From Agromyces tardus (GTDB lineage Bacteria > Actinomycetota > Actinomycetes > Actinomycetales > Microbacteriaceae): 64,000 nt of DNA. The first letter of the stretch is position 1. Each line of letters opens with the position of its first letter. A program made the translations under genes and the position numbers. Of the stretch, positions 1-64,000 are shown piece after piece. The notes beneath the pieces are model-generated. The model ran no database searches. It worked only from the letters and a program-made list of their open reading frames with translations, and was not told where the DNA came from. Location: assembly GCF_003710805.1 (NCBI RefSeq), contig NZ_RHHB01000008.1, positions 1-64,000 on the forward strand. Reading direction: 5' to 3'.

Positions 1-150
1 GGCCTGCGCAGCCGGGACCGGCGCGGGCGGGGCCGGCGCGGGCGGGGCCGGCGGAGCGACATCCGCCGCGCCGCGCCCGGACAGGATCGCGTCCCACTCG
101 GACGACGACCGCGCTGGGTTGCCGCGCTGCTCTGGGGGGAGCTGGCTCAC
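1..150 (-). CDS. mltG: Endolytic transglycosylase MltG, N-terminus only (cut by window edge)
   Basis: The frame opens at a GTG (150-148) and runs off the left edge, so only 50 codons are present. They encode a cytoplasmic N-terminal stretch (VSQLPPEQRGNPARSSSEWD...) followed by an Ala/Pro-rich linker. No catalytic or membrane part is visible. The identification rests on the gene order alaS-ruvX-mltG that is usual in Actinobacteria, and on the fit of a Pro-rich cytoplasmic leader before the single membrane helix of MltG. The start lies 4 nt after the ruvX stop, so the two are probably co-transcribed. MltG cleaves nascent glycan strands at the membrane. The GC-rich triplet-like repeats at about 20-55 are codons for Pro-Ala runs. 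Confidence 0.6.
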   Translation of the reverse strand, partial: MSQLPPEQRGNPARSSSEWDAILSGRGAADVAPPAPPAPAPPAPVPAAQA

Positions 151-154
151 TGGG

Positions 155-622
155 TCAGGGCCCTTCGTCGGCGGGGATGGTGCGGCCGGGGGCGGCACCC
201 GATGCCCGTTCGGCATCGATGGCATGTTGCAGAATGATAACGGCTGCCGCTTGGTCGATGATGGGACGCTGCTTCTTCGACGACTTCCCGGTGGCTCGCA
301 GGGCCTGCTGGGCGCTCACCGTCGACAGCCGCTCGTCGACGAGCCGCACGTGCGCCCCCGCCGCGGCGAGGCGCTCGGCGAAGGCCACGGCGTCCGCCGT
401 CGACGCGGTCGCCGCGCCCGACATCGAGAGCGGGTTGCCCACGACGAGCTCGATCGCGTCGAACTCCTCGGCGAGCGCGAGGATGCGTCGGATGTCGCCG
501 TCGCCGTCGGCGCTCCGGGCGACCGTCTCGACGGGAACCGCGAGGATCGCCGACGGATCGGAGCGCGCGACGCCGATGCGGGCCCGTCCGACGTCGATGC
601 CGAGCCGCGCGCCGTTCCGCAC
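155..622 (-). CDS. ruvX: Holliday junction resolvase-like RuvX (YqgF family)
   Basis: The 155-residue product has the RNase H-like opening GIDVGRARIGVA (first catalytic Asp). Further on are the family motifs around VVGNPLSMSG and VRLVDERLST, and a C-terminal Asp region (IIDQAAAVIIL). Members are implicated in Holliday-junction resolution and/or 5'-end processing of pre-16S rRNA; the role in this organism is inferred. It begins 3 nt after the alaS stop and ends 4 nt before mltG, so alaS-ruvX-mltG looks like one operon. Length is normal for the family. Confidence 0.93.
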   Translation of the reverse strand: MRNGARLGIDVGRARIGVARSDPSAILAVPVETVARSADGDGDIRRILALAEEFDAIELVVGNPLSMSGAATASTADAVAFAERLAAAGAHVRLVDERLSTVSAQQALRATGKSSKKQRPIIDQAAAVIILQHAIDAERASGAAPGRTIPADEGP

Positions 623-625
623 GGC

Positions 626-3283
626 TTACCTGCCGAGTTCCGCCCGGACGGCGGCGAGCGCCGCCGGGATGGCCCCGACGTCGTTGCCGCCGCCCTGTGC
701 GAGATCGGGCTTGCCTCCGCCGCCACCGCCGAGCGTCGACGCCATGAGCTTCGCGAGCGCACCGGCGTTCGCGCCGGCGTCGCGCGCAGCGGGCGACGTG
801 GCGACGATGGCGAGGGGCTTGCCGCCCACCTCGGCAGCGAGGGCCACGACGGATGCCGCGTCGCCCAGCTTGCCGCGCACGGACAGCGCGAGTTGGCGCA
901 GCTCGTCTCCGGAGCCGAGCGATCCGACGGCTTCGGCGACCAGGAGCACGTCGCCCGTACGCTGGGCCTTCGCCGCGAGGTCGGGGACGCGGTCGCCGAG
1001 CGCCTTGGCCTCGAAGGCCTGGATCTTCTTCTCGGCGGCCTTCAGGCTCGCGACGAGCTCGCCGACGCGGTCGACGAGCTGCTCCGGACGCGTCTTGAGG
1101 GTCGAGGTGAGCTCGCCGACGAGCGCGCGCTCCGCCGCGAAGCGCTGGAAGGCGTCACGGCCCACGAGCGACTCGACACGGCGGTTCGACGCACCCACGG
1201 ACGATTCGCCGACGATGTTGATCATGCCGATCTCGGCGCTCGTGGTCACGTGCGTGCCCGCGCAGAGCTCGCGCGACCAGGGGCCGCCGATGTCGACCAC
1301 GCGCACGATGTCGCCGTACTTCTCGCCGAAGAGCGCCATCGCGCCCAGCTGCTTCGCCTCGTCGAGGGGCATCTCGCGGGTGACCACCTGGAGGTTGTCG
1401 CGGATCGCGTCGTTCGCGATCTCCTCGATCTCGCTGCGGGTCGCCGGCGAGAGCGCCTGGTTCCAGCCGTAGTCGAGACGCAGGTAGCCCGCCTTGTTGA
1501 ACGATCCGGACTGGTGCGCGTTCGGTCCGAGCACCTGCCTGAGCGCCGCGTGCACGAGGTGGGTGCCGGAGTGCGCCTGGGTCGCCCCGCGCCGGTACTC
1601 CTCGTCGACGAGGGTCGTCGCGGCGACGCCCGTGCCGACCTCGCCCGCCGTGACCCTCACCGTGTGGCTGATGAGGCCCTTGACGGGCTTCTGCACGTCG
1701 AGCACCTCGAGCTCGAAGCCGTCGCCCACGATGCGGCCCTGGTCGGGCGCCTGGCCGCCGGATTCCGCGTACAGCGAGGTCTCGGCGAGGATCACCTCGG
1801 CGGTCTGGCCCGCCACGGCGACCGGTGCGGGCCGGCCGTCGACGAGGATGCCGAGCACGGTCGAGTCCTGGGCGAGCTCGGTGTAGCCCGTGAAGATCGT
1901 CTCGCCCTTGGCGCGCATGTCGGCGTACACCGACAGGTCGGCGAGCACCTTCTTCTTGGACTTCGCGTCGGCCTTCGCGCGGGAGCGCTGGTCGTGCATG
2001 AGCGAGTCGAACGCGGTGCGGTCGACGGCCAGGCCGGCCTCCTCGGCCATCTCGAGGGTGAGCTCGATGGGGAAGCCGTACGTGTCGTGGAGGAGGAACG
2101 CGGTGTCGCCCGCGAGCTCGGGCGAACCGGAGTCCTTCGTCTTCGCGACCGCGAGGTCGAGGATCGACGTGCCCGCCGACAGCGTGCGCAGGAACGTCTC
2201 CTCCTCGCCGACCGCGAGCTGCAGGATCTGCGAGTAGTTCGACTCCACCTCGGGGTACGCCGCCTTCATGGCGTCGCGCGACGCGGCGAACAGCTCCGAG
2301 AACGTGGGGCCCTCGACGCCGAGCAGGCGCATCGCACGGATGCTGCGGCGCAGCAGTCGGCGCAGGATGTAGCCGCGTCCCTCGTTCGACGGCGTGACGC
2401 CATCGCTCATGAGCATGAGCGAGGAGCGGATGTGGTCGGCGATGACGCGCATGCGCACGTCGTCGTCGTGGTCCGCGCCGTAGCGACGGCCCGACAGCTC
2501 GGCGGCACGGTCGAGCACCGGACGGACCTGGTCGATCTCGTACATGTTCTCGACGCCCTGCTTGAGGAACGCGACGCGCTCGAGCCCCATGCCGGTGTCG
2601 ATGTTCTTCTTCGGCAGCTCACGCACGATGCGGAAGTCGGTCTTCGACTTCACGTCCGCGATGAGGTACTGCATGAACACGAGGTTCCAGATCTCGACGT
2701 ACCGGTCGTCATCGGTCGCCGGGCCGCCGTCGGCGCCGTACGCCGGTCCGCGGTCGAAGAAGATCTCCGAGCACGGGCCCGCGGGGCCGGGCTGCCCGGT
2801 GTGCCAGTAGTTCGTGTCCTTGCCGAGCCGCTGGATGCGCTCCTCGGGCAGGCCCGCGACGCGCTTCCAGATCTCGATGGCCTCGTCGTCGTCCTCGTAG
2901 ACGGTGACCCAGAGGTCCTTCGGTTCGAAGCCGTAGCCGCCGTCGGCCTCGGGCGTCGTGAGGAGCTCCCACGCGTAGGTGATCGCCCCCTCCTTGAAGT
3001 AGTCGCCGAAGGAGAAGTTGCCGTTCATCTGGAAGAACGTGCCGTGGCGCGGGGTCTTGCCGACCTCTTCGATGTCGTTGGTGCGGATGCACTTCTGCAC
3101 GCTCGTGGCGCGGTCGTACGGCGCGGGGACGATCCCGGTGAGGTACGGCACGAACGGCACCATGCCGGCCACCGTGAACAGGAGCGTCGGGTCGTCGGAG
3201 ACGAGCGAGGCCGAGGGGACGACGGCGTGTCCCCGCGCGGCGAAGAAGTCCAGCCAGCGCTGGCGGATGTCGGCAGTCTGCAT
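626..3283 (-). CDS. alaS: Alanyl-tRNA synthetase
   Basis: This 885-residue class II synthetase charges tRNA-Ala. The N-terminal catalytic core starts at MQTADIRQRWLDFF, and motif 2 lies around TSVQKCIRTNDIEEVGKTPRHGTFF. The editing domain carries HSGTH and CAGTH, whose His/Cys residues bind zinc, and a DHHA1-type Gly-rich C-terminus follows (LGGGGGGKPDLAQGG). An upstream in-frame ATG would add 58 Arg/Pro/Thr-rich residues with no family resemblance. I therefore start at 3283, where the conserved N-terminus begins. It leads the alaS-ruvX-mltG group. Confidence 0.97.
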   Translation of the reverse strand: MQTADIRQRWLDFFAARGHAVVPSASLVSDDPTLLFTVAGMVPFVPYLTGIVPAPYDRATSVQKCIRTNDIEEVGKTPRHGTFFQMNGNFSFGDYFKEGAITYAWELLTTPEADGGYGFEPKDLWVTVYEDDDEAIEIWKRVAGLPEERIQRLGKDTNYWHTGQPGPAGPCSEIFFDRGPAYGADGGPATDDDRYVEIWNLVFMQYLIADVKSKTDFRIVRELPKKNIDTGMGLERVAFLKQGVENMYEIDQVRPVLDRAAELSGRRYGADHDDDVRMRVIADHIRSSLMLMSDGVTPSNEGRGYILRRLLRRSIRAMRLLGVEGPTFSELFAASRDAMKAAYPEVESNYSQILQLAVGEEETFLRTLSAGTSILDLAVAKTKDSGSPELAGDTAFLLHDTYGFPIELTLEMAEEAGLAVDRTAFDSLMHDQRSRAKADAKSKKKVLADLSVYADMRAKGETIFTGYTELAQDSTVLGILVDGRPAPVAVAGQTAEVILAETSLYAESGGQAPDQGRIVGDGFELEVLDVQKPVKGLISHTVRVTAGEVGTGVAATTLVDEEYRRGATQAHSGTHLVHAALRQVLGPNAHQSGSFNKAGYLRLDYGWNQALSPATRSEIEEIANDAIRDNLQVVTREMPLDEAKQLGAMALFGEKYGDIVRVVDIGGPWSRELCAGTHVTTSAEIGMINIVGESSVGASNRRVESLVGRDAFQRFAAERALVGELTSTLKTRPEQLVDRVGELVASLKAAEKKIQAFEAKALGDRVPDLAAKAQRTGDVLLVAEAVGSLGSGDELRQLALSVRGKLGDAASVVALAAEVGGKPLAIVATSPAARDAGANAGALAKLMASTLGGGGGGKPDLAQGGGNDVGAIPAALAAVRAELGR

Positions 3284-3350
3284 GGTTCCGTTCTGGGGTT
3301 CGAGAGGCGGGGGCGACCCGGCGAATGGTGGTGCGGTGGTGGGGGCGCGA

Positions 3351-3539
3351 TCAGCCGGCTTCGGCGTCGCGCAGCTCGGCCTCGCGCGCGTGGTAGCCGT
3401 CGGCGACGGCGCGACCGAATGCGCGCGCCTTCGCATCGACGTCGGCGAAGAACTCACGGCCCTGCGCGGTCTGGTTGACCTGGTGGGCGACGACGAACCC
3501 CGTCGCCACGCCGAGGGCGAACCACACGATGCTCTTCAC
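3351..3539 (-). CDS. Small single-pass membrane protein of unknown function
   Basis: This 62-residue ORF lies between rpsD and alaS on the same strand. Residues 4-20 (IVWFALGVATGFVVAHQ) form one membrane helix with a glycine-zipper look. A charged amphipathic C-terminal segment follows (REFFADVDAKARAFGRAVADGYH). A Shine-Dalgarno-like GGAG/GAGTGAG stretch precedes the ATG. I recall similar short proteins at this spot in related genomes but assign no function. The plus-strand ORFs that cover it are composition-driven shadows. Confidence 0.7.
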   Translation of the reverse strand: MKSIVWFALGVATGFVVAHQVNQTAQGREFFADVDAKARAFGRAVADGYHAREAELRDAEAG

Positions 3540-3633
3540 GTCTCACTCCTCGCTGGGATCGGGCCGATGCGATGCGCCGCACGCACGCTTCCATCCAGTC
3601 TAGGGCGTGCGCCGCGGCATCCGCCCGGAGACG

Positions 3634-3669
3634 CGGAACGGGGCCGCGGCGAACCGCGACCCCGTTCCG
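3634..3669 (-). terminator. Rho-independent-type hairpin downstream of rpsD
   Basis: CGGAACGGGG (3634-3643) pairs perfectly with CCCCGTTCCG (3660-3669). An inner CGCGG/CCGCG pairing extends the stem. It begins about 13 nt beyond the rpsD stop, which fits termination of the S4 transcript. There is no clear T-run, as is common in high-GC actinobacteria. Confidence 0.75.
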
Positions 3670-3681
3670 TGCGAGCTCCGC

Positions 3682-4305
3682 TCAGCGAGCGGCGTAGTAC
3701 TCGACGACGAGCTGCACGTCGCAGGTGACGGGCACCTCGGCGCGCTTGGGGCGACGCACGAGCTTGGCCTGGAGCTTGTCGAGCTCGACCTCGAGGTAGC
3801 TCGGGGTCTTCGGGAGCACGTCGACGTGACCGCCGGCCGCGGCGACCTGGAAGGGCTCGGTGCCCTCCGAGCGCGCCTTGACGCCGATGGTCTGCCCCGG
3901 CTTCACGCGGAACGACGGACGGTCGACGAGCTGGCCGTCGACGGTGATGTGACGGTGCACGACGAACTGGCGGGCCTGCGTGATGGTGCGGGCGAAGCCG
4001 GCGCGGAGCACGAGCGCGTCGAGGCGCATCTCGAGGAGCTCGACCAGGTTCTCACCGGTCAGGCCGTCGGTGCGACGGGCCTCGTTGAACGCGATGCGGA
4101 GCTGCTTCTCGCGGATGCCGTACTGGGCGCGGAGACGCTGCTTCTCGCGGAGGCGCACGGCGTAGTCCGAGTCCTGCTTGCGCTTGGTGCGGCCGTGCTC
4201 ACCGGGAGCGTACGGACGCTTCTCCATGTACTTGGCGGCCTTCGGGGTGAGGGCGATGCCGAGCGCGCGGGAGAGGCGGGTCTTGCTGCGTGACTGGTTC
4301 GACAC
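3682..4305 (-). CDS. rpsD: 30S ribosomal protein S4
   Basis: The 207-residue product is a full-length S4. It has the N-terminal rRNA-binding region (RPYAPGEHGRTKRKQDSDYAVRLREKQ) and the S4 RNA-binding fold around LDALVLRAGFARTITQARQFVVHRHI. The four-Cys zinc site is absent, so it is the zinc-independent (C-) form. S4 nucleates 30S assembly. It is encoded away from the alpha operon, as in many Actinobacteria. AGGACATTCG, just upstream of the ATG, supplies the ribosome binding site. Confidence 0.98.
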   Translation of the reverse strand: MSNQSRSKTRLSRALGIALTPKAAKYMEKRPYAPGEHGRTKRKQDSDYAVRLREKQRLRAQYGIREKQLRIAFNEARRTDGLTGENLVELLEMRLDALVLRAGFARTITQARQFVVHRHITVDGQLVDRPSFRVKPGQTIGVKARSEGTEPFQVAAAGGHVDVLPKTPSYLEVELDKLQAKLVRRPKRAEVPVTCDVQLVVEYYAAR

Positions 4306-4557
4306 GAATGTCCTTTCGGAAGAATCTCAATTGAATTCACGGCGCGATCGTGCGCCGGAAGTCTGTGTCAGAGGGATTCGCCAAGGGCCGATCGGCTACA
4401 GATCGTTCCCATTCGCCGGTGGCTCTCTCGCAGCCGCGCTCGAGAACCTGGCTTCAGGCCAGCGGAAATCATATCACGGACGGGTCACTCGCCCGAGTCT
4501 CGTGTTTCCTGCGCACCAGGGCCGCGCCACGGCATCCGCGGAACCCGGCGGGCCCCC
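4306..4557 (-). promoter_or_regulatory. rpsD upstream region with a -10-like TATGAT
   Basis: This 252-nt gap separates rarA and rpsD. On the minus strand TATGAT (4468-4473) matches five of six -10 positions. No good -35 is visible. It would give a leader of roughly 155 nt before rpsD, long enough for autoregulation by S4, which is known in other bacteria. No specific structure is claimed. The area around the box is less GC-rich than its surroundings. Confidence 0.45.
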
Positions 4558-5958
4558 TCAGCTGCCGCCGCGGACGATGCGGCGGAGCTTCGCGAGCCGC
4601 GCCGACACCTCGCGCTCGTTGCCGTGCTCGGTGGGCTCGTAGTAGACCGCCCCGCGGAGCGTGTCGGGCAGGTACTCCTGCGCCACCACGCCGATCGCGT
4701 CGTCGTGGGGATAGCGGTAGCCCTTGCCGTGACCGAGGCGCTTGGCACCCGGGTAGTGCGCGTCGCGGAGGTGCTTGGGCACCCGGCCGGCCTTGCCCGC
4801 GCGCACGTCGGCGATCGCCTTGTCGATGCCGAGGTACGCGGCGTTCGACTTGGGCGCGGTCGCGAGGTGCACGACCGCCTGCGCGAGCGGGATGCGGCCC
4901 TCGGGCATGCCGATGTACTGCACGGCGTCGGCCGCGGCGACGGCCACGCCGAGCGCGGTCGGGTCGGCGAGTCCGATGTCCTCCGAGGCGAGCACGATGA
5001 TGCGCCGCGCGATGAAGCGCGGATCCTCCCCCGCCTCGATCATGCGCGCGAGGTAGTGCAGCGCCGCGTCGACGTCGCTGCCGCGCACCGACTTGATGAA
5101 CGCGCTGATGACGTCGTAGTGCTCGTCGCCCGCGCGGTCGTAACGGAGCAGCGCGCGGTCGACCGCACGCGCGACGATCTCGGGAGTGATCACGGGGAGG
5201 TCGACGGGGGCCTCATGGTCGTCCTTCGCGTCGACCTTCCGATCCTCTCCCTCGGCGCCCGCCTCCTGCTCCGCGTGGGTGCTCGCGGCCGAGACGGATG
5301 CCGCCTCGAGGGCGGTGAGCGCCCGGCGCGCGTCTCCCGAGGCGAGCCGCACGATGGTCGCGCGCGCCTCGGGCTCGAGCACGAACCGCCCGCCGAGGCC
5401 GCGCACGTCGGCCACGGCCCGGTCGACGAGCATGCCGAGGTCGTCGTCGCTCAGCAGCTCGAGCGTGAGCAGCAGCGACCGTGAGAGGAGCGGTGAGATG
5501 ACCGAGAACGACGGGTTCTCGGTGGTCGCCGCCACCAGGATGACCCAGCCGTTCTCGACGCCGGGCAGCAATGCGTCCTGCTGGGCCTTGGTGAAGCGGT
5601 GGATCTCGTCGAGGAAGAGCACGGTGGACAGCCCGTAGAGGTCGCGACTCGCGCGCGCCTCCTCCATGACCTGGCGCACGTCGCGGACCCCGGCCGTCAC
5701 GGCCGACAGCTCGACGAACTTGCGGCCCGACGATCGCGCGATCGCCTGCGCGAGGGTGGTCTTGCCGGTGCCGGGCGGACCCCAGAGGATCACCGACACC
5801 GAGCCGGTCTCGCCGGTGCGGTCGCCCGCGAGCGCCACGAGCGGGGACCCGGGAGTGAGGAGGTGCTTCTGGCCGGCGACCTCGTCGAGGCTCGCCGGTC
5901 GCATGCGCACCGCGAGCGGCGTCGCGCCGGCGCGGAGCCCCGAACCGGAATCCACCAT
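4558..5958 (-). CDS. rarA: Replication-associated recombination protein RarA (MgsA/WRNIP1-type AAA+ ATPase)
   Basis: The 466-residue AAA+ protein acts at stalled replication forks. It shows Walker [10 protein letters not shown], Walker [10 protein letters not shown], sensor 1 ATTENPSF, and the RarA C-terminal tetramerisation part ([27 protein letters not shown]...GYRYPHDD). I chose ATG 5958 over an upstream in-frame ATG (6090), because the extra 44 residues are unlike the family. TACGCT also sits exactly 7 nt before 5958 on this strand with no ribosome binding site, which suggests a leaderless mRNA. An acidic insert ([19 protein letters not shown]) lies between the lid and C-terminal domains. 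Confidence 0.95.
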
Positions 5959-6024
5959 GCGATCCAGCGTAGCCGCGGCATCCGACACCCCGGCCGCCGC
6001 GGGCCGGGAACCGCGCCGGCACGA

Positions 6025-6054
6025 TTGGTGCGGGCCCCACCGCTTGCGTAGAGT
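6025..6054 (+). promoter_or_regulatory. Promoter of the cyclophilin gene
   Basis: TTGGTG (6025-6030), an 18-nt spacer and TAGAGT (6049-6054) resemble a housekeeping sigma promoter. GAGAAGGAG follows just before the GTG start at 6084. The predicted leader is about 23 nt. Confidence 0.55.
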
Positions 6055-6083
6055 CTCGTCGCAGGATCCCGAGAAGGAGCAGC

Positions 6084-6863
6084 GTGGCAACGAACGACCG
6101 TCAGGCGCGCGAGGAGCGCGCGCGACTGCGCACCTACCAGGCCCGCCAGGAGGTGCACGCGCGCAAGCAGCACCGCCGCCGGCGCGACAACGTCATCGCG
6201 GGGATCGCGCTCGTCGTCGTGCTCACGCTCGCCACCGCCGCGCAGCTCTTCTACTTCTCGGGCGGCCCCGGTGCACCGGAGGCCACGCCCACGCCGACCC
6301 CCACCCCCAGCGCCGAGGCCGGGCAGAACCAGGGCGACGTCCCCTCGCCCGACCTCGCCGAGTCGCGCACGTGGACGGGCACGCTCACCCTCAACGACAT
6401 CCCCCTCGGCGTCGAGCTCGACGGCGCAGCGGCGCCGCAGGCCGTCTCGAGCGAGATCAGCCTCGCGCAGTCGGGCTTCTACGACGGCCTCACCTGCCAC
6501 CGCCTCACGAACGTCAGCATCTTCGTGCTGCAGTGCGGCGACCCCGAGGGCGACGGCTCGGGCGGTCCGGGCTACAGCTACGGACCGGTCGAGAACGCGC
6601 CCGCCGACGGCGTCTACCCGGCCGGCACCATCGCCATGGCCCGCCAACCCGACAACGGCTACAGCCACGGCAGCCAGTTCTTCATCGTCTACGAGGACAC
6701 CACCCTCAACTCCGACAGCGCGGGCGGCTACACCGTGATCGGCAGGGTCACGAGCGGCCTCGACCAGCTCCGCAGCGGCATCACCGATGCGGGCACCGTC
6801 GACGGCAGCAACGACGCGGCCCCGGCGACGCCGGTCACCATCACGGGCTTCACCCTGCAGTGA
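6084..6863 (+). CDS. Membrane-anchored cyclophilin-type peptidyl-prolyl cis-trans isomerase
   Basis: This 259-residue protein starts at GTG after GGAG. Residues 1-37 are very basic ([23 protein letters not shown]). One membrane helix follows at about 38-57, then a Thr/Pro linker, then a cyclophilin domain from about 95 outside the membrane. Recognisable elements are CHRLT in place of the usual [37 protein letters not shown] and YTVIGRV. The catalytic Arg and the Gln/Phe pocket residues are retained, so isomerase activity on exported proteins is likely. It stands alone with its own promoter. Confidence 0.9.
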
Positions 6864-6973
6864 CGGCCGCCGCGTCGGCGGCGCACGCGACCGGGTCTCC
6901 GCGACGGCGCGGCAGGGCGACGGATGCCGCGTCAGCGGGTCCGCTCGCGCGCGGGCGGGCTCGAGGGGTGCAA

Positions 6974-7029
6974 TAGGCTGGATGCCGTCATCGCCGCCGA
7001 CGCGCGGCATCCGACCGACGACATAGGGT
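6974..7029 (+). promoter_or_regulatory. Two candidate -10 boxes ahead of the DUF349 gene, with an inverted motif pair
   Basis: TAGGCT (6974-6979) and TAGGGT (7024-7029) both fit the actinobacterial TANNNT -10. The second ends 6 nt before the GTG start, the spacing expected of a leaderless mRNA, although AGGGTGAG could also act as a ribosome binding site. Between the boxes GGATGCCG (6980-6987) and CGGCATCC (7005-7012) form an inverted pair of the window-wide repeat motif. Confidence 0.45.
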
Positions 7030-7035
7030 GAGTCC

Positions 7036-8268
7036 GTGACCGATTCAGCACAGCAACCGTGGGGCCGCGTCGACGAGGCGGGCACCGTCTTCGTGCGGAC
7101 GAGCGACGGTGAGCGTGAGGTGGGGCAGTACCCCGACGGCTCCCCCGAGGAGGCGCTCGCCTACTTCGAGCGCAAGTACGCCGATCTCGCCGGCGCAGTG
7201 AGCCTGCTCGAGCAGCGGGCGCGCCGTGGCGCACCGGCGGCCGACGTGGCGAAGGCCGTCGCGACGCTCCAGGCGTCCGTCGCCGACGCCCACGCCGTCG
7301 GCGACCTCGACGCCCTCGCCCGTCGCCTCGAGGCGCTGTCCGGCACGACCGAGGAGCTCACGGCCCAGCAGCAGGCGGAGGCGAAGGCGGCGGTCGCCGA
7401 AGCCATCGCCGAGCGCACCGCGATCGTCGAATCGGCCGAGGCGCTCGCCGCGCAGGACCCGGCGAAGACGCAGTGGAAGCAGACCAGCGCCGAGCTCGAC
7501 GCCCTCTTCGCCCGGTGGCAGCGCCACCAGCAGGAGGGGCCGCGCCTGCCCAAGAACGAGGCCAACGAGCTCTGGAAGCGGTTCCGCGCTGCGCGCTCGA
7601 CGATCGAGCAGCACCGCAAGGCGTTCTTCGCCGAGCTCGACGCGGCGCACCGCGATGTCCGCACCCGCAAGCAGCAGCTCATCGAGCGTGCGGAGGCGCT
7701 CGCGCCGCGCGGCGCCGACGCCGTCGTCGAGTACCGCGCACTCCTCGACGAGTGGAAGCTGGCGGGTCGCGCCGGCAAGAAGCTCGACGACGCGCTGTGG
7801 GCGAAGTTCAAGGCCGCCGGCGACGTGCTCTTCCAGGCCAAGGCCGAGGTCGACGCGAAGGACGACGAGGAGTACCGGGCCAACCTCACCGAGAAGCTCG
7901 CGCTGCTCGACGAGGCCGACAAGCTCCTCGCCGAGCAGGACCCCAAGCGGGCCCGCGCCGCGCTCAACGCCATCCAGCGCCGCTGGGACGAGATCGGTCG
8001 CGTGCCGCGCGACCAGGTGCGCGTCGTCGAGGACCGCCTGCGCAAGGTCGAGAACCACGTCAAGGGCCTCGAGGAAGAGCGCTGGCAGCGCGAGGATCCC
8101 GAGAAGAAGGCACGTTCCGAGGGCATGCTCGGTCAGCTGCAGGACGCGATCGAGAAGCTCGAGGGCGAGCTCGCCGCGGCCGAGGCCTCCGGCGACGAGA
8201 AGGCCGCGGCATCCGCTCGCGAGGCGCTCGAGGCGCGCAAGGCGTGGCTCAAGGCCGTCGGCGGCTGA
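7036..8268 (+). CDS. DUF349-domain coiled-coil protein
   Basis: The 410-residue soluble protein opens with a short beta-rich region (WGRVDEAGTVFVRTSDGEREVGQYPDGSPEEALAYFERKY). It continues as tandem DUF349 helical repeats marked by WK or WD at turns (LFARWQRHQQEGPRLPKNEANELWKRFRAA, DALWAKFKAAGDVLF, QRRWDEIGRVPRD). The C-terminal helix is rich in Glu/Lys/Ala. The family is widespread in Actinobacteria, and its biochemical role is not settled as far as I know. It has no operon partner; a hairpin terminator follows. Confidence 0.9.
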   Translation: MTDSAQQPWGRVDEAGTVFVRTSDGEREVGQYPDGSPEEALAYFERKYADLAGAVSLLEQRARRGAPAADVAKAVATLQASVADAHAVGDLDALARRLEALSGTTEELTAQQQAEAKAAVAEAIAERTAIVESAEALAAQDPAKTQWKQTSAELDALFARWQRHQQEGPRLPKNEANELWKRFRAARSTIEQHRKAFFAELDAAHRDVRTRKQQLIERAEALAPRGADAVVEYRALLDEWKLAGRAGKKLDDALWAKFKAAGDVLFQAKAEVDAKDDEEYRANLTEKLALLDEADKLLAEQDPKRARAALNAIQRRWDEIGRVPRDQVRVVEDRLRKVENHVKGLEEERWQREDPEKKARSEGMLGQLQDAIEKLEGELAAAEASGDEKAAASAREALEARKAWLKAVGG

Positions 8269-8291
8269 CTCGAGCCGACCAGAAGCTCACA

Positions 8292-8339
8292 AGCGCCCCG
8301 TGGCGTCCGTTCTCCACAGATCGGATGCCGCGGGGCGCT
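8292..8339 (+). terminator. Long hairpin terminator built on a GGATGCCGC motif
   Basis: AGCGCCCCG (8292-8300) pairs with CGGGGCGCT (8331-8339). The stem continues through TGGCGTCCG and CGGATGCCG with two G-T wobbles, giving about 18 bp around a 12-nt loop. It lies 24 nt after the DUF349 stop. One arm contains a full copy of the repeat motif (8323-8331). Confidence 0.75.
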
Positions 8340-8369
8340 CGTCGTGCGGGCGGCGCGCAGCATTGGAGC

Positions 8370-8936
8370 ATGACGCGACTCCCCTCCGTGCTCGGCACCG
8401 ATGACCTGGATCTTGCCGAACTGTGCGCCGCTCGCATCGACGGCGAGCTCGTCGAGCTCGCCGACGGCTGGTGCCCGGTCGACGAACCCGACCTGCCGTC
8501 GTTGCGCGCCGCGGCCGTCGCGGTCGACGTCGGGCGCACCCTCATCGCCGAGCGACTGACCGCCGCGTGGGTGCATGGCGCGCTCGACGCTCCCCCGCGT
8601 CCCGCGCAGTACTGCGTTCCCCATACGGAGCGCATCGCGGTGCGGCTCGACCGGCCGTGGGTGGTGCGCGAGGTGTCGCTGCTCGCGGGCGACGTGCTGG
8701 AGTTCGCGGGCGCACGGTGCACGAGCGCCGTCCGCACCGCCTTCGACCTCCTGCGCGAGGCGGAGCTCGACGACCGCACCGTCATCGACGTCGTCGTGCG
8801 ACTGCTCGGTTCGGTGCCCGAGCTGGGCCAGCGGGTGCACGCCCGGATCGACGCTGCGGCGCGGCTCCCGCACAAGACGCTCGCACGCGGCCGGCTCGCC
8901 GCTGCCGAGCTCCTGGCGATCCCGCGTCAGGCATGA
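8370..8936 (+). CDS. Hypothetical protein resembling the C-terminal half of AbiEi-type antitoxins
   Basis: The 188-residue product begins MTRLPSVLGTDDLDL. Its middle (AERLTAAWVHGALDAPP...) and the later segment SAVRTAFDLLREAEL resemble actinobacterial proteins annotated as AbiEi-like antitoxins, where the phrase T-P-x-R-T-A-x-D-L is typical. The N-terminal winged-helix part of a full antitoxin is missing or degenerate, and no AbiEii-type nucleotidyltransferase toxin lies next to it. A long plus-strand ORF that starts inside the DUF349 gene shares this frame, but only the part from 8370 looks like protein. Function unknown. Confidence 0.75.
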   Translation: MTRLPSVLGTDDLDLAELCAARIDGELVELADGWCPVDEPDLPSLRAAAVAVDVGRTLIAERLTAAWVHGALDAPPRPAQYCVPHTERIAVRLDRPWVVREVSLLAGDVLEFAGARCTSAVRTAFDLLREAELDDRTVIDVVVRLLGSVPELGQRVHARIDAAARLPHKTLARGRLAAAELLAIPRQA

Positions 8937-8982
8937 CGGGGGCGGCCTCGGTCGATGCCCGGGCCCGTGCCGCTGAGCGAGC

Positions 8983-11232
8983 TCAGCCGTCGCTGACGCG
9001 GTAGACGTCGTAGACGGCGTCGATGCGTCGCACCGCGTTGAGCACCCGGTCGAGGTGGGTCGTGTCGCCCATCTCGAACACGAAGCGGCTGAGCGCGAGG
9101 CGATCCGTCGAGGTGGAGACGTTCGCCGAGAGGATGTTGACGTGGTGCTCCGAGAGCACGCGCGTGACATCCGACAGCAGGCCGGCCCGGTCGAGCGCCT
9201 CGATCTGGATCTGCACGAGGAACACGCTCTTCGAGCTCGGCGCCCACTCGACGTCGATCATGCGCTCGGGTTCGCGCAGCAGCGACTGCACGTTGTGGCA
9301 CTTGGCCTGATGCACCGACACCCCGGAACCACGGGTGATGAAGCCCACGATCTCGTCGCCCGGCACCGGCGTGCAGCAGCGCGCGAGCTTGACGAGGATG
9401 TCGGGCGCTCCTCGCACGAGCACACCCGAGTCGCTGTTGCGCGGCAGCGGCCGCGTGCGCACCGGAATCGGCAGGTCGGGCTCGTCGACGTCGTCGACGT
9501 CGCGCACGAGTGCGACGACCTTCTCGATCACCGACTGCGTCGACACGTGTCCCTCGCCGACCGCCGCGTAGAGCGACGACACGTCGTCGTAGCGCAGTTG
9601 CGCCGCGACCTCGGCGAACGACTCCTGGCTCATGAGCTTCTGCAGCGGCAGGTTCTGCTTGCGCATCGCGCGGGCGATGGCATCGCGCCCGTGCTCGATC
9701 GCCTCGTCGCGTCGCTCCTTCGTGAACCACTGGCGGATCTTGTTGCGGGCACGGGGGCTCTTGACGAAGTTCAGCCAGTCCTTGCTCGGGCCCGAGTCGG
9801 GGTTCTTCGACGTGAACACTTCGACCACGTCGCCGCTCGACAGTTCGCTCTCGAGCGGCACGAGGCGCCCGTTGACCTTGGCCCCCATGGTGCGGTGGCC
9901 GACCTCGGTGTGCACGGCGTACGCGAAGTCGACGGGCGTGGCGCCCGCGGGCAGGCCGATCACGCGCCCCTTGGGCGTGAAGACGTAGACCTCCTTGGCG
10001 CCGATCTCGAACCGGAGGGAGTCGAGGAACTCCCCCGGGTCGGCGGTCTCGGCCTGCCAGTCGGAGATGTGGGCGAGCCACGCCATGTCGGTGTCATTCT
10101 GGCCGGTCTTGTCGACGGTGCGGCCCGCCATGCGCTCCTTGTACTTCCAGTGCGCGGCGACGCCGTACTCCGCACGCTGGTGCATGTCGTGCGTGCGGAT
10201 CTGGATCTCGACGGCACGGCCCTTCGGTCCGATGACCGTCGTGTGCAGCGACTGGTACAGGTTGAACTTCGGCGTCGCGATGTAGTCCTTGAAGCGGCCG
10301 GGCAGCGGAGTCCAGCGCGCGTGGATCGCACCGAGCACCGCGTAGCAGTCGCGCACCGAGTTCACGAGCACGCGGATGCCCACGAGGTCGTAGATCTCGT
10401 CGAACTCGCGACCCCGAACGATCATCTTCTGGTAGATCGAGTAGTACTGCTTCGGGCGGCCCATCACCTTGCCGCGGATCTTCGCGGCCTTGAGGTCTTC
10501 GCTCACGAGGTCGATGACCGACTGCACGAACTCCTCGCGCTGGGGCGTGCGCTGCTTGACGAGACTCTCGATCTCGGCGTAGAGCTTCGGGTAGAGCACC
10601 GCGAACGACAGGTCCTCGAGCTCCCACTTGATGGTCTGGATGCCGAGGCGGTGCGCGAGCGGCGCGTAGATCTCGAGGGTCTCGGTGGCCTTGCGGGTCG
10701 CGGACTCCGCGGGCACGAAGCCCCACGTGCGGGCGTTGTGCAGCCGGTCGGCCAGCTTGATGATGAGCACCCGGATGTCCTTGGACATCGCGACGATCAT
10801 CTTGCGCACGGTCTCGGCCTGCGTCGAGTCGCCGTACTTCACCTTGTCGAGCTTGGTGACGCCGTCGACGAGCATCGCGATCTCGTCGCCGAAGTCCGCG
10901 CGCACCTGGTCGAGCGTGTAGGCGGTGTCCTCGACGGTGTCGTGCAGCAGCGCGGCGGCGACCGTCTTCGACCCGATGCCGAGGTCGGCGAGGATCTGCG
11001 CGACCGCGATGGGGTGCGTGATGTACGGCTCGCCGCTCTTGCGCTTCTGGCCCTCGTGGGCACGCTCGGCGACCGTGTACGCGCGCTCGACGAGCCCGAG
11101 GTCGGCCTTCGGGTGGTGCATCCGCACCGTGCGGAGGAGCGTGTCGACGGCACCGGAGGGCTGCGCCTTCGAGAAGATCCGCGGCACCAGACGGCGCAGC
11201 GACGCGGTCGAGTTGACTCCCGTCTCGGTCAT
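8983..11232 (-). CDS. rel: Bifunctional (p)ppGpp synthetase/hydrolase, RelA/SpoT family
   Basis: This 749-residue long-form Rel controls the stringent response. The HD hydrolase domain shows H...HPIAVAQIL...LLHDTVEDT, the signature of an active hydrolase. The synthetase domain has GRPKQYYSIYQKM, DLVGIRVLV, NLYQSLHTTV and AAHWKYK. A TGS domain (YVFTPKGRVIGLPAGATPVDFAY) and a C-terminal ACT domain (LDRAGLLSDVTRVLSEHHVN) follow. Both activities are therefore predicted in one protein, the usual arrangement in Actinobacteria. TGGAGGTGTGAGCG before the ATG is a good ribosome binding site. It follows secF but has its own -10 box. Confidence 0.97.
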   Translation of the reverse strand: MTETGVNSTASLRRLVPRIFSKAQPSGAVDTLLRTVRMHHPKADLGLVERAYTVAERAHEGQKRKSGEPYITHPIAVAQILADLGIGSKTVAAALLHDTVEDTAYTLDQVRADFGDEIAMLVDGVTKLDKVKYGDSTQAETVRKMIVAMSKDIRVLIIKLADRLHNARTWGFVPAESATRKATETLEIYAPLAHRLGIQTIKWELEDLSFAVLYPKLYAEIESLVKQRTPQREEFVQSVIDLVSEDLKAAKIRGKVMGRPKQYYSIYQKMIVRGREFDEIYDLVGIRVLVNSVRDCYAVLGAIHARWTPLPGRFKDYIATPKFNLYQSLHTTVIGPKGRAVEIQIRTHDMHQRAEYGVAAHWKYKERMAGRTVDKTGQNDTDMAWLAHISDWQAETADPGEFLDSLRFEIGAKEVYVFTPKGRVIGLPAGATPVDFAYAVHTEVGHRTMGAKVNGRLVPLESELSSGDVVEVFTSKNPDSGPSKDWLNFVKSPRARNKIRQWFTKERRDEAIEHGRDAIARAMRKQNLPLQKLMSQESFAEVAAQLRYDDVSSLYAAVGEGHVSTQSVIEKVVALVRDVDDVDEPDLPIPVRTRPLPRNSDSGVLVRGAPDILVKLARCCTPVPGDEIVGFITRGSGVSVHQAKCHNVQSLLREPERMIDVEWAPSSKSVFLVQIQIEALDRAGLLSDVTRVLSEHHVNILSANVSTSTDRLALSRFVFEMGDTTHLDRVLNAVRRIDAVYDVYRVSDG

Positions 11233-11254
11233 CGCTCACACCTCCAGAACTTCA

Positions 11255-11260
11255 ATTATC
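11255..11260 (-). promoter_or_regulatory. -10 box of rel
   Basis: The minus strand reads GATAAT, a five-of-six match to TATAAT, about 22 nt upstream of the rel start, with the ribosome binding site in between. No convincing -35 is visible. It allows rel to be transcribed independently of the upstream yajC-secD-secF operon. Confidence 0.5.
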
Positions 11261-11305
11261 GCCGCTCCGGAGCGTGGTTCAGCACGAGGGCCGAGTCGGG
11301 CCCGA

Positions 11306-12325
11306 TCACGCCGTCGTCAGTTCCTCTGCATCCGCCTTCGAAACGCTCGCGCGCTCCCGCTCCTTGAGCACCTTCTGGTCGTGCTTCCTGATCGCGGGCT
11401 CGCCCTCGCGCAGCTGCGAGTAGAGCGGTGCGGCGAGGAACACGGTCGACCAGGTGCCGACGATGATGCCCACCAGGAGCGCGAGGGAGATGTCGCGGAG
11501 CGTGTCGGCGCCGAGCGCGCCCGCACCGATGAAGAGGATGGCCGCGACGGGCAGCGCTGCCACGACACTCGTGTTGATCGAACGCACGAGCGTCTGGTTC
11601 ACCGCGAGGTTCACCGACTCCGCGAACGTGCGGCGGGACTCCTGGCCGTCGGCCGCGGTGTTCTCGCGGATCTTGTCGAACACGACGACCGTGTCGTACA
11701 GCGAGTAGCTCAGGATCGTGAGGATGCCGATGAGGGCCGCCGGCGAGATCTCCCACCCGACCGCCGCGTACACGCCGGTCGTGACGATGAGGTCGGCGAG
11801 CAGCGCCAGGATGGCCGCGAGCGACATCTTCCATGTTCGGAAGTAGAGCGCCATCACGATCGCGGCGAGGAGCAGGAACGCGAGGAGGCCGAAGAGCGCC
11901 TGCCTCGTGACATCCGCGCCCCAGCTGGCGCCGATGAACGAGGAGGTCACCTCCGACGGGTCGACGCCGTACGCCTCGGCGAGGGCCGCGCTGACCTGCT
12001 CGGACTCCGCCTTCTCGAGCTGGTCGGTCTGCACGCGCACGCCCTGGTTGCCGACGATCGTGACCTTCGCGACGGCATCGGGCGCGACGCTCGCCACGGC
12101 GTCGATCGCCGGCTGCGAGGTCGCGTCGGCGACGCCGGCGATATGGAACTGCGATCCGCCGCGGAACTCGATGCCGAAGTTGAAGCCGCGCACCACCGGC
12201 ACGAGCACCGAGAGGATCAGCAGGACCGCGACGACGGCGTACCACTTCTTGCGTCCGCCGACGAAGTTGAACGAGCGCTTGCCCGTGTAGAGGTCGTTGC
12301 CGAACGTGGTGAGACGGTTGGCCAT
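11306..12325 (-). CDS. secF: Protein translocase subunit SecF
   Basis: The 339-residue membrane protein is a partner of SecD in the SecDF complex that uses proton-motive force to pull proteins through SecYEG. The SecF opening FNFVGGRKKWYAVVAVLLILSV is followed by the GIEFRGG motif. The last five helices contain ALIGILTILSYSLYDTVVVFDKIREN, the conserved RND-type helix 4. The start codon overlaps the secD stop by one base (TGATG), indicating coupled translation. A charged C-terminal tail follows the last helix. Confidence 0.97.
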   Translation of the reverse strand: MANRLTTFGNDLYTGKRSFNFVGGRKKWYAVVAVLLILSVLVPVVRGFNFGIEFRGGSQFHIAGVADATSQPAIDAVASVAPDAVAKVTIVGNQGVRVQTDQLEKAESEQVSAALAEAYGVDPSEVTSSFIGASWGADVTRQALFGLLAFLLLAAIVMALYFRTWKMSLAAILALLADLIVTTGVYAAVGWEISPAALIGILTILSYSLYDTVVVFDKIRENTAADGQESRRTFAESVNLAVNQTLVRSINTSVVAALPVAAILFIGAGALGADTLRDISLALLVGIIVGTWSTVFLAAPLYSQLREGEPAIRKHDQKVLKERERASVSKADAEELTTA

Positions 12326-14064
12326 CAGGACTCCTTGCCTTCGCTCGCGCCGACGGTGGCGTCGACCTGCGCCGCTTTGCGCTCCGCGATGGTCTGGCGC
12401 TTCTGCGCCTCCTTCGCGCTCGAGGCGACCTTGGTCGCCGGTACGGCCACCGGCTTGCGGAACTCCGCACGACCGCGGTAGACCGCGCCGAGCGCGTTCG
12501 GGTCGAGGCCCGACCAGGGGTTGCCACTCGAGAAGAACCTCGTCTGCGCGAGCAGCTGCAGCATCGGGTGGGTGAAGAGGATGACGACGATCACGTCGAT
12601 CACCGTCGTGATACCGAGCGTGAAGGCGAAGCCGCGCACGCTGCCCACTGCGAGCACGAACAGCACCACGGCCGCCAGCAGGTTGACGCCCTTGGACGCG
12701 AGGATCGTGCGGAAGGCTCGCTTCCAGCCGGCCTCGACGGCGCCGACGAGCGGACGCCCGTCACGGAGCTCGTCGCGGACGCGCTCGAAGTACACGATGA
12801 ACGAGTCCGCCGTGAAGCCGATCGCCACGATGAGGCCGGCGATGCCGGCGAGCGACAGGCGGTATCCCTCGCGCCACGACAGGATCGTGATCGTCAGGTA
12901 CGTGATGACGCCCACGATCACGAGCGACGCGATCGTCACGGTGCCGAGCGCACGGTATTGGAACAGCGTGTAGATCACGACGAGGATGAGGCCGATGAGC
13001 CCGGCGATGAGCCCGGCCTCCAGCTGCGAGGTGCCGAGCGTGGCCGAGATGGTGTCGGACGACTGCACCGTGAAGCTGATCGGCAGCGCACCGAACTTGA
13101 GCTGGTCGGCGAGCGCCTTCGAGGACTCCTGCGTGAAGCTGCCGGTGATCTGCGGACGGCCGTCGGTGATGACGCCGTTCATCTGCGGCGCCGAGAGCAC
13201 GGCGCCGTCGAGCACGAAGGCGAACTGGTCGCGCGGCGTCTGGCCGTTGAGGGCGAAGAGCCGCTGGCTCACCGTGGCGAAGTCCTTGGTGCCCTGGTCG
13301 TCGAAGACGATGTTGACGGCCCACTGGCCGGTGCTCGCACCGGTCTGCGTCGTGACCATGCCGTTCGTGGCGTCGGTGATGTTCTCGCCGCTCACCTCGA
13401 CCGGCCCGAGGAGGTACTTGATGGTGCGACCGGAATCGCACGTCACGAGGGGCTCGTCGGCCGGGGCGGCGTTCGCGCCGCTCGAGTCGATCGAAGCGCA
13501 GTCGAACGTGTCGAACTGGTCCTGCAGCGCGGGCGTGATCCAGGAGGGATCGCTCCCGTCGGTGGGCACCGCCGTGGGCGTGGTCGCGAGATCGGATGCC
13601 GCGTCGGTCGGCTGTGCGCTCGCGCTCGGGTCGATCGACTGGTTCGTCGCGACGTCGGCGAGGAGCACGGGGCGGAGCTCGAGCTTCGCCGACGACTCGA
13701 TGCGCGCCCGCGTCTGGTCGTCGAGCTCGCCGGGGATGGCGACGACGACGTTCTGGCCGCCCTGCGTGTTGATCTCGGCCTCGGAGACGCCGGACGCGTC
13801 GACGCGCTGGCGGATGATCGACACCGCCTGGTCGAGCTGCTCCTGCGTCACCGACTCGCCGTCGGCGAGCTGCGGCGCGAGGATGATCTGCGTGCCGCCC
13901 TCGAGGTCGAGGGCGAGCTTCGGGGTCCAGGAACCCCCCGCCCACATCACGCCGGCGGCGTTGATGCCGAAGAGCGCGACGATGATGACGCCGAGCCAGG
14001 TGAGCGAGCGCCAGGCCTTGCGGACGGGCGTCGGTCGGGTCGACCGCTTGGATGGTGCAGCCAC
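12325..14064 (-). CDS. secD: Protein translocase subunit SecD
   Basis: At 579 residues this is a full SecD: a first helix at about 19-37, the P1 periplasmic-type domain starting with ALDLEGGTQIILA (D1 motif), then a C-terminal block of five helices with GFTADSFIVYFERVRDE. An actinobacterial low-complexity insert rich in Ser/Thr/Asp (SIDPSASAQPTDAASDL...) lies in the extracytoplasmic domain. It is the middle gene of yajC-secD-secF. Confidence 0.97.
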   Translation of the reverse strand: MAAPSKRSTRPTPVRKAWRSLTWLGVIIVALFGINAAGVMWAGGSWTPKLALDLEGGTQIILAPQLADGESVTQEQLDQAVSIIRQRVDASGVSEAEINTQGGQNVVVAIPGELDDQTRARIESSAKLELRPVLLADVATNQSIDPSASAQPTDAASDLATTPTAVPTDGSDPSWITPALQDQFDTFDCASIDSSGANAAPADEPLVTCDSGRTIKYLLGPVEVSGENITDATNGMVTTQTGASTGQWAVNIVFDDQGTKDFATVSQRLFALNGQTPRDQFAFVLDGAVLSAPQMNGVITDGRPQITGSFTQESSKALADQLKFGALPISFTVQSSDTISATLGTSQLEAGLIAGLIGLILVVIYTLFQYRALGTVTIASLVIVGVITYLTITILSWREGYRLSLAGIAGLIVAIGFTADSFIVYFERVRDELRDGRPLVGAVEAGWKRAFRTILASKGVNLLAAVVLFVLAVGSVRGFAFTLGITTVIDVIVVILFTHPMLQLLAQTRFFSSGNPWSGLDPNALGAVYRGRAEFRKPVAVPATKVASSAKEAQKRQTIAERKAAQVDATVGASEGKES

Positions 14065-14127
14065 GTGTTCTGCTTTCTCTGCAAGCGCCCGCGCGGCATC
14101 GCGCGGGCGGTGCGTCGGGTAGGGAGC

Positions 14128-14508
14128 CTAGTCGTTCGACTTCTTGGAGTCGGGCGTCTCGTCGTTCGGGGTCTCGTCGACGCGCTCGCCGAACTCCGGC
14201 TCGCCGTCGGCGGTCTCGACGGCCAGCGCCTCCGGCTCCTCGGCAGGGGTGATCACGCGCGCCACCGTCTGGCGGTGCACCGTGAGGACCGTGCCGGGGC
14301 TCGTCTCGAGGAGGACCTGGTTCTCCTCTTCGTCGATGGAGAGGATGGTGCCGAAGACGCCGAAGTTCGTCATCACCTTCGCGCCGGGGGCCACCTTCGA
14401 CTGCAGTTCGCGAGCCTCGGCCTGGCGCTTGCGCGAGTTGCGGAACATGAAGAAGATCAGCACCGCCAGGACGGCGAGCATGATGATGGTGAACGGATCG
14501 AACGTCAT
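14128..14508 (-). CDS. yajC: Preprotein translocase accessory subunit YajC
   Basis: The 126-residue protein has one N-terminal membrane helix (PFTIIMLAVLAVLIFFMF) and the YajC fold (LQSKVAPGAKVMTNFGVFGTILSIDEEENQVLLETSPGTVLTVHRQTVARVI), with an acidic tail. It associates with SecDF. I start at ATG 14508, behind GGTTCTCCTCC. The upstream in-frame ATG (14574) would add 22 Arg/Pro residues and would lie almost on the transcription start. Confidence 0.93.
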   Translation of the reverse strand: MTFDPFTIIMLAVLAVLIFFMFRNSRKRQAEARELQSKVAPGAKVMTNFGVFGTILSIDEEENQVLLETSPGTVLTVHRQTVARVITPAEEPEALAVETADGEPEFGERVDETPNDETPDSKKSND

Positions 14509-14576
14509 GAGGAGGAGAACCTTCCGAGGTGCGCCGTGCGCACGGGGTGGGGGGCGGGAAGCCGGAGCCTCCAAGG

Positions 14577-14582
14577 ATTATA
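14577..14582 (-). promoter_or_regulatory. Consensus -10 box of yajC-secD-secF overlapping the ruvB stop codon
   Basis: The minus strand reads TATAAT exactly, and its bases 14578-14580 are also the ruvB TAA stop. The predicted start of transcription lies near 14570, giving a leader of about 60 nt before yajC. No -35 consensus is evident; that region is coding sequence of ruvB. Confidence 0.6.
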
Positions 14583-15666
14583 GGTCATCGATCGGAAGCG
14601 CCGATGCGTGCGGTGCACGATCGTCGGCGAGCCCGAAGTGCCGCCATGCGGTCGGGGTCGCGACGCGACCGCGGGGGGTTCGGGTGACGAGCCCGATGCG
14701 CACGAGGAACGGCTCGACGACCGCCTCGATGGTCTCGGCCTCCTCGCCGACCGAGACGGCGAGGGTGTTGAGGCCGACCGGGCCGCCGCCGAAGCGGGTG
14801 AGGATCGTCATCATCACGGCGCGGTCGAGTCGGTCGAGCCCGAGGGGGTCGACGTCGTACAGGTCGAGCGCAGCACGAACGGCTGCGAGGTCGGCATCGC
14901 CCACACGCTGTCCGGCCCCCGTGGACGGGTGCACGAGCGCGTAGTCGCGAACTCGGCGCAGCAGGCGGTTCGCGATGCGCGGGGTGCCCCGGCAGCGACC
15001 CGCGATCTCGGCCACCGCGTCGCGGTCGATGCGCAGCCCGAGCAGCACCGCAGCCCTCGTGAGCACCTGCTGCAGCTCGGATTCGTCGTAGAACTCGAGG
15101 TGCGCCGTGAAGCCGAAGCGATCGCGCAGCGGGTTCGGGAGCAGGCCGGCGCGCGTCGTCGCGCCGACGAGCGTGAACGGTGCGAGGTCGAGGGGCACCG
15201 AGGTCGCACCGGCGCCCTTGCCGACCATGATGTCGATGCGGAAGTCCTCCATGGCGAGGTAGAGCATCTCTTCGGCCGACCGCGCCATGCGGTGGATCTC
15301 GTCGATGAACAGCACCTCGCCCGGCACGAGCGACGACAGGATCGCGGCAAGGTCGCCGGCGTGCTGGATGGCCGGCCCGCTGGACATGCGGAGCGGCCGC
15401 CCGCCCTCGTGCGCCACGATCATGGCGAGCGTGGTCTTGCCGAGCCCCGGAGGGCCCGCGAGGAGGATGTGGTCGGGCGTGCGCTGCTGCAGGGTGGCGG
15501 CGGTGAGCAGCAGCTGCAGCTGACCGCGGACGCGGCTCTGGCCCACGAACTCCTCGAGACTGCGCGGCCGGAGCGCGCCCTCGAAGGCGAGTTCAGCCTC
15601 GGACGCGAGCTCGGGGTCGGTGAGGTCGAGGTCGCCGCCGAGCTCGTCGGGCCCTGCCGCGCTCAT
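14578..15666 (-). CDS. ruvB: Holliday junction branch migration helicase RuvB
   Basis: The 362-residue AAA+ motor shows Walker [13 protein letters not shown], Walker [10 protein letters not shown], sensor 1 GATTRAGLL and the Arg-finger region PLRDRFG. The C-terminal winged-helix domain ends with [17 protein letters not shown]. With RuvA it drives branch migration. Its start overlaps the ruvA stop by 4 nt (ATGA). I see no LexA box ahead of the ruv group. Confidence 0.97.
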
Positions 15667-16283
15667 CGCGCCCTCGCCGTCTGCTGCGCGGGCCCGAGGC
15701 GCGCGAGCGTGAGCCGCAGGAGCGTCGGCACCGAGGACGCCTCGACGGGTGAGGCCTCCTCGAGGGTCTCGGTCAACGCGTCGGCTGCGACGCGCTCCGA
15801 CCAGCCGAGCCCCGTGAGCGCCGCCAGCACGCTGTCGGCGACGCCGCCACCGACGATCGACGAACCCGTCGAGGTCACGGGCGAGACCGTGAGCTTGCCC
15901 GCGAGGGAGACGGCGATGAGCTTCGCGGTCTTCGGCCCGATGCCGCTCACCTTGCGGAATGCTGCGTCGTCGTCGCGTTGCACCGCCACCGCGACCTGTT
16001 CGGGCGACATGACCGAGAGCACGCCGAGGGCCGACTTCGGGCCGACGCCGGTCACGCCGATGAGCAGCTCGAACACCTCGAGCTCGTCGAGCGTCGCGAA
16101 GCCGAACACGGTGAGCGAGTCCTCGCGGACCACGAGGGTGGTATGCACGAACAGCTCCTGGCCCTCGCGACTGGCGAGCACGAGCGCGGGCGTCGCATTC
16201 ACGCGGAAGCCGACGCCGCCGACCTCGATGACCAGCGTGCTGCCGGATGCCGAGAGCACTCGGCCTCGAAGGGAGGAGATCAC
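15663..16283 (-). CDS. ruvA: Holliday junction DNA-binding protein RuvA
   Basis: The 206-residue protein has an OB-fold N-terminus ([32 protein letters not shown]), helix-hairpin-helix elements around [18 protein letters not shown] and [16 protein letters not shown], and a C-terminal domain that contacts RuvB. It overlaps ruvC and ruvB by 4 nt on either side, so the three genes are translationally coupled. Confidence 0.97.
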
Positions 16284-16891
16284 GCCTTCAGCCTACGGGC
16301 CGCCCCCGACACCGCCGCGGAGCGCTCCGCGGCGATCCATGCCCGCTGCGCCGGAGTGAGCGCGGGCGCGTCGGCGGAACGCGGACCGGCGGCCTCGGTC
16401 ACGGCGGCGCCCGCGACTCCCCCGGTGCGCCAGGCGTGGCAGATCGCCAGGGCGAGCGCGTCCGCGGCATCCGCCGGTTTCGGCACCGCCTCGAGCCCGA
16501 GGATGCGCGCGACCATCGCACCGACCTGCTTCTTGTCGGCGCGGCCGTAGCCGGTGATCGCGGCCTTCACCTCGCTCGGCGTGTGCATCGCCACGGGCAG
16601 GGCCCGCCGCGCCGCGATGAGCATCGCGACGCCGGAGATCTGGGCGGTGCCCATGATCGTCGACACGTCGCTCCGCGCGAACACCCGCTCGAGCGCGACC
16701 GCCTGCGGCCGGTGCTCCTCGATGATCGCCTCGATGCCGTCGGCGATGCGCGCGAGCCGGGCGGGCGTGTCGAGGTCGGCGGGCGAGCGCAGCACGATCA
16801 CGTCGACGAGCGTCGCCGACCGGTCCTGCGCGACGTCGACGACGCCCACGCCGCAGCGGGTCAGCCCGGGATCGATGCCGAGGACCCGCAT
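16280..16891 (-). CDS. ruvC: Crossover junction endodeoxyribonuclease RuvC
   Basis: This 203-residue resolvase begins [18 protein letters not shown], which carries the first catalytic Asp. The second acidic residue is in [10 protein letters not shown], and the last pair is in [14 protein letters not shown]. It resolves the junctions moved by RuvAB. It starts 7 nt after yebC and overlaps ruvA. The C-terminus extends about 30 residues past the usual end, with Ala-rich sequence. Confidence 0.96.
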
Positions 16892-16898
16892 GCGGTGG

Positions 16899-17654
16899 CT
16901 ACTCCGCCTCGAGTTCGGCCTGCACCTCGGGCGACAGGTCGAAGTTGCTGTAGATGTTCTGCACGTCGTCGCTGTCTTCCAGGGCGTCGATGAGGCGGAA
17001 CACCTTGCGGGCGGTGTCGGCGTCGATCTCGACCTTGAGGTTCGGCACGAACGCCGCGTCGGCCGAGTCGTAGTCGATGCCGGCCTCCTGCAGCGCGGTG
17101 CGGGCCGCGACCATGTCGGACGCCTCGGTGATGACCTCGAAGGTGTCGCCCTCGTCGGTGACCTCCTCGGCACCGGCGTCGAGCACCGCCGCGAGCACGT
17201 CGTCTTCGGTCGTGCCCTCGGCGGGCACCACGATGACGCCCTTGCGTGCGAAGTTGTAGGCGACCGAACCCGGGTCGGCCATCGTGCCGCCGTTGCGCGA
17301 CATGAGGGTGCGCACCTCGGCCGCGGCCCGGTTCTTGTTGTCAGTGAGGCACTCGATGAGCAGGGCGACCCCGTTGGGTCCGTAGCCCTCGTACATGATC
17401 GTCGTGTACTCGATCGACTCGCCGGTGAGTCCCGCGCCGCGCTTGATGGCGCGGTCGATGTTGTCGTTGGGGACGGAGGTCTTCTTGGCCTTCTGCACCG
17501 CGTCGACGAGGGTGGGGTTGCCCGAGAGGTCGGCACCGCCCATCTTGGCCGCGACCTCGATGTTCTTGATGAGCTTCGCGAACGACTTCGCGCGGCGCGC
17601 GTCGATGACGGCCTTCTTGTGCTTGGTCGTCGCCCACTTGGAATGCCCGGACAT
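16899..17654 (-). CDS. yebC: YebC/PmpR-family protein
   Basis: The 251-residue product begins [36 protein letters not shown], the family hallmark, and keeps the acidic C-terminal domain ([36 protein letters not shown]). Members are described as DNA-binding regulators and, more recently, as factors that help ribosomes through difficult proline stretches; which applies here is inference. It heads yebC-ruvC-ruvA-ruvB, a common actinobacterial order. AGGAGAG sits just before the ATG at 17654. Confidence 0.95.
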
Positions 17655-17700
17655 GACTCTCCTGTATCCGCTTGACGGCGGGTCCGCCCGCCGACAGATC

Positions 17701-17706
17701 ATTCTA
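17701..17706 (-). promoter_or_regulatory. -10 box of the yebC-ruvCAB operon
   Basis: The minus strand reads TAGAAT, five of six against TATAAT. It lies about 47 nt upstream of yebC with the ribosome binding site in between. A GC-rich inverted repeat (GGCGGG...CCCGCC) sits in the short leader. No -35 consensus and no LexA box are seen. Confidence 0.5.
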
Positions 17707-17748
17707 CGGCAGGGCGCGCGGCTGCCTTCGGCGACGGGCGGATGCCGC

Positions 17749-17772
17749 GCGCACGCGGTGCGCCGCGTGCGC
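17749..17772 (-). terminator. Hairpin terminator of the DUF1697 gene
   Basis: GCGCACGCGG (17749-17758) and CCGCGTGCGC (17763-17772) form a perfect 10-bp stem with a TGCG loop. It begins 22 nt past the DUF1697 stop and lies before the yebC promoter. A repeat-motif copy (17740-17748) abuts the stem. Confidence 0.65.
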
Positions 17773-17793
17773 CACCGCCGCTGCCGCCGCCCG

Positions 17794-18324
17794 TCACTCG
17801 AGCAGCTTGTGCAGCGTACGCAGGTTGCGGTTCGTCGTCGTCGACTTGTACTTCGCCTTCGCGAGGAGCTTCGCGAACGGGGTGCTCGTCGTGGTGCCCT
17901 TCACCGGATTCCAATACACGACGCCGTCGCCCCGCGCGATCGGATCGACCTCGGGGTCGGCCTCGTCGGCGAAGGCCATGAGCTCGTCGAGCACCGGCGG
18001 CTCCGAGCCGAAGATCACCCACGGCTGTCGCCCCGAGTCGTCTGCGTCGAACGGGAAGCCGTCGATCGCCCGCTCGAGGTCGCGGCGGCTTACGAGCACG
18101 ATCCACGCGTCGTACCCGAAGCGGTCGCGCAAGGCCTGCTCGATGCGCCGCTTCGTGAGCGCCGGCGCCTCGCGGGTGCGCACGGTGAAGGCGACGTTGC
18201 CGCTCGCGAGCACCGTGCGCACGTCGCGGAAGCCGAGCTGCTCGAACACCTCGCGCAGCTCGGCCGATCGGATCGTGATGCCGCCGACGTTGACGCCGCG
18301 GAGGAGCGCGATGGATTCGGTCAT
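17794..18324 (-). CDS. DUF1697-family protein
   Basis: The 176-residue product opens [44 protein letters not shown], the DUF1697 signature: a first beta strand, then the L-R-G-x-N-V-G motif, then the A-S-G-N-V motif. It ends [15 protein letters not shown]. Function is not established; the fold suggests a small alpha/beta protein without obvious catalytic residues. I prefer ATG 18324 over an upstream ATG (18354), because family members begin close to the RGVN motif. Confidence 0.9.
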
Positions 18325-18378
18325 GCGTCCGAGTCTGCACCGCGCCTGCGACATCCGCCCGGCATCACCGCCGACCCG

Positions 18379-19008
18379 TCAGGCCGAGCGGAGCTTCGAG
18401 AGGAAGTACTCGTGGAACCGCGTGTCGCCGTTGATCTCGGGGTGGAAGCTCGTGCCGAGCAGGCCCCCCTGCTCGACGGCGACGACGCGGCCGTCGGCGA
18501 GCGTCGCGATGGGCGTGGCCTTCGGGCCGACGGACTCGACCACCGGCCCCCGGATGAACACCGCTCGCAGCGGGCGCTCACCGAGCACCGGGATCTCGAG
18601 GTCGGTCTCGAACGACTGGTTCTGCGAGCCGAAGGCGTTGCGCCGCACGACGACGTCGAGTCCGCCGAAGCTCTCCTGGCCGGCGATCGCGTCGAGGAGC
18701 GTGTCGGCGAGCATGATGAGTCCCGCGCACGTGCCGTAGACGTGCAGGCCGTCGCGGATGCGCTCGCGCAGCGGTTCGGCCAGGCCGAACGCCCGCGCGA
18801 GCTTGTCCATGACGCTCGACTCGCCACCGGGGATCACGAGCCCCTCGATGCCCTCGAGATCGCCCGGCCGTCGCACGAGCGTGACCCGCGCCCCGAGCTC
18901 GCCGAGGATGCGGGCGTGCTCGCGGAAGTCGCCCTGCAGGGCGAGCACGCCGACCCGGGGGCCGGACGCGTCGACCGCGCCGAGCGATTCGTCGCGGAGT
19001 GAGGTCAC
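18379..19008 (-). CDS. pdxT: Pyridoxal 5'-phosphate synthase glutaminase subunit PdxT
   Basis: The 209-residue class I glutamine amidotransferase feeds ammonia to PdxS. It shows [17 protein letters not shown], the GGES loop, the nucleophile in [10 protein letters not shown], and the His-Glu pair in [17 protein letters not shown]. It starts at a GTG whose GTGA overlaps the pdxS stop, so translation is coupled. The first 17 residues precede the usual family start and are likely disordered. Confidence 0.96.
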
Positions 19009-19895
19009 CAGCCGCGCTCGGCGAGGCGGTGCGGCGCGGGCAGGTCGCCGACGTTGATGCCGACCATGGCCTCGCCGAGGCCGCGCGAGACCTCCGCGAT
19101 GACCGAGGGGTCGTCGTAGAACGTGGTGGCCTTGACGACCGCGGCCGCGCGCGCCTCGGGGTTGCCCGACTTGAAGATGCCCGAGCCCACGAACACGCCG
19201 TCGGCGCCGAGCTGCATCATCATCGCCGCATCCGCCGGGGTGGCCACGCCGCCCGCGGTGAAGAGCACGACGGGGAGCTTGCCGGTCTCGGCGACCTCGA
19301 GCACGAGGTCGTACGGCGCCTGGAGCTCCTTGGCTGCGACGTAGAGCTCGTCGCGGGTCATCGACTTGAGCTGGTTGACCTCGGACGTGATCTTGCGGAT
19401 GTGCTTGGTCGCCTCGGAGACGTCGCCGGTGCCGGCCTCGCCCTTCGAGCGGATCATCGCGGCACCCTCGTTGATGCGGCGGAGCGCCTCGCCGAGGTTC
19501 GTCGCACCGCAGACGAAAGGCGTGTTGAACGCCCACTTGTCGATGTGGTTCACGTAGTCGGCCGGCGAGAGCACCTCGGACTCGTCGATGTAGTCGACGT
19601 CGAGCGCCTGCAGCACCTGCGCCTCGACGAAGTGGCCGATGCGGGCCTTCGCCATGACCGGGATCGAGACCTCGGCGATGATCGCCTCGATGAGGTCGGG
19701 GTCGCTCATGCGCGCGACGCCGCCCTGTGCGCGGATGTCGGCCGGCACGCGCTCGAGCGCCATGACGGCGACCGCGCCGGCGTCCTCGGCGATGCGCGCC
19801 TGCTCGGGGGTGACGACGTCCATGATGACGCCGCCCTTCAGCATCTCGGCGAGGCCGCGCTTCACACGGCTGGAGCCGGTCTCGGCAGTGCTCAT
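19005..19895 (-). CDS. pdxS: Pyridoxal 5'-phosphate synthase lyase subunit PdxS
   Basis: The 296-residue beta/alpha barrel makes PLP from ribose 5-phosphate, glyceraldehyde 3-phosphate and PdxT-derived ammonia. Visible landmarks are LKGGVIMDV (with the first active-site Asp), [13 protein letters not shown] (with a catalytic Lys), and [37 protein letters not shown] before the ATG fixes the start at 19895. The operon faces a MocR-type regulator across a 110-nt gap that holds a palindrome. Confidence 0.98.
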
Positions 19896-19950
19896 CAGGG
19901 GTTCCCTTCGACGGATGACGCGCGATCGCGCAATATTGGGGACAAGGCGG

Positions 19951-19978
19951 TTGCTTGGCCTAGGCCAAAAGATAGCAT
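19951..19978 (+). promoter_or_regulatory. Palindromic operator and promoter in the pdxS / pdxR-like intergenic region
   Basis: TTGGCCTAGGCCAA (19955-19968) is a perfect 14-bp palindrome. On the plus strand it sits between TTGCTT (19951-19956, -35-like) and TAGCAT (19973-19978, -10-like) with a 16-nt spacer. A protein bound there would therefore cover the regulator's own promoter. The pdxS start is 60 nt away on the other side. The MocR-type regulator encoded next door is the obvious candidate to bind it. The palindrome is seen; its function is inferred. Confidence 0.55.
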
Positions 19979-20005
19979 GGACCGGACACTGCATCACGAA
20001 CAGGC

Positions 20006-21361
20006 ATGGATCATGACATGACCCTCGAGATCACCGGCCGGTCGGCCGCGGACATCGCCGCGAGCGTGCGCGCGCTCATCGAGCGCGGCTCGCTGCATCC
20101 GGGCGATCCCCTGCCCCCCGTCCGCAATCTCGCCGACAACCTGGGCGTGAACCGCAACACCGCCGTCGCGGCGTACCGGCAGCTCATCGCTGCGGGCATG
20201 GTCGTCACCCGCGGTCGCGGCGGCACGCACGTCGCCGACCGGTCCGCGGTCGCGCAGGAGGGATTCGCCGCCGACAGCGTGCTGCGCGACGTGGCGACCG
20301 GCAACCCCGACCCCGACCTCATCCCCGACCCGTCCCGGGTGCTCGCGGAACTGGCCGCGCGGCCGGTGCTCTACGGCGAGCCGGTCATCGACCCCGGCCT
20401 CGAGCGCTGGGCGCAGGCGTGGATGGGGGCCGACGTGGCACCGCCCGACCTGCGGCTCACGATCACGAGCGGCGCGGCCGACGCCGTCGAGCGACTGCTC
20501 GCCCAGGCGCTCGTGCGAGACGACGCGGTGGCGCTCGAGGATCCGTGCTTCCTCACAAGCATCCACACGGTGCGCGTCGGCGGGTATCGGGCCGTGCCGG
20601 TCCCGGTCGACGACGAGGGCATGACCGTCGACGGGCTGCGGTCCGCACTCGACCAGGGCGTGCGCGCCGTCGTGTGCACCCCGCGGGCGCAGAACCCCAC
20701 CGGCTCGAGCCTGTCCGAGCGCCGTGCAGAGCAGCTGCGCGACGTGCTGCGGGCCCACCCGTACGTGCTCGTCATCGAGGACGACCATTTCTCGATGCTG
20801 TCGCGCAGCCCGTTCCGTTCCCTCATCGGCCCCGACCACCGGCGGTGGGCGCTCGTGCGCTCGGTGTCGAAGTTCCTCGGGCCCGACATGTGTCTCGCGG
20901 TCACGGCCTCCGATCCCGACACGGCCGAGCGGCTCGCGATGCGGCTCACGCCCGGCACCACGTGGGTGAGCCATCTGCTGCAGCGCCTCACGCTCGCCCT
21001 CGTGACCGATCCCGGGGTCGTCGCGAGGATCGCGGAGGCGGGCGCGCACTACGCCGCCCGCAACGACGCCTTCGCCGCACGCCTCACCGCGCTCGGGGTG
21101 CCCGCCGCGGCCGGCGACGGGCTCAACCTGTGGGTCGCGCTGCCGGTGCCCGCCCGCGACGTGTCGGAGCAGCTCATGCGGCGCGGCTGGCTCGTGCGGG
21201 CCGGCGACGAGTTCGTCCTCGCCGACGCGCCCGCCGCGAGCCGCCGGCTGCGGCTCACCGTGCACGACCTGACCGACGCCGACGCCGACCGCCTCGCCGC
21301 CGACATCGCCGCCGCCGTGCGCGCGGCGGGCGGACGCCTCACGCCCGCCGGGATGGAATGA
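20006..21361 (+). CDS. MocR/PdxR-type regulator (GntR wHTH fused to aminotransferase-like domain)
   Basis: The 451-residue protein has an N-terminal GntR winged helix ([54 protein letters not shown], about 20-75). A fold-type I PLP domain follows, whose internal aldimine Lys is in [15 protein letters not shown]-like VIEDDHF and QNPTG are also present. It is transcribed away from pdxST and 7 nt upstream of pdxY. That placement makes it a PLP-sensing regulator of B6 supply, comparable with PdxR of Corynebacterium or PtsJ of Salmonella. The start could instead be ATG 20018, four codons in. Confidence 0.93.
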
Positions 21362-21368
21362 TCGACGG

Positions 21369-22220
21369 GTGAAGGTCCTCTCCATCCAGTCCGCCGTCGC
21401 CTACGGCCACGTCGGCAACTCCGCAGCCGTCTTCCCCCTCCAGCGCATCGGCGTCGAGGTCATGCCGGTCTACACGGTCAACTTCTCGAACCACACCGGC
21501 TACGGCGCGTGGCGCGGTCCGCTGATCAGCCCCGACGACGTGCGCGCGGTGATCGACGGCATCGAGGACCGTGGCGCGTTCCCGAAGATCGACGTCGTCC
21601 TCTCGGGTTACCAGGGCTCCGAGGGGATCGCCGAGGTCATCCTCGACGCGGTCGCCCGCATCAAGGCGGCGAACCCCGATGCCGTCTACTCGTGCGATCC
21701 GGTGATGGGGAATGCGAAGAGCGGATGCTTCGTGGCTCCGGCGATCCCCGTGCTGCTGCGCGACCGCGTGGTGCCCGCCGCCGACCTCATCACGCCGAAC
21801 CAGTTCGAGCTCGGCTACCTCACCGGAACCGAGCCCGGCTCGCTCGAGTCGACGCTCGAGTCGGTCGACCTGGCCCGGGCGTCGGGCCCGCGCACCGTGC
21901 TCGTGACGAGCGTCGAGCGTCCCGACCGCGAGGAGGGCACGATCGAGATGCTCGCCGTCGACGACCAGGGCGCGTGGATCGTGCAGACCCCGCTCCTGCC
22001 GATGAAGGCGAACGGCTCGGGGGATGTCACGGCGGCGCTCTTCACCGCGCACCACCGCCGCACGGGCGACGCGGCCGACGCGCTCGCGCGCACGGCGTCG
22101 AGCGTGTTCGACCTGCTCGCGAAGACCCACGACTCGGGCGAGCGCGAGCTGCAGCTCGTGGAGTCGCAGGAGGCCTACGCGCACCCGCGGATGCAGTTCG
22201 AGGTCCGGCAGGTCCGCTGA
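21369..22220 (+). CDS. pdxY: Pyridoxal kinase PdxY
   Basis: The 283-residue ribokinase-type enzyme phosphorylates pyridoxal in salvage. It starts VLSIQSAVAYGHVGNSAAVFPLQRIG and has SCDPVMGNAKSGCFV, LITPNQFELGYLTG and the catalytic Asp in NGSGDVTAALF. It follows the MocR-type regulator by 7 nt. Together with pdxST, the locus holds both the de novo and the salvage routes to PLP. Confidence 0.95.
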   Translation: MKVLSIQSAVAYGHVGNSAAVFPLQRIGVEVMPVYTVNFSNHTGYGAWRGPLISPDDVRAVIDGIEDRGAFPKIDVVLSGYQGSEGIAEVILDAVARIKAANPDAVYSCDPVMGNAKSGCFVAPAIPVLLRDRVVPAADLITPNQFELGYLTGTEPGSLESTLESVDLARASGPRTVLVTSVERPDREEGTIEMLAVDDQGAWIVQTPLLPMKANGSGDVTAALFTAHHRRTGDAADALARTASSVFDLLAKTHDSGERELQLVESQEAYAHPRMQFEVRQVR

Positions 22221-22233
22221 GTCCTGCCGGACC
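22202..22233 (+). terminator. Terminator hairpin that overlaps the pdxY stop codon
   Basis: GGTCCGGCAGG (22202-22212) pairs perfectly with CCTGCCGGACC (22223-22233). The left arm encodes the last residues of PdxY, and the TGA stop (22218-22220) lies in the loop. Confidence 0.65.
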
Positions 22234-22238
22234 CTCCG

Positions 22239-22325
22239 TGGCTGGTCGGGTGGTCCGCCGCGCCGTATCGAGACCGGCCGCGAGCTCGCGATGGGCGGCT
22301 CCGCCGCTGGTCGACCGACCGACGA
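22239..22325. repeat. REP-like intergenic element (single copy here)
   Basis: The gap between pdxY and the HIT gene carries CGTATCGAGACC and, about 40 nt on, GCTGGTCGACC, with GC-rich inverted segments between and short GACCGAC tandem units after. I recall intergenic elements with the ends GGTCTCGATACG and CTGGTCGACC as common in actinobacterial genomes. No second copy was found in this window, so the call rests on that resemblance. Confidence 0.35.
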
Positions 22326-22336
22326 CCGACGACCGC

Positions 22337-22900
22337 TCAGGCGGGCCAGGCCTCAGCGATCTCGTGGCGGACCTCGCCGAGGAGGCGCGGCAGGGCCTTG
22401 GTTCCGGCGATGATCGGGAAGAAGTTCGAGTCGAGGGCCCACCGCGGCACGATGTGCTGGTGCAGGTGCTCGGCGATGCCCGCGCCGGCGATGCGGCCCT
22501 GGTTCATGCCGATGTTGAACCCGTCGCACCGCGACACCCGCTTCACCACGCGCATCGCCACCTGGGTGAGCTCGCCGATCTCCGCTACCTCCTCGGGGCT
22601 CGCCTCGTCGTACGTGGCGATGTGGCGGTAGGGGCACACGAGCAGGTGGCCGGAGTTGTAGGGGTACAGGTTGAGCAGCACGTAGGCGTGCTCGCCGCGC
22701 GCGACGATGAGCGACTGCTCGTCGCTCATTTCGGGCGCGCGGCAGAACGGGCAGGCGTGCTCGTCGGGCTGCTGCCCGTGCTGGATGTAGACGAGCCGGT
22801 GCGGCGTCCAGAGCCGCTGGAACGCGTCGGGGACACCGGCGAGTTCGCTCGAGGCATCCGTGGGGACGCCCTCGAACTCGCCGTGGTCGTAGGCCGTCAT
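22337..22900 (-). CDS. HIT-domain hydrolase (diadenosine polyphosphate hydrolase/phosphorylase type)
   Basis: The 187-residue protein has the histidine triad [10 protein letters not shown]. Two CxxC-like Cys (ACPFCRAP) suggest a zinc site, and [19 protein letters not shown] contributes the nucleotide-binding core. It resembles the actinobacterial HIT proteins encoded after thrS, one of which (Rv2613c in Mycobacterium) is an AP4A phosphorylase; the exact substrate here is inferred. Its ATG overlaps the thrS stop (ATGA). Confidence 0.92.
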
Positions 22901-24849
22901 GAGAACAGGTCGTCCTTCGAGACCACCTGCCGGCGGTCGTCGATCGCGGCACGGATGCGGCTGATCGCCTCGGCCACGGGCACGCCGTTCTGCTGCGAGC
23001 CGTCGCGGAAGCGGAAGCTCACGGTCTCTGCGGAGCGGTCGTTCTCGCCCGCGATGAGCTGGAACGGCACCTTCTGCGTGGTGTGCGTGCGGATCTTCTT
23101 CTGCATGCGGTCGTCGCTCGTGTCGAGCTCCGCGCGTACGCCGGCGCCGCGCAGCTGGGTGAGGATCGCGCCGAGGTACGGCGCGTACTCGTCGGCCACA
23201 GGGATGCCGACGACCTGCACAGGCGAGAGCCAGACGGGGAAGGCACCGGCGTAGTGCTCGGTGAGCACGCCGAAGAAGCGCTCGATCGATCCGAACTTCG
23301 CCGAGTGGATCATGACCGGCTGCTGGTGCGTGCCGTCTGCCGCGGTGTACTCGAGGCCGAATCCGGCCGGCTGGTTGAAGTCGTACTGGATGGTCGACAT
23401 CTGCCAGGTGCGCCCGATGGCATCGCGCGCCTGCACCGAGATCTTCGGGCCGTAGAACGCGGCGCCGCCCGGGTCGGGCACGAGCTCGAGGCCGGATGCC
23501 TCCGCGACGTCGCGGAGGACGGCGGTGGCGACCTCCCACTCCTCGTCGGTGCCCTTGAACTTGTCGGATGCCGCGTCGCGGGTCGACAGCTCGAGGTAGA
23601 AGTCATCGAGGCCGAAGTCCCGCAGCAGCCCGAGCACGAAGTCGAGCAGGTGCTTGACCTCCGCGGGCGCCTGCTCCGGGGTGACGTAGCTGTGCGAGTC
23701 GTCCTGGGTGAGCCCGCGCACGCGCGTGAGCCCCTGCACGACGCCCGACTTCTCGTACCGGTAGACGGTGCCGAACTCGAAGAAGCGCAGCGGCAGCTCT
23801 CGATAGGAACGACCGCGCGACCGGAAGATGAGGTTCTGCATCGGGCAGTTCATCGCCTTGAGGTAGTACTCGCTGTTCTCGAGCTCCATCGGCGGGAACA
23901 TGGTGTCCTTGTAGTACGGCAGGTGACCCGACAGCTCGAAGACGTGCGCCTTCGTGATGTGCGGGGTCGAGACGTACTGGAACCCCTCCTCGATGTGGCG
24001 GCGGCGGACGTAGTCCTCCATCTCGCGCTTGATGATGCCGCCCTTGGGGTGGAACACCGGCAGGCCCGAGCCGATCTCCTCGGGGAACGAGAACAGGTCG
24101 AGCTCGGCGCCGAGCTTGCGGTGGTCGCGGCGCGCGGCCTCCTCGAGGCGGTGCTGGTACGCGCGGAGCTCGTCCTTGGTCGGCCACGCGGTGCCGTAGA
24201 CGCGCTGGAGCTGCGTGTTCTTCTCCGAGCCGCGCCAGTAGGCGGCCGCGACGCGCATGAGCGCGAAGGCGTTGCCGATCATGCGGGTGTTCGGCAGGTG
24301 CGGGCCTCGGCAGAGGTCCTTCCACGCGGTCTCGCCGGTCTTCGGGTCGACGTTGTCGTAGATCGTGAGCTCGGCGCCGCCGACCTCGACCGACTCGCTC
24401 TCCTCGAACTGCTCGGTGCCGGTCGCGTGGCCCTTGAGCCCGATGAGCTCGAGCTTGTAGGGCTCGTCGGCGAGCTCGGCGCGCGCCTCGTCGTCGCTCA
24501 CGACGCGACGCACGAACCGCTGCCCCGAGCGGATGATGCGGGCCATCTCCTTGTCGAGCGCCTTCAGGTCCTCGGGGGTGAACGGCTCGGCGACGTCGAA
24601 GTCGTAGTAGAAGCCGTCGGTGACGGGCGGACCGATGCCCAGCTTCGCCTCGGGGTTGATCGTCTGCACGGCCTGTGCGAGCACGTGCGCGGTGGAGTGG
24701 CGCAGGATGTTCAAGCCGTCGGGCGAGTCGATCGTGACGGGCTCGACCACGTCGGTCTCCGTCACCGTCGTGGCGAGGTCCTTGAGCTCGCCGTTGACGC
24801 GCATCGCGACAACGGATCGATCGGTGAAGAGCTCGAAGCCGTCGGCCAC
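22897..24849 (-). CDS. thrS: Threonyl-tRNA synthetase
   Basis: The 650-residue class II synthetase includes the N2 editing domain ([13 protein letters not shown] with the H-x3-H motif), the catalytic zinc site (KAMNCPM and later His), motif 2 [25 protein letters not shown], and the anticodon-binding C-terminus ([17 protein letters not shown]). I start at GTG 24849, because AGGGAG lies 9 nt upstream; the longer ORF only adds Arg/Pro/Gly-rich sequence. The N-terminal TGS domain is shortened to about 45 residues. No T-box leader is visible. Confidence 0.96.
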
Positions 24850-25049
24850 TGTGATCCACTCCCTGTGAGTCGAAACGAACCCTTCAACACTAGTAGCCAC
24901 AGGATGCCGCGGCGCCCGCCGCCCGCCGCCGGACGCACCCGTCGACGCTGCTCCGGGCCCCCGGGCCGAGCCGAGCCGTGCGCCCTGCGATTCGGGGCTC
25001 GGTGCAGGCACTGACGACGAACCGGCGCACGCTTCGTAGAGTCTTCCTC
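24850..25049. promoter_or_regulatory. Divergent thrS / hypothetical gene intergenic region
   Basis: The 200-nt gap contains one repeat-motif copy (24902-24910) and, for the plus-strand gene, TAGAGT (25037-25042) ending 7 nt before its ATG with no ribosome binding site. That is the leaderless pattern. On the minus side a less GC-rich stretch (CTACTAGTGTTGAAGG) may hold the thrS promoter. No specifier loop or T-box consensus is present. Confidence 0.45.
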
Positions 25050-25655
25050 ATGTCCAATGCAGGGAACTCCGGGGACGATCGCGACATCGACCTCGCAACG
25101 CCCGTCGACCTCTCCGCCTTCGAGGCCGACCTCACGGCCGCCGACTGGATCGCCAAGCACCGCGCCGGCGATCTGGGCCTCGGTCCCGTCTTCTGGGCAC
25201 CGATCGAGGTGCTCTCCCCCGCCGTCACCGTCGGGCGCGGACGCACGAACCTCACGCTCATCAGGCCGACGATCGTGCAGACGGACACCACGACGCCGTA
25301 CGCCGGCTTCGACCTGCGCGAATCGCCGAATCGCAACCCGGCGGTGTCCGTGCACTTCAACCCGGCCGCCTACGGCGCCACCGGCAATGCCACCTACGTG
25401 TTCACGTTCGCGGTCGACGCGCCGACCAGGGCCGCGTTCACGCCGAGCGGGTACGCCGGCAGCGGCACGGTCGATGCGCCGGCCTCGATCCGGTTCAGCG
25501 GACGCCGCGTCATCACGATCATCCTCCGCAACGTCCCGCCCGCCCAGGACACCGTGGCCTCCATCGAGCAGACCTCGGGCGAGGCCTGGTCGTGGTTCAG
25601 CACGCGCATCGGCCATCCGCCCCTCGTGTTCGACCCGCTGCAGCCGAGCGGCTGA
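25050..25655 (+). CDS. Hypothetical soluble protein, function unknown
   Basis: The 201-residue product has no signal peptide or membrane helix. It is rich in beta-prone Thr/Val and small residues, and reads like a single folded beta domain (VGRGRTNLTLIRPTIVQTDTTTPYAGFDLRE... ATYVFTFAVDAPTRAAFTPSGYAGSGTVDAPASIRFSGRRVITIIL). I recognise no family. Codon use matches neighbouring genes. Its likely -10 (25037-25042) suggests a leaderless transcript starting at the ATG. It is convergent with the HAD gene, 14 nt apart. Confidence 0.75.
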   Translation: MSNAGNSGDDRDIDLATPVDLSAFEADLTAADWIAKHRAGDLGLGPVFWAPIEVLSPAVTVGRGRTNLTLIRPTIVQTDTTTPYAGFDLRESPNRNPAVSVHFNPAAYGATGNATYVFTFAVDAPTRAAFTPSGYAGSGTVDAPASIRFSGRRVITIILRNVPPAQDTVASIEQTSGEAWSWFSTRIGHPPLVFDPLQPSG

Positions 25656-25669
25656 CCGAGCGACGACCT

Positions 25670-26449
25670 TCAGCTCCGCGCCCACCATCCCGGTAGGTCG
25701 GCGATCGAGTCGAGCACCGCGTCGGGGACGACGTCGCCCGAGAGGTCCTGCGCCGAGAACTTGCCGGTGCGCACCAGCACGCCGGCGAGCCCGGCGCGCT
25801 GTGCGCCCCCGACGTCGGCGCGCACGTCGTCGCCGACCATCACGACCTCGTCGGCCTCGAGGCCGAGGTCCTCGACCGCGATGTCGTAGAAGGCGGCGTC
25901 GGGCTTGCCGAGCACGACCGCCGCGCGTCCGGTGGCGTACTCCAGCGCACGCACGAACGGTCCGGTGTCGAGGCGGAGCCCGTCGTCGGCCCGCCAGTAG
26001 CGGGTGAGCCCGAGGGCGACGAGCGGCGTCCGCGGCTCGTCCATCAGCAGCCGGAACGCGCGGTTGATCGTCGCGAAGTCCCATCCGCGGCCGAGGTCGC
26101 CGATGACCACCGCGCCCGGTCGCTCGTCGTCGGATGCCGCGACGGTGTCCAGTGCCGCGAACTCGGCCGCCGTGGCATCCGGAACGAAGAGGGCGGGGCG
26201 CTCGATTCCCTCGCGGCGCAGCCAGGCGGATGCCGCGACCACCGGCGTGACGACCTCGGCCGGGTTCGAGGTGATGCCCATGCGCCCGAGCTGCTCGACG
26301 ATCGCGCTGCGCGGGCGCGAGGTGGTGTTGGTCAGGTAGCGATACGGCACGCCGTTCCGGGCGAGCCACGCAATGGTGTCGGCAGCGCCGGGCACGAGCG
26401 CGTCGCCCACGTACACGACGCCGTCGAGGTCGAGCAGCACACCGGCCAT
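25670..26449 (-). CDS. HAD-superfamily IIA phosphatase (NagD-like)
   Basis: The 259-residue protein shows all HAD motifs: motif I LLDLDGVVYVGD, motif II in YLTNTTSRPRS, the motif III Lys in GKPDAAFYD, and motif IV MVGDDVRADVGGAQRAG. A type-IIA cap lies between motifs II and III. The substrate is probably a small sugar or nucleotide phosphate, not identifiable from sequence. ATG 26449 is chosen because motif I normally begins within about ten residues of the start. Confidence 0.92.
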   Translation of the reverse strand: MAGVLLDLDGVVYVGDALVPGAADTIAWLARNGVPYRYLTNTTSRPRSAIVEQLGRMGITSNPAEVVTPVVAASAWLRREGIERPALFVPDATAAEFAALDTVAASDDERPGAVVIGDLGRGWDFATINRAFRLLMDEPRTPLVALGLTRYWRADDGLRLDTGPFVRALEYATGRAAVVLGKPDAAFYDIAVEDLGLEADEVVMVGDDVRADVGGAQRAGLAGVLVRTGKFSAQDLSGDVVPDAVLDSIADLPGWWARS

Positions 26450-26515
26450 GGCTCCATCATGCTGGAGCATCCGCCGGGCGAATGAGAAAACTCCCCCGGA
26501 GATCCGAGGGACTGC

Positions 26516-26590
26516 TGGTGGGCGATACTGGGATCGAACCAGTGACCTCTTCCGTGTCAGGGAAGCGCGCTACCGCTGCGCCAATCGCCC
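26516..26590 (-). tRNA. tRNA-Val (anticodon GAC)
   Basis: The acceptor stem GGGCGAT/ATCGCCC, a GGTTCGATCC T-loop and the anticodon arm CTTCC-CTGACAC-GGAAG are all present, so the anticodon is GAC. The 3' CCA is encoded (26516-26518). It is the last of three tRNA genes transcribed together. Confidence 0.97.
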
Positions 26591-26612
26591 AAGTCGAGAA
26601 CTGGTCTCAGCT

Positions 26613-26686
26613 TGGAGGTGGATACGGGATTCGAACCCGTGTATACGGCTTTGCAGGCCGCTGCCTCGCCACTCGGCCAATCCACC
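26613..26686 (-). tRNA. tRNA-Cys (anticodon GCA)
   Basis: Acceptor GGTGGAT/ATCCACC, discriminator U, encoded CCA (26613-26615), anticodon loop CTGCAAA and T-loop GGTTCGAATCC fold as a standard cloverleaf. It is the middle gene of the cluster. Confidence 0.97.
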
Positions 26687-26743
26687 GTGTCTGGGTTCAC
26701 CACCAAAAGAACAGGAATCGGGCTTTCGCCCGACCCTGATCAG

Positions 26744-26815
26744 AGCGGATGACGAGATTCGAACTCGCGACCCTCACCTTGGCAAGGTGATGCGCTACCA
26801 CTGCGCCACATCCGC
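26744..26815 (-). tRNA. tRNA-Gly (anticodon GCC)
   Basis: Acceptor GCGGATG/CATCCGC with the anticodon arm TCACC-TTGCCAA-GGTGA gives anticodon GCC. CCA is not encoded. It is the first gene of the cluster, about 21 nt after the predicted transcription start. Confidence 0.97.
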
Positions 26816-26842
26816 GTTGCTCGCATTTCTGCGTGCAGAGAG

Positions 26843-26872
26843 ACTCTAACTGAAACCGTGAACGAATGACAA
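26843..26872 (-). promoter_or_regulatory. Promoter of the tRNA-Gly-Cys-Val cluster
   Basis: The minus strand reads TTGTCA (26867-26872), an 18-nt spacer and TAGAGT (26843-26848). The -35 matches five of six consensus positions. The position fits transcription of the three tRNAs directly downstream. Confidence 0.6.
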
Positions 26873-27105
26873 ACCGAGCGCCCGCCTCACAGGATCAGCC
26901 CAGATCAGGCGAGCAATCCGGCCGTGCAACCCGGGCGTGTCGACGCTCGGCGGCATCCCTGCGGCCCCGCGCGCAGCTTCCACGCGGCCTCCTCGCCGGG
27001 AACCGCCGCGCCCGGACCGGCGCTCCGGCGCCGATGTGCATTCGGGCCCTGTCGTCGGCTAGTATCGAACCCGCGGCACGGCGAGTCCGGGTCGCGAATC
27101 CTGAT
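26873..27105. other. Intergenic region between divergent tRNA units
   Basis: I find no plausible protein here; the overlapping ORFs are Arg/Pro-rich shadows. It holds a repeat-motif copy (26950-26958). Just ahead of the plus-strand tRNA is TAGTAT (27060-27065), a possible -10 without a clear -35. Confidence 0.5.
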
Positions 27106-27178
27106 GGGCGATTGGCGCAGCTGGTAGCGCGCTTCCTTCACACGGAAGAGGTCGTCGGTTCGAGCCCGGCATCGCCCA
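27106..27178 (+). tRNA. tRNA-Val (anticodon CAC)
   Basis: Acceptor GGGCGAT/ATCGCCC and the anticodon arm CTTCC-TTCACAC-GGAAG give anticodon CAC. CCA is not encoded. Apart from the anticodon loop, T-arm and one D-loop base, it is nearly identical to the tRNA-Val(GAC) about 520 bp away in the opposite orientation. Confidence 0.96.
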
Positions 27179-27183
27179 CAGAC

Positions 27184-27212
27184 GGAAACCCCCGGTCACC
27201 CCGGGGGTTTCC
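27184..27212. terminator. Strong hairpin terminator, probably bidirectional
   Basis: GGAAACCCCCGG (27184-27195) pairs perfectly with CCGGGGGTTTCC (27201-27212) around a 5-nt loop. It follows the tRNA-Val(CAC) gene by 5 nt and the opposing PemK-like gene by about 75 nt, so it can serve both. Confidence 0.85.
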
Positions 27213-27286
27213 TCGTTTCACGGACGGATCGCGCCAGATCCGGCGGGGGCGAACCGCGCTGATCCCGGCGCGACGCACCGAATCGC

Positions 27287-27841
27287 TCAGCGCCAGCCGT
27301 AGCGCGCCCTGAGTGCCTCCGCGATGCGAGCGAAGCGCTCGGCGTCGAGCGCGGCCGCCTCCCGCCGCATCCCGTCGGCGTGCACGCGGAACACCCGGTC
27401 GATGCGCGCCCAGCTCGGCCGGCCCTCCGGATCCCACGGGCCGGTTCCGAGCGACACGTGGTCGCGGTCGCCGTCGTGCGGCTTGCTCGTGAGCTGCACG
27501 GCGAGGTACTCCCCCGGCGCACCGGCCGCGACGATCACGACCGGCCGGTCCTTGCCACGGCCGTCGTGCTCCTCGTAGGGCACCCAGGTCCAGACGACCT
27601 CACCCGGGTCCGGTTCGCCATCGCGCGAGGGGGCATGGGCCAGGCGCACGCCGCGGAGTCGAGCAGCGTCGACCTCGACGGTCGCGGATGCCCCGGCGCG
27701 GCCGGGCGACGCTCGCTCCTCGGTGAGGACGCCGGCGCCCGCGGCATCCGCGGAGCCGTTCGCAGCACCGCTGCCGCGACCCTGCGTGAGACCGCGCAGC
27801 ACACGGCCGAGGGCGGTGAGGAAGCGGCTGGTGTCTGGCAC
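27287..27841 (-). CDS. PemK/MazF-like domain protein, orphan
   Basis: The 184-residue protein starts at GTG. The first 75 residues are low-complexity Gly/Ala/Ser sequence with no clear fold. The PemK/MazF-like barrel follows: PGEVVWTWVPYEEHDGRGKDRPVVIVAAGAPGEYLAVQLTSKPHDGDRDHVSLGTGPW...SWARIDRVFRV. The G-x-x-RPVVI and late S/T-x-x-R-x-D positions match the fold. No antitoxin-sized ORF adjoins it, so action as a classical toxin is doubtful. It is convergent with tRNA-Val(CAC) and follows amtB. Confidence 0.82.
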   Translation of the reverse strand: MPDTSRFLTALGRVLRGLTQGRGSGAANGSADAAGAGVLTEERASPGRAGASATVEVDAARLRGVRLAHAPSRDGEPDPGEVVWTWVPYEEHDGRGKDRPVVIVAAGAPGEYLAVQLTSKPHDGDRDHVSLGTGPWDPEGRPSWARIDRVFRVHADGMRREAAALDAERFARIAEALRARYGWR

Positions 27842-27883
27842 ACCCGCACACTACCCCACCGCCCTCGCGGTGATTCAGCGTCG

Positions 27884-29149
27884 TCAGACGGTCTCGAGCT
27901 TGTAGCCCTCCTCGCCGTGCACGACGAGGTCGATGCCCGCGAGCTCGTCCTCGTTCTTCACGCGGAAGCCGATCGTCTTCTGGATGATCCAGCCGATGGC
28001 GTACGCGAGCACGAACGAGTAGATGAGGACCGAGAAGGCCGCGATCGCCTGCACGAGCAGCTGGGTGGCGTCACCGCTGTAGATGAGGCCGGTGCCGTTG
28101 GCGAAGAAGCCGAGGTAGAGGGTACCGATGATGCCGCCGACGAGGTGGATGCCCACCACGTCGAGCGAGTCGTCGAAGCCCCACTTGAACTTCAGGTCGA
28201 TCGCGAGCGCGCAGACGGCGCCGGCGACGACACCGAGCACGATGGCCCAGATCGGGGTCAGGAAGGCACACGCCGGGGTGATCGCGACGAGGCCGGCGAC
28301 GGCACCCGATGCGGCGCCGACCGAGGTGGGCTTGCCGTCCTTGATCTTCTCGACCACGAGCCAGGCGAGGAGGGCCGCTGCGGGGGCCGCGAGGGTGTTG
28401 ATCCACGCGATGGCCGCCGTGTTGTCGGCGGCGAGCTCGGAGCCCGCGTTGAAGCCGAACCAGCCGAACCACAGGAGGCCCGCGCCGAGGAGGACGAACG
28501 GCGGGTTGTGGGGCACGTGCGCGCCCTTCGAGAAGCCGACGCGCTTGCCGAGCACGAGCGCCAGGGCGAGGGCTGCCGCACCGGCGTTGATGTGCACCGC
28601 GGTGCCACCGGCGAAGTCGAGTGCGCCGACGCCGAAGAACTCCTGCATGCCGTAGGTGATCCAGCCGCCGTACGCGAACTTGCCCGTCTCGGGGTCGAGG
28701 CCGAAGTTGAACACCCAGCTCGCGACCGGGAAGTAGACGATGGTGGCCCACACGCCCGCGAAGATCATCCAGGCGCCGAACTTCGCACGGTCGGCGATGG
28801 CGCCCGAGACCAGTGCGACGGTGATGATCGCGAAGGTCGCCTGGAACGCGACGAACGCGAGCGGCGGGTAGGCGGCGCCTTCCGGGGCCTCGAGGAGGCT
28901 GGTCAGGCCGATGGCCGACCAGTCGATCGACCACGGCGCGGCGAGGCCGTCAGCCGAGGGGAACGCGATGGCGTAGCCGTAGAGCACCCAGAGCACTCCG
29001 ATGAGGCCGATGGCGCCGAAGCTCATCATCATCATGCTGATGACGCTCTTCGCCTTGACGAGACCGCCGTAGAAGAATGCGAGCCCGGGGGTCATGAGCA
29101 GCACGAGTGCCGCCATGATCAGAAGGAACGCAGTATTGCCTTGATCCAT
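27884..29149 (-). CDS. amtB: Ammonium transporter AmtB
   Basis: The 421-residue protein has 11 predicted helices and the family landmarks [42 protein letters not shown] (pore His) and [13 protein letters not shown] (second pore His). It moves ammonium across the membrane. I start at [10 protein letters not shown] (29149), behind AGAGAGG, and not at the upstream ATG. No glnK/glnB or glnD follows, which is less usual. A GlnR-like box lies about 85 nt upstream. Confidence 0.96.
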
Positions 29150-29231
29150 CTCGAACCTCTCTTGGGGAATCAGGTGGGGGATCCTGTGGCCCAAGTTTCA
29201 CGACGAGACGTTTCGAGAGCGGCCGTCTCAG

Positions 29232-29247
29232 GTTTCGAGGTTGTTAC
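29232..29247 (-). promoter_or_regulatory. GlnR-like box upstream of amtB
   Basis: The minus strand reads GTAAC, six bases, GAAAC. This is exactly the a-site/b-site arrangement (GTNAC-N6-GAAAC) of actinobacterial GlnR boxes. Two further GAAAC halves occur closer to amtB (29210-29214 and 29195-29199) without proper partners. It predicts nitrogen-responsive control of amtB. Confidence 0.6.
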
Positions 29248-29327
29248 GTGCTTCGCGCTCAGGTAAACAGCGCGTTTCGCGAAGCGGGGCAGACCGTGTG
29301 AATCACGGCCCGATCGGCCCCGGCCGT

Positions 29328-30380
29328 TCAGTCGTGCGGCGGCAGCTCGCCCGTCGTGAGGGCGATCATGCGCGACATCGAGCGGAGGTACTTCTTGCGG
29401 TAGCCGCCCGACATCATGTCGCCGGCGAAGACCTGGTCGAGCGGCAGCCCGCTCGAGACGATCGGCACCTCCGCGTCGTACACCCGGTCGATGAAGGCGA
29501 CGAGCCGCAGCGCGGCGTTCTGGTCGGTGAGTTCGTGCACGCCGGTGAGTGCGATCACCTCGATGCCGTCGATGAGCTTGATGTACTTCGAGGGGTGCAC
29601 GGTGGCGAGGTGGGCGATGAGCGCGTCGAACGAGTCGAGCGACACCCGGTGCCCGCGAGCCGAGAGGGCGGATGCCGCGTGCTCGACGCCCGCGTCGTCG
29701 GCCAGCGCCTCGGCGTGGCCCTCGGTGTCGCGGCGGCGGTAGTCGAGCCCGTCGATGCGCAGCGTCTCGAAGTTCGACGAGAGGGCGTGGATCTCGCGCA
29801 GGAAGTCGGCCGCCGCGAAGCGGCCCTCGCCGAGGGCGTTGGGCGGGGTGTTCGAGGTGGCGGCGACCCGGGTGCCGTCGGCGATGAGCTCGCCGAGGAA
29901 CCGGGTCATGAGCATGGTGTCGCCCGGGTCGTCGAGCTCGAACTCGTCGATGCAGATGAGACGGGCGCCGCGCAGCAGCACGACCGCCTGCGCGTAGCCG
30001 AGTGCGCCGACGAGCGCCGTGTACTCGATGAAGGTGCCGAAGTACTTCGGGCCGTGCGCGACGTGCCAGAGCGCGGCGAGCAGGTGGGTCTTGCCGACGC
30101 CGAAGCCGCCGTCGAGGTAGACGCCGGGCAGCTCGATGCGGGCCGGACGCTTGCGGGAGAAGAACCCGCCGGGGCGCTGCGCGGCGCGCCAGGCGCCCGC
30201 GAACTCGCCGAGCCGGTCGAGCGCGGCCTGCTGCGACGGGAAGTCGGGGTCGGGTCGGTACGACTCGAACGACGCGTGCTCGAACTGCGGGGGCGGCACG
30301 AGCTCGGATGCGATCTCGGCGCCCGTGATCGAGGGATTCCGATCGACGATGCGGAGAAGGGCATGCGATGCCGAGGTCAT
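29328..30380 (-). CDS. zapE: Cell division protein ZapE (AFG1-like ATPase)
   Basis: The 350-residue P-loop ATPase shows Walker [12 protein letters not shown] and Walker [17 protein letters not shown]1/ZapE features are the sensor region [15 protein letters not shown] and the C-terminal [28 protein letters not shown]. In E. coli ZapE destabilises FtsZ polymers; a division role here is by family. It is divergent from the rhodanese gene. ATG 30380 has GGAG 10 nt upstream. Confidence 0.93.
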
Positions 30381-30442
30381 GCTGAGGCGGCTCCCGTATT
30401 GCACCGGATGACGGGTCGTATGACTTCGACCGGCACCACGCG

Positions 30443-30448
30443 TAGATT
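30443..30448 (+). promoter_or_regulatory. -10 box of the rhodanese-sufE unit
   Basis: TAGATT lies 73 nt upstream of the rhodanese ATG, in the 141-nt gap shared with zapE. No strong -35 is visible. AGGAGG immediately precedes the ATG at 30522. Confidence 0.4.
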
Positions 30449-30521
30449 CGAGGTGGACGGCCACCAGCCTAGTCCGCTCCCCCGCGCACCCCCGCCCGAC
30501 CGGGCGTTCCCAGGAGGTCTC

Positions 30522-31421
<900 letters not shown>

Positions 31422-31460
31422 TCGGCAGCGGCGGGCCGATGGCGGGGCGGCCCGCGACGA

Positions 31461-31497
31461 CGGATGCCGCGCCCGCACGGCGGGCATGCGGCATCCG
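31461..31497 (+). terminator. Hairpin formed by an inverted pair of the repeat motif
   Basis: CGGATGCCGC (31461-31470) pairs with GCGGCATCCG (31488-31497), and GCCCGC/GCGGGC extends the stem inward to a 3-nt loop with a 2-nt bulge. It lies between the sulfurtransferase and sufE, so it may attenuate read-through into sufE. Confidence 0.65.
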
Positions 31498-31515
31498 GAT
31501 GGGAGAATGAAGGCG

Positions 31516-31956
31516 ATGGATGCCACGACCCTCCCCGCCCGGCTCGCAGAGACCCGTGAGGACTTCCTCGCCCTCGGCGTGAAGGACCGCCTGCAACTGC
31601 TGCTCGAGTTCTCGAACGAGCTGCCCGAGCTGCCCGAGCGCTACCGCGATCACCCCGACCTGCTCGAACGGGTCGTGGAGTGCCAGTCGCCGGTCTACAT
31701 CTTCGTGGAGGTCGACGACGCGGGACTCGTGCACATGCACGCCACGGCGCCCGCCGAGGCGCCCACGACGCGCGGGTTCGCGTCGATCCTCGCGCAGGGA
31801 CTCGACGGCCTCACCCCCGACGAGGTGCTCGCCGTCCCCGCCGACTACCCGCAGTCGCTCGGACTGGGCGAGGCGGTGTCGCCGCTGCGCGTGCGCGGGA
31901 TGTCGGGCATGCTCGCTCGCGCGAAGCGCCAGCTCGCCGAGCGCCTCGCCGGCTGA
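31516..31956 (+). CDS. sufE: SufE-family sulfur acceptor protein
   Basis: The 146-residue protein shows the SufE pattern: EDFLALGVKDRLQLLLEFSNELPELPERY, then the acceptor Cys in VECQSPVYIFVEV, then HMHATAPAEAPTTRGFASIL. It would take persulfide from a desulfurase or from the sulfurtransferase encoded before it. Two ATGs compete (31507 and 31516). I choose the second, because GGGAGA ends 9 nt before it and abuts the first. Confidence 0.9.
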   Translation: MDATTLPARLAETREDFLALGVKDRLQLLLEFSNELPELPERYRDHPDLLERVVECQSPVYIFVEVDDAGLVHMHATAPAEAPTTRGFASILAQGLDGLTPDEVLAVPADYPQSLGLGEAVSPLRVRGMSGMLARAKRQLAERLAG

Positions 31957-32012
31957 CCGCGGCGAACGCCCGCCGCGGCGTCGTACCGCCATCGGCGTGA
32001 CCGCGTCATCGG

Positions 32013-33182
32013 TCAGCGTGCCGCGAGCCAGTCCCCGAGCAGTGCGGTCCAGCGTTCGGGGTCGTGGTTCCAGAGCTTGGTGTGCCGGGCGCCCTCGAAG
32101 ACCTCGAACTGCACGATGTCGGCGCGCACCGTCGCGAGCCGCCTCGACCCCTCGATGGGCACGAACCCATCGTCGACGCTGTGCATGAGGAGGATCGGCA
32201 CGTCGAGCTCGTCGGCACGCGCGACGGCGTCGAGCGCCTCGAGGTCGATCGGCGCCGCCAGCCCCGTGACCACACCGCCGAGCGGAGCGCTGAGCACGCG
32301 GGCCACGAACTCGCCGGCGTCGTGCGGCAGGCCCGCCGCTCGCCCCTGGAAGCGCAGGATGTCGACCCAGTCGACCGCGGGCGATTCGAGCACGATGCCC
32401 ACCAGTCGTTCGCGCACCTCGGCCGAGCGGAAGAACGCCTGCAGCGCGATCGCGCCCCCCATCGACCAGCCCATGAGCACGATGCGCCGCGCGCCGCGAT
32501 CGTTCGCGAAGCGCACGGCGGCGACGACGTCGGCCCATTCGGTGCCGCCGAGCCCGTAGCGTCGATCCTCGCTCTCCGGCGCTTCGCCGTCGTTGCGATA
32601 GGAGACGAGCAGCGAGTTCCAGCCCTGGGCGCGGGCCGGCGGCACGGCGCGCAGCCCCTCCTGCCGCTTCGCGCCGCGTCCGTGCACCTGGATGATCCAG
32701 TCGTGGGACTCCGTCGGCGCGGGGACGAACCAGGCGGGCGCCGGTCCGAGTGCCGTCTCGACGAGGACGTTCTCGTAGTCGTCGGCGACCTCCCACGGCC
32801 CGAGGTGGTACCAGCTGTTGATGCGCCCCCGCCGCGCCCGGTCGAGCCGCCCGAAGTCGACCGAGTCGATCGTGCGCCGCACCGACCGGTCGTCCTCGTC
32901 GACCACGTCGCCGATGCGCGCGTGACCCGAGTCGTTCTCGAACCAGAGGCCGTAGCGCCCGCGCATGCGGGACTCGTCGGAGCTCGCGAGGGCGAGCCGT
33001 CCCCCGGCGAGGTCGACCGACGAGAGCTGCAGGTCCTCGTCGCGCTTGAGCGGCGGGATCACCACCCGCCGCGCGAACACGACCGCCGTCACGGCCGCGG
33101 CGATGGCAGCGCCCGTCACGAGCGCGCCGAGCACGCCGAGCACGATGCCGATCGCGGTGCGAGACCGCCTCGTCAGAGCCAT
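32013..33182 (-). CDS. Membrane-anchored alpha/beta hydrolase
   Basis: The 389-residue protein has an N-terminal helix at about 9-33 (IGIVLGVLGALVTGAAIAAAVTAVVF) and a long juxtamembrane domain, then an alpha/beta-hydrolase fold. The nucleophile is in the GWSMGG elbow, the acid probably in HSVDDGFVP, and the His in EGARHTKLW. It resembles the dienelactone-hydrolase/BAAT-like extracellular hydrolases; the substrate is unknown. GGGAGG places the start at 33182. It is divergent from DUF3000, with overlapping -10 boxes. Confidence 0.9.
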   Translation of the reverse strand: MALTRRSRTAIGIVLGVLGALVTGAAIAAAVTAVVFARRVVIPPLKRDEDLQLSSVDLAGGRLALASSDESRMRGRYGLWFENDSGHARIGDVVDEDDRSVRRTIDSVDFGRLDRARRGRINSWYHLGPWEVADDYENVLVETALGPAPAWFVPAPTESHDWIIQVHGRGAKRQEGLRAVPPARAQGWNSLLVSYRNDGEAPESEDRRYGLGGTEWADVVAAVRFANDRGARRIVLMGWSMGGAIALQAFFRSAEVRERLVGIVLESPAVDWVDILRFQGRAAGLPHDAGEFVARVLSAPLGGVVTGLAAPIDLEALDAVARADELDVPILLMHSVDDGFVPIEGSRRLATVRADIVQFEVFEGARHTKLWNHDPERWTALLGDWLAAR

Positions 33183-33246
33183 CCGAGCCTCCCTCACCGG
33201 CACTGCGGGTCGGAGCGGCGCGCCGTCGACGTCCGCCCTGCCCGAG

Positions 33247-33256
33247 ACTCTAGTCT
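33247..33256. promoter_or_regulatory. Overlapping divergent -10 boxes
   Basis: The plus strand has TAGTCT (33251-33256), ending 6 nt before the DUF3000 GTG. The minus strand has TAGAGT (33247-33252) for the hydrolase gene. The boxes share the TA at 33251-33252, so one promoter could fire both ways. Confidence 0.5.
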
Positions 33257-33262
33257 GCACAC

Positions 33263-33853
33263 GTGTCCGACTCAGCGATCACGCCTCCCCCCGAGTTCGC
33301 TGCCGCACTCGACTCGCTGCGGTCCGCGTCGACGCGCGCCGAACTGCGCGTGACCGAGATCCCGGCGCCCGTGGCGCTCGCCCCGTTCGCGGTGGCGTTG
33401 GCGGCGGATGTCGCGCCGACCGCGCACGGCGACGACTCCGAGCTCGGCACCGGCCGGTTCGTGCTGCTCTACGATCCCGACGAGCCCGAAGCGTGGGGCG
33501 GCCGGTTCCGCGTGGTGTGCTTCGCGCAGGCGCCGCTCGAGACCGACATCGGGCTCGACCCGTTCCTCGCGGATGTCGCGTGGTCGTGGCTCGTGGACGC
33601 GCTCGATGCCCGCGGCGCCCGCTACGTCGCGGCATCCGGCACGGCGACGAAGGTGCTCTCGACGGGGTTCGGCGAACTCGCCCGGCAGGGCGACGGCGCC
33701 CAGCTCGAGCTGCGCGCCTCGTGGACGCCGCTCGATGGGGTCATCGCGCCGCATGTGGAAGGCTGGGGCGAGTTGTTGTGCATGCTCGCCGGGCTGCCGC
33801 CTCGATCCGAGGGGGTGACGGCCCTTCCCCGACGGAGGTCGAATCGTGGCTGA
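33263..33853 (+). CDS. DUF3000 family protein
   Basis: The 196-residue protein matches the actinobacterial DUF3000 family: PPPEFAAALDSLRSA...RAELRVTEIPAPVALAPFAVALAADV, then GRFVLLYDPDEPEAWGGRFRVVCFAQAPLE, and the C-terminal SWTPLDGVIAPHVEGWGELLCMLAGLPP. Function unknown. Family members are typically encoded just before ribonuclease D, as here, and the genes overlap by 8 nt. It probably has a leaderless mRNA beginning at the GTG. Confidence 0.93.
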   Translation: MSDSAITPPPEFAAALDSLRSASTRAELRVTEIPAPVALAPFAVALAADVAPTAHGDDSELGTGRFVLLYDPDEPEAWGGRFRVVCFAQAPLETDIGLDPFLADVAWSWLVDALDARGARYVAASGTATKVLSTGFGELARQGDGAQLELRASWTPLDGVIAPHVEGWGELLCMLAGLPPRSEGVTALPRRRSNRG

Positions 33854-35042
33854 GGACTACCGCGCGATCGAGACGCGTGAGGAGTACGGCGCCGCCGTCG
33901 CACTCCTCGCCGCCGGCACCGGTCCCGTCGCAGTCGACGCCGAGCGGGCGAGCGGATTCCGCTACTCGCAGCGCGCGTACCTCATCCAGGTGTTCCGGCG
34001 GGACGCGGGCGTGTTCCTCTTCGATCCGCCGCAGCTCGGCGACTTCACGGCGCTGCAGGCGGCCATCGGCGACGTCGAATGGGTGCTGCACGCGGCGAGC
34101 CAAGACCTGGCCTGCCTCCGCGAGGTCGGACTCGACCCCACCACGATCTTCGACACCGAGCTCGCGGCGCGCCTGCTCGGGATGCCGCGCGTCGGCCTCG
34201 CGTCGGTCGTCGAGGAACTCCTCGGCATCCGGCTCGCGAAGGAGCACTCGGCCGCGGACTGGTCGACGCGGCCCCTGCCGCAGTCGTGGCTGAAGTACGC
34301 CGCGCTCGACGTCGAACTCCTCGTCGACGTGCGCGACCACCTGGTGACGCGGCTCGCCGAGGCCGGCAAGTCCGAGCTCGCCGCGCAGGAGTTCGAGGCG
34401 GTGCTGCGACGGGAGGCGAAGCCGGCCGCCGCCGAGCCGTGGCGACGCCTCTCCGGGATCCACGCGATCCGCACCCCCCGCAACCTCGCGGTGGCCCGCT
34501 CCCTCTGGCTCAGTCGCGATGCGCTCGCCGTCGAGCTCGACGTCGCCCCCGGCCGCCTGGTTCCGGATGCCGCGCTCCTCGCTGCCGCGAAGGCGCTCCC
34601 GCAGTCCAAGCGCGCCCTCGCCGAACTGCGCGAGTTCAACGGCCGCGCGAGCCGGACGGAGCTCGATCGCTGGTGGGCGGCCATCGAGGAGGGGCTCGCG
34701 AGCGAACCGCCCGCGGTGCGGGTGCCCACCGACGCTCCTCCGCCCCCGCGGTCGTGGGCCGCGCGCAACCCGGAGGCCGACGCCCGGCTCCGCCTGGCGA
34801 GGGCGGCGTTGACCGAGGTCGCCGACGAGCTCGTGATGCCCGTCGAGAACGTGCTCACGCCCGACCACCTCCGGCGCCTCGCGTGGCATCCGCCCGCCGA
34901 ACCCACCGCGGAGTCGGTGGGCGAGGCCCTCGCCGCCCTCGGGGCACGACCTTGGCAGGTTGAGGCAACCTCACAGAGAATCGCGGCGGCGTTTGTAGCA
35001 GCGGCACAATCGCTGGAAGACGCCGAGCGCGACGCTTCGTAG
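33846..35042 (+). CDS. rnd: Ribonuclease D
   Basis: The 398-residue DEDD exonuclease shows VAVDAERASGFRYSQRAYLIQV (DxE), a central Asp region VLHAASQDLACLREVGLD, and a final motif around YAALDVELLVDVRDHL. HRDC-type helical domains occupy the second half. It trims 3' ends of stable RNAs. It starts at GTG inside the end of DUF3000, so translation is coupled. Confidence 0.94.
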   Translation: MAEDYRAIETREEYGAAVALLAAGTGPVAVDAERASGFRYSQRAYLIQVFRRDAGVFLFDPPQLGDFTALQAAIGDVEWVLHAASQDLACLREVGLDPTTIFDTELAARLLGMPRVGLASVVEELLGIRLAKEHSAADWSTRPLPQSWLKYAALDVELLVDVRDHLVTRLAEAGKSELAAQEFEAVLRREAKPAAAEPWRRLSGIHAIRTPRNLAVARSLWLSRDALAVELDVAPGRLVPDAALLAAAKALPQSKRALAELREFNGRASRTELDRWWAAIEEGLASEPPAVRVPTDAPPPPRSWAARNPEADARLRLARAALTEVADELVMPVENVLTPDHLRRLAWHPPAEPTAESVGEALAALGARPWQVEATSQRIAAAFVAAAQSLEDAERDAS

Positions 35043-35080
35043 GTTCCGTCAAGCGATTCCGCGCCTCCCGAGGCCGTCCA

Positions 35081-35086
35081 TAGGAT
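35081..35086 (+). promoter_or_regulatory. -10 box of fadA-fadB
   Basis: TAGGAT precedes the fadA start by 31 nt, with AAAGGGAG as ribosome binding site in between. No -35 consensus is seen. Confidence 0.45.
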
Positions 35087-35117
35087 CGGTGGATCCTCAT
35101 CGAAAGGGAGCTGCAGC

Positions 35118-36326
35118 GTGGCTGAACGAGCTGATGTCGTGTTCGTCGACGGGGTCCGAACCCCCTTCGGCAGGGCCGGCGAAAAGGGCATGTACTGGAA
35201 CACCAGGGCCGACGACCTCGTCGTGAAGGCGATCGTCGGGTTGCTCGAACGGAACCCGAGCGTTCCGAAGGACCGCATCGACGACGTGGCCATCGCGGCC
35301 ACGACCCAGACCGGCGACCAGGGCCTCACGCTCGGCCGCACGGCGGCGATCCTCGCAGGCCTGCCGAAGTCGGTGCCGGGGTTCTCGATCGACCGCATGT
35401 GCGCCGGCGCCATGACCTCGGTCGCGATGCTCTCGGGATCGATCGGCTTCGGCCAGTACGACCTCGCCATCGGTGGCGGCGTCGAGCACATGGGCCACCA
35501 CCCGATGGGATCGGGCGTCGACCCGAACCCGCGGTTCGTCTCCGAGCGCATGGTCTCCGAGGACGCCCTGGTCATGGGCGCGACCGCCGAGCGCATCCAC
35601 GACCGCTTCCCGCACCTCACCAAGGAACGCGCCGACCGCTATGCGCTCGGCAGCCAGCAGAAGACGGCCGCCGCCTACGCCGCGGGCAAGATCCAGCAGG
35701 ACCTCGTGCCCGTCGCGATCCGCACCGCCGAGGGCTGGGGCCTCGCCACGAAGGACGAGGTCATGCGGCCCGAGACCACCCTCGAGGGGCTCGCGGGCCT
35801 GAAGACCCCGTTCCGTCCGCACGGCCGCGTCACCGCCGGCAACGCGTCGGGCCTCAACGACGGCGCCACGGCGGCCCTCCTCGCGAGCGGTTCGGCGGCG
35901 AAGGAGTTCGGGCTGCAGCCCAAGATGAAGCTCGTGAGCTACGCCTTCGCGGGCGTCGACCCCGAGATCATGGGCATCGGCCCCGTTCCGGCCACCGAGA
36001 AGGCGCTGCGCCGCGCCGGCCTGAAGATGGACGACATCGGCCTCCTCGAGGTCAACGAGGCGTTCGCCGTGCAGGTGCTCTCGCTCCTCGACCACTACGG
36101 CATCGACGACGACGACCCCCGAGTGAACCCGTGGGGCGGCGCCATCGCCGTCGGGCACCCGCTCGCGTCATCCGGCGTTCGACTCATGAACCAGCTCGCG
36201 AGCCAGTTCGCCGAGCGCCCCGACGTGCGGTACGGCATCACGACCATGTGCGTGGGCCTCGGACAGGGCGGCACCATGATCTGGGAGAACCCGAACTACT
36301 CGCGCAAGGCAGCGAAGAAGGCCTGA
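35118..36326 (+). CDS. fadA: Acetyl-CoA C-acyltransferase (3-ketoacyl-CoA thiolase)
   Basis: The 402-residue thiolase has the acylated Cys in SIDRMCAGAMTSVAML, the signature NEAFAVQVLSLLD, the His in GGAIAVGHPLASSGVRL, and the general-base Cys in TTMCVGLGQGG. It cleaves 3-ketoacyl-CoA in the last step of beta-oxidation. It begins at GTG. The multifunctional FadB follows after 11 nt, so the two subunits of a beta-oxidation complex are made together. Confidence 0.96.
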   Translation: MAERADVVFVDGVRTPFGRAGEKGMYWNTRADDLVVKAIVGLLERNPSVPKDRIDDVAIAATTQTGDQGLTLGRTAAILAGLPKSVPGFSIDRMCAGAMTSVAMLSGSIGFGQYDLAIGGGVEHMGHHPMGSGVDPNPRFVSERMVSEDALVMGATAERIHDRFPHLTKERADRYALGSQQKTAAAYAAGKIQQDLVPVAIRTAEGWGLATKDEVMRPETTLEGLAGLKTPFRPHGRVTAGNASGLNDGATAALLASGSAAKEFGLQPKMKLVSYAFAGVDPEIMGIGPVPATEKALRRAGLKMDDIGLLEVNEAFAVQVLSLLDHYGIDDDDPRVNPWGGAIAVGHPLASSGVRLMNQLASQFAERPDVRYGITTMCVGLGQGGTMIWENPNYSRKAAKKA

Positions 36327-36337
36327 GGACGACCACG

Positions 36338-38476
36338 ATGACCGACTACACGAAGATCGACTTCTCCGCGCTCACGGCCATGTCCGACGACGAGGTCGTC
36401 ACGCATTCGTACGTGCGCGACGTGCCGCTGTCGGAGGGCCGCACGCTCGCCCTCCTCACGCTCGACAACGGGCGCGACCACACCCGGCCGAACACGCTCG
36501 GCCCCGCCACGCTGATCGAGTACGGGAAGACGCTCGACACCCTCGCAGAGCGCGCCGCGCGCGGCGAGATCCACGCGGTCGCCGTCACGGGCAAGCCGTT
36601 CATCCTCGCGGCCGGCGCCGACCTCTCGAAGGTCTCCGAGATCCCGAGCCGCGAGGTCGCGCTGCGAATGGGACAGCTCGGACACCACGTGCTCGGCAAG
36701 CTGTCGGAGCTCGGCGTGCCGTCGTTCGCCTTCGTCAACGGACTCGCCCTGGGCGGCGGCGTCGAGATCGCACTCCACGCCGACTACCGCACGGTCGACG
36801 CGTCGGTGCCGGCGTTCGCGTTGCCCGAGGTGTTCCTCGGCCTCATCCCCGGCTGGGGCGGCGCGACCCTGCTGCCGAACCTCATCGGCATCGAGAACGC
36901 GCTCAAGGTCGTCGTCGAGAACCCGCTCAAGCAGAACCGCATGCTCAAGGCGCAGGAGGTGCTCGACCTCGGCATCGCCGACGTGATGTTCCCCTCGGTG
37001 AACTACCTCGAGGACTCCATCCGCTGGGCCGACGGCGTCGTCTCCGGCCGCATCAAGGTGAAGCGGCCGAACGAACCCGGCAAGGTCGAGCGTCTCGTCA
37101 AGTGGGACGCGGCGATCGGCATCGCCCGCAAGATGCTGCAGAGCCGCATCGGCACCGTGCCCCGGTCTCCCTACGTCGCGCTCGACCTGCTCAAGGCCGC
37201 GAAGAGCGGCACGAGGGCCGAGGGCTTCGAGCGTGAGGATGCCGCGCTCGCGGACCTCATCGCAGGCGATCAGTTCCACGCATCCGTCTACGCCTTCAAC
37301 CTCGTGCAGAAGCGCGCGAAGCGGCCCGCGGGCGCGCCCGATAAGGCGCTCGCGAAGCCCGTCACGAAGGTCGGCGTGCTCGGCGCCGGCTACATGGCGA
37401 GCCAGTTCGCCCTGCTGTTCCTGCGCCGCCTGCAGGTGCCGGTCGTCATCACCGACATCGACCAGGCGCGCGTCGACAAGGGCGTCGCCTCCATCACGGG
37501 CGAGGTCGACAAGCTCCTCGAGAAGGGCCGCATCTCGCCCGACGAGGCGAACCGCCTGAAGGCCCTCGTCACGGGCACGACCGACAAGGCCGACTTCGCG
37601 GACTGCGACTGGGTCATCGAGGCCGTCTTCGAGGAGCTCGCGATCAAGCAGGACGTGTTCGCCGAGGTCGAGCGGTACATCTCGCCCGAGGCCGTGCTCG
37701 CCACGAACACCTCCTCGCTCTCGGTGGAGCAGATCGGCGCGAAGCTGCAGCACCCCGAGCGCGTCGTCGGCTTCCACTTCTTCACGCCGGTCGCGGTGAT
37801 GCCGCTCATCGAGGTCGTCAAGACCCCGGCGACGGATGACGCGACGCTCTCGACCGCGATGGTCACCGCCGCGAAGCTGAAGAAGAACGCGGTGATCACG
37901 GCGGACACGCCCGGCTTCGTCGTGAACCGCCTCCTCGCCGTGCTCCTCGGCGAGGCGATGCGCGCGGTCGATGAGGGCACGTCGTTCCAGACCGTCGACG
38001 AGGCCATCGCGCCGCTCGGCCTCCCGATGGCGCCCTCGGCGCTCCTCGACCTCGTGGGCCTCACGGTCGGCGCGCATGTGCTCGACACGCACCACGCGGC
38101 CTTCCCCGACCGCTTCTACCGCTCGGAGAACCTGCACAAGCTGGCCGAGTACGGCACCCTGCTCGAGAAGGACGACAAGGGCAGGGTCAAGGGCTTCGAC
38201 AAGGACGCCCTGAAGATCGTGTCGGGCGGCACGAACCCGTCGACGGCCGAGGACATCCTCGTCCGCCTGCAGGACGGCCTCGCCCGCGAGACGAAGCTCA
38301 TGCTCGACGACCAGGTCGTCGCCGCTGCCGAGGACATCGACCTCTGCATGATCCTCGGCGCCGGATTCCCTTTCCAGATGGGCGGCCTCACGCCCTACCT
38401 CGACCGGGTCGGCGCGAGCGAGCGCGTGTTCGGCGACACGTTCCACCACCCGCCCGTGACGGGCATCGACGCCTGA
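36338..38476 (+). CDS. fadB: Fatty-acid oxidation multifunctional protein: enoyl-CoA hydratase / 3-hydroxyacyl-CoA dehydrogenase
   Basis: The 712-residue fusion has an N-terminal crotonase domain (AVTGKPFILAAGADLSKV, oxyanion loop; GLALGGGVEIALHADYRT) with the distal catalytic region FALPEVFLGLIPGWGG. A central NAD-binding domain follows (VGVLGAGYMASQFALLF at about 345) with FHFFTPVAVMPLIEVV and NTSSLSVEQI. Two C-terminal 3HCDH domains end in AAEDIDLCMILGAGFPFQMGG. It performs steps 2 and 3 of beta-oxidation, passing product to FadA. A strong terminator follows. Confidence 0.96.
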   Translation: MTDYTKIDFSALTAMSDDEVVTHSYVRDVPLSEGRTLALLTLDNGRDHTRPNTLGPATLIEYGKTLDTLAERAARGEIHAVAVTGKPFILAAGADLSKVSEIPSREVALRMGQLGHHVLGKLSELGVPSFAFVNGLALGGGVEIALHADYRTVDASVPAFALPEVFLGLIPGWGGATLLPNLIGIENALKVVVENPLKQNRMLKAQEVLDLGIADVMFPSVNYLEDSIRWADGVVSGRIKVKRPNEPGKVERLVKWDAAIGIARKMLQSRIGTVPRSPYVALDLLKAAKSGTRAEGFEREDAALADLIAGDQFHASVYAFNLVQKRAKRPAGAPDKALAKPVTKVGVLGAGYMASQFALLFLRRLQVPVVITDIDQARVDKGVASITGEVDKLLEKGRISPDEANRLKALVTGTTDKADFADCDWVIEAVFEELAIKQDVFAEVERYISPEAVLATNTSSLSVEQIGAKLQHPERVVGFHFFTPVAVMPLIEVVKTPATDDATLSTAMVTAAKLKKNAVITADTPGFVVNRLLAVLLGEAMRAVDEGTSFQTVDEAIAPLGLPMAPSALLDLVGLTVGAHVLDTHHAAFPDRFYRSENLHKLAEYGTLLEKDDKGRVKGFDKDALKIVSGGTNPSTAEDILVRLQDGLARETKLMLDDQVVAAAEDIDLCMILGAGFPFQMGGLTPYLDRVGASERVFGDTFHHPPVTGIDA

Positions 38477-38494
38477 TCCACCGCGACGCCCACG

Positions 38495-38528
38495 CGAGCG
38501 GCCCTCGACGGATGTCGGGGGCCGCTCG
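38495..38528 (+). terminator. Terminator of fadA-fadB
   Basis: CGAGCGGCCC (38495-38504) pairs perfectly with GGGCCGCTCG (38519-38528), 18 nt past the fadB stop. The next gene's -10 box begins immediately after the stem. Confidence 0.75.
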
Positions 38529-38540
38529 TACGTTTGCGTG

Positions 38541-39071
38541 ATGACCAAGATCCAGTACTACGTCGCCTCCACGCTCGACGGCTTCATCGCCGACGAGCAC
38601 GACGGGCTCGAATGGCTGCTCCAGTTCGGCATGGACGACTTCGAAGGGCACTACGAACGCTTCTTCGCCGAGGTCGGCGCGCTCGTGCTCGGCGCCACCA
38701 CCTACGAGTGGGTGCTGCGCGAGGGCGGCGGCTGGCCCTACGGGTCGGTGCCCACGTGGGTGCTCACGCACCGCGAGCTCGAGTCGCCCGACGGCGCCGA
38801 CATCCGCTTCGCCTCGGGCGACATCGCGCCCATCGCCGATGCCGCCGTCGCCGCCGCCGCGGGGCGCAACGTCTGGGTCGTCGGCGGCGGGCCGGTCGCG
38901 GCGCAGTTCCTCGCGGCGGGCCGGCTCGACGAGCTGCTCGTCACCTACATGCCCGTGGCGCTCGGGCGCGGGCGGCCGCTGCTGCCGGTGCGGGCGGTCA
39001 CGCCGCCGCTCGAGCTCACCGGCGTCACGAGGCTCGGCGATGCCGTCGAGCACGTCTACCGCATCGGGTGA
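38541..39071 (+). CDS. Dihydrofolate reductase / RibD C-terminal-like reductase
   Basis: The 176-residue protein begins KIQYYVASTLDGFIADEHDGLEWLLQF and has the family nucleotide-binding loop VWVVGGGPVAAQFLAAGRLDELLVTYMPVALGRGRPLLP. It is one of the many orphan DHFR-like reductases of actinobacteria; the substrate is unknown, and it is unlikely to be the housekeeping FolA. TACGTT (38529-38534) ends 6 nt before the ATG with no ribosome binding site, the leaderless pattern. Confidence 0.9.
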   Translation: MTKIQYYVASTLDGFIADEHDGLEWLLQFGMDDFEGHYERFFAEVGALVLGATTYEWVLREGGGWPYGSVPTWVLTHRELESPDGADIRFASGDIAPIADAAVAAAAGRNVWVVGGGPVAAQFLAAGRLDELLVTYMPVALGRGRPLLPVRAVTPPLELTGVTRLGDAVEHVYRIG

Positions 39072-39171
39072 GGGCGGCACGCGACATCCGCTCGCGCGAG
39101 CCGTCGGCGCAGCCGCCGTGAGGTGGCAGCGCGGGAAGACGGCGACGCGGCCGGGTGGTCGCGAATCGAGG

Positions 39172-41115
39172 TCAGACCCGCTGCTGCGGGCTCGAGCCGG
39201 CCGGCAGGTCGGCGCCCGCGTTGCGGGCGTGCGGCAGCTTGCTGCCCAGCACCATCGCAGTGACGTCGCGCGCGATGTGCTGCGGTGTGAGCCCGACGCG
39301 TTCGAGGATGTCGCCGCGCGACCCGTGATCGAGGAACTCGTCGGGCAGGCCGATCTCGGTCACCGCGGTGTCGACGCCCGCCTCGCGGAGATCCTGCCGG
39401 ATGCGGGTGCCGATGCCGCCCACGCGGATGCCGTCTTCGATGCTCACGACGATGCGGTACTCGGCCGAGAGGTCGACGACGCTGCGCGGCACCGGGACGA
39501 CCCAGCGCGGGTCGACGACGGTCGCGCCGATTCCCTGCGCCTCGAGGCGCTGCGCGACCTCGAGGCCGATGCCCGCCATCGGGCCGACCGTGACGAGCAG
39601 CACGTCCTTGCGCTCGGATTCGGCGAGCACGTCGACGCCGTCGTCGAGGCGGCGCACGGCGTCGTACTCGGTGCCGACGGTGCCCTTCGGGAACCGCAGC
39701 ACGGTGGGCGCGTCGTCGACGGCGACCGCCTCGCCGAGTTCCTCCACGAGCCGCACCGAGTCGCGCGGCGCGGCGATGCGGATGCCCGGCACCACCTGGA
39801 GGATCGACAGGTCCCACACGCCGTGGTGGCTCGGCCCGTCGGGCCCGGTCACGCCGGCGCGATCGAGCACGAAGGTGACGCCCGCCTTGTGCAGCGCGAC
39901 ATCCATGAGCACCTGGTCGAACGCACGGTTGATGAACGTGGCGTAGACGGCGACCACGGGATGGAGTCCGCCGAACGCGAGGCCGGCCGCCGAGGTGGCG
40001 GCGTGCTGCTCGGCGATGCCGACGTCGAACACGCGGCTCGGGAAGCGCTCGGCCATGCGGTGCAGGCCGGTGGGCCGGAGCATGGCTGCGGTGATGCCCA
40101 CGAGGCGCGGGTTCTGCTCGGCCAGCGAGACGAGTTCGTCGGCGAACACGCCCGTCCACGACGGCGCCGACGAAGTCTCGAGCGATTCGCCGGTCTCGGG
40201 GTCGATCTGCCCGACGGCGTGGAACTGGTCGGCCGCGTCGCGGCGGGCGGGCTCGTAGCCACGGCCCTTCTCGGTGATCGCGTGCACGATGACCGGCGCG
40301 CCGTACGACTTCGCCTGACGGAGCGCCGCTTCGACGGCGTGCTCGTCGTGCCCGTCGACCGGGCCGATGTACTTGATGTCGAGGTTCGAGTAGAGCGCCT
40401 CGTTGCCGCTGAACCGGCTGAGGAAGCCGTGCAGGCCGCCGCGCACGCCGCGGTAGAACGCGCGGCCCGGCGAACCGAGCTTGTCGAACGCCCGGCTGCT
40501 GCTCTCGTGGAGCGAGCGGTAGCTCGGCCGGGTGCGCACCGAGCTCAGGAAGCGCGCCATGCCGCCGATCGTGGGGGCGTACGAGCGTCCGTTGTCGTTG
40601 ACGATGACCACGAGGTTGCGCGTGTTGTCGTCGGAGATGTTGTTCAGTGCCTCCCACGTCATGCCGCCGGTGAGGGCGCCGTCGCCCACGACCGCGACGA
40701 CGTGGCGATCGCCCTGCCCCGTCATCTCGAACGCCTTCGAGATGCCGTCGGCCCACGAGAGCGAGCTCGACGCGTGCGAGCTCTCGACGACGTCGTGCAC
40801 GGACTCGGAGCGCTGCGGATAGCCGGCGAGACCCCCGGTCGTGCGCAGCGACGACAGGTCGCGACGACCCGTGAGCAGCTTGTGCACGTACGACTGGTGA
40901 CCGGTGTCGAAGACGATCGCATCACGGGGCGAATCGAAGACCCGGTGGATCGCGATCGTGAGCTCGACGACGCCCAGGTTCGGGCCGAGGTGTCCGCCCG
41001 TCTTCGACACGGATGCCACGAGGTACTCGCGCACCTCCCGGGCGAGCTGCTCGAGCTGCTCAGGGCTCAACGCGTCGAGGTCGCGTGGTCCGGAGATGGT
41101 CTCGAGCAGTGTCAT
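39172..41115 (-). CDS. dxs: 1-Deoxy-D-xylulose-5-phosphate synthase
   Basis: The 647-residue thiamine-diphosphate enzyme opens the non-mevalonate isoprenoid pathway. It shows the N-terminal GGHLGPNLGVVELTIAIHRVF, DTGHQSYVHKLLTGR, the ThDP motif GDGALTGGMTWEALNN, and the transketolase-like part FDVGIAEQHAATSAAGLA. I start at MTLLETISGP (41115), not at the longer ORF start. It lies downstream of acnA but behind a terminator and its own -10 box. Confidence 0.97.
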   Translation of the reverse strand: MTLLETISGPRDLDALSPEQLEQLAREVREYLVASVSKTGGHLGPNLGVVELTIAIHRVFDSPRDAIVFDTGHQSYVHKLLTGRRDLSSLRTTGGLAGYPQRSESVHDVVESSHASSSLSWADGISKAFEMTGQGDRHVVAVVGDGALTGGMTWEALNNISDDNTRNLVVIVNDNGRSYAPTIGGMARFLSSVRTRPSYRSLHESSSRAFDKLGSPGRAFYRGVRGGLHGFLSRFSGNEALYSNLDIKYIGPVDGHDEHAVEAALRQAKSYGAPVIVHAITEKGRGYEPARRDAADQFHAVGQIDPETGESLETSSAPSWTGVFADELVSLAEQNPRLVGITAAMLRPTGLHRMAERFPSRVFDVGIAEQHAATSAAGLAFGGLHPVVAVYATFINRAFDQVLMDVALHKAGVTFVLDRAGVTGPDGPSHHGVWDLSILQVVPGIRIAAPRDSVRLVEELGEAVAVDDAPTVLRFPKGTVGTEYDAVRRLDDGVDVLAESERKDVLLVTVGPMAGIGLEVAQRLEAQGIGATVVDPRWVVPVPRSVVDLSAEYRIVVSIEDGIRVGGIGTRIRQDLREAGVDTAVTEIGLPDEFLDHGSRGDILERVGLTPQHIARDVTAMVLGSKLPHARNAGADLPAGSSPQQRV

Positions 41116-41163
41116 CCGGAGCCGCCTTCCACCCTGCCCCCGGGTGGGGCGAGGCACCCACCG

Positions 41164-41169
41164 ATTCTA
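41164..41169 (-). promoter_or_regulatory. -10 box of dxs
   Basis: The minus strand reads TAGAAT (five of six), about 49 nt upstream of the dxs ATG and just past the acnA terminator. GGAAGG lies before the start codon. No -35 consensus is seen. Confidence 0.5.
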
Positions 41170-41215
41170 CGCGACGCCCCCTGGACGCTCCCCCAGCGAT
41201 GCGCCGTAACGCGAA

Positions 41216-41250
41216 CGGCGGGGCCGGGCTCACCGAGCCCGGCCCCGCCG
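41216..41250 (-). terminator. Strong terminator of acnA
   Basis: A 16-bp perfect stem (41216-41231 with 41235-41250; core CGGGGCCGGGCT/AGCCCGGCCCCG) closes on a 3-nt ACC loop, 14 nt after the acnA stop. It separates acnA from dxs. Confidence 0.85.
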
Positions 41251-41264
41251 TCGTGCCGGATCGC

Positions 41265-44075
<2,811 letters not shown>

Positions 44076-44205
44076 GATGTCCTCTCCTTCGCGGATGCCG
44101 CCGACAACCGGGGCGGCACTTGAACCCATTCGTCAGACACGGGGCCGTCGCTGCAAGGGTAACCGAAGCCACCTGCGACGGACAGCCTCCGCACCGGGTG
44201 CGGAT

Positions 44206-44225
44206 TTATCTCGACGTCGAGATAA
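44206..44225. promoter_or_regulatory. Perfect 20-bp palindrome, probable operator of acnA
   Basis: TTATCTCGAC/GTCGAGATAA is a perfect inverted repeat of two 10-bp arms without spacer, between DUF3159 and acnA. On the minus strand TAGAGT directly precedes it, and TAAATC directly overlaps its far end. A bound protein would therefore cover the acnA transcription start. The protein is not identifiable here. Confidence 0.7.
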
Positions 44226-44230
44226 CTCTA

Positions 44231-45040
44231 TCACTCGCGGCGGCGCTCGGCTGCGGGGTACACGGCGCGCACCAGCAGCCACGAGAACACGAGGGCGAGC
44301 GCGTAGAGCGGCACCCCCATGAGGAGCCGCGTGGCGCCCAGCGCCTCGACGTTCCCGGCGAAGTAGAAGGGCAACTGCACCGCGAGACGCGCGACGAACA
44401 GCCCGAGCCAGATGAGGGTGAGCAGCTGCATCGCACGGTACTTGCGGCGGTCGCGCTTCCATGCGGTGCCGTCGCCCATGAGGAACCCGACGACGAGCCC
44501 GATCAGGGGCCAGCCGACGAGCAGCGACACGAGCATCGCCGTGCCGTAGGCGGCATTGGTGTAGAAGCCGAGCACGTAGTTGTCCTCCGCGCGCCCCGTC
44601 CAGAGCGCGAGGGCAGCGGATGCCGCGACGCCGATCAGTCCCGCGATGGCCTGTGTCGGCTGGCTCCGCGCCGCGAGCCGTACGACCGTGAACACGACGG
44701 CGAGCCCGAGCGAGGCGACGAGCGCCCAGACGAGCTCACGCGTGAACGTGTAGACGAGCAGGAACACGACGCCGGGCACGATCGCCTCGGCGAGCCCGCG
44801 GATTCCGCCCAGTGCCGCGAGGAGGTCGCGACCGCTCAGCGCCTCGTCTCGCGCGAGGCTGCCCAGCCCCGCTCGCTCGGCGGCGGCCGCGAGCTGTCGC
44901 CCGAGGTCCGCGGCCTGGTCGGGCGCCTCCGAATGCGGCTCGCTGCCGGCGGCCTCGCCGGATGCGGGCAGGTCGACCGCGTCCGGGTCACCGGGCACGA
45001 CGGGATCGCGCTCCGCGTCACGCGGCTCCGCGTCGGACAT
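44231..45040 (-). CDS. DUF3159 family membrane protein
   Basis: The 269-residue protein has a disordered acidic N-terminus (1-60), an amphipathic segment, then six helices from about 95 onward (AIVPGVVFLLVYTF, LVWALVASLGLAVVFTVV, AIAGLIGVAASAALALW, AMLVSLLVGWPLIGLVVGFL and two more). KRDRRKYRAMQLLTLIWLGLFVARLAVQLPFY is typical of DUF3159. Function unknown. It follows DUF3710 by 8 nt in the dut-DUF3710-DUF3159 group. Confidence 0.92.
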   Translation of the reverse strand: MSDAEPRDAERDPVVPGDPDAVDLPASGEAAGSEPHSEAPDQAADLGRQLAAAAERAGLGSLARDEALSGRDLLAALGGIRGLAEAIVPGVVFLLVYTFTRELVWALVASLGLAVVFTVVRLAARSQPTQAIAGLIGVAASAALALWTGRAEDNYVLGFYTNAAYGTAMLVSLLVGWPLIGLVVGFLMGDGTAWKRDRRKYRAMQLLTLIWLGLFVARLAVQLPFYFAGNVEALGATRLLMGVPLYALALVFSWLLVRAVYPAAERRRE

Positions 45041-45048
45041 CCGCACGC

Positions 45049-45669
45049 CTAGGCGACGGGTCCGCCGGCGGAGGTCGCCGGCATCCGGAGCGGAATCAGG
45101 TCGCGCGGCGGCATCGGGGTGGCACCGCGCACCACGACGATGGAACGGAACAGGTCCTCGACCTGCTCGGCCGCCTTGGGATCGACGGCGGCCTCGCCCG
45201 CGATGACGCCGCGCAGGAACCAGCGCGGGCCGTCGACGCCGATGAAGCGGGCGAGGCGCATCTGGCCCGGGGTGCCGTCGGCGGTCGCGACCGGGATCTG
45301 CGCGAGCAGCTCGGGTCCGAACGCTCCCTCGCGCACCGTGGTGGTGCCGCCCTGGCGCGCGATCTGGTCGGCGATCTGGGCGCGGATCTCGTGCCAGAGG
45401 CCGCTCGAGCGGGGAGCCGCGAACGGCTGCACCTGCAGCGTGGAGTTGGCGTAGTCGAGTCCGATCGCCACGACGCGCTTCGTGCCCTCCTCGACCTCGA
45501 GGCGCAGGTGCAGGCCCTCCCGCGGGAGCACCTTCACTCCGCCGAGGTCGACGTAGGGACGCACCGGGTTCGCCTCGGACTCGTCGAGCGGCCCGTTCGC
45601 CGCACGGTCGGCCGGAGCCGACTTGGGGTGGTCGACGGGGGTGTCGTCGATGTTCTCGATGTCGCTCAC
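45049..45669 (-). CDS. DUF3710 family protein
   Basis: The 206-residue protein has an acidic leader followed by [65 protein letters not shown], the DUF3710 core, and ends IPLRMP. Function unknown; it always travels with dut in Actinobacteria. It starts at GTG overlapping the dut stop by 4 nt (GTGA). Confidence 0.93.
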
Positions 45670-46127
45670 GCGTGCACTCCTGACTTGTGTCCTTCACCGA
45701 ATCCGGTGGAACCGAATCCCCCCTCGCCGCGCTGGCTGCCCGGAAGTCGTTCGACCTCGACGAAGCGCGCACGGCTGACCGGCATCACGACCAGCTGCGC
45801 GATGCGATCGCCCGCCTCGATGCGGTACGGCTCGGTCGCGTCGGTGTTGAGGAGCGCGACCTTGATCTCGCCGCGATAGCCCGCGTCGACGGTGCCCGGT
45901 GCGTTCACGATCGTGAGGCCGTGCTTGAAGGCGAGCCCCGACCGCGGGACGACGAAAGCGACGTAGCCGTCGGGCAGCGCGATCGCGACGCCCGTGCCGA
46001 CGGTGGCGCGCTGGCCCGGCTGCAGTTCGACCGCCTCGGCGGCGTGCAGGTCCGCGCCCGCATCGCCCGGGTGGGCGTAGGCGGGGAGGCGGTCTGCCGT
46101 GATCAGGACGTCGACGGATTCGGTCAC
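45666..46127 (-). CDS. dut: dUTP diphosphatase
   Basis: The 153-residue trimeric-type dUTPase carries motif 1 [11 protein letters not shown], motif 2 [13 protein letters not shown], motif 3 [16 protein letters not shown], motif 4 [12 protein letters not shown] and motif 5 [11 protein letters not shown]. It removes dUTP and supplies dUMP. The start is GTG 46127; the longer ORF upstream is Arg-rich shadow. TACCCT (46134-46139) ends 6 nt before the GTG, the leaderless pattern. Confidence 0.96.
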
Positions 46128-46165
46128 TGTTCGAGGGTAGTGCAGAAGTCTGGTCTGATAGATCC

Positions 46166-46630
46166 ATGCCCGACTACCGCGAGCGGCTGTGGCCGTCGCC
46201 CTGGATCTACATCTCGAGCCTGCTGCTGGTTCCCGCCAGCATCCTCGTGCTCGCTCCCGTCTCACTCCCCGCCGGCATCGTGACCGGGGTGGTCCTCTAC
46301 CTCGCCGTGGTGGGCTCGCTGTCGCTCACCGCTCCGGTCATCGAGGTCGTCGACGGGCGCCTACGTGCCGGCCGGGCGCAGATCCCGCTCGAGCAGACGG
46401 GAGCGGCCTACGGCGCCGACGGCGACGCCGCGCGCATCGAGCGCGGCACCGGCCTCGACGTGCGCGCGTTCCTCGTGATCCGGGGCTGGGTCCACGGCGT
46501 CACGCGCATTCCGGTCACGGACCCGGCGGATCCCACGCCCTACTGGCTCGTGTCGAGCCGCCGGCCCAACGAATTGGCCGCCGCGATCAACGGATCGCGA
46601 CGGCCTCGTGGTGTGGAGCGTGCGGACTAG
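46166..46630 (+). CDS. DUF3093 family membrane protein
   Basis: The 154-residue protein begins [49 protein letters not shown], two adjacent helices with the short conserved [10 protein letters not shown] opening. A small cytoplasmic domain follows with [46 protein letters not shown]. Function unknown. It is divergent from dut and convergent (4-nt overlap) with DUF4193. Confidence 0.93.
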
Positions 46631-46920
46631 GCCGCGCACTCCAGGCAGATCGGACCGAGCTTGGTCTCGTGGTCGATCTGCGAGCGGTGCTTCACGAGGA
46701 AGCAGTTCACACAGGTGAACTCGTCCGCCTGGGGCGGAAGCACGACGACGTCGAGTTCGACGTCGGAGAGATCAGCGCCGGCCAGGTCGAAGCTGCCGGG
46801 GTTGTCGGCGTCCTCGACGTCGACGACACCGGACATCTTGTCGGGGACGCGCTCCTTGAGGGCCTCGATCGACTCGGAGTCGTCTTCGGTCTTCCGCGGT
46901 GCGTCGTAATCCGTTGCCAT
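46627..46920 (-). CDS. DUF4193 family protein, probable zinc ribbon
   Basis: The 97-residue protein has an acidic N-terminal half (ATDYDAPRKTEDDSESIEALKERVPD) and a C-terminal pair of C-x2-C motifs (FTCVNCFLVKHRSQI and GPICLECA), suggesting one bound zinc. Function unknown; it is near-universal in Actinobacteria. It is divergent from sepH across a less GC-rich 195-nt gap. Confidence 0.93.
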   Translation of the reverse strand: MATDYDAPRKTEDDSESIEALKERVPDKMSGVVDVEDADNPGSFDLAGADLSDVELDVVVLPPQADEFTCVNCFLVKHRSQIDHETKLGPICLECAA

Positions 46921-47115
46921 TCCCATCCATTTCCTCATTGCCGAAGATTCGGCGGGCACAGTCTGCACTAAAACAAGTGCGTTAGCAAACCAATTGGCCG
47001 GCGCCGTCGAACCTGTGGAATGCACAACTTCCGGCACGCCCGGCCTATTCCCGGCGGCACCGAAGACGGCATGGCATCCTTGGGCGGAGACGAAGGCACG
47101 GAAGGGCTTCTCGCG
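46921..47115. promoter_or_regulatory. DUF4193 / sepH intergenic region
   Basis: This is the least GC-rich stretch nearby. It contains GCACT-AAAACA-AGTGC, an inverted repeat with 5-bp arms at about 46973-46988, and the palindrome CCAATTGG near 46991. On the minus strand TTTTAGT could be a -10 for DUF4193. GAAGGG at 47101-47106 serves as the sepH ribosome binding site. Confidence 0.4.
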
Positions 47116-48216
47116 ATGCAGGAACTGAAGGTAATCGGAGTCGAGAACGGCGCGTTGCTCGCGGCGTCCGAGGACGGCGCACGCTTCCGGATCGAGATCG
47201 ACGAGGTGCTCCAGTCGCGCATCCGCCAGGCTCAGCCAGAGCAGCACACCGGTCCGAGGCTGTCGCCACGCGAGGTGCAGTCCCACATCCGCTCCGGGCT
47301 GTCCGCCGAGGACGTCGCCGAACTCACGGGCGCGTCCGTCGACTACATCCGCCGATTCGAGGGTCCGGTGCTCGCCGAGCGCGAGCACGTGATCACCTCG
47401 GCGCTCGCGGTGCCCGTGCACGTCCCCGCCGACATGGAGGCGGGCGATGAGCCCACCTCGTTCGGCACGGTCGTGCGCGAGCGCCTCGCGAAACTCGGCG
47501 CCCACGGGGAGCGCTGGGCGAGCTGGAAGGACGAGGAGCGCGGCTGGATCGTCAAGCTCGAGTTCACGGCCGACGGCATCGACCACGACGCCAGATGGGG
47601 CTTCGAGCCGCGCAAGCAGTCGTTGCATCCGCAGAACTCCGAGGCCATGACGCTGTCGCAGCACGGCGAGGTCAAGGGCGGACTCATCCCCCGGCTGCGC
47701 GCCGTCGGCCCCGAATCCGAGGAGTCCCGCTTCGACAGCGGGGCGTTCACCTTCGACGAGCCCGAGGGCGACGACAACGACACCGCCCCGCAGATCGAGG
47801 TGCTGCCCTACGCCCGCAGCACTCCCTCGGTCTCGAGCCCTGCCGCTGCGCGGGCCGCGATCAAGCGGGCCGACGAACCCGCGCCCTCGACCGGCGAGAC
47901 CGCCGACCTGCTCGAGGCGCTCCGGCGGCGCCGCGGCGAGCGGGAGGCCGCCACCGGCGAGCAGGAGCGGCTCCCCCAGCCCACCGCGCTGAATCCGGTG
48001 CTGCGCCATGAGCCCAGCCCTCCCCCTCCGGTTCCCACCGCCGCCGCGCCCGAACCGCAGCCGACCGCCGAGGAGCCGCCCGGCTCCGCCGCACGCGCAC
48101 TCTGGGGCGGCAAGTCCGCGACCGGGCCGGTGAGCCGTGCCAAGAAGGGCCGCGCGTCGATGCCGAGCTGGGATGAGATCGTCTTCGGCGCCCGCACCGA
48201 CGACGACCTGGCCTGA
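47116..48216 (+). CDS. sepH: Septation protein SepH (DUF3071)
   Basis: The 366-residue protein has the SepH N-terminal domain with a helix-turn-helix-like motif (RLSPREVQSHIRSGLSAEDVAELTGASVDYIRRFEGPVLAEREHVI, about 50-95). A linker then leads to a conserved domain (GERWASWKDEERGWIVKLEFTADGIDHDARWGFEPRKQSLHPQN). The C-terminal third is disordered, Pro/Glu-rich, and ends in a basic patch plus MPSWDEIVFGARTDDD, a short conserved tail. In Streptomyces SepH binds FtsZ and stimulates its assembly. The start at 47116 leaves GAAGGG 9 nt upstream. Confidence 0.94.
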   Translation: MQELKVIGVENGALLAASEDGARFRIEIDEVLQSRIRQAQPEQHTGPRLSPREVQSHIRSGLSAEDVAELTGASVDYIRRFEGPVLAEREHVITSALAVPVHVPADMEAGDEPTSFGTVVRERLAKLGAHGERWASWKDEERGWIVKLEFTADGIDHDARWGFEPRKQSLHPQNSEAMTLSQHGEVKGGLIPRLRAVGPESEESRFDSGAFTFDEPEGDDNDTAPQIEVLPYARSTPSVSSPAAARAAIKRADEPAPSTGETADLLEALRRRRGEREAATGEQERLPQPTALNPVLRHEPSPPPPVPTAAAPEPQPTAEEPPGSAARALWGGKSATGPVSRAKKGRASMPSWDEIVFGARTDDDLA

Positions 48217-48287
48217 CACCGCCGTTCCGCCTCGCCGCCGCGCAGTGCGTCGCGCGGCGGTTCGTCGCGCCCCTGGCCACCTCACGA

Positions 48288-48314
48288 GAGCGGATGCCTC
48301 CGCGGCATCCGCTC
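48288..48314 (+). terminator. sepH terminator made of an inverted repeat-motif pair
   Basis: GAGCGGATGCC (48288-48298) pairs perfectly with GGCATCCGCTC (48304-48314) around a 5-nt loop, about 70 nt past the sepH stop. The right arm overlaps a full motif copy (48302-48310). Confidence 0.65.
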
Positions 48315-48350
48315 GGAGGATCGCCCCTCGTCCGGCGTGCCCGCGGGTGC

Positions 48351-48371
48351 TACCATCGAACATATCTTCGA
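48351..48371 (+). promoter_or_regulatory. LexA (SOS) box with adjoining -10
   Basis: TCGAAC-ATAT-CTTCGA (48356-48371) differs by one base from the actinobacterial LexA consensus TCGAAC-N4-GTTCGA. TACCAT (48351-48356) just before it fits a -10, so the box would cover the start of transcription. GGAGG and the ATG at 48389 follow 18 nt on. Confidence 0.65.
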
Positions 48372-48388
48372 ATGTCGGTGGAGGTCGG

Positions 48389-48670
48389 ATGCTGCGCACT
48401 CAGGAGCCGGTCGAGGTCTGGACAGGCGAGGCCGGCGAGCCGCTGCGCCTCGTGTGGCGGGCGCGCCGCTTCCGCGTGAACGACACCCCCACCCCGCTCG
48501 TGGCGCCGTGCGACTGGTGGGAGCCGTTCGCCGACTCCGGCGCACCGGGCGGCCCGCCGCTCGAGATCACCGGTTGGCGATTCCAGGCGGTCACGGGCGA
48601 CGGAGAGGCCCACGTCTTCGACGTCGCCCATGACGGCACGCACTGGCAGCTGCTGCGCGTCTTCGACTGA
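48389..48670 (+). CDS. DUF6504-like small protein, predicted SOS-regulated
   Basis: The 93-residue protein reads as one small beta domain: QEPVEVWTGEAGEPLRLVWRARRFRVNDTPTPLVAPCDWWEPF...LEITGWRFQAVTGDGEAHVFDVAHDGTHWQLLRVFD. The PVEVW...P..L.WR.R.F.V...DWW...W...A.......Y/F.L......W.L..V.D layout matches DUF6504, a family I recall beside imuB/dnaE2 mutagenesis genes in Actinobacteria. Here no polymerase is adjacent: clpX lies convergent. GGAGG 4 nt before the ATG and the LexA box upstream support the start. Function unknown; a DNA-damage role is inferred. Confidence 0.8.
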   Translation: MLRTQEPVEVWTGEAGEPLRLVWRARRFRVNDTPTPLVAPCDWWEPFADSGAPGGPPLEITGWRFQAVTGDGEAHVFDVAHDGTHWQLLRVFD

Positions 48671-48715
48671 AGCAGGCCCGCACGTCAGGCCTGCATCGCG
48701 TTCTGCGCGAGGAGG

Positions 48716-49993
48716 CTAGGCCGACTTCTCGGCGCGGCGCGGCTTGTGCGGCACGATCGTCGGCGCCGCGTTCTCGAGCACCGACTCCTTCGTGACGACC
48801 ACGCGGGCGACGCCGGTGGTGGAGGGGACCTCGAACATGATGGGCCCGAGCACTTCCTCCATGATCGCCCGCAGGCCGCGCGCGCCCGTCTGCCGCAGCA
48901 CGGCGAGGTCGGCGATCGACTCCAGCGCGGCGTGCTCGAAGTCGAGCTGCACGCCGTCGAGCTCGAACATGCGCTGATACTGCTTCACGAGCGCGTTGCG
49001 CGGCTCGGTGAGGATCTCCATGAGCGCGTGCTGGTCGAGCGGCGTCACGGTCGCCACGACGGGAAGCCGTCCGATGAACTCGGGGATGAGGCCGAACTTG
49101 TGCAGGTCCTCGGGGAGCACCTCGCTGAACAGCTCCGCTTCGTCCTGCTTGGAGTGCAGCGGTGCGCCGAACCCGATGCCCCGCTTGCCGGCCCGCGACG
49201 AGATGATCTCCTCGAGCCCGGCGAACGCCCCGGCCACGATGAACAGCACGTTCGTCGTGTCGATCTGGATGAACTCCTGGTGCGGGTGCTTGCGGCCGCC
49301 CTGCGGCGGCACGGATGCGACGGTGCCCTCGAGGATCTTCAGCAGCGCCTGCTGCACGCCCTCACCCGACACGTCCCGCGTGATCGACGGGTTCTCGGCT
49401 TTGCGGGCGATCTTGTCGATCTCGTCGATGTAGATGATGCCGGTCTCGGCGCGCTTCACGTCGTAGTCGGCAGCCTGGATGAGCTTCAGGAGGATGTTCT
49501 CGACGTCTTCGCCGACGTAGCCGGCTTCGGTCAGCGCCGTGGCATCCGCCACCGCGAAGGGCACGTTGAGCTGCTTCGCGAGGGTCTGCGCAAGGTACGT
49601 CTTGCCGCAGCCCGTGGGGCCGATGAGGAGGATGTTCGACTTCGCGATCTCGACGTCGTCGTCGGCACGGTCGGCGGAGGTGATCGTGGCCCGGGCGCGC
49701 ACGCGCTTGTAGTGGTTGTAGACGGCGACGGCGAGGGCGCGCTTCGCGGCCTCCTGGCCGATGACGTACTCCTCGAGGAACGCGAAGATCTCCTTCGGCT
49801 TCGGGAGCTCGAACTCCCCCGCCTCGGCCTCGCCCGCCTCGGCGAGGCGCTCCTCGATGATCTCGTTGCAGAGCTCGACGCATTCGTCGCAGATGTAGAC
49901 GCCGGGTCCGGCGATGAGCTGCTGCACCTGCTTCTGGCTCTTGCCGCAGAAGGAGCACTTCAACAGGTCTGCGCTCTCCCCGATGCGTGCCAT
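48716..49993 (-). CDS. clpX: ATP-dependent Clp protease ATP-binding subunit ClpX
   Basis: The 425-residue unfoldase has the N-terminal zinc-binding domain ([30 protein letters not shown]), Walker [13 protein letters not shown], Walker [12 protein letters not shown], the pore loop region, and RGIGFG, the IGF-type loop that docks ClpP. It delivers substrates to ClpP1P2. I start at [11 protein letters not shown] (49993), the conserved family start, with AAAGGGAGGG upstream. A terminator and promoter separate it from clpP1-clpP2. Confidence 0.97.
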
Positions 49994-50022
49994 CGCACCC
50001 TCCCTTTCACGCGTCTGCTCCG

Positions 50023-50028
50023 AGCCTA
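50023..50028 (-). promoter_or_regulatory. -10 box of clpX
   Basis: The minus strand reads TAGGCT, about 29 nt upstream of the clpX ATG with the ribosome binding site between. No clear -35. It would allow clpX to be expressed apart from clpP1P2. Confidence 0.45.
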
Positions 50029-50083
50029 GCCCGACCGCATGGGGGTGGGGCCCATACGCCACGGTTTGGCGGAAACGAAATGA

Positions 50084-50118
50084 CGAAGGGCGGATGCGGC
50101 ATCCGCACCCGCCCTTCG
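50084..50118 (-). terminator. clpP1-clpP2 terminator
   Basis: CGAAGGGCGG (50084-50093) pairs with CCGCCCTTCG (50109-50118). After one mismatch TGCGG (50095-50099) pairs with CCGCA (50103-50107), leaving a 3-nt loop. It begins 9 nt after the clpP2 stop and contains a repeat-motif copy (50096-50104). Confidence 0.75.
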
Positions 50119-50126
50119 GGGCCCGA

Positions 50127-50795
50127 TCAGCGCGCCAGCGACGGCAGCTGCTTGCGCGACGAGAGCACCTGGTCGATGAGGCCGTACTCGAGCGCCTCGT
50201 TCGCCGACAGGATCTTGTCGCGGTCGATGTCGGTGTTGACCTGCTCCTGCGTGCGGTTGGAGTGGCGCGCGAGCGTCTCCTCCAGCCACGAGCGCATGCG
50301 CAGGATCTCGGCCGCCTGGATCTCGATGTCGGATGCCTGGCCGTGCCCGGCCTCGCCCATCGCGGGCTGGTGGATCAGCACGCGGGCGTTCGGAAGCGCG
50401 AGGCGACGGCCGGGCGCGCCCGCCGCGGCGATGACCGCCGCAGCCGACGCAGCCTGTCCGAGCACCACGGTCTGGATCTGCGGCCGGATGTACTGCATCG
50501 TGTCGTAGATCGCCGTCATGGCCGTGAAGGAACCGCCGGGCGAGTTGATGTACATCATGATGTCGCGGTCGGGGTCCATCGACTCGAGCACGAGGAGCTG
50601 GGCCATGATGTCGTCGGCCGACGCATCGTCGACCTGCACGCCGAGGAAGATGATGCGGTCCTCGAAGAGCTTCGCGTACGGGTCCTGGCGCTTGTAGCCG
50701 TAGGCCGTGCGCTCCTCGAAGCTCGGCAGGATGTACCGGGAGCCTGGAGCCTGGACACCGCTGAACGCGGTGCCGCCGAAAGCAGGGGTGTTCAT
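50127..50795 (-). CDS. clpP2: ATP-dependent Clp protease proteolytic subunit ClpP2
   Basis: The 222-residue serine protease has the catalytic Ser in [16 protein letters not shown], the His in [20 protein letters not shown], and the Asp in [23 protein letters not shown]. Its N-terminus is extended, as in other actinobacterial ClpP2. It forms a mixed tetradecamer with ClpP1 and docks ClpX or ClpC. It starts 26 nt after clpP1. Confidence 0.96.
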
Positions 50796-50821
50796 TCGCT
50801 CGTTCTCTCTTCTCTCGGTGC

Positions 50822-51409
50822 CTACGCCTGGTCGGTTCCGCCGCCGCCGGACACGTCGAGCGCGGACTCGCGGATGTGGTCGACGAAGCCGTACTCGAGC
50901 GCCTCCTGCGCGTTGAACCAGCGGTCGCGGTCGCCGTCGCGGTTGATCTGCTCGACCGACTTGCCGGTCTGCGCCGCCGTGATCTCGGCGAGGCGCTTCT
51001 TCATGTCGAGGATCAGCTGGGCCTGCGTCTGGATGTCGCTCGACGTGCCGCCGAATCCGCCGTGCGGCTGGTGGAGCAGCACGCGCGCGTTGGGCGTGAT
51101 GTAGCGCTTGCCCTTGGTGCCCGCGGTGAGCAGCAGCTGGCCCATGGATGCGGCCATGCCGATGCCGACCGTGACGATGTCGTTGGGCACGAACTGCATC
51201 GTGTCGTAGATCGCCATGCCGGCCGTGATCGAGCCGCCGGGCGAGTTGATGTAGAGGTAGATGTCCTTCTTCGGGTCCTCGGCGGCGAGGAGCAGCAGCT
51301 TCGCCGCGATCTCATTGGCGTTGTCGTCGCGCACCTCGGATCCCAGCCAGATGATGCGGTCCTTCAGCAGTCGATCGAAAACACTGGGTCCCAGTGTCGG
51401 TTCGGCCAT
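50822..51409 (-). CDS. clpP1: ATP-dependent Clp protease proteolytic subunit ClpP1
   Basis: The 195-residue subunit has [10 protein letters not shown], the catalytic Ser in [13 protein letters not shown], the His in [12 protein letters not shown], and the Asp in [24 protein letters not shown] start at [18 protein letters not shown] (51409), the family start. The minus strand has TAGATT (51442-51447) as a possible -10. ClpP1P2 is normally essential in Actinobacteria. Confidence 0.96.
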
Positions 51410-51481
51410 GTGTCGCTCCGTTTCGGTTGTCGCTTGTCTCGAATCTATCCGGTGCAACGCGCGCGATCCGGGCTGTTCGCC

Positions 51482-51964
51482 CTAGGCGGATGCCGCGAGC
51501 TCCGCTGCGTACGCGGCGAGCGAAACGCGGTAGCGGGGCAGGTGCGGCGCGAGCGCGCCGAGGGCCTCGGATGCCGCGCGGCGGGCGTCGCCGGCCGAGA
51601 CCCGCGCGAGCGCGCGGAACGCGACGACGGCGTCGCGCAGTTCCCCGGCCTCGGGCTCGATCGCGTCGAGCAGCGCGATGGACTCGAGCGGACGACCCAG
51701 GTTGCGCAGCGTCGAGGCCAGCTGCACGTGCGCCTGCACGCGTTCGGATCCCCCGAGGCCGTTCGCGAGGGCCGCGCGGTAGAGGGGTTCCGCTTCCTCC
51801 TCGAGGCCCGCGGAGTCGCGCGCGCCGGCCCGCTCGAAGAGGGCGAGCGGATCCGCCTCCGGCCGCTCGGCGGCGAGCGCGTCGATGCGGCGCACGACCT
51901 CGTCGTCGCCGAGCTCGTCCGTCGCCGCCCACACGGCGTGGACGCGCTCCTGCCAGTCGGTCAT
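51482..51964 (-). CDS. Tetratricopeptide-repeat protein
   Basis: The 160-residue all-helical protein has TPR-like units (DPLALFERAGARDSAGLEEEAEPLYRAALANGLGGSERVQAHVQLASTLRNLGRPLESIALLD) and no membrane segment. TPR proteins of this type bind partners rather than catalyse, and the partner is unknown. It lies upstream of clpP1 on the same strand, 72 nt apart, with a -10 candidate for clpP1 between them. Confidence 0.85.
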   Translation of the reverse strand: MTDWQERVHAVWAATDELGDDEVVRRIDALAAERPEADPLALFERAGARDSAGLEEEAEPLYRAALANGLGGSERVQAHVQLASTLRNLGRPLESIALLDAIEPEAGELRDAVVAFRALARVSAGDARRAASEALGALAPHLPRYRVSLAAYAAELAASA

Positions 51965-52126
51965 GCGGGTGTCCCTCCGGTCGTCCCTCGACGATATCGG
52001 GTGCGTCGCGCGGAGCCGCCGCCCGGTGGGCCGAAGGTCATGACCCCGCGGTCCGGCCCGCCCCTATCGTGTGGGGCACCACGCGGTGGTGGTGGCCCGA
52101 GGGTCCGGAAGGCGAGGCGGCGGCGC
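51965..52126. other. Intergenic region, divergent TPR / small membrane protein genes
   Basis: The 162-nt gap should hold both promoters. CTATCG (about 52063) and the GC-rich rest give no confident -10. I see no palindrome or conserved RNA. Confidence 0.3.
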
Positions 52127-52393
52127 ATGGCGGTGCAGGTGTTCCCGGCGAAGCGGCTGGGATGGTGGGGACTCGGCGTGACGCTGGCGTTCATCCTGCT
52201 GTTCGTCCTCAAGGTCGGCGTCGCGTTCCCGCTGCCGAGCCCGCTCATCTTCGGCGTCGGGGTGATCGGCGTGGTGCTGTCGATCTGGGCGGTCGTGCGC
52301 GGCGATCGATCCCTCGTGCTCATCATCCTGGCCGCCGTCGTCGCGGTGTTCGTGCTGTTCTTCGTGGGCGGCGAGCTGCTCTTCCCGCACTGA
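52127..52393 (+). CDS. Small membrane protein, three helices
   Basis: The 88-residue protein is almost entirely membrane-embedded: GWWGLGVTLAFILLFVLKVGVAF, LIFGVGVIGVVLSIWAVV and SLVLIILAAVVAVFVLFFVGGELLF, with short charged loops (RGDR). I recognise no functional family. Codon third positions are strongly G/C, as in true genes here. It is convergent with tig, sharing a terminator. The upstream longer ORF is a shadow of clpP1 and the TPR gene. Confidence 0.75.
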   Translation: MAVQVFPAKRLGWWGLGVTLAFILLFVLKVGVAFPLPSPLIFGVGVIGVVLSIWAVVRGDRSLVLIILAAVVAVFVLFFVGGELLFPH

Positions 52394-52413
52394 GCCGTCG
52401 CTCGCCGGGACGA

Positions 52414-52449
52414 CGAAGGGCCGGATGCGCTGCGGCATCCGGCCCTTCG
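52414..52449. terminator. Bidirectional terminator containing the repeat motif
   Basis: CGAAGGGCCGGATGC (52414-52428) pairs perfectly with GCATCCGGCCCTTCG (52435-52449) around a 6-nt loop. It lies between the convergent small membrane protein and tig genes. The right arm carries a motif copy (52432-52440). Confidence 0.85.
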
Positions 52450-52470
52450 CTCGACATCGTCGAGAGGTGA

Positions 52471-53931
52471 CTACTCTGCGTCGTCCGTCTTGGCGGCGCG
52501 CTTGCGGGCCGGCTTCTTCGGCTCCTCGGCGTCCGCCTCGTCGGCGGCAGCGTCGTCGGCCGCCTTCTTGGTCGTGCGCTTCTTCGGGGCCGGCTTCGCC
52601 TCGGCCTCGTCGGACGCGGCCTCCGCCTGCTCGGCCTCGGCTTCCGCCTCGTCGCCGACGGCGGTGAACTCCGAGAGGTCGACGGGATTGCCGGCGGCAT
52701 CCGTGACCTTGGCCTTGCCGAGTGCGATCGCGAGGGCCTTGTTGCGGGCGACCTCGCCGACCATGGCGGGGATCTGACCGTTCTGGCTCAGGATCTGCAC
52801 GAACTCGTTGGGGTCCATGCCGTACTGAGCGGCACCCTGCACGAGGTACTGGGTGAGCTCGTCCTGGCTGACCTGCACCTTCTCCGCCTCGGCGATCGCG
52901 TCGAGCACGATCTGGGTCTGGAACGCCTTGGTGCTCGACTCGGTCACCTCGGCGCGGTGCTCGTCGTCTTCGAGGCGGCCCTCGGACTCGAGGTGACGGT
53001 GCACCTCGTCCTCGATGACGCTGTCGGCGACCGGAACCTCGACGAGCTCGAGGAGCTTGTCGACGAGGAGGTCGCGGGCCTGGCTGCCCTGGCCGAACGA
53101 CTTGTTGCGGGCGACCTGCTCGGTGAGGCTGGCCGTGAGCTCGTCGAGGGTGTCGAACTCGCTCGCGATCTGCGCGAAGTCGTCGTCGGCCTCGGGGAGC
53201 TCGCGCTCCTTGACGGCCGTGACGGTGACGGTGATCTCGGCGGTCTCGCCCTCGTGGTCGCCGCCGAGCAGCTTCGACTCGAAGGTGGTGGTCTCGCCCG
53301 CGGTGAGCGAGTCGAGCGCCTCGTCGATGCCCTCGAGCAACTCGCCCGAGCCGAGCTCGTAGGAGATGCCGCTCGCGGTGTCGACCTCGGTGCCGTCGAT
53401 CACGGCGACGAGGTCGAGCGTGACGAAGTCGCCCGACTTCGCGGGGCGGTCGACCGTGATGAGCGTGCCGAAGCGGCTGCGCAGCCGCTCGAGCTCAGCG
53501 GTGACCTCGTCGTCGCCCACCTCGACCGAGTCGACGGTGATCTCGAGGCCGCGGTAGTCGGGGAGCTCGATCTCGGGACGCACGTCGACCTCGATCGCGA
53601 GGAGCAGGTCGCCCGAGAAGTCGGCCTCGTTCGGCCACTCGACGATGTCGGCGTTGGGGCGGCCGAGCGGGCGGAGCTCGTGCTCGGTGACCGCGGCGCG
53701 GTAGAAGCCGTCGAGGCCCTCGTTCACCGCGTGCTCGAGCACGGCGGCCTTGCCGACCCGCTGGTCGATGATGGGCGGCGGCACCTTGCCCTTGCGGAAG
53801 CCGGGCACGTTGATCTGCTCGGCGATGTGCTCGTAGGCATGGGCGATGCTGGGCTTCAGCTCCTCGGGCGTCACCGAGATGGTGAGCTTGGCGCGCGTGG
53901 GGCTCAGCTTCTCAACCGAAGTGGTCGGCAT
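52471..53931 (-). CDS. tig: Trigger factor
   Basis: The 486-residue ribosome-associated chaperone has the ribosome-docking signature [18 protein letters not shown] (about 42-59), an FKBP-like PPIase domain in the middle ([21 protein letters not shown]...[14 protein letters not shown]) and the helical C-terminal arms. It ends in a 60-residue tail of alternating acidic and Lys/Ala-rich stretches ([20 protein letters not shown]), an actinobacterial extension. It lies downstream of tRNA-Pro and upstream of the shared terminator. Confidence 0.97.
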
Positions 53932-53981
53932 GGGGAAGATCTCCTGTTGTGTGGAAAGTTCGTGTCGGATCTCACGACCCG

Positions 53982-54056
53982 TCGGGGCGACAGGATTCGA
54001 ACCTGCGACCTCCCGCTCCCAAAGCGGGCGCTCTAGCCAAGCTGAGCTACGCCCCG
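53982..54056 (-). tRNA. tRNA-Pro (anticodon TGG)
   Basis: Acceptor CGGGGCG/CGCCCCG, anticodon arm CCCGC-TTTGGGA-GCGGG and T-loop GGTTCGAATCC form a standard cloverleaf. CCA is not encoded. It lies 50 nt upstream of tig on the same strand. TAGACT (54130-54135, minus) is a possible -10. Confidence 0.96.
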
Positions 54057-54305
54057 AGTCGCTGACTCAACTCGTCAGCCCATCCGCGACGGCACGCCGA
54101 ACGCGCCGGAATACGGATGAACCCACGAAAGTCTACTGCACGGGCCGCACGCTCCCGGGCCGCCCCGGTGCGCCGGCGGATCCGACCCGATTCGGGCGCC
54201 TCCGCGGCGGTGCGCTCGGCTCGACCCGCCCGCAGGCCGACTGCGGGATCCGGCGACCCTGTGGAAATCCTGTACGGTCGCCGAACGGCATGCCAGAGTG
54301 AGCGC

Positions 54306-57300
54306 ATGCCAGAGACGACGCGACCCGGACCGTTCCCCAGGGACCCGCGAAGCTGGCCGACCGACCCCGCACAACTCGTCGACACGACCCTCTGCCCGTC
54401 CTGCTTCTCACGGCTCAGGAGCACCACGTGCGAGGTGTGCGGTCTGCAGCTCGCCGTGCCCGCGGCATCCGAACTGCTGGCCGCCTCGACACGGGTGTAC
54501 GAGGCGGAGCGCGGGCGCCAGGCCGTCATCGCGCGCATGCGGTCGGACCAGGCAGCCGCGTTCGAGGCCGCGGGCGCGGCAGCGTGGTGGTCGACGGCGC
54601 CCGCCAGGCCCCCGGTGCCGGCGGCTGCGGCACCGGCGGCACCGGTGGCCGGAGCTGCGCCCGTTGCCACGACGGCCGCACCGGTGGCGGCCCCCGCCGG
54701 CGGAGGAGCGCCGGGCGCTCCTCCGACCGTCGCCGCCGGCCCGCCGGCCCCGCGTCGCTCCGGCGTGCAGGTGCTCCTGCTCGCACTCGGGGTCGTGCTG
54801 CTCTCGGTCGCCGCGATCGTGTTCCTCTTCGTGGCCTACCTCGTGGCGAGCCTCGAGGTGCGTTCGATCATCATCGCGTCCGCGAGCGTGCTGGTGCTCG
54901 CGCTCGCGTGGTTCCTCCGGGCGCGTCGGCTCCCCGGCACCGCGGAGGGCGTGGCATCCGTCGCGGTGGTGCTGCTCCTGCTCGACGTGTACACCGTGCG
55001 CGCGAACGACGTCTTCGGCACGGGGTCGCTCCGAGTCTCGACGTACTGGGGTGCTGCACTGCTCGTCGTCGCGGGGCTGCTCGCCGCGTCCCGCCTCGTG
55101 AGCGGGGTCCGGGTGCCGGGCTTCGCGGCCGCCGGCATCACCCCGGTCGCGCTGTTCCTGCTCGCCGCGGGGCTCGTGTCCGAGTCCGACGTCCCGACCG
55201 GCGTGTGGCTCGGCTTCCTCGCCGCCGCGACCGCCGGCCTCGCCGCGCTGTTCGTGCGGCCCCGGGTCGAACGCACGGTGGTGCTCATCGAGTCGGGAGC
55301 CGCCGGCGCGCTCGCCTTCCTCACGGCGATCTGGGCGCTCCCCGACATCACCTGGAGTGCGACATGGGCCTTCGGCGCGGTCGCGGTGGTCTGGCTGCTG
55401 GCGGTGGCCGCACTGCGACTGCCGACCGCGCGCCTCCACCCGGCGTGGTCGCAGGTGGCCGCGGTCATCGCCGGCGCGAGCGCGGCGCTCGCCCCGACGC
55501 TCGGCGTGGCCGGCGAACTCGAGGCCGCCGACGCCGTCTGGATCGCTCCCGCTGCCGCGACCGCGGTCGCGTGCGTGCTCGCGGCATTCACGCTCCGACG
55601 CGGCATCCACGCCGACGCGCGCAACGCATTCCTCCCGGCCGCGGCCGTCGCCGTCCTCGCATCAGTGCCCGGCATCCAGCTCGGCGTCACCGCGATCGCC
55701 GGGCTGCTGTTCAAACGGTTCCTCGTCTGGGCGGTCCCCGGCGACGCGAATGTGAGCACGACCTCCTTCGACTCCGAGCCCGGGGTCGTGCTGACTCCGA
55801 TCGTGATGGCGATCGGGGCGGCGATCGCGCTGTCGTTCCTGCGTCGGCTTCGCACCCTCATGGCCCTCCCCCTGGGTTTCGCGCTGTTCACCGTCGTGGC
55901 GGCGAGCGGCATCGCATCGACCATCTCGGTGGCGGTCCTGATCCTGCTCGCGCTTGCGACCGGTGCCCTCGCCGTCGCCGCAACGCCCGTGTCCCGGCGT
56001 CTTCGTGGTTCCATCCCGACGCTCGCGGCGGCCGGGATGACCGCGGCCGCGATGACATGGGCGATCGCCCACGCGAGCACCGACATCTGGTGGTGGGCGG
56101 TCACCGCCGTCCTCCTGCTCTCGGTCGCGGGCCGCGTGCTCGCAGCGCGTGTCTGGTCCGCGGCCTCGGCGGGGGTCTTCGGCATCCTGCACCTCGTGGT
56201 GACGACCACCGTGTTCGCGATCACCATGGCGACACTGCCCGGCTGGGCGGATGCGGCGCACCACCCGTTCCCTGCGCCATGGGACTCCCCGTGGATGTGC
56301 GCCGGCACTGCGTGCGCGCTCGTCCTCGGCGGGCTCGCGTTCGCACCGCGGCTCGCGCGCGGCGACCGCGCTGCGCTGGTGGCGCCGCCGTTCGCCGCTG
56401 CGCTGATCGCCGCGACGGCGCTCGTCGTCGTGCCGACTCCCACGCTGGCCTGGGTTCCCGCGATGGTCCTTGCGATCGCAGCGGGACTGTGGCTCCGTCC
56501 GTCGGTGCCCGTCGAACCGCGAGTGGCCTTCGGCGCAGCGACTCCACTCGCCCTCGGCCTCGGCACCGCCGGCCTCGCGCACCAGTTCGCCGGGGCGCCC
56601 GTCGTCGCCCTCGGCCTCGCCGGGGCCGCGCTGGTGGGCGCGGGCCTCGCGCACGTCGTACGCCGGCTGGGCGCCGCGACGACGGCCGCCTGGAGCGCTG
56701 CGGTCGGGTTCGTCGCGGTGGTCGCCCTCGGGGTCGGCGTCGGCGTCGGCCCCGTCTACGCCGCCGAGCCGTGGCTCGTGCTCCTCGTCCTCACGCCCGT
56801 CCCCGTCATCCTCGCGGGCGTCAGCGGCGACCCGATCGGCGGCGATTCGCCGCTCCGCCATCTCTCGTGGCTCAGCCTCGCCCTCGCGGTCGCGACCGTG
56901 TGGACGTGGCTGGCCGGCGACGCCGTGACCGACGTCGAGGCCTATTCGCTGCCGCTCGCCGCTGCGCTCGCGATCGCGGGCGCGCTCATCACCTGGCGGC
57001 GCACCGCTGCCGCATCGACCGCCGCCGGCCGCACGACGCTCTTCGCGTCGGCTGCCGCCGTCGCCGTGCTCCCGAGCGTGGCTTCCTCGGCCGGATCCGA
57101 ACTCCGCACCCTCGTCCTCGTCTCGATCGGCGCGGTCGTCGTGATCGCCGGTCAGTTCCTTCCCGAGCGTTCGCGCGGCGTCCCGATCCGGCTGCTCGCC
57201 GTCGTCGCGGGATGGACCGCGGTCACCGGCGCAGCGCTCGTGCGCGGCACGGCGGTGGCGGCGGGCGAGCCCAGCGCGCTGATCCCCGAGTTCTGGCCCT

Positions 57301-58042
57301 TCATCGGGTTCGCGACGGGAGTGTTCGGTGCGATCGCGTGGGCATGGACGGGCTCGCGGCCGGCCATGCTCGCGGAGTGGATGCTGGCGGCATCGCTCGT
57401 GCTCGGCACCGTGCCGACCGTGGTCGCCATCGCGTACGACGATCAGCCGACGCTTCGGGCCGCCGTGCTGCTTCCCGCCCTCGCAGCCGTGCACATCGCG
57501 AATGCGTCCCTCTCGCGTCGGCCGTTCGCGGGGGCGGTGCTCGGCTGGAGCTCGCTCGGCGCGCTCGTCGCCTGGTCGGTGCTGGTCCTCGTCCTCGGCA
57601 CGGTGGACCCGTTCGACGTGACCACGATTCCCCTCGCTGCCGCGCTCATCGGCGCCGGCGCACTGCGGATGCGCCGCTCCCCCGCGCTCGGCAGCTGGCC
57701 CGCCCTCGGGCCCGGGCTCGCGGTGCTGTTGATCCCGTGGCTCGTCGCCGACTGGACGGACTCCGAGCTCTGGCGCATCGTGACGCTGGGCATCGTGTCC
57801 GTGGCTGCGGTGGTCGCCGGCGCGGTGTGGCGGCTGGAGGCACCACTGCTCCTCGGCGCGGCCGTGCTGCTCGTGCACGCGCTCAACAGCTCTGGCCGTG
57901 GATCACGTGGCTGTACGAGGCCGTCTGGTGGTGGCTCTGGCTCGCGATCGCCGGTGCGCTGCTCATCGCGCTCGCGGCAACGTACGAACGGCAACTCCGC
58001 CTCGCCCGGGGCGTCGTGCGCACGATCGCAGCCCTGCGCTGA
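54306..58042 (+). CDS. Large polytopic SCO7613-type membrane protein, apparent frameshift near the 3' end
   Basis: The protein starts PETTRPGPFPRDPRSWPTDPAQLVDTTLCPSCFSRLRSTTCEVCG, a zinc ribbon (CPSC...CEVC). A coiled region and an Ala/Pro linker follow, then about 30 hydrophobic helices over roughly 1,000 residues. Around 57885-57893 the frame breaks. Upstream it reads ...LLVHALNS, and the next frame continues QLWPWITWLYEAVWWWLWLAIAGALLIALAATYERQLR to a TGA at 58042, the conserved C-terminus of SCO7613-type proteins. One missing base near CTCAACAG would restore the whole. Function unknown. The unshifted frame ends in Ser/Arg-rich nonsense at 58085. Confidence 0.85.
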
Positions 58043-58109
58043 CGCGGGCGCGTCACGGATCGCGGGTCGTCGTGTACTACGATGATCCAGTGCCCGCGCG
58101 CGGGCGCTC

Positions 58110-58183
58110 GGGGATGTAGCTCAATGGTAGAGCCTCAGTCTTCCAAACTGATTACGCGGGTTCGATTCCCGTCATCCCCTCCA
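58110..58183 (+). tRNA. tRNA-Gly (anticodon TCC)
   Basis: Acceptor GGGGATG/CATCCCC, D-loop TAGCTCAATGGTAGAGC, anticodon arm TCAGT-CTTCCAA-ACTGA, T-loop GGTTCGATTCC and encoded CCA (58181-58183) are all present. Confidence 0.97.
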
Positions 58184-58203
58184 TGTGATGTCTCACGCAG
58201 TGT

Positions 58204-58224
58204 GAACCGCTGAACCCGCGGTTC
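58204..58224 (+). terminator. Short hairpin after tRNA-Gly
   Basis: GAACCGC (58204-58210) pairs with GCGGTTC (58218-58224) around a 7-nt loop, 20 nt past the tRNA. Confidence 0.45.
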
Positions 58225-58249
58225 GTCGGCGGGCCGATACGCTCAGCCG

Positions 58250-59419
58250 GTGACCGATCAACGTCTACCGTCGTCGCCGGGGGTTCCGGCCGGTCGCCGC
58301 ACGGTGCCGTTCGATTGGATGCGGACGGTCGCGATCATCCTCGCGCTGTTCTCCCACATGATGATCATCACGGGCGGTTGGACACTCCTGCAGGACCAAT
58401 CGTCCGACGCCTACCTGGCGGTGCGGTCGATCACTCGCACCGCCACCCCGATGTTCATCCTGCTCGCCGGCGCCACCGTCGAGCTGGCCTACACGCGGTA
58501 CTGGCGAGCGAACCACCGCTACGGCACGCGACGGCTCCTCACGCAGAGCCTCAAGTGCTTCATCGCCCTCGGGGTCATCGGCATCGCAGCAGTCGTCAGC
58601 GGCATGATCGCACCCGTCGACTTCCTGCTCTCGCTCGTGGCCGTCCGCGCCATCCCGAATGCGGAGATCTTCGTCTTCTACGTCGTGTTCTTCGTCATCG
58701 CGGTGCCGCTGGTCGCGTTCCGGGTTCGATACGGCCTCGCTGCGACGCTCGCACTCGCGGCATCGTGGTGGATCATCGCGGAGCTGGTTCCATCGCCCCC
58801 GCACGGCTCGCCTCGCCTCGCGATCGCCCGCATCTTCGGCATCGGCGATCTGTACGGCCCCAGCACGTTCCACGCAATGCTCCTCGCGGTCGTGGGCATG
58901 GTTCTCGCAGATGCAGTGCGCAACCGCGGCGGGAAGTCGATCGTGAGACGGTGGTGGCTGTTCTCCGTGTGCCTCATGGTCGCGGTCGGGATCGTCGCCT
59001 GGTTGGTCGCTCAGGCCGGGCCGCTCGAGGTGGTCCGCTCGTACGTGACGAGCAGCGAGTACCGGTTCACCAACCACCCGGGTTATTACGCCGTGGGGCT
59101 GCTCGCATCCAGCGTCGCGTTCCTGGCGGCGTACGTCGTCTGGGCGGCCGTGTTCCGCGGAGCGGTGTTCTCACCCGGCCCGTTCGGCGGGGACTCGCTC
59201 ATCGCGTTCACCGCGGGGAACACCGCGATCAACCTGCTCGTGCCGCTCCTGCCCGCACCGAGCCTGGGGGTTGCGATCGCCGAATCCGCCGCCCTGATCA
59301 TCGGAACGTGGATCTTCGTTCTCGCGTTCCGACGGTTCCGGCCGAAACCGAGCGCACGCTTCGCGGCGCCCGATCCGGTTGCCGTCGGTCCCGGGCCGGC
59401 AGAGCCCTCGCTTCCGTGA
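58250..59419 (+). CDS. Polytopic membrane protein, acyltransferase-like (OpgC/acyltransferase-3 or DUF1624 type)
   Basis: The 389-residue protein has about ten helices. The first carries FDWMRTVAIILALFSHMMIITGGW, with the D/R...H arrangement seen in helix 1 of membrane acyltransferases, then a second Arg-rich loop (TRYWRANHRYGTRRLLTQ). That suggests transfer of acyl groups at the membrane, but the family call is weak. TACGCT (58238-58243) ends 6 nt before the GTG start with no ribosome binding site, the leaderless pattern. A Pro-rich tail follows the last helix. Confidence 0.75.
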   Translation: MTDQRLPSSPGVPAGRRTVPFDWMRTVAIILALFSHMMIITGGWTLLQDQSSDAYLAVRSITRTATPMFILLAGATVELAYTRYWRANHRYGTRRLLTQSLKCFIALGVIGIAAVVSGMIAPVDFLLSLVAVRAIPNAEIFVFYVVFFVIAVPLVAFRVRYGLAATLALAASWWIIAELVPSPPHGSPRLAIARIFGIGDLYGPSTFHAMLLAVVGMVLADAVRNRGGKSIVRRWWLFSVCLMVAVGIVAWLVAQAGPLEVVRSYVTSSEYRFTNHPGYYAVGLLASSVAFLAAYVVWAAVFRGAVFSPGPFGGDSLIAFTAGNTAINLLVPLLPAPSLGVAIAESAALIIGTWIFVLAFRRFRPKPSARFAAPDPVAVGPGPAEPSLP

Positions 59420-59483
59420 AATACCCAGCCTGCTGCAGAGCGTTGCAGCAGACGACGACAACGCAGTGAGGAAGGTGGAACAC

Positions 59484-59972
59484 ATGACCGACACCACGAC
59501 CGCCCCGAAGACGAGCGCCAACCCCGAGGTCGCCTCGGGCGTCGCGCAGTTCTTCACGCCGATCGTGCACGAGCTCGTCGCGCTCGCCGTGAACGGCAAG
59601 CAGGCGCACTGGCACGTGCGTGGCACGAACTTCATCGAGGTGCACGAGTTCCTCGACACGGTCGTCGCCCACGCGCAGGACAGCGCCGACCTCGCCGCCG
59701 AGCGGGTCATCGCACTCGGCCTCCCGATCGACGCGCGTCTCGCGACCATCGCGAAGGAGGGCGGCGCCGTGAACCCGAAGGCCGGCTTCACGCAGGCCGA
59801 CGACACCATCGCCGACGTGATCGCGCAGATCGACCTCGCGACCGAGAAGGTGAACGCCGCGATCGAAGGGCTCGCCGAGCTCGACCCCGCGAGCCAGGAC
59901 GTCGCGATCGGCATCCGGCAGGTGCTCGACAAGGACCGCTGGTTCCTCTCGGCGCACCTCAGCGTGAAGTAG
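59484..59972 (+). CDS. dps: DNA starvation/stationary-phase protection protein Dps
   Basis: The 162-residue ferritin-like protein has the ferroxidase ligands in QAHWHVRGTNFIEVHEFLD and AHAQDSADLAAERVIALGLPID, the Dps signature pair. It oxidises Fe(II) with peroxide and stores iron, protecting DNA. A short N-terminal extension (TDTTTAPKTSANPEVASG) lacks the Lys-rich DNA-binding tail. I start at 59484, with GGAAGGTGG upstream, and not at the longer ORF start inside the preceding gene. Confidence 0.95.
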   Translation: MTDTTTAPKTSANPEVASGVAQFFTPIVHELVALAVNGKQAHWHVRGTNFIEVHEFLDTVVAHAQDSADLAAERVIALGLPIDARLATIAKEGGAVNPKAGFTQADDTIADVIAQIDLATEKVNAAIEGLAELDPASQDVAIGIRQVLDKDRWFLSAHLSVK

Positions 59973-60053
59973 CTGCGCGACCCGGCGCGCCCCCACGGCC
60001 GCCCGCCCGAACAGGGGATGCGGTCGCAACGGGCCCGGGTGCAGAATGCCGAC

Positions 60054-60782
60054 ATGGCGGATGCATCCGGGCCCGACCCGTCTGCCGCGGCATCCGAGCC
60101 CGAGCGGCTCACCGATGCGCAGCGCTCGGTGCGCGCGCAGTTGCTCGCGACCGAGCACTGGAGTCTCCTCGCGAGCAGGAGTACGACGCAGAGCGAGGTG
60201 CTCACGCGCATCGCGATCTTCCTCACGCTCGTGTCGGCCGGGCTCCTGTCGCTCGGCCTGCTCGGCAACGCCACGCAGTTCCGCGGCTGGTTCGGGGTCG
60301 CGGCCCTCGGCATCCTGTTCCTGCTCGTCCTCCTCGGCCTCATCACCCTCCTGCGGGCCTACAACACCGCGACCGAGGACCTCATGTACGTGCTCGCGAT
60401 GAACCGCCTGCGCGGTGCCTACCTCGACCTCGACCCGGGCCTCGAGCGGTACTTCCTCATGTCGGCGAACGACGACCGCCCGGGCGCCGAACTGACCTAC
60501 CACTACTTCTTCCGACGCGGCCCGAGCCAGGTCTTCGCGAGCTCGATGATGATCATCACGGTCGTGACGGCGGCCGTGGCCGGCCTGTTCGCCGGGAGCC
60601 TCGCGATCGCCCTCGGCGGGCAGGTGTGGGTGGCGGTGACGGCGGGCATCGTCGTCGGGCTCGCCCTGTTCCTCGGATTCCTGTTGCGCGGGTACCGCCT
60701 GTACCTGCGCTCGTACGCCTCGCACGTGCCGTTGCGGCATTCGCCGCCCGACGCCACGACGGAGGCGGCGCCGGACGACTAG
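60054..60782 (+). CDS. Hypothetical membrane protein with four helices
   Basis: The 242-residue protein has two helix pairs (IAIFLTLVSAGLLSLGLLG and GVAALGILFLLVLLGLITLL; MMIITVVTAAVAGLFAG and VTAGIVVGLALFLGFLL). They are separated by a soluble segment (NTATEDLMYVLAMNRLRGAYLDLDPGLERYFLMSANDD). That layout is seen in several uncharacterised actinobacterial proteins. CAGAAT 6 nt before the ATG may be a leaderless -10. It is convergent with the response regulator, whose stop overlaps its own. Confidence 0.8.
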   Translation: MADASGPDPSAAASEPERLTDAQRSVRAQLLATEHWSLLASRSTTQSEVLTRIAIFLTLVSAGLLSLGLLGNATQFRGWFGVAALGILFLLVLLGLITLLRAYNTATEDLMYVLAMNRLRGAYLDLDPGLERYFLMSANDDRPGAELTYHYFFRRGPSQVFASSMMIITVVTAAVAGLFAGSLAIALGGQVWVAVTAGIVVGLALFLGFLLRGYRLYLRSYASHVPLRHSPPDATTEAAPDD

Positions 60783-61435
60783 CGCTGCAGCCAGGTGAGC
60801 ACGGCGAGCACCCGGCGGTGGTCGGTGCCCGAGTCCTCGAGGCCGAGCTTCTGGAAGATCGACGTGACGTTCTTCTCCACCGCACCGACCCCGATGAAGA
60901 GCTCCTTCGCGATGCCCGCATTCGTGCGGCCTTCCGCCATGAGTGCGAGCACCTCGCCCTCGCGGGGCGTGAGGGTCGCAAGCGGGTCGCTGCGCCGGGC
61001 GAGCAGCTCGCGCACGACCTGCGGGTCGAGCACCGTGCCGCCCTGGCTCACGCGCTCCACCGCGTCCTCGAGCTCCTCGAGCGACGCGACGCGGTCCTTG
61101 AGCAGGTAGCCCATGCCCCCCTCGCCCGATGACAGGAGCTCGTGGGCGTAGGTGCCCTCGACGTACTGGCTGAGCAGGAGCACGCCGACCCGCGGCATCC
61201 GTCGTCGCAGTTCGATCGCCGCGCGCACGCCCTCGTCGCGGAACGTCGGCGGCATGCGCACGTCGAGCACCGCGAGGTCGGGCCGGGTGTCGTCGAGGGC
61301 CGCGAGCAGCGCGTCGGCGTCGCCATAGGCCGCCACGGTCTCGAACCCCGCCTCGTCGAACAGCCGCACGAGCCCCTCGCGCAACAGCATCGAGTCCTCG
61401 GCGAGCACGATGCGCAGGGGGTTCCGGGCGGTCAT
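60779..61435 (-). CDS. NarL/LuxR-family response regulator
   Basis: The 218-residue protein has a receiver domain (LRIVLAEDSMLLREGLVRLF; phospho-acceptor Asp in LAVLDVRMPPTF; Lys in LLKDRV). A LuxR-type helix-turn-helix follows (LTPREGEVLALMAEGRTNAGIAKELFIGVGAVEKNVTSIFQKL). It forms a two-component pair with the histidine kinase encoded 32 nt upstream. The start could also be 61453. I prefer 61435, with GGAGG directly upstream and the receiver domain at residue 6. Confidence 0.94.
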   Translation of the reverse strand: MTARNPLRIVLAEDSMLLREGLVRLFDEAGFETVAAYGDADALLAALDDTRPDLAVLDVRMPPTFRDEGVRAAIELRRRMPRVGVLLLSQYVEGTYAHELLSSGEGGMGYLLKDRVASLEELEDAVERVSQGGTVLDPQVVRELLARRSDPLATLTPREGEVLALMAEGRTNAGIAKELFIGVGAVEKNVTSIFQKLGLEDSGTDHRRVLAVLTWLQR

Positions 61436-61467
61436 GTCCTCCACAGTAGCCATCGCGTGCGGCCGGC

Positions 61468-62886
61468 TCAGTGCGGGTCGGATGCCGCGAGCGGCGTGTA
61501 GGGGATGTGCGCGCCGATCGCGGTCGGCCCGCCCACGGGGCTGTCGATGACGAACAGGCCACGGAGTCCCGCGACGCGCTCCTCGAGGCCGGCGAGCCCA
61601 TGTCCGGGCTCCGGGGTGGCGCCGCCGTGGCCGTTGTCGGTGACCCAGAGGTCGAGCCAGTGCCCGGCCTCCCCCGCGTCCCGGGTGGCCGCGCGCAGGC
61701 GGATCGCCGTCGCGCCGGAGTGCTTCGCGGCGTTCGCGAGGAGCTCGGCGACGATGAAGTACGCGTTGCGTTCGATCGGTGCGGGCAGCGCTGCGTCCGT
61801 CGGCAGTTCGAGCTCGCTGATGACGGGCACGGGGCTGCGCGATCCCAGCGACTCGAGGGCCACGGCGAGCCCGCGGTCCTGCAGGAGCGGCGGGGCGAAG
61901 CCGCGCGAGAGTGCACGGAGCTCGTCGAGGGACTCCCGTGCCTGGTCGCGAGCCTCCCCGAGGAGCGTTCGCGCGGCCTCGGGGTCGGTGTCGAGCTTGC
62001 GTTCGATGGCGGCGAGGTCCATCTGCAGGCGCACCAGCCGCTGCTGCGGCCCGTCGTGGATGTCGCGCTCGAGGCGGCGGAGCGAGGCGTCCTCCGCCTG
62101 CACCGCGGCGCCCCGCGACGCCGAGAGCTGCGCGACCTCGACCTCGAGCGCCTCCGAGCGCCAGGCGCCGAGCATGCCCCGGCCGATCACGTCGTGCAGC
62201 AGCGTGAGACCGCGGAACACGAACGGCAGCGTGAGGAGGAACACGAGCCCGAGCAGGAACCCGGCGACGTTCTCGGCGACCCGCGGGTCGATGTCGAAGG
62301 TGTTGCCGGGGAACACCCGGTCGATGGCCCAGTCGACGGGCCACACCGAGCGGTTCCCCTCGGGGATGAACGACTCCCAGATCCACCCAGTGGTGCCGCC
62401 GAGCCCGATCGAGACCCACACGACCGTGATGGTCCACGTGACGATGCTCACGACCGGGTTCACGATCATGCCGTGCAGGAGGTACAGCCAGTAGTGCCCG
62501 TCGACGAACGGGGCGAAGAGCGTGCGCCAGAAGCCCTGCTCGCGGTCGCCGCGCTCCCACGCCGGCTGGCGGATCTCGGGGCGGCCCGCCCAGCGGAGCC
62601 GCACGACCTCGAGCACGCCGAACCCGCGCCCCATGTAGAGCGCGGCCACGACGACGAACACGCCGAAGACGAGCGTGATGAGTCCGAGGCCCGTGAAGAA
62701 CACCGTGGCGAGCACGGTGAGCGCTACGATCGCGATCGGCAGCGTCAGGATGAGGAAGCCGAACTCGCGTGGCACGGCCGCCCAGAGGGAGCCGTAGCCG
62801 CGGCGTCGCGGTGCGGCATCCGTCGTCTGGGTCATGACGGCGGGTGCGAGACCCCCGGCCGGGTCGGTGGTCGATTCAGTGCTCAT
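61468..62886 (-). CDS. Sensor histidine kinase (HisKA_3 type)
   Basis: The 472-residue kinase has an N-terminal sensor part with about four helices (FGFLILTLPIAIVALTVLATVFF onward; LLHGMIVNPVVSIVTWTITVVWVSIGL; VAGFLLGLVFLLTLPFVFRGLTLL). The phospho-acceptor His lies in LRRLERDIHDGPQQRLVRLQMDLA, and a HATPase domain follows (AYFIVAELLANAAKHSGATAIRLRA...VTDNGHGGA...GLAGLEERV). The stimulus is unknown; the sensor resembles the putative-sensor family near DUF4173/PspC-type kinases. It overlaps the multicopper oxidase stop by 11 nt (alternative start 62835). Confidence 0.93.
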   Translation of the reverse strand: MSTESTTDPAGGLAPAVMTQTTDAAPRRRGYGSLWAAVPREFGFLILTLPIAIVALTVLATVFFTGLGLITLVFGVFVVVAALYMGRGFGVLEVVRLRWAGRPEIRQPAWERGDREQGFWRTLFAPFVDGHYWLYLLHGMIVNPVVSIVTWTITVVWVSIGLGGTTGWIWESFIPEGNRSVWPVDWAIDRVFPGNTFDIDPRVAENVAGFLLGLVFLLTLPFVFRGLTLLHDVIGRGMLGAWRSEALEVEVAQLSASRGAAVQAEDASLRRLERDIHDGPQQRLVRLQMDLAAIERKLDTDPEAARTLLGEARDQARESLDELRALSRGFAPPLLQDRGLAVALESLGSRSPVPVISELELPTDAALPAPIERNAYFIVAELLANAAKHSGATAIRLRAATRDAGEAGHWLDLWVTDNGHGGATPEPGHGLAGLEERVAGLRGLFVIDSPVGGPTAIGAHIPYTPLAASDPH

Positions 62887-64000
62887 GGCTGGTCTCCTCG
62901 GTGTTCGGCAACGTGGCCTGCTGACCGGGTTCGACGACGGCGAACTGCCCCATCATCCCCTGATCCTCGTGCCACAGCAGGTGGCAGTGGTACATGTACG
63001 GCGTGTCGGGGTCGGCGTAGTCCTCGAAGCGCAGGACGAGCTCGTAGCGGGTCTCGGGGCGCGCGAAGATCGTGTCCTTCCAGCCGGCGAGCTCGGGCGG
63101 CGGCGGGGAGCCGTCGATCGAGGCGATGCGGAACTGCACGTCGTGCACGTGGAAGCTGTGCGGCATCTGGCTCGTGTTCTCGACGATCCAGCGCTCGGTC
63201 GTGTCGACGGTGACGGTCTCGTCGACGCGGTCCATCGCCATCTGGTCGCCGTTGATCTGGAAGCCGTCGAGCGTGAACGTGCGGGTCGTCGCGATGTCGT
63301 CGGTGTCGACAGGCGGCACGTCGGCGAGCTGCTCGGGCACCTCGGGTGCGGGATCGAGGCGGTCGGCTGCGCGCACCTCGAGCACGTCGAACGCGTCGGT
63401 GATCCCGTTCGAGGCGGCGATCGAGGGGTTCATGCCCGCGAGTTCCGGCGTCATGACCGACTGCAGGGTCACCCGCTCCCCCGGCGCGACCCGCACGAGC
63501 ACCTCGGCGCGTTCGCCGGGCGAGAGCATCACGCGATCGAGTTCCACGGATGCCTCGAGCAGGCCGCCGTCGGTCGCGATGAGCTCGATCGGGCGCCCGT
63601 CACTCCATCCGAACGCATAGGCGCGAGCGGTCGACGCGTTGAGCAGCCGCAGGCGCACGAGCTCGTCGTGCACCTCGAGGAACGGGCCGCGGGTGCCGTT
63701 GACGATGAGCTCGTCGCCCAGTCGCCCCGCGAAGCCCTGCTGGGGATCCTCCCGCCGTCCGTCGGCCGAGAAGCCGGAGTCCTGCACGATCACGGGGACG
63801 TCGTCGACGCCGTACTCGCGCGGCAGCGGCAGCGCCGCCTCCTGCTCGTCTTGCACGAGGAACAGGCCGGCGAGGCCGCGCGCGACGTGCGACTCCGTCT
63901 CGCCGTGCGGATGCGGGTGGTACCAGAGCGTCGCGGCCTGCTGGTCGACCTCCCACTCGGGCGACCACGTCGCATCCGGCTCGATCATCTGGTGCGGACC
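62876..64000 (-). CDS. Multicopper oxidase, N-terminus cut by window edge
   Basis: The frame is open at the right edge (GPHQ-MIEPDATWSPEWEVDQQAATLWYHPHPHGETE...), so the first cupredoxin domain is partly missing. Copper ligands visible are WYHPHPHG, HSFHVHDVQF, and the type 1/type 3 cluster HCHLLWHEDQGMM, whose Met is the axial type 1 ligand. It resembles CueO/SufI-type three-domain oxidases that act outside the cytoplasm, so a secretion signal is expected beyond 64000. It overlaps the histidine kinase gene, which suggests the two-component system responds to copper or envelope redox state. Confidence 0.92.
   Translation of the reverse strand, partial: GPHQMIEPDATWSPEWEVDQQAATLWYHPHPHGETESHVARGLAGLFLVQDEQEAALPLPREYGVDDVPVIVQDSGFSADGRREDPQQGFAGRLGDELIVNGTRGPFLEVHDELVRLRLLNASTARAYAFGWSDGRPIELIATDGGLLEASVELDRVMLSPGERAEVLVRVAPGERVTLQSVMTPELAGMNPSIAASNGITDAFDVLEVRAADRLDPAPEVPEQLADVPPVDTDDIATTRTFTLDGFQINGDQMAMDRVDETVTVDTTERWIVENTSQMPHSFHVHDVQFRIASIDGSPPPPELAGWKDTIFARPETRYELVLRFEDYADPDTPYMYHCHLLWHEDQGMMGQFAVVEPGQQATLPNTEETSHEH

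Follow-up and report, generated by a model that had tools for sequence, protein, structure and literature searches.

Why should a gene for a small protein, situated between sepH and clpX and with no polymerase gene beside it, possess an SOS-type operator of its own? The gene in question is found in a 64,000-nucleotide stretch of the Agromyces tardus genome, which was analyzed as a whole and is referred to here as the window. It encodes a stand-alone ImuB-C/DUF6504-like protein of 93 amino acids (48389..48670, + strand; ATG at 48389, stop codon at 48668-48670) and is preceded by the sequence GGAGG, a probable ribosome-binding site (48380-48384, +). Further upstream are the predicted LexA (SOS) box TCGAACATATCTTCGA, that is, TCGAAC-ATAT-CTTCGA (48356-48371, +), which deviates from TCGAAC-N4-GTTCGA at one of the 12 bases specified (11/12), and a -10-like hexamer, TACCAT (48351-48356, +), whose last T is the first base of the box. 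The same-strand neighbor is sepH (47020..48216, +; start codon not fixed), identified by the NCBIfam model NF040712 (SepH) with 191.6 bits, and the convergent neighbor is an ORF (48716..50062, -) that, from sequence features, we take to be clpX. A perfect 11-bp hairpin without a T-run (48288..48314, +) lies between sepH and the LexA box and is a possible end of the sepH transcript; the whole stretch is unexceptional in this respect (z of -1.4). The sequence-only reading of this DNA had described a 93-residue gene behind a LexA box one base off the consensus, with TACCAT immediately before the box, and these elements were all confirmed at the coordinates given for them. Its statement that no polymerase is adjacent also holds, as a tblastn search of window positions 42001-55000 (E ≤ 1e-5) revealed no match to the strain's own DnaE2, to the C-terminal part of its ImuB, to the N-terminus of its ImuA', or to its three DinB-type proteins.

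The genome of this strain contains 66 sites with at most one mismatch to the LexA box in 4.06 Mb, as compared to 8 for the pattern read backwards. Single box matches therefore do occur elsewhere; however, the box of the window gene is conserved before its homologues. A box of at least 11/12 was found in 29 of the 30 best homologues and, when the 200 bases upstream were scored, in 75 of 90 places within the Microbacteriaceae, with 85 of the 90 reaching at least 10/12; the maximum for the pattern read backwards at the same 90 places was 9/12. The remaining four family places scored 9, 11, 11, and 12, and all 94 family homologues taken together include 78 with an upstream box of at least 11/12 and 88 with one of at least 10/12. 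Four of the six places with a box below 10/12 are in genomes that also harbor a boxed copy (G028, G055, G103, and G140). The named loci, a set that overlaps the family places, have a box of at least 11/12 in 46 and of at least 10/12 in 48 of 48 cases. Among 128 distinct upstream regions, all of them picked for a box of at least 10/12, 119 contain a TAnnnT hexamer at a position from -18 to +2 relative to the first base of the box, as compared to a mean of 20 and a maximum of 34 in shuffled regions. A chance box was rejected on the basis of the backwards-pattern and shuffled controls and of the conservation before homologues. As positive controls, in the same genome, imuA' and a SplB-like radical-SAM gene are each preceded by a box of 12/12, a uvrA-like gene by one of 11/12, and lexA by one of 10/12. 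lexA was recognized by a match to the LexA_DNA_bind profile (E = 1.8e-21, C8:50809-51000); the names imuA', uvrA, and SplB are presumed from position and sequence features. The window gene, with a predicted SOS-type operator at its promoter that is conserved in homologues, can thus be considered a candidate member of the LexA regulon. Two details of individual boxes were also observed. The perfect box of the SplB-like gene is located directly 5' of it, at C29:25771-25786, and the CTTCGA right half-site of the window box (48366-48371) is common to other Agromyces and Leifsonia flava (L173, L175, L176, L185, L186, L188, and L189). Because this variant recurs in several Agromyces and Leifsonia strains, the weaker box may be selected.

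The initial assignment of the protein to the DUF6504 type is supported by profile comparison, but the single sequence remains under the Pfam cut-off. In a Pfam-A scan (E up to 10), DUF6504 (PF20114) was the sole match of the window protein (E = 0.0025), and residues 4-92 were aligned to profile positions 6-102 of 103; the score of 18.5 bits is below the gathering cut-off of 24.2 bits. Of three boxed homologues of the window subgroup that were scanned, two had DUF6504 below the cut-off (17.7 bits each) and one was without it, and Pfam detected DUF6504 neither in the C-terminal part of the strain's own ImuB nor in a box-less homologue. One protein of type A, the sister group, passes the cut-off with 34 bits. 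Single hhalign comparisons were carried out with a window-subgroup profile of 72 members, from which the box-less second or third hits L109, L127, and L132 (G103, G028, and G055) were left out, these being retained in the above counts of 90 and 94 places. The window subgroup matched the type A proteins with an E value of 2.8e-16, and the C-terminus of a Shinella ImuB-like protein was matched by type A (2.1e-6) and by the ImuB C-termini of Microbacteriaceae (4.8e-5). Direct matches of the window subgroup had an E value of 0.0015 and a probability of 17% for the Shinella C-terminus and were weak for the Microbacteriaceae ImuB C-termini (E = 0.0011, probability of 20%), a value that none of 50 column-shuffled controls equaled (best 0.015); reversed controls in the hhalign comparisons gave 0.037 to 0.39. 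That the protein is unrelated was rejected on the strength of the type A match and the shuffled controls. The Shinella protein (507 amino acids) is encoded on a plasmid by the gene before an error-prone polymerase, and it contains an IMS domain (31-155) and a DUF6504 domain (426-505), the latter above the cut-off. No Pfam match was obtained for the gene before it or for a Y-family protein of a Microbacterium plasmid, and no imuB is annotated in a Gluconobacter plasmid region. Based on the profile chain that leads via type A to the Shinella C-terminus, DUF6504 is taken to be the published ImuB-C domain, and homology to the ImuB C-terminal domain places the window protein in the ImuB-C superfamily. 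The link between DUF6504 and ImuB/DnaE2 mutagenesis genes made in the sequence-only reading is right and goes deeper than proposed, since an ImuB-like protein of Shinella has DUF6504 as its C-terminal domain. Residues W86, R20, R64, and R90 are invariant in the 17 sequences of A1.

The AlphaFold2 model of the window protein (pLDDT of 91.7, pTM of 0.80) is all-beta, with seven strands and one short helix; the corresponding model of ImuB-C was poor (pLDDT of 59.8). A Foldseek search of the protein model against PDB and viral folds gave no match at E ≤ 0.001, which agrees with the statement in PMC12926913 that nothing structurally close to the ImuB-C barrel was identified in the PDB. The best VIA-align match (Z of 6.0) was to kinase chains over 52 residues and is taken as a common arrangement, and the best E value in a PDB sequence search was 0.52.

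A homologue was identified in 81 of 150 genomes of the family (E ≤ 0.001), at 94 places in all. Matches to dnaE2, imuA', and imuB are absent around the gene in 71 of these loci, a number of solo loci that is an upper bound because the stretches searched differ in length (approximately 7 to 15 kb in 20 loci, 1.5 kb to either side in 10, and, in the remainder, approximately 3.4 kb to either side unless the contig ended earlier). The 23 linked loci comprise 18 with dnaE2 only and 5 in an imuA'-imuB-dnaE2 neighborhood. In Agromyces, Leifsonia flava, Leifsonia sp. Leaf264, and Glaciibacter flavus, the gene is situated between sepH and clpX, with two further genes preceding clpX in Leifsonia flava (L050), and in Cryobacterium it follows sepH. 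At most other Leifsonia loci it is located, with its own box, upstream of imuA'-imuB-dnaE2; since a second perfect box precedes imuA' there, mostly with one recurrent gene between, the ImuB-C gene seems to be a separate unit even at these loci. The nearest named loci are those of Agromyces, with an identity of up to 72% (Agromyces ramosus), and the 91 pairs formed by the window gene and 13 Agromyces orthologues have a median dN/dS of 0.24, which points to purifying selection. Outside the family, dnaE2 is at most 1.5 kb away in 15 of the 18 loci examined. A box of at least 10/12 is present at 24 of 26 examined places, which were drawn from 31 (four were already in the set and one was without a locus) and cover 18 of the 19 non-family places. 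That the gene is not just an operon passenger, as the sequence-only reading had suggested, is supported by the predicted operator, which accompanies homologues at many different loci. A passenger of sepH or clpX was rejected because clpX runs towards the gene from the opposite strand, because a separate box and promoter hexamer precede the gene, and because homologues sit at other loci elsewhere. A phage gene was likewise rejected, as there was no match in 50,697 phage records (tblastn, E ≤ 0.01); two plasmid records contain a match to the window protein. That ImuB-C in Microbacteriaceae is mostly a detached gene behind a predicted LexA box is new here; the literature searched contained no account of such a one-gene LexA unit in this family, nor the name DUF6504.

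Several other features of these loci were noted. In 21 of the 94 family loci, for example L091/L169 on a Gryllotalpicola protaetiae plasmid, the ImuB-C-like gene has an SRAP (SOS response-associated peptidase) gene nearby; 12 of these 21 are without a dnaE2 or imu match, and one is the query's own locus. A gene for approximately 280 amino acids that starts near DRYG[TSA]DVLA and is presumably DUF3097-like recurs beside imu genes (L048 5915-6787; L203-L211 and L213), following dnaE2 in the window genome and separating the ImuB-C gene from imuA' in Leifsonia. The genomes G004, G035, G087, G110, G120, and G140 each have a pair of ImuB-C-like genes that differ in kind, and a box of at least 11/12 precedes 11 of these 12 genes.

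The search for imuB and dnaE2 that had been suggested for this genome located imuA'-imuB-dnaE2 elsewhere, so that the strain possesses, besides the window gene, an ImuB with a tail of its own. Contig C17 ends with imuA' and the first part of imuB, and contig C89 begins with the remainder of imuB and dnaE2; the imuB stop and the dnaE2 start are 17 bases apart, with no DUF6504 gene between, and the window gene is outside this operon. The parallel search for other DUF6504 copies, in which PF20114 was compared with the genome of the strain at E ≤ 0.001, yielded nothing, which reflects a limit of sensitivity because the window protein itself scores 0.0025. Across the family, a homologue was found in 80 of 135 genomes with a DnaE2 versus none of the 13 that have only one DnaE (Fisher p = 2e-5), and in 70 of 120 versus 0 of 5 hand-sorted genomes of about 2 Mb or more (p = 0.015), both p values being too small because related genomes are not independent. 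Genomes with two or more DnaE matches were counted as having a DnaE2; G038 and G099, with no DnaE match, were left out, and G081 and G101, with one match each, were put in the DnaE2 group because this match is of the DnaE2 type, as indicated by its position next to the ImuB-C gene or by an identity of 77% to the strain's own DnaE2. No homologue was detected in 50 of 106 ImuB-positive genomes, indicating that the mutasome does not require an ImuB-C-like gene.

For ImuB-C of other bacteria, the proposed role is to connect ImuB with DnaE2, the error-prone polymerase. The window gene would encode a free copy of this module, which corresponds to the C-terminal beta-barrel of ImuB. LexA bound to the box right after the -10 hexamer would repress the gene, and DNA damage, by RecA-driven LexA cleavage, would turn it on together with imuA'-imuB-dnaE2, which has a perfect box of its own elsewhere in the genome. 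The free module would then most likely dock in trans on DnaE2, for which the PHP domain is the predicted site, and may help to assemble or retarget the polymerase. On the homology, the operator sequence, the conserved independence of the gene, and the co-occurrence with DnaE2, as documented above by sequence comparison, it appears probable that the gene is an autonomous, SOS-controlled free ImuB-C module that acts in trans on DnaE2-type translesion synthesis. The retention of the same switch by most relatives suggests that the module is an independent component of the response to damage. A role in trans that is related to DnaE2 is favored by the co-occurrence, by the low dN/dS, and by published AlphaFold models in which M. 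tuberculosis ImuB-C is placed on the DnaE2 PHP domain (PMC12926913). Against this reading, a strain whose ImuB has its own tail does not obviously need a second ImuB-C copy. It can be suggested only tentatively that stand-alone ImuB-C is an SOS effector of general occurrence and with separate induction, so that a diffusible one-gene SOS adaptor sets DnaE2 activity independently of the ImuA'-ImuB operon, either by recruiting the polymerase without ImuB or by capping it, and that the ratio of free to ImuB-tethered module controls mutagenesis.

The coexistence of fused and free ImuB-C in one genome, with 59 of the up to 71 solo loci being in ImuB-positive genomes, would also fit a brake, namely, a free module that restricts mutagenesis through competition with the ImuB tail for DnaE2 (or ImuA'), in which case the SOS response would induce its own damper. 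The protein ends are alike in that all 29 readable ImuB tails (30 loci, one not parsed) terminate in RYD or KYD and many free modules terminate similarly, the window protein in VFD. However, this shared end is not strict, being YD or FD in 35 of 75 window-subgroup proteins, and the free module of other lineages is the ImuB-C beside dnaE2 (PMC12926913), which fits a positive role; a brake is judged to be unlikely. Little weight is given to a DnaE2-independent adaptor for damaged DNA or for another polymerase or repair factor, such as a DinB-type Pol IV or DnaE1. The strain has three further IMS-domain (DinB-type) genes besides imuB, and Aravind et al. 2013 (PMC3765255) reported that stand-alone ImuB-C accompanies DinB, Ku/ligase, and photolyase genes and proposed that it binds DNA, so that DnaE2 need not be the partner. 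The homologue is nevertheless missing from all 13 genomes with a single DnaE, and the stretches searched contained a DinB match in none of the solo loci (at most 71), whereas SRAP was found in some; in four imu loci, the DinB match may be due to imuB. It is highly improbable that the gene is a relic, left over by chance when an ancestral ImuB-C/DnaE2B pair lost its polymerase: its homologues outside the family are mostly beside DnaE2 and it stands alone in the window, but it is under purifying selection, and the operator, the promoter hexamer, and the place after sepH have been kept in Agromyces, Leifsonia flava, Glaciibacter flavus, and Cryobacterium.

The free module acting in trans on DnaE2 is the preferred reading. 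A one-gene, LexA-boxed ImuB-C present alongside imuA'-imuB-dnaE2 offers a clean genetic test of the action of ImuB-C itself, and the same set-up permits tests of how DnaE2-dependent mutagenesis is turned on or limited. Furthermore, the recognition of DUF6504 as ImuB-C provides a lead to the function of proteins annotated by that number alone.

To the Pfam family DUF6504 (PF20114), the window protein is related by a near full-length alignment and by profile homology, with the single sequence below the gathering cut-off. Stand-alone ImuB-C as an SOS-linked protein has already been published (PMC3765255, PMC6511836, PMC12926913), so that, of the proposal of a lone SOS-controlled member, the lone gene and its conserved predicted operator stand, but the stand-alone SOS-linked form as such was already in print. 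The stand-alone ImuB-C of Aravind et al. 2013 (PMC3765255) and Timinskas and Venclovas 2019 (PMC6511836) is likewise a small all-beta homologue of the ImuB tail with an SOS context and with SRAP neighbors at some loci, as here. The DnaE2B and ImuB-C pair of Actinobacteria (Arthrobacter alpinus type; PMC12926913) involves the same protein family, and dnaE2-linked loci of this type also occur in the family and order searched here; unlike in that pair, no dnaE2 adjoins the window gene, and the strain's own DnaE2 directly follows imuB. The ImuY-containing cassette has a similarly small and free ImuB-C in a LexA-controlled operon, but there it is inside the cassette, with the Y-family partner ImuY as a separate protein, whereas the window gene is outside. 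In the accounts consulted, the published stand-alone forms share an operon with genes for a polymerase, SRAP, or other repair factors; in contrast, the window gene is predicted to form a LexA-boxed unit by itself, and its genome encodes an ImuB with a tail as well.
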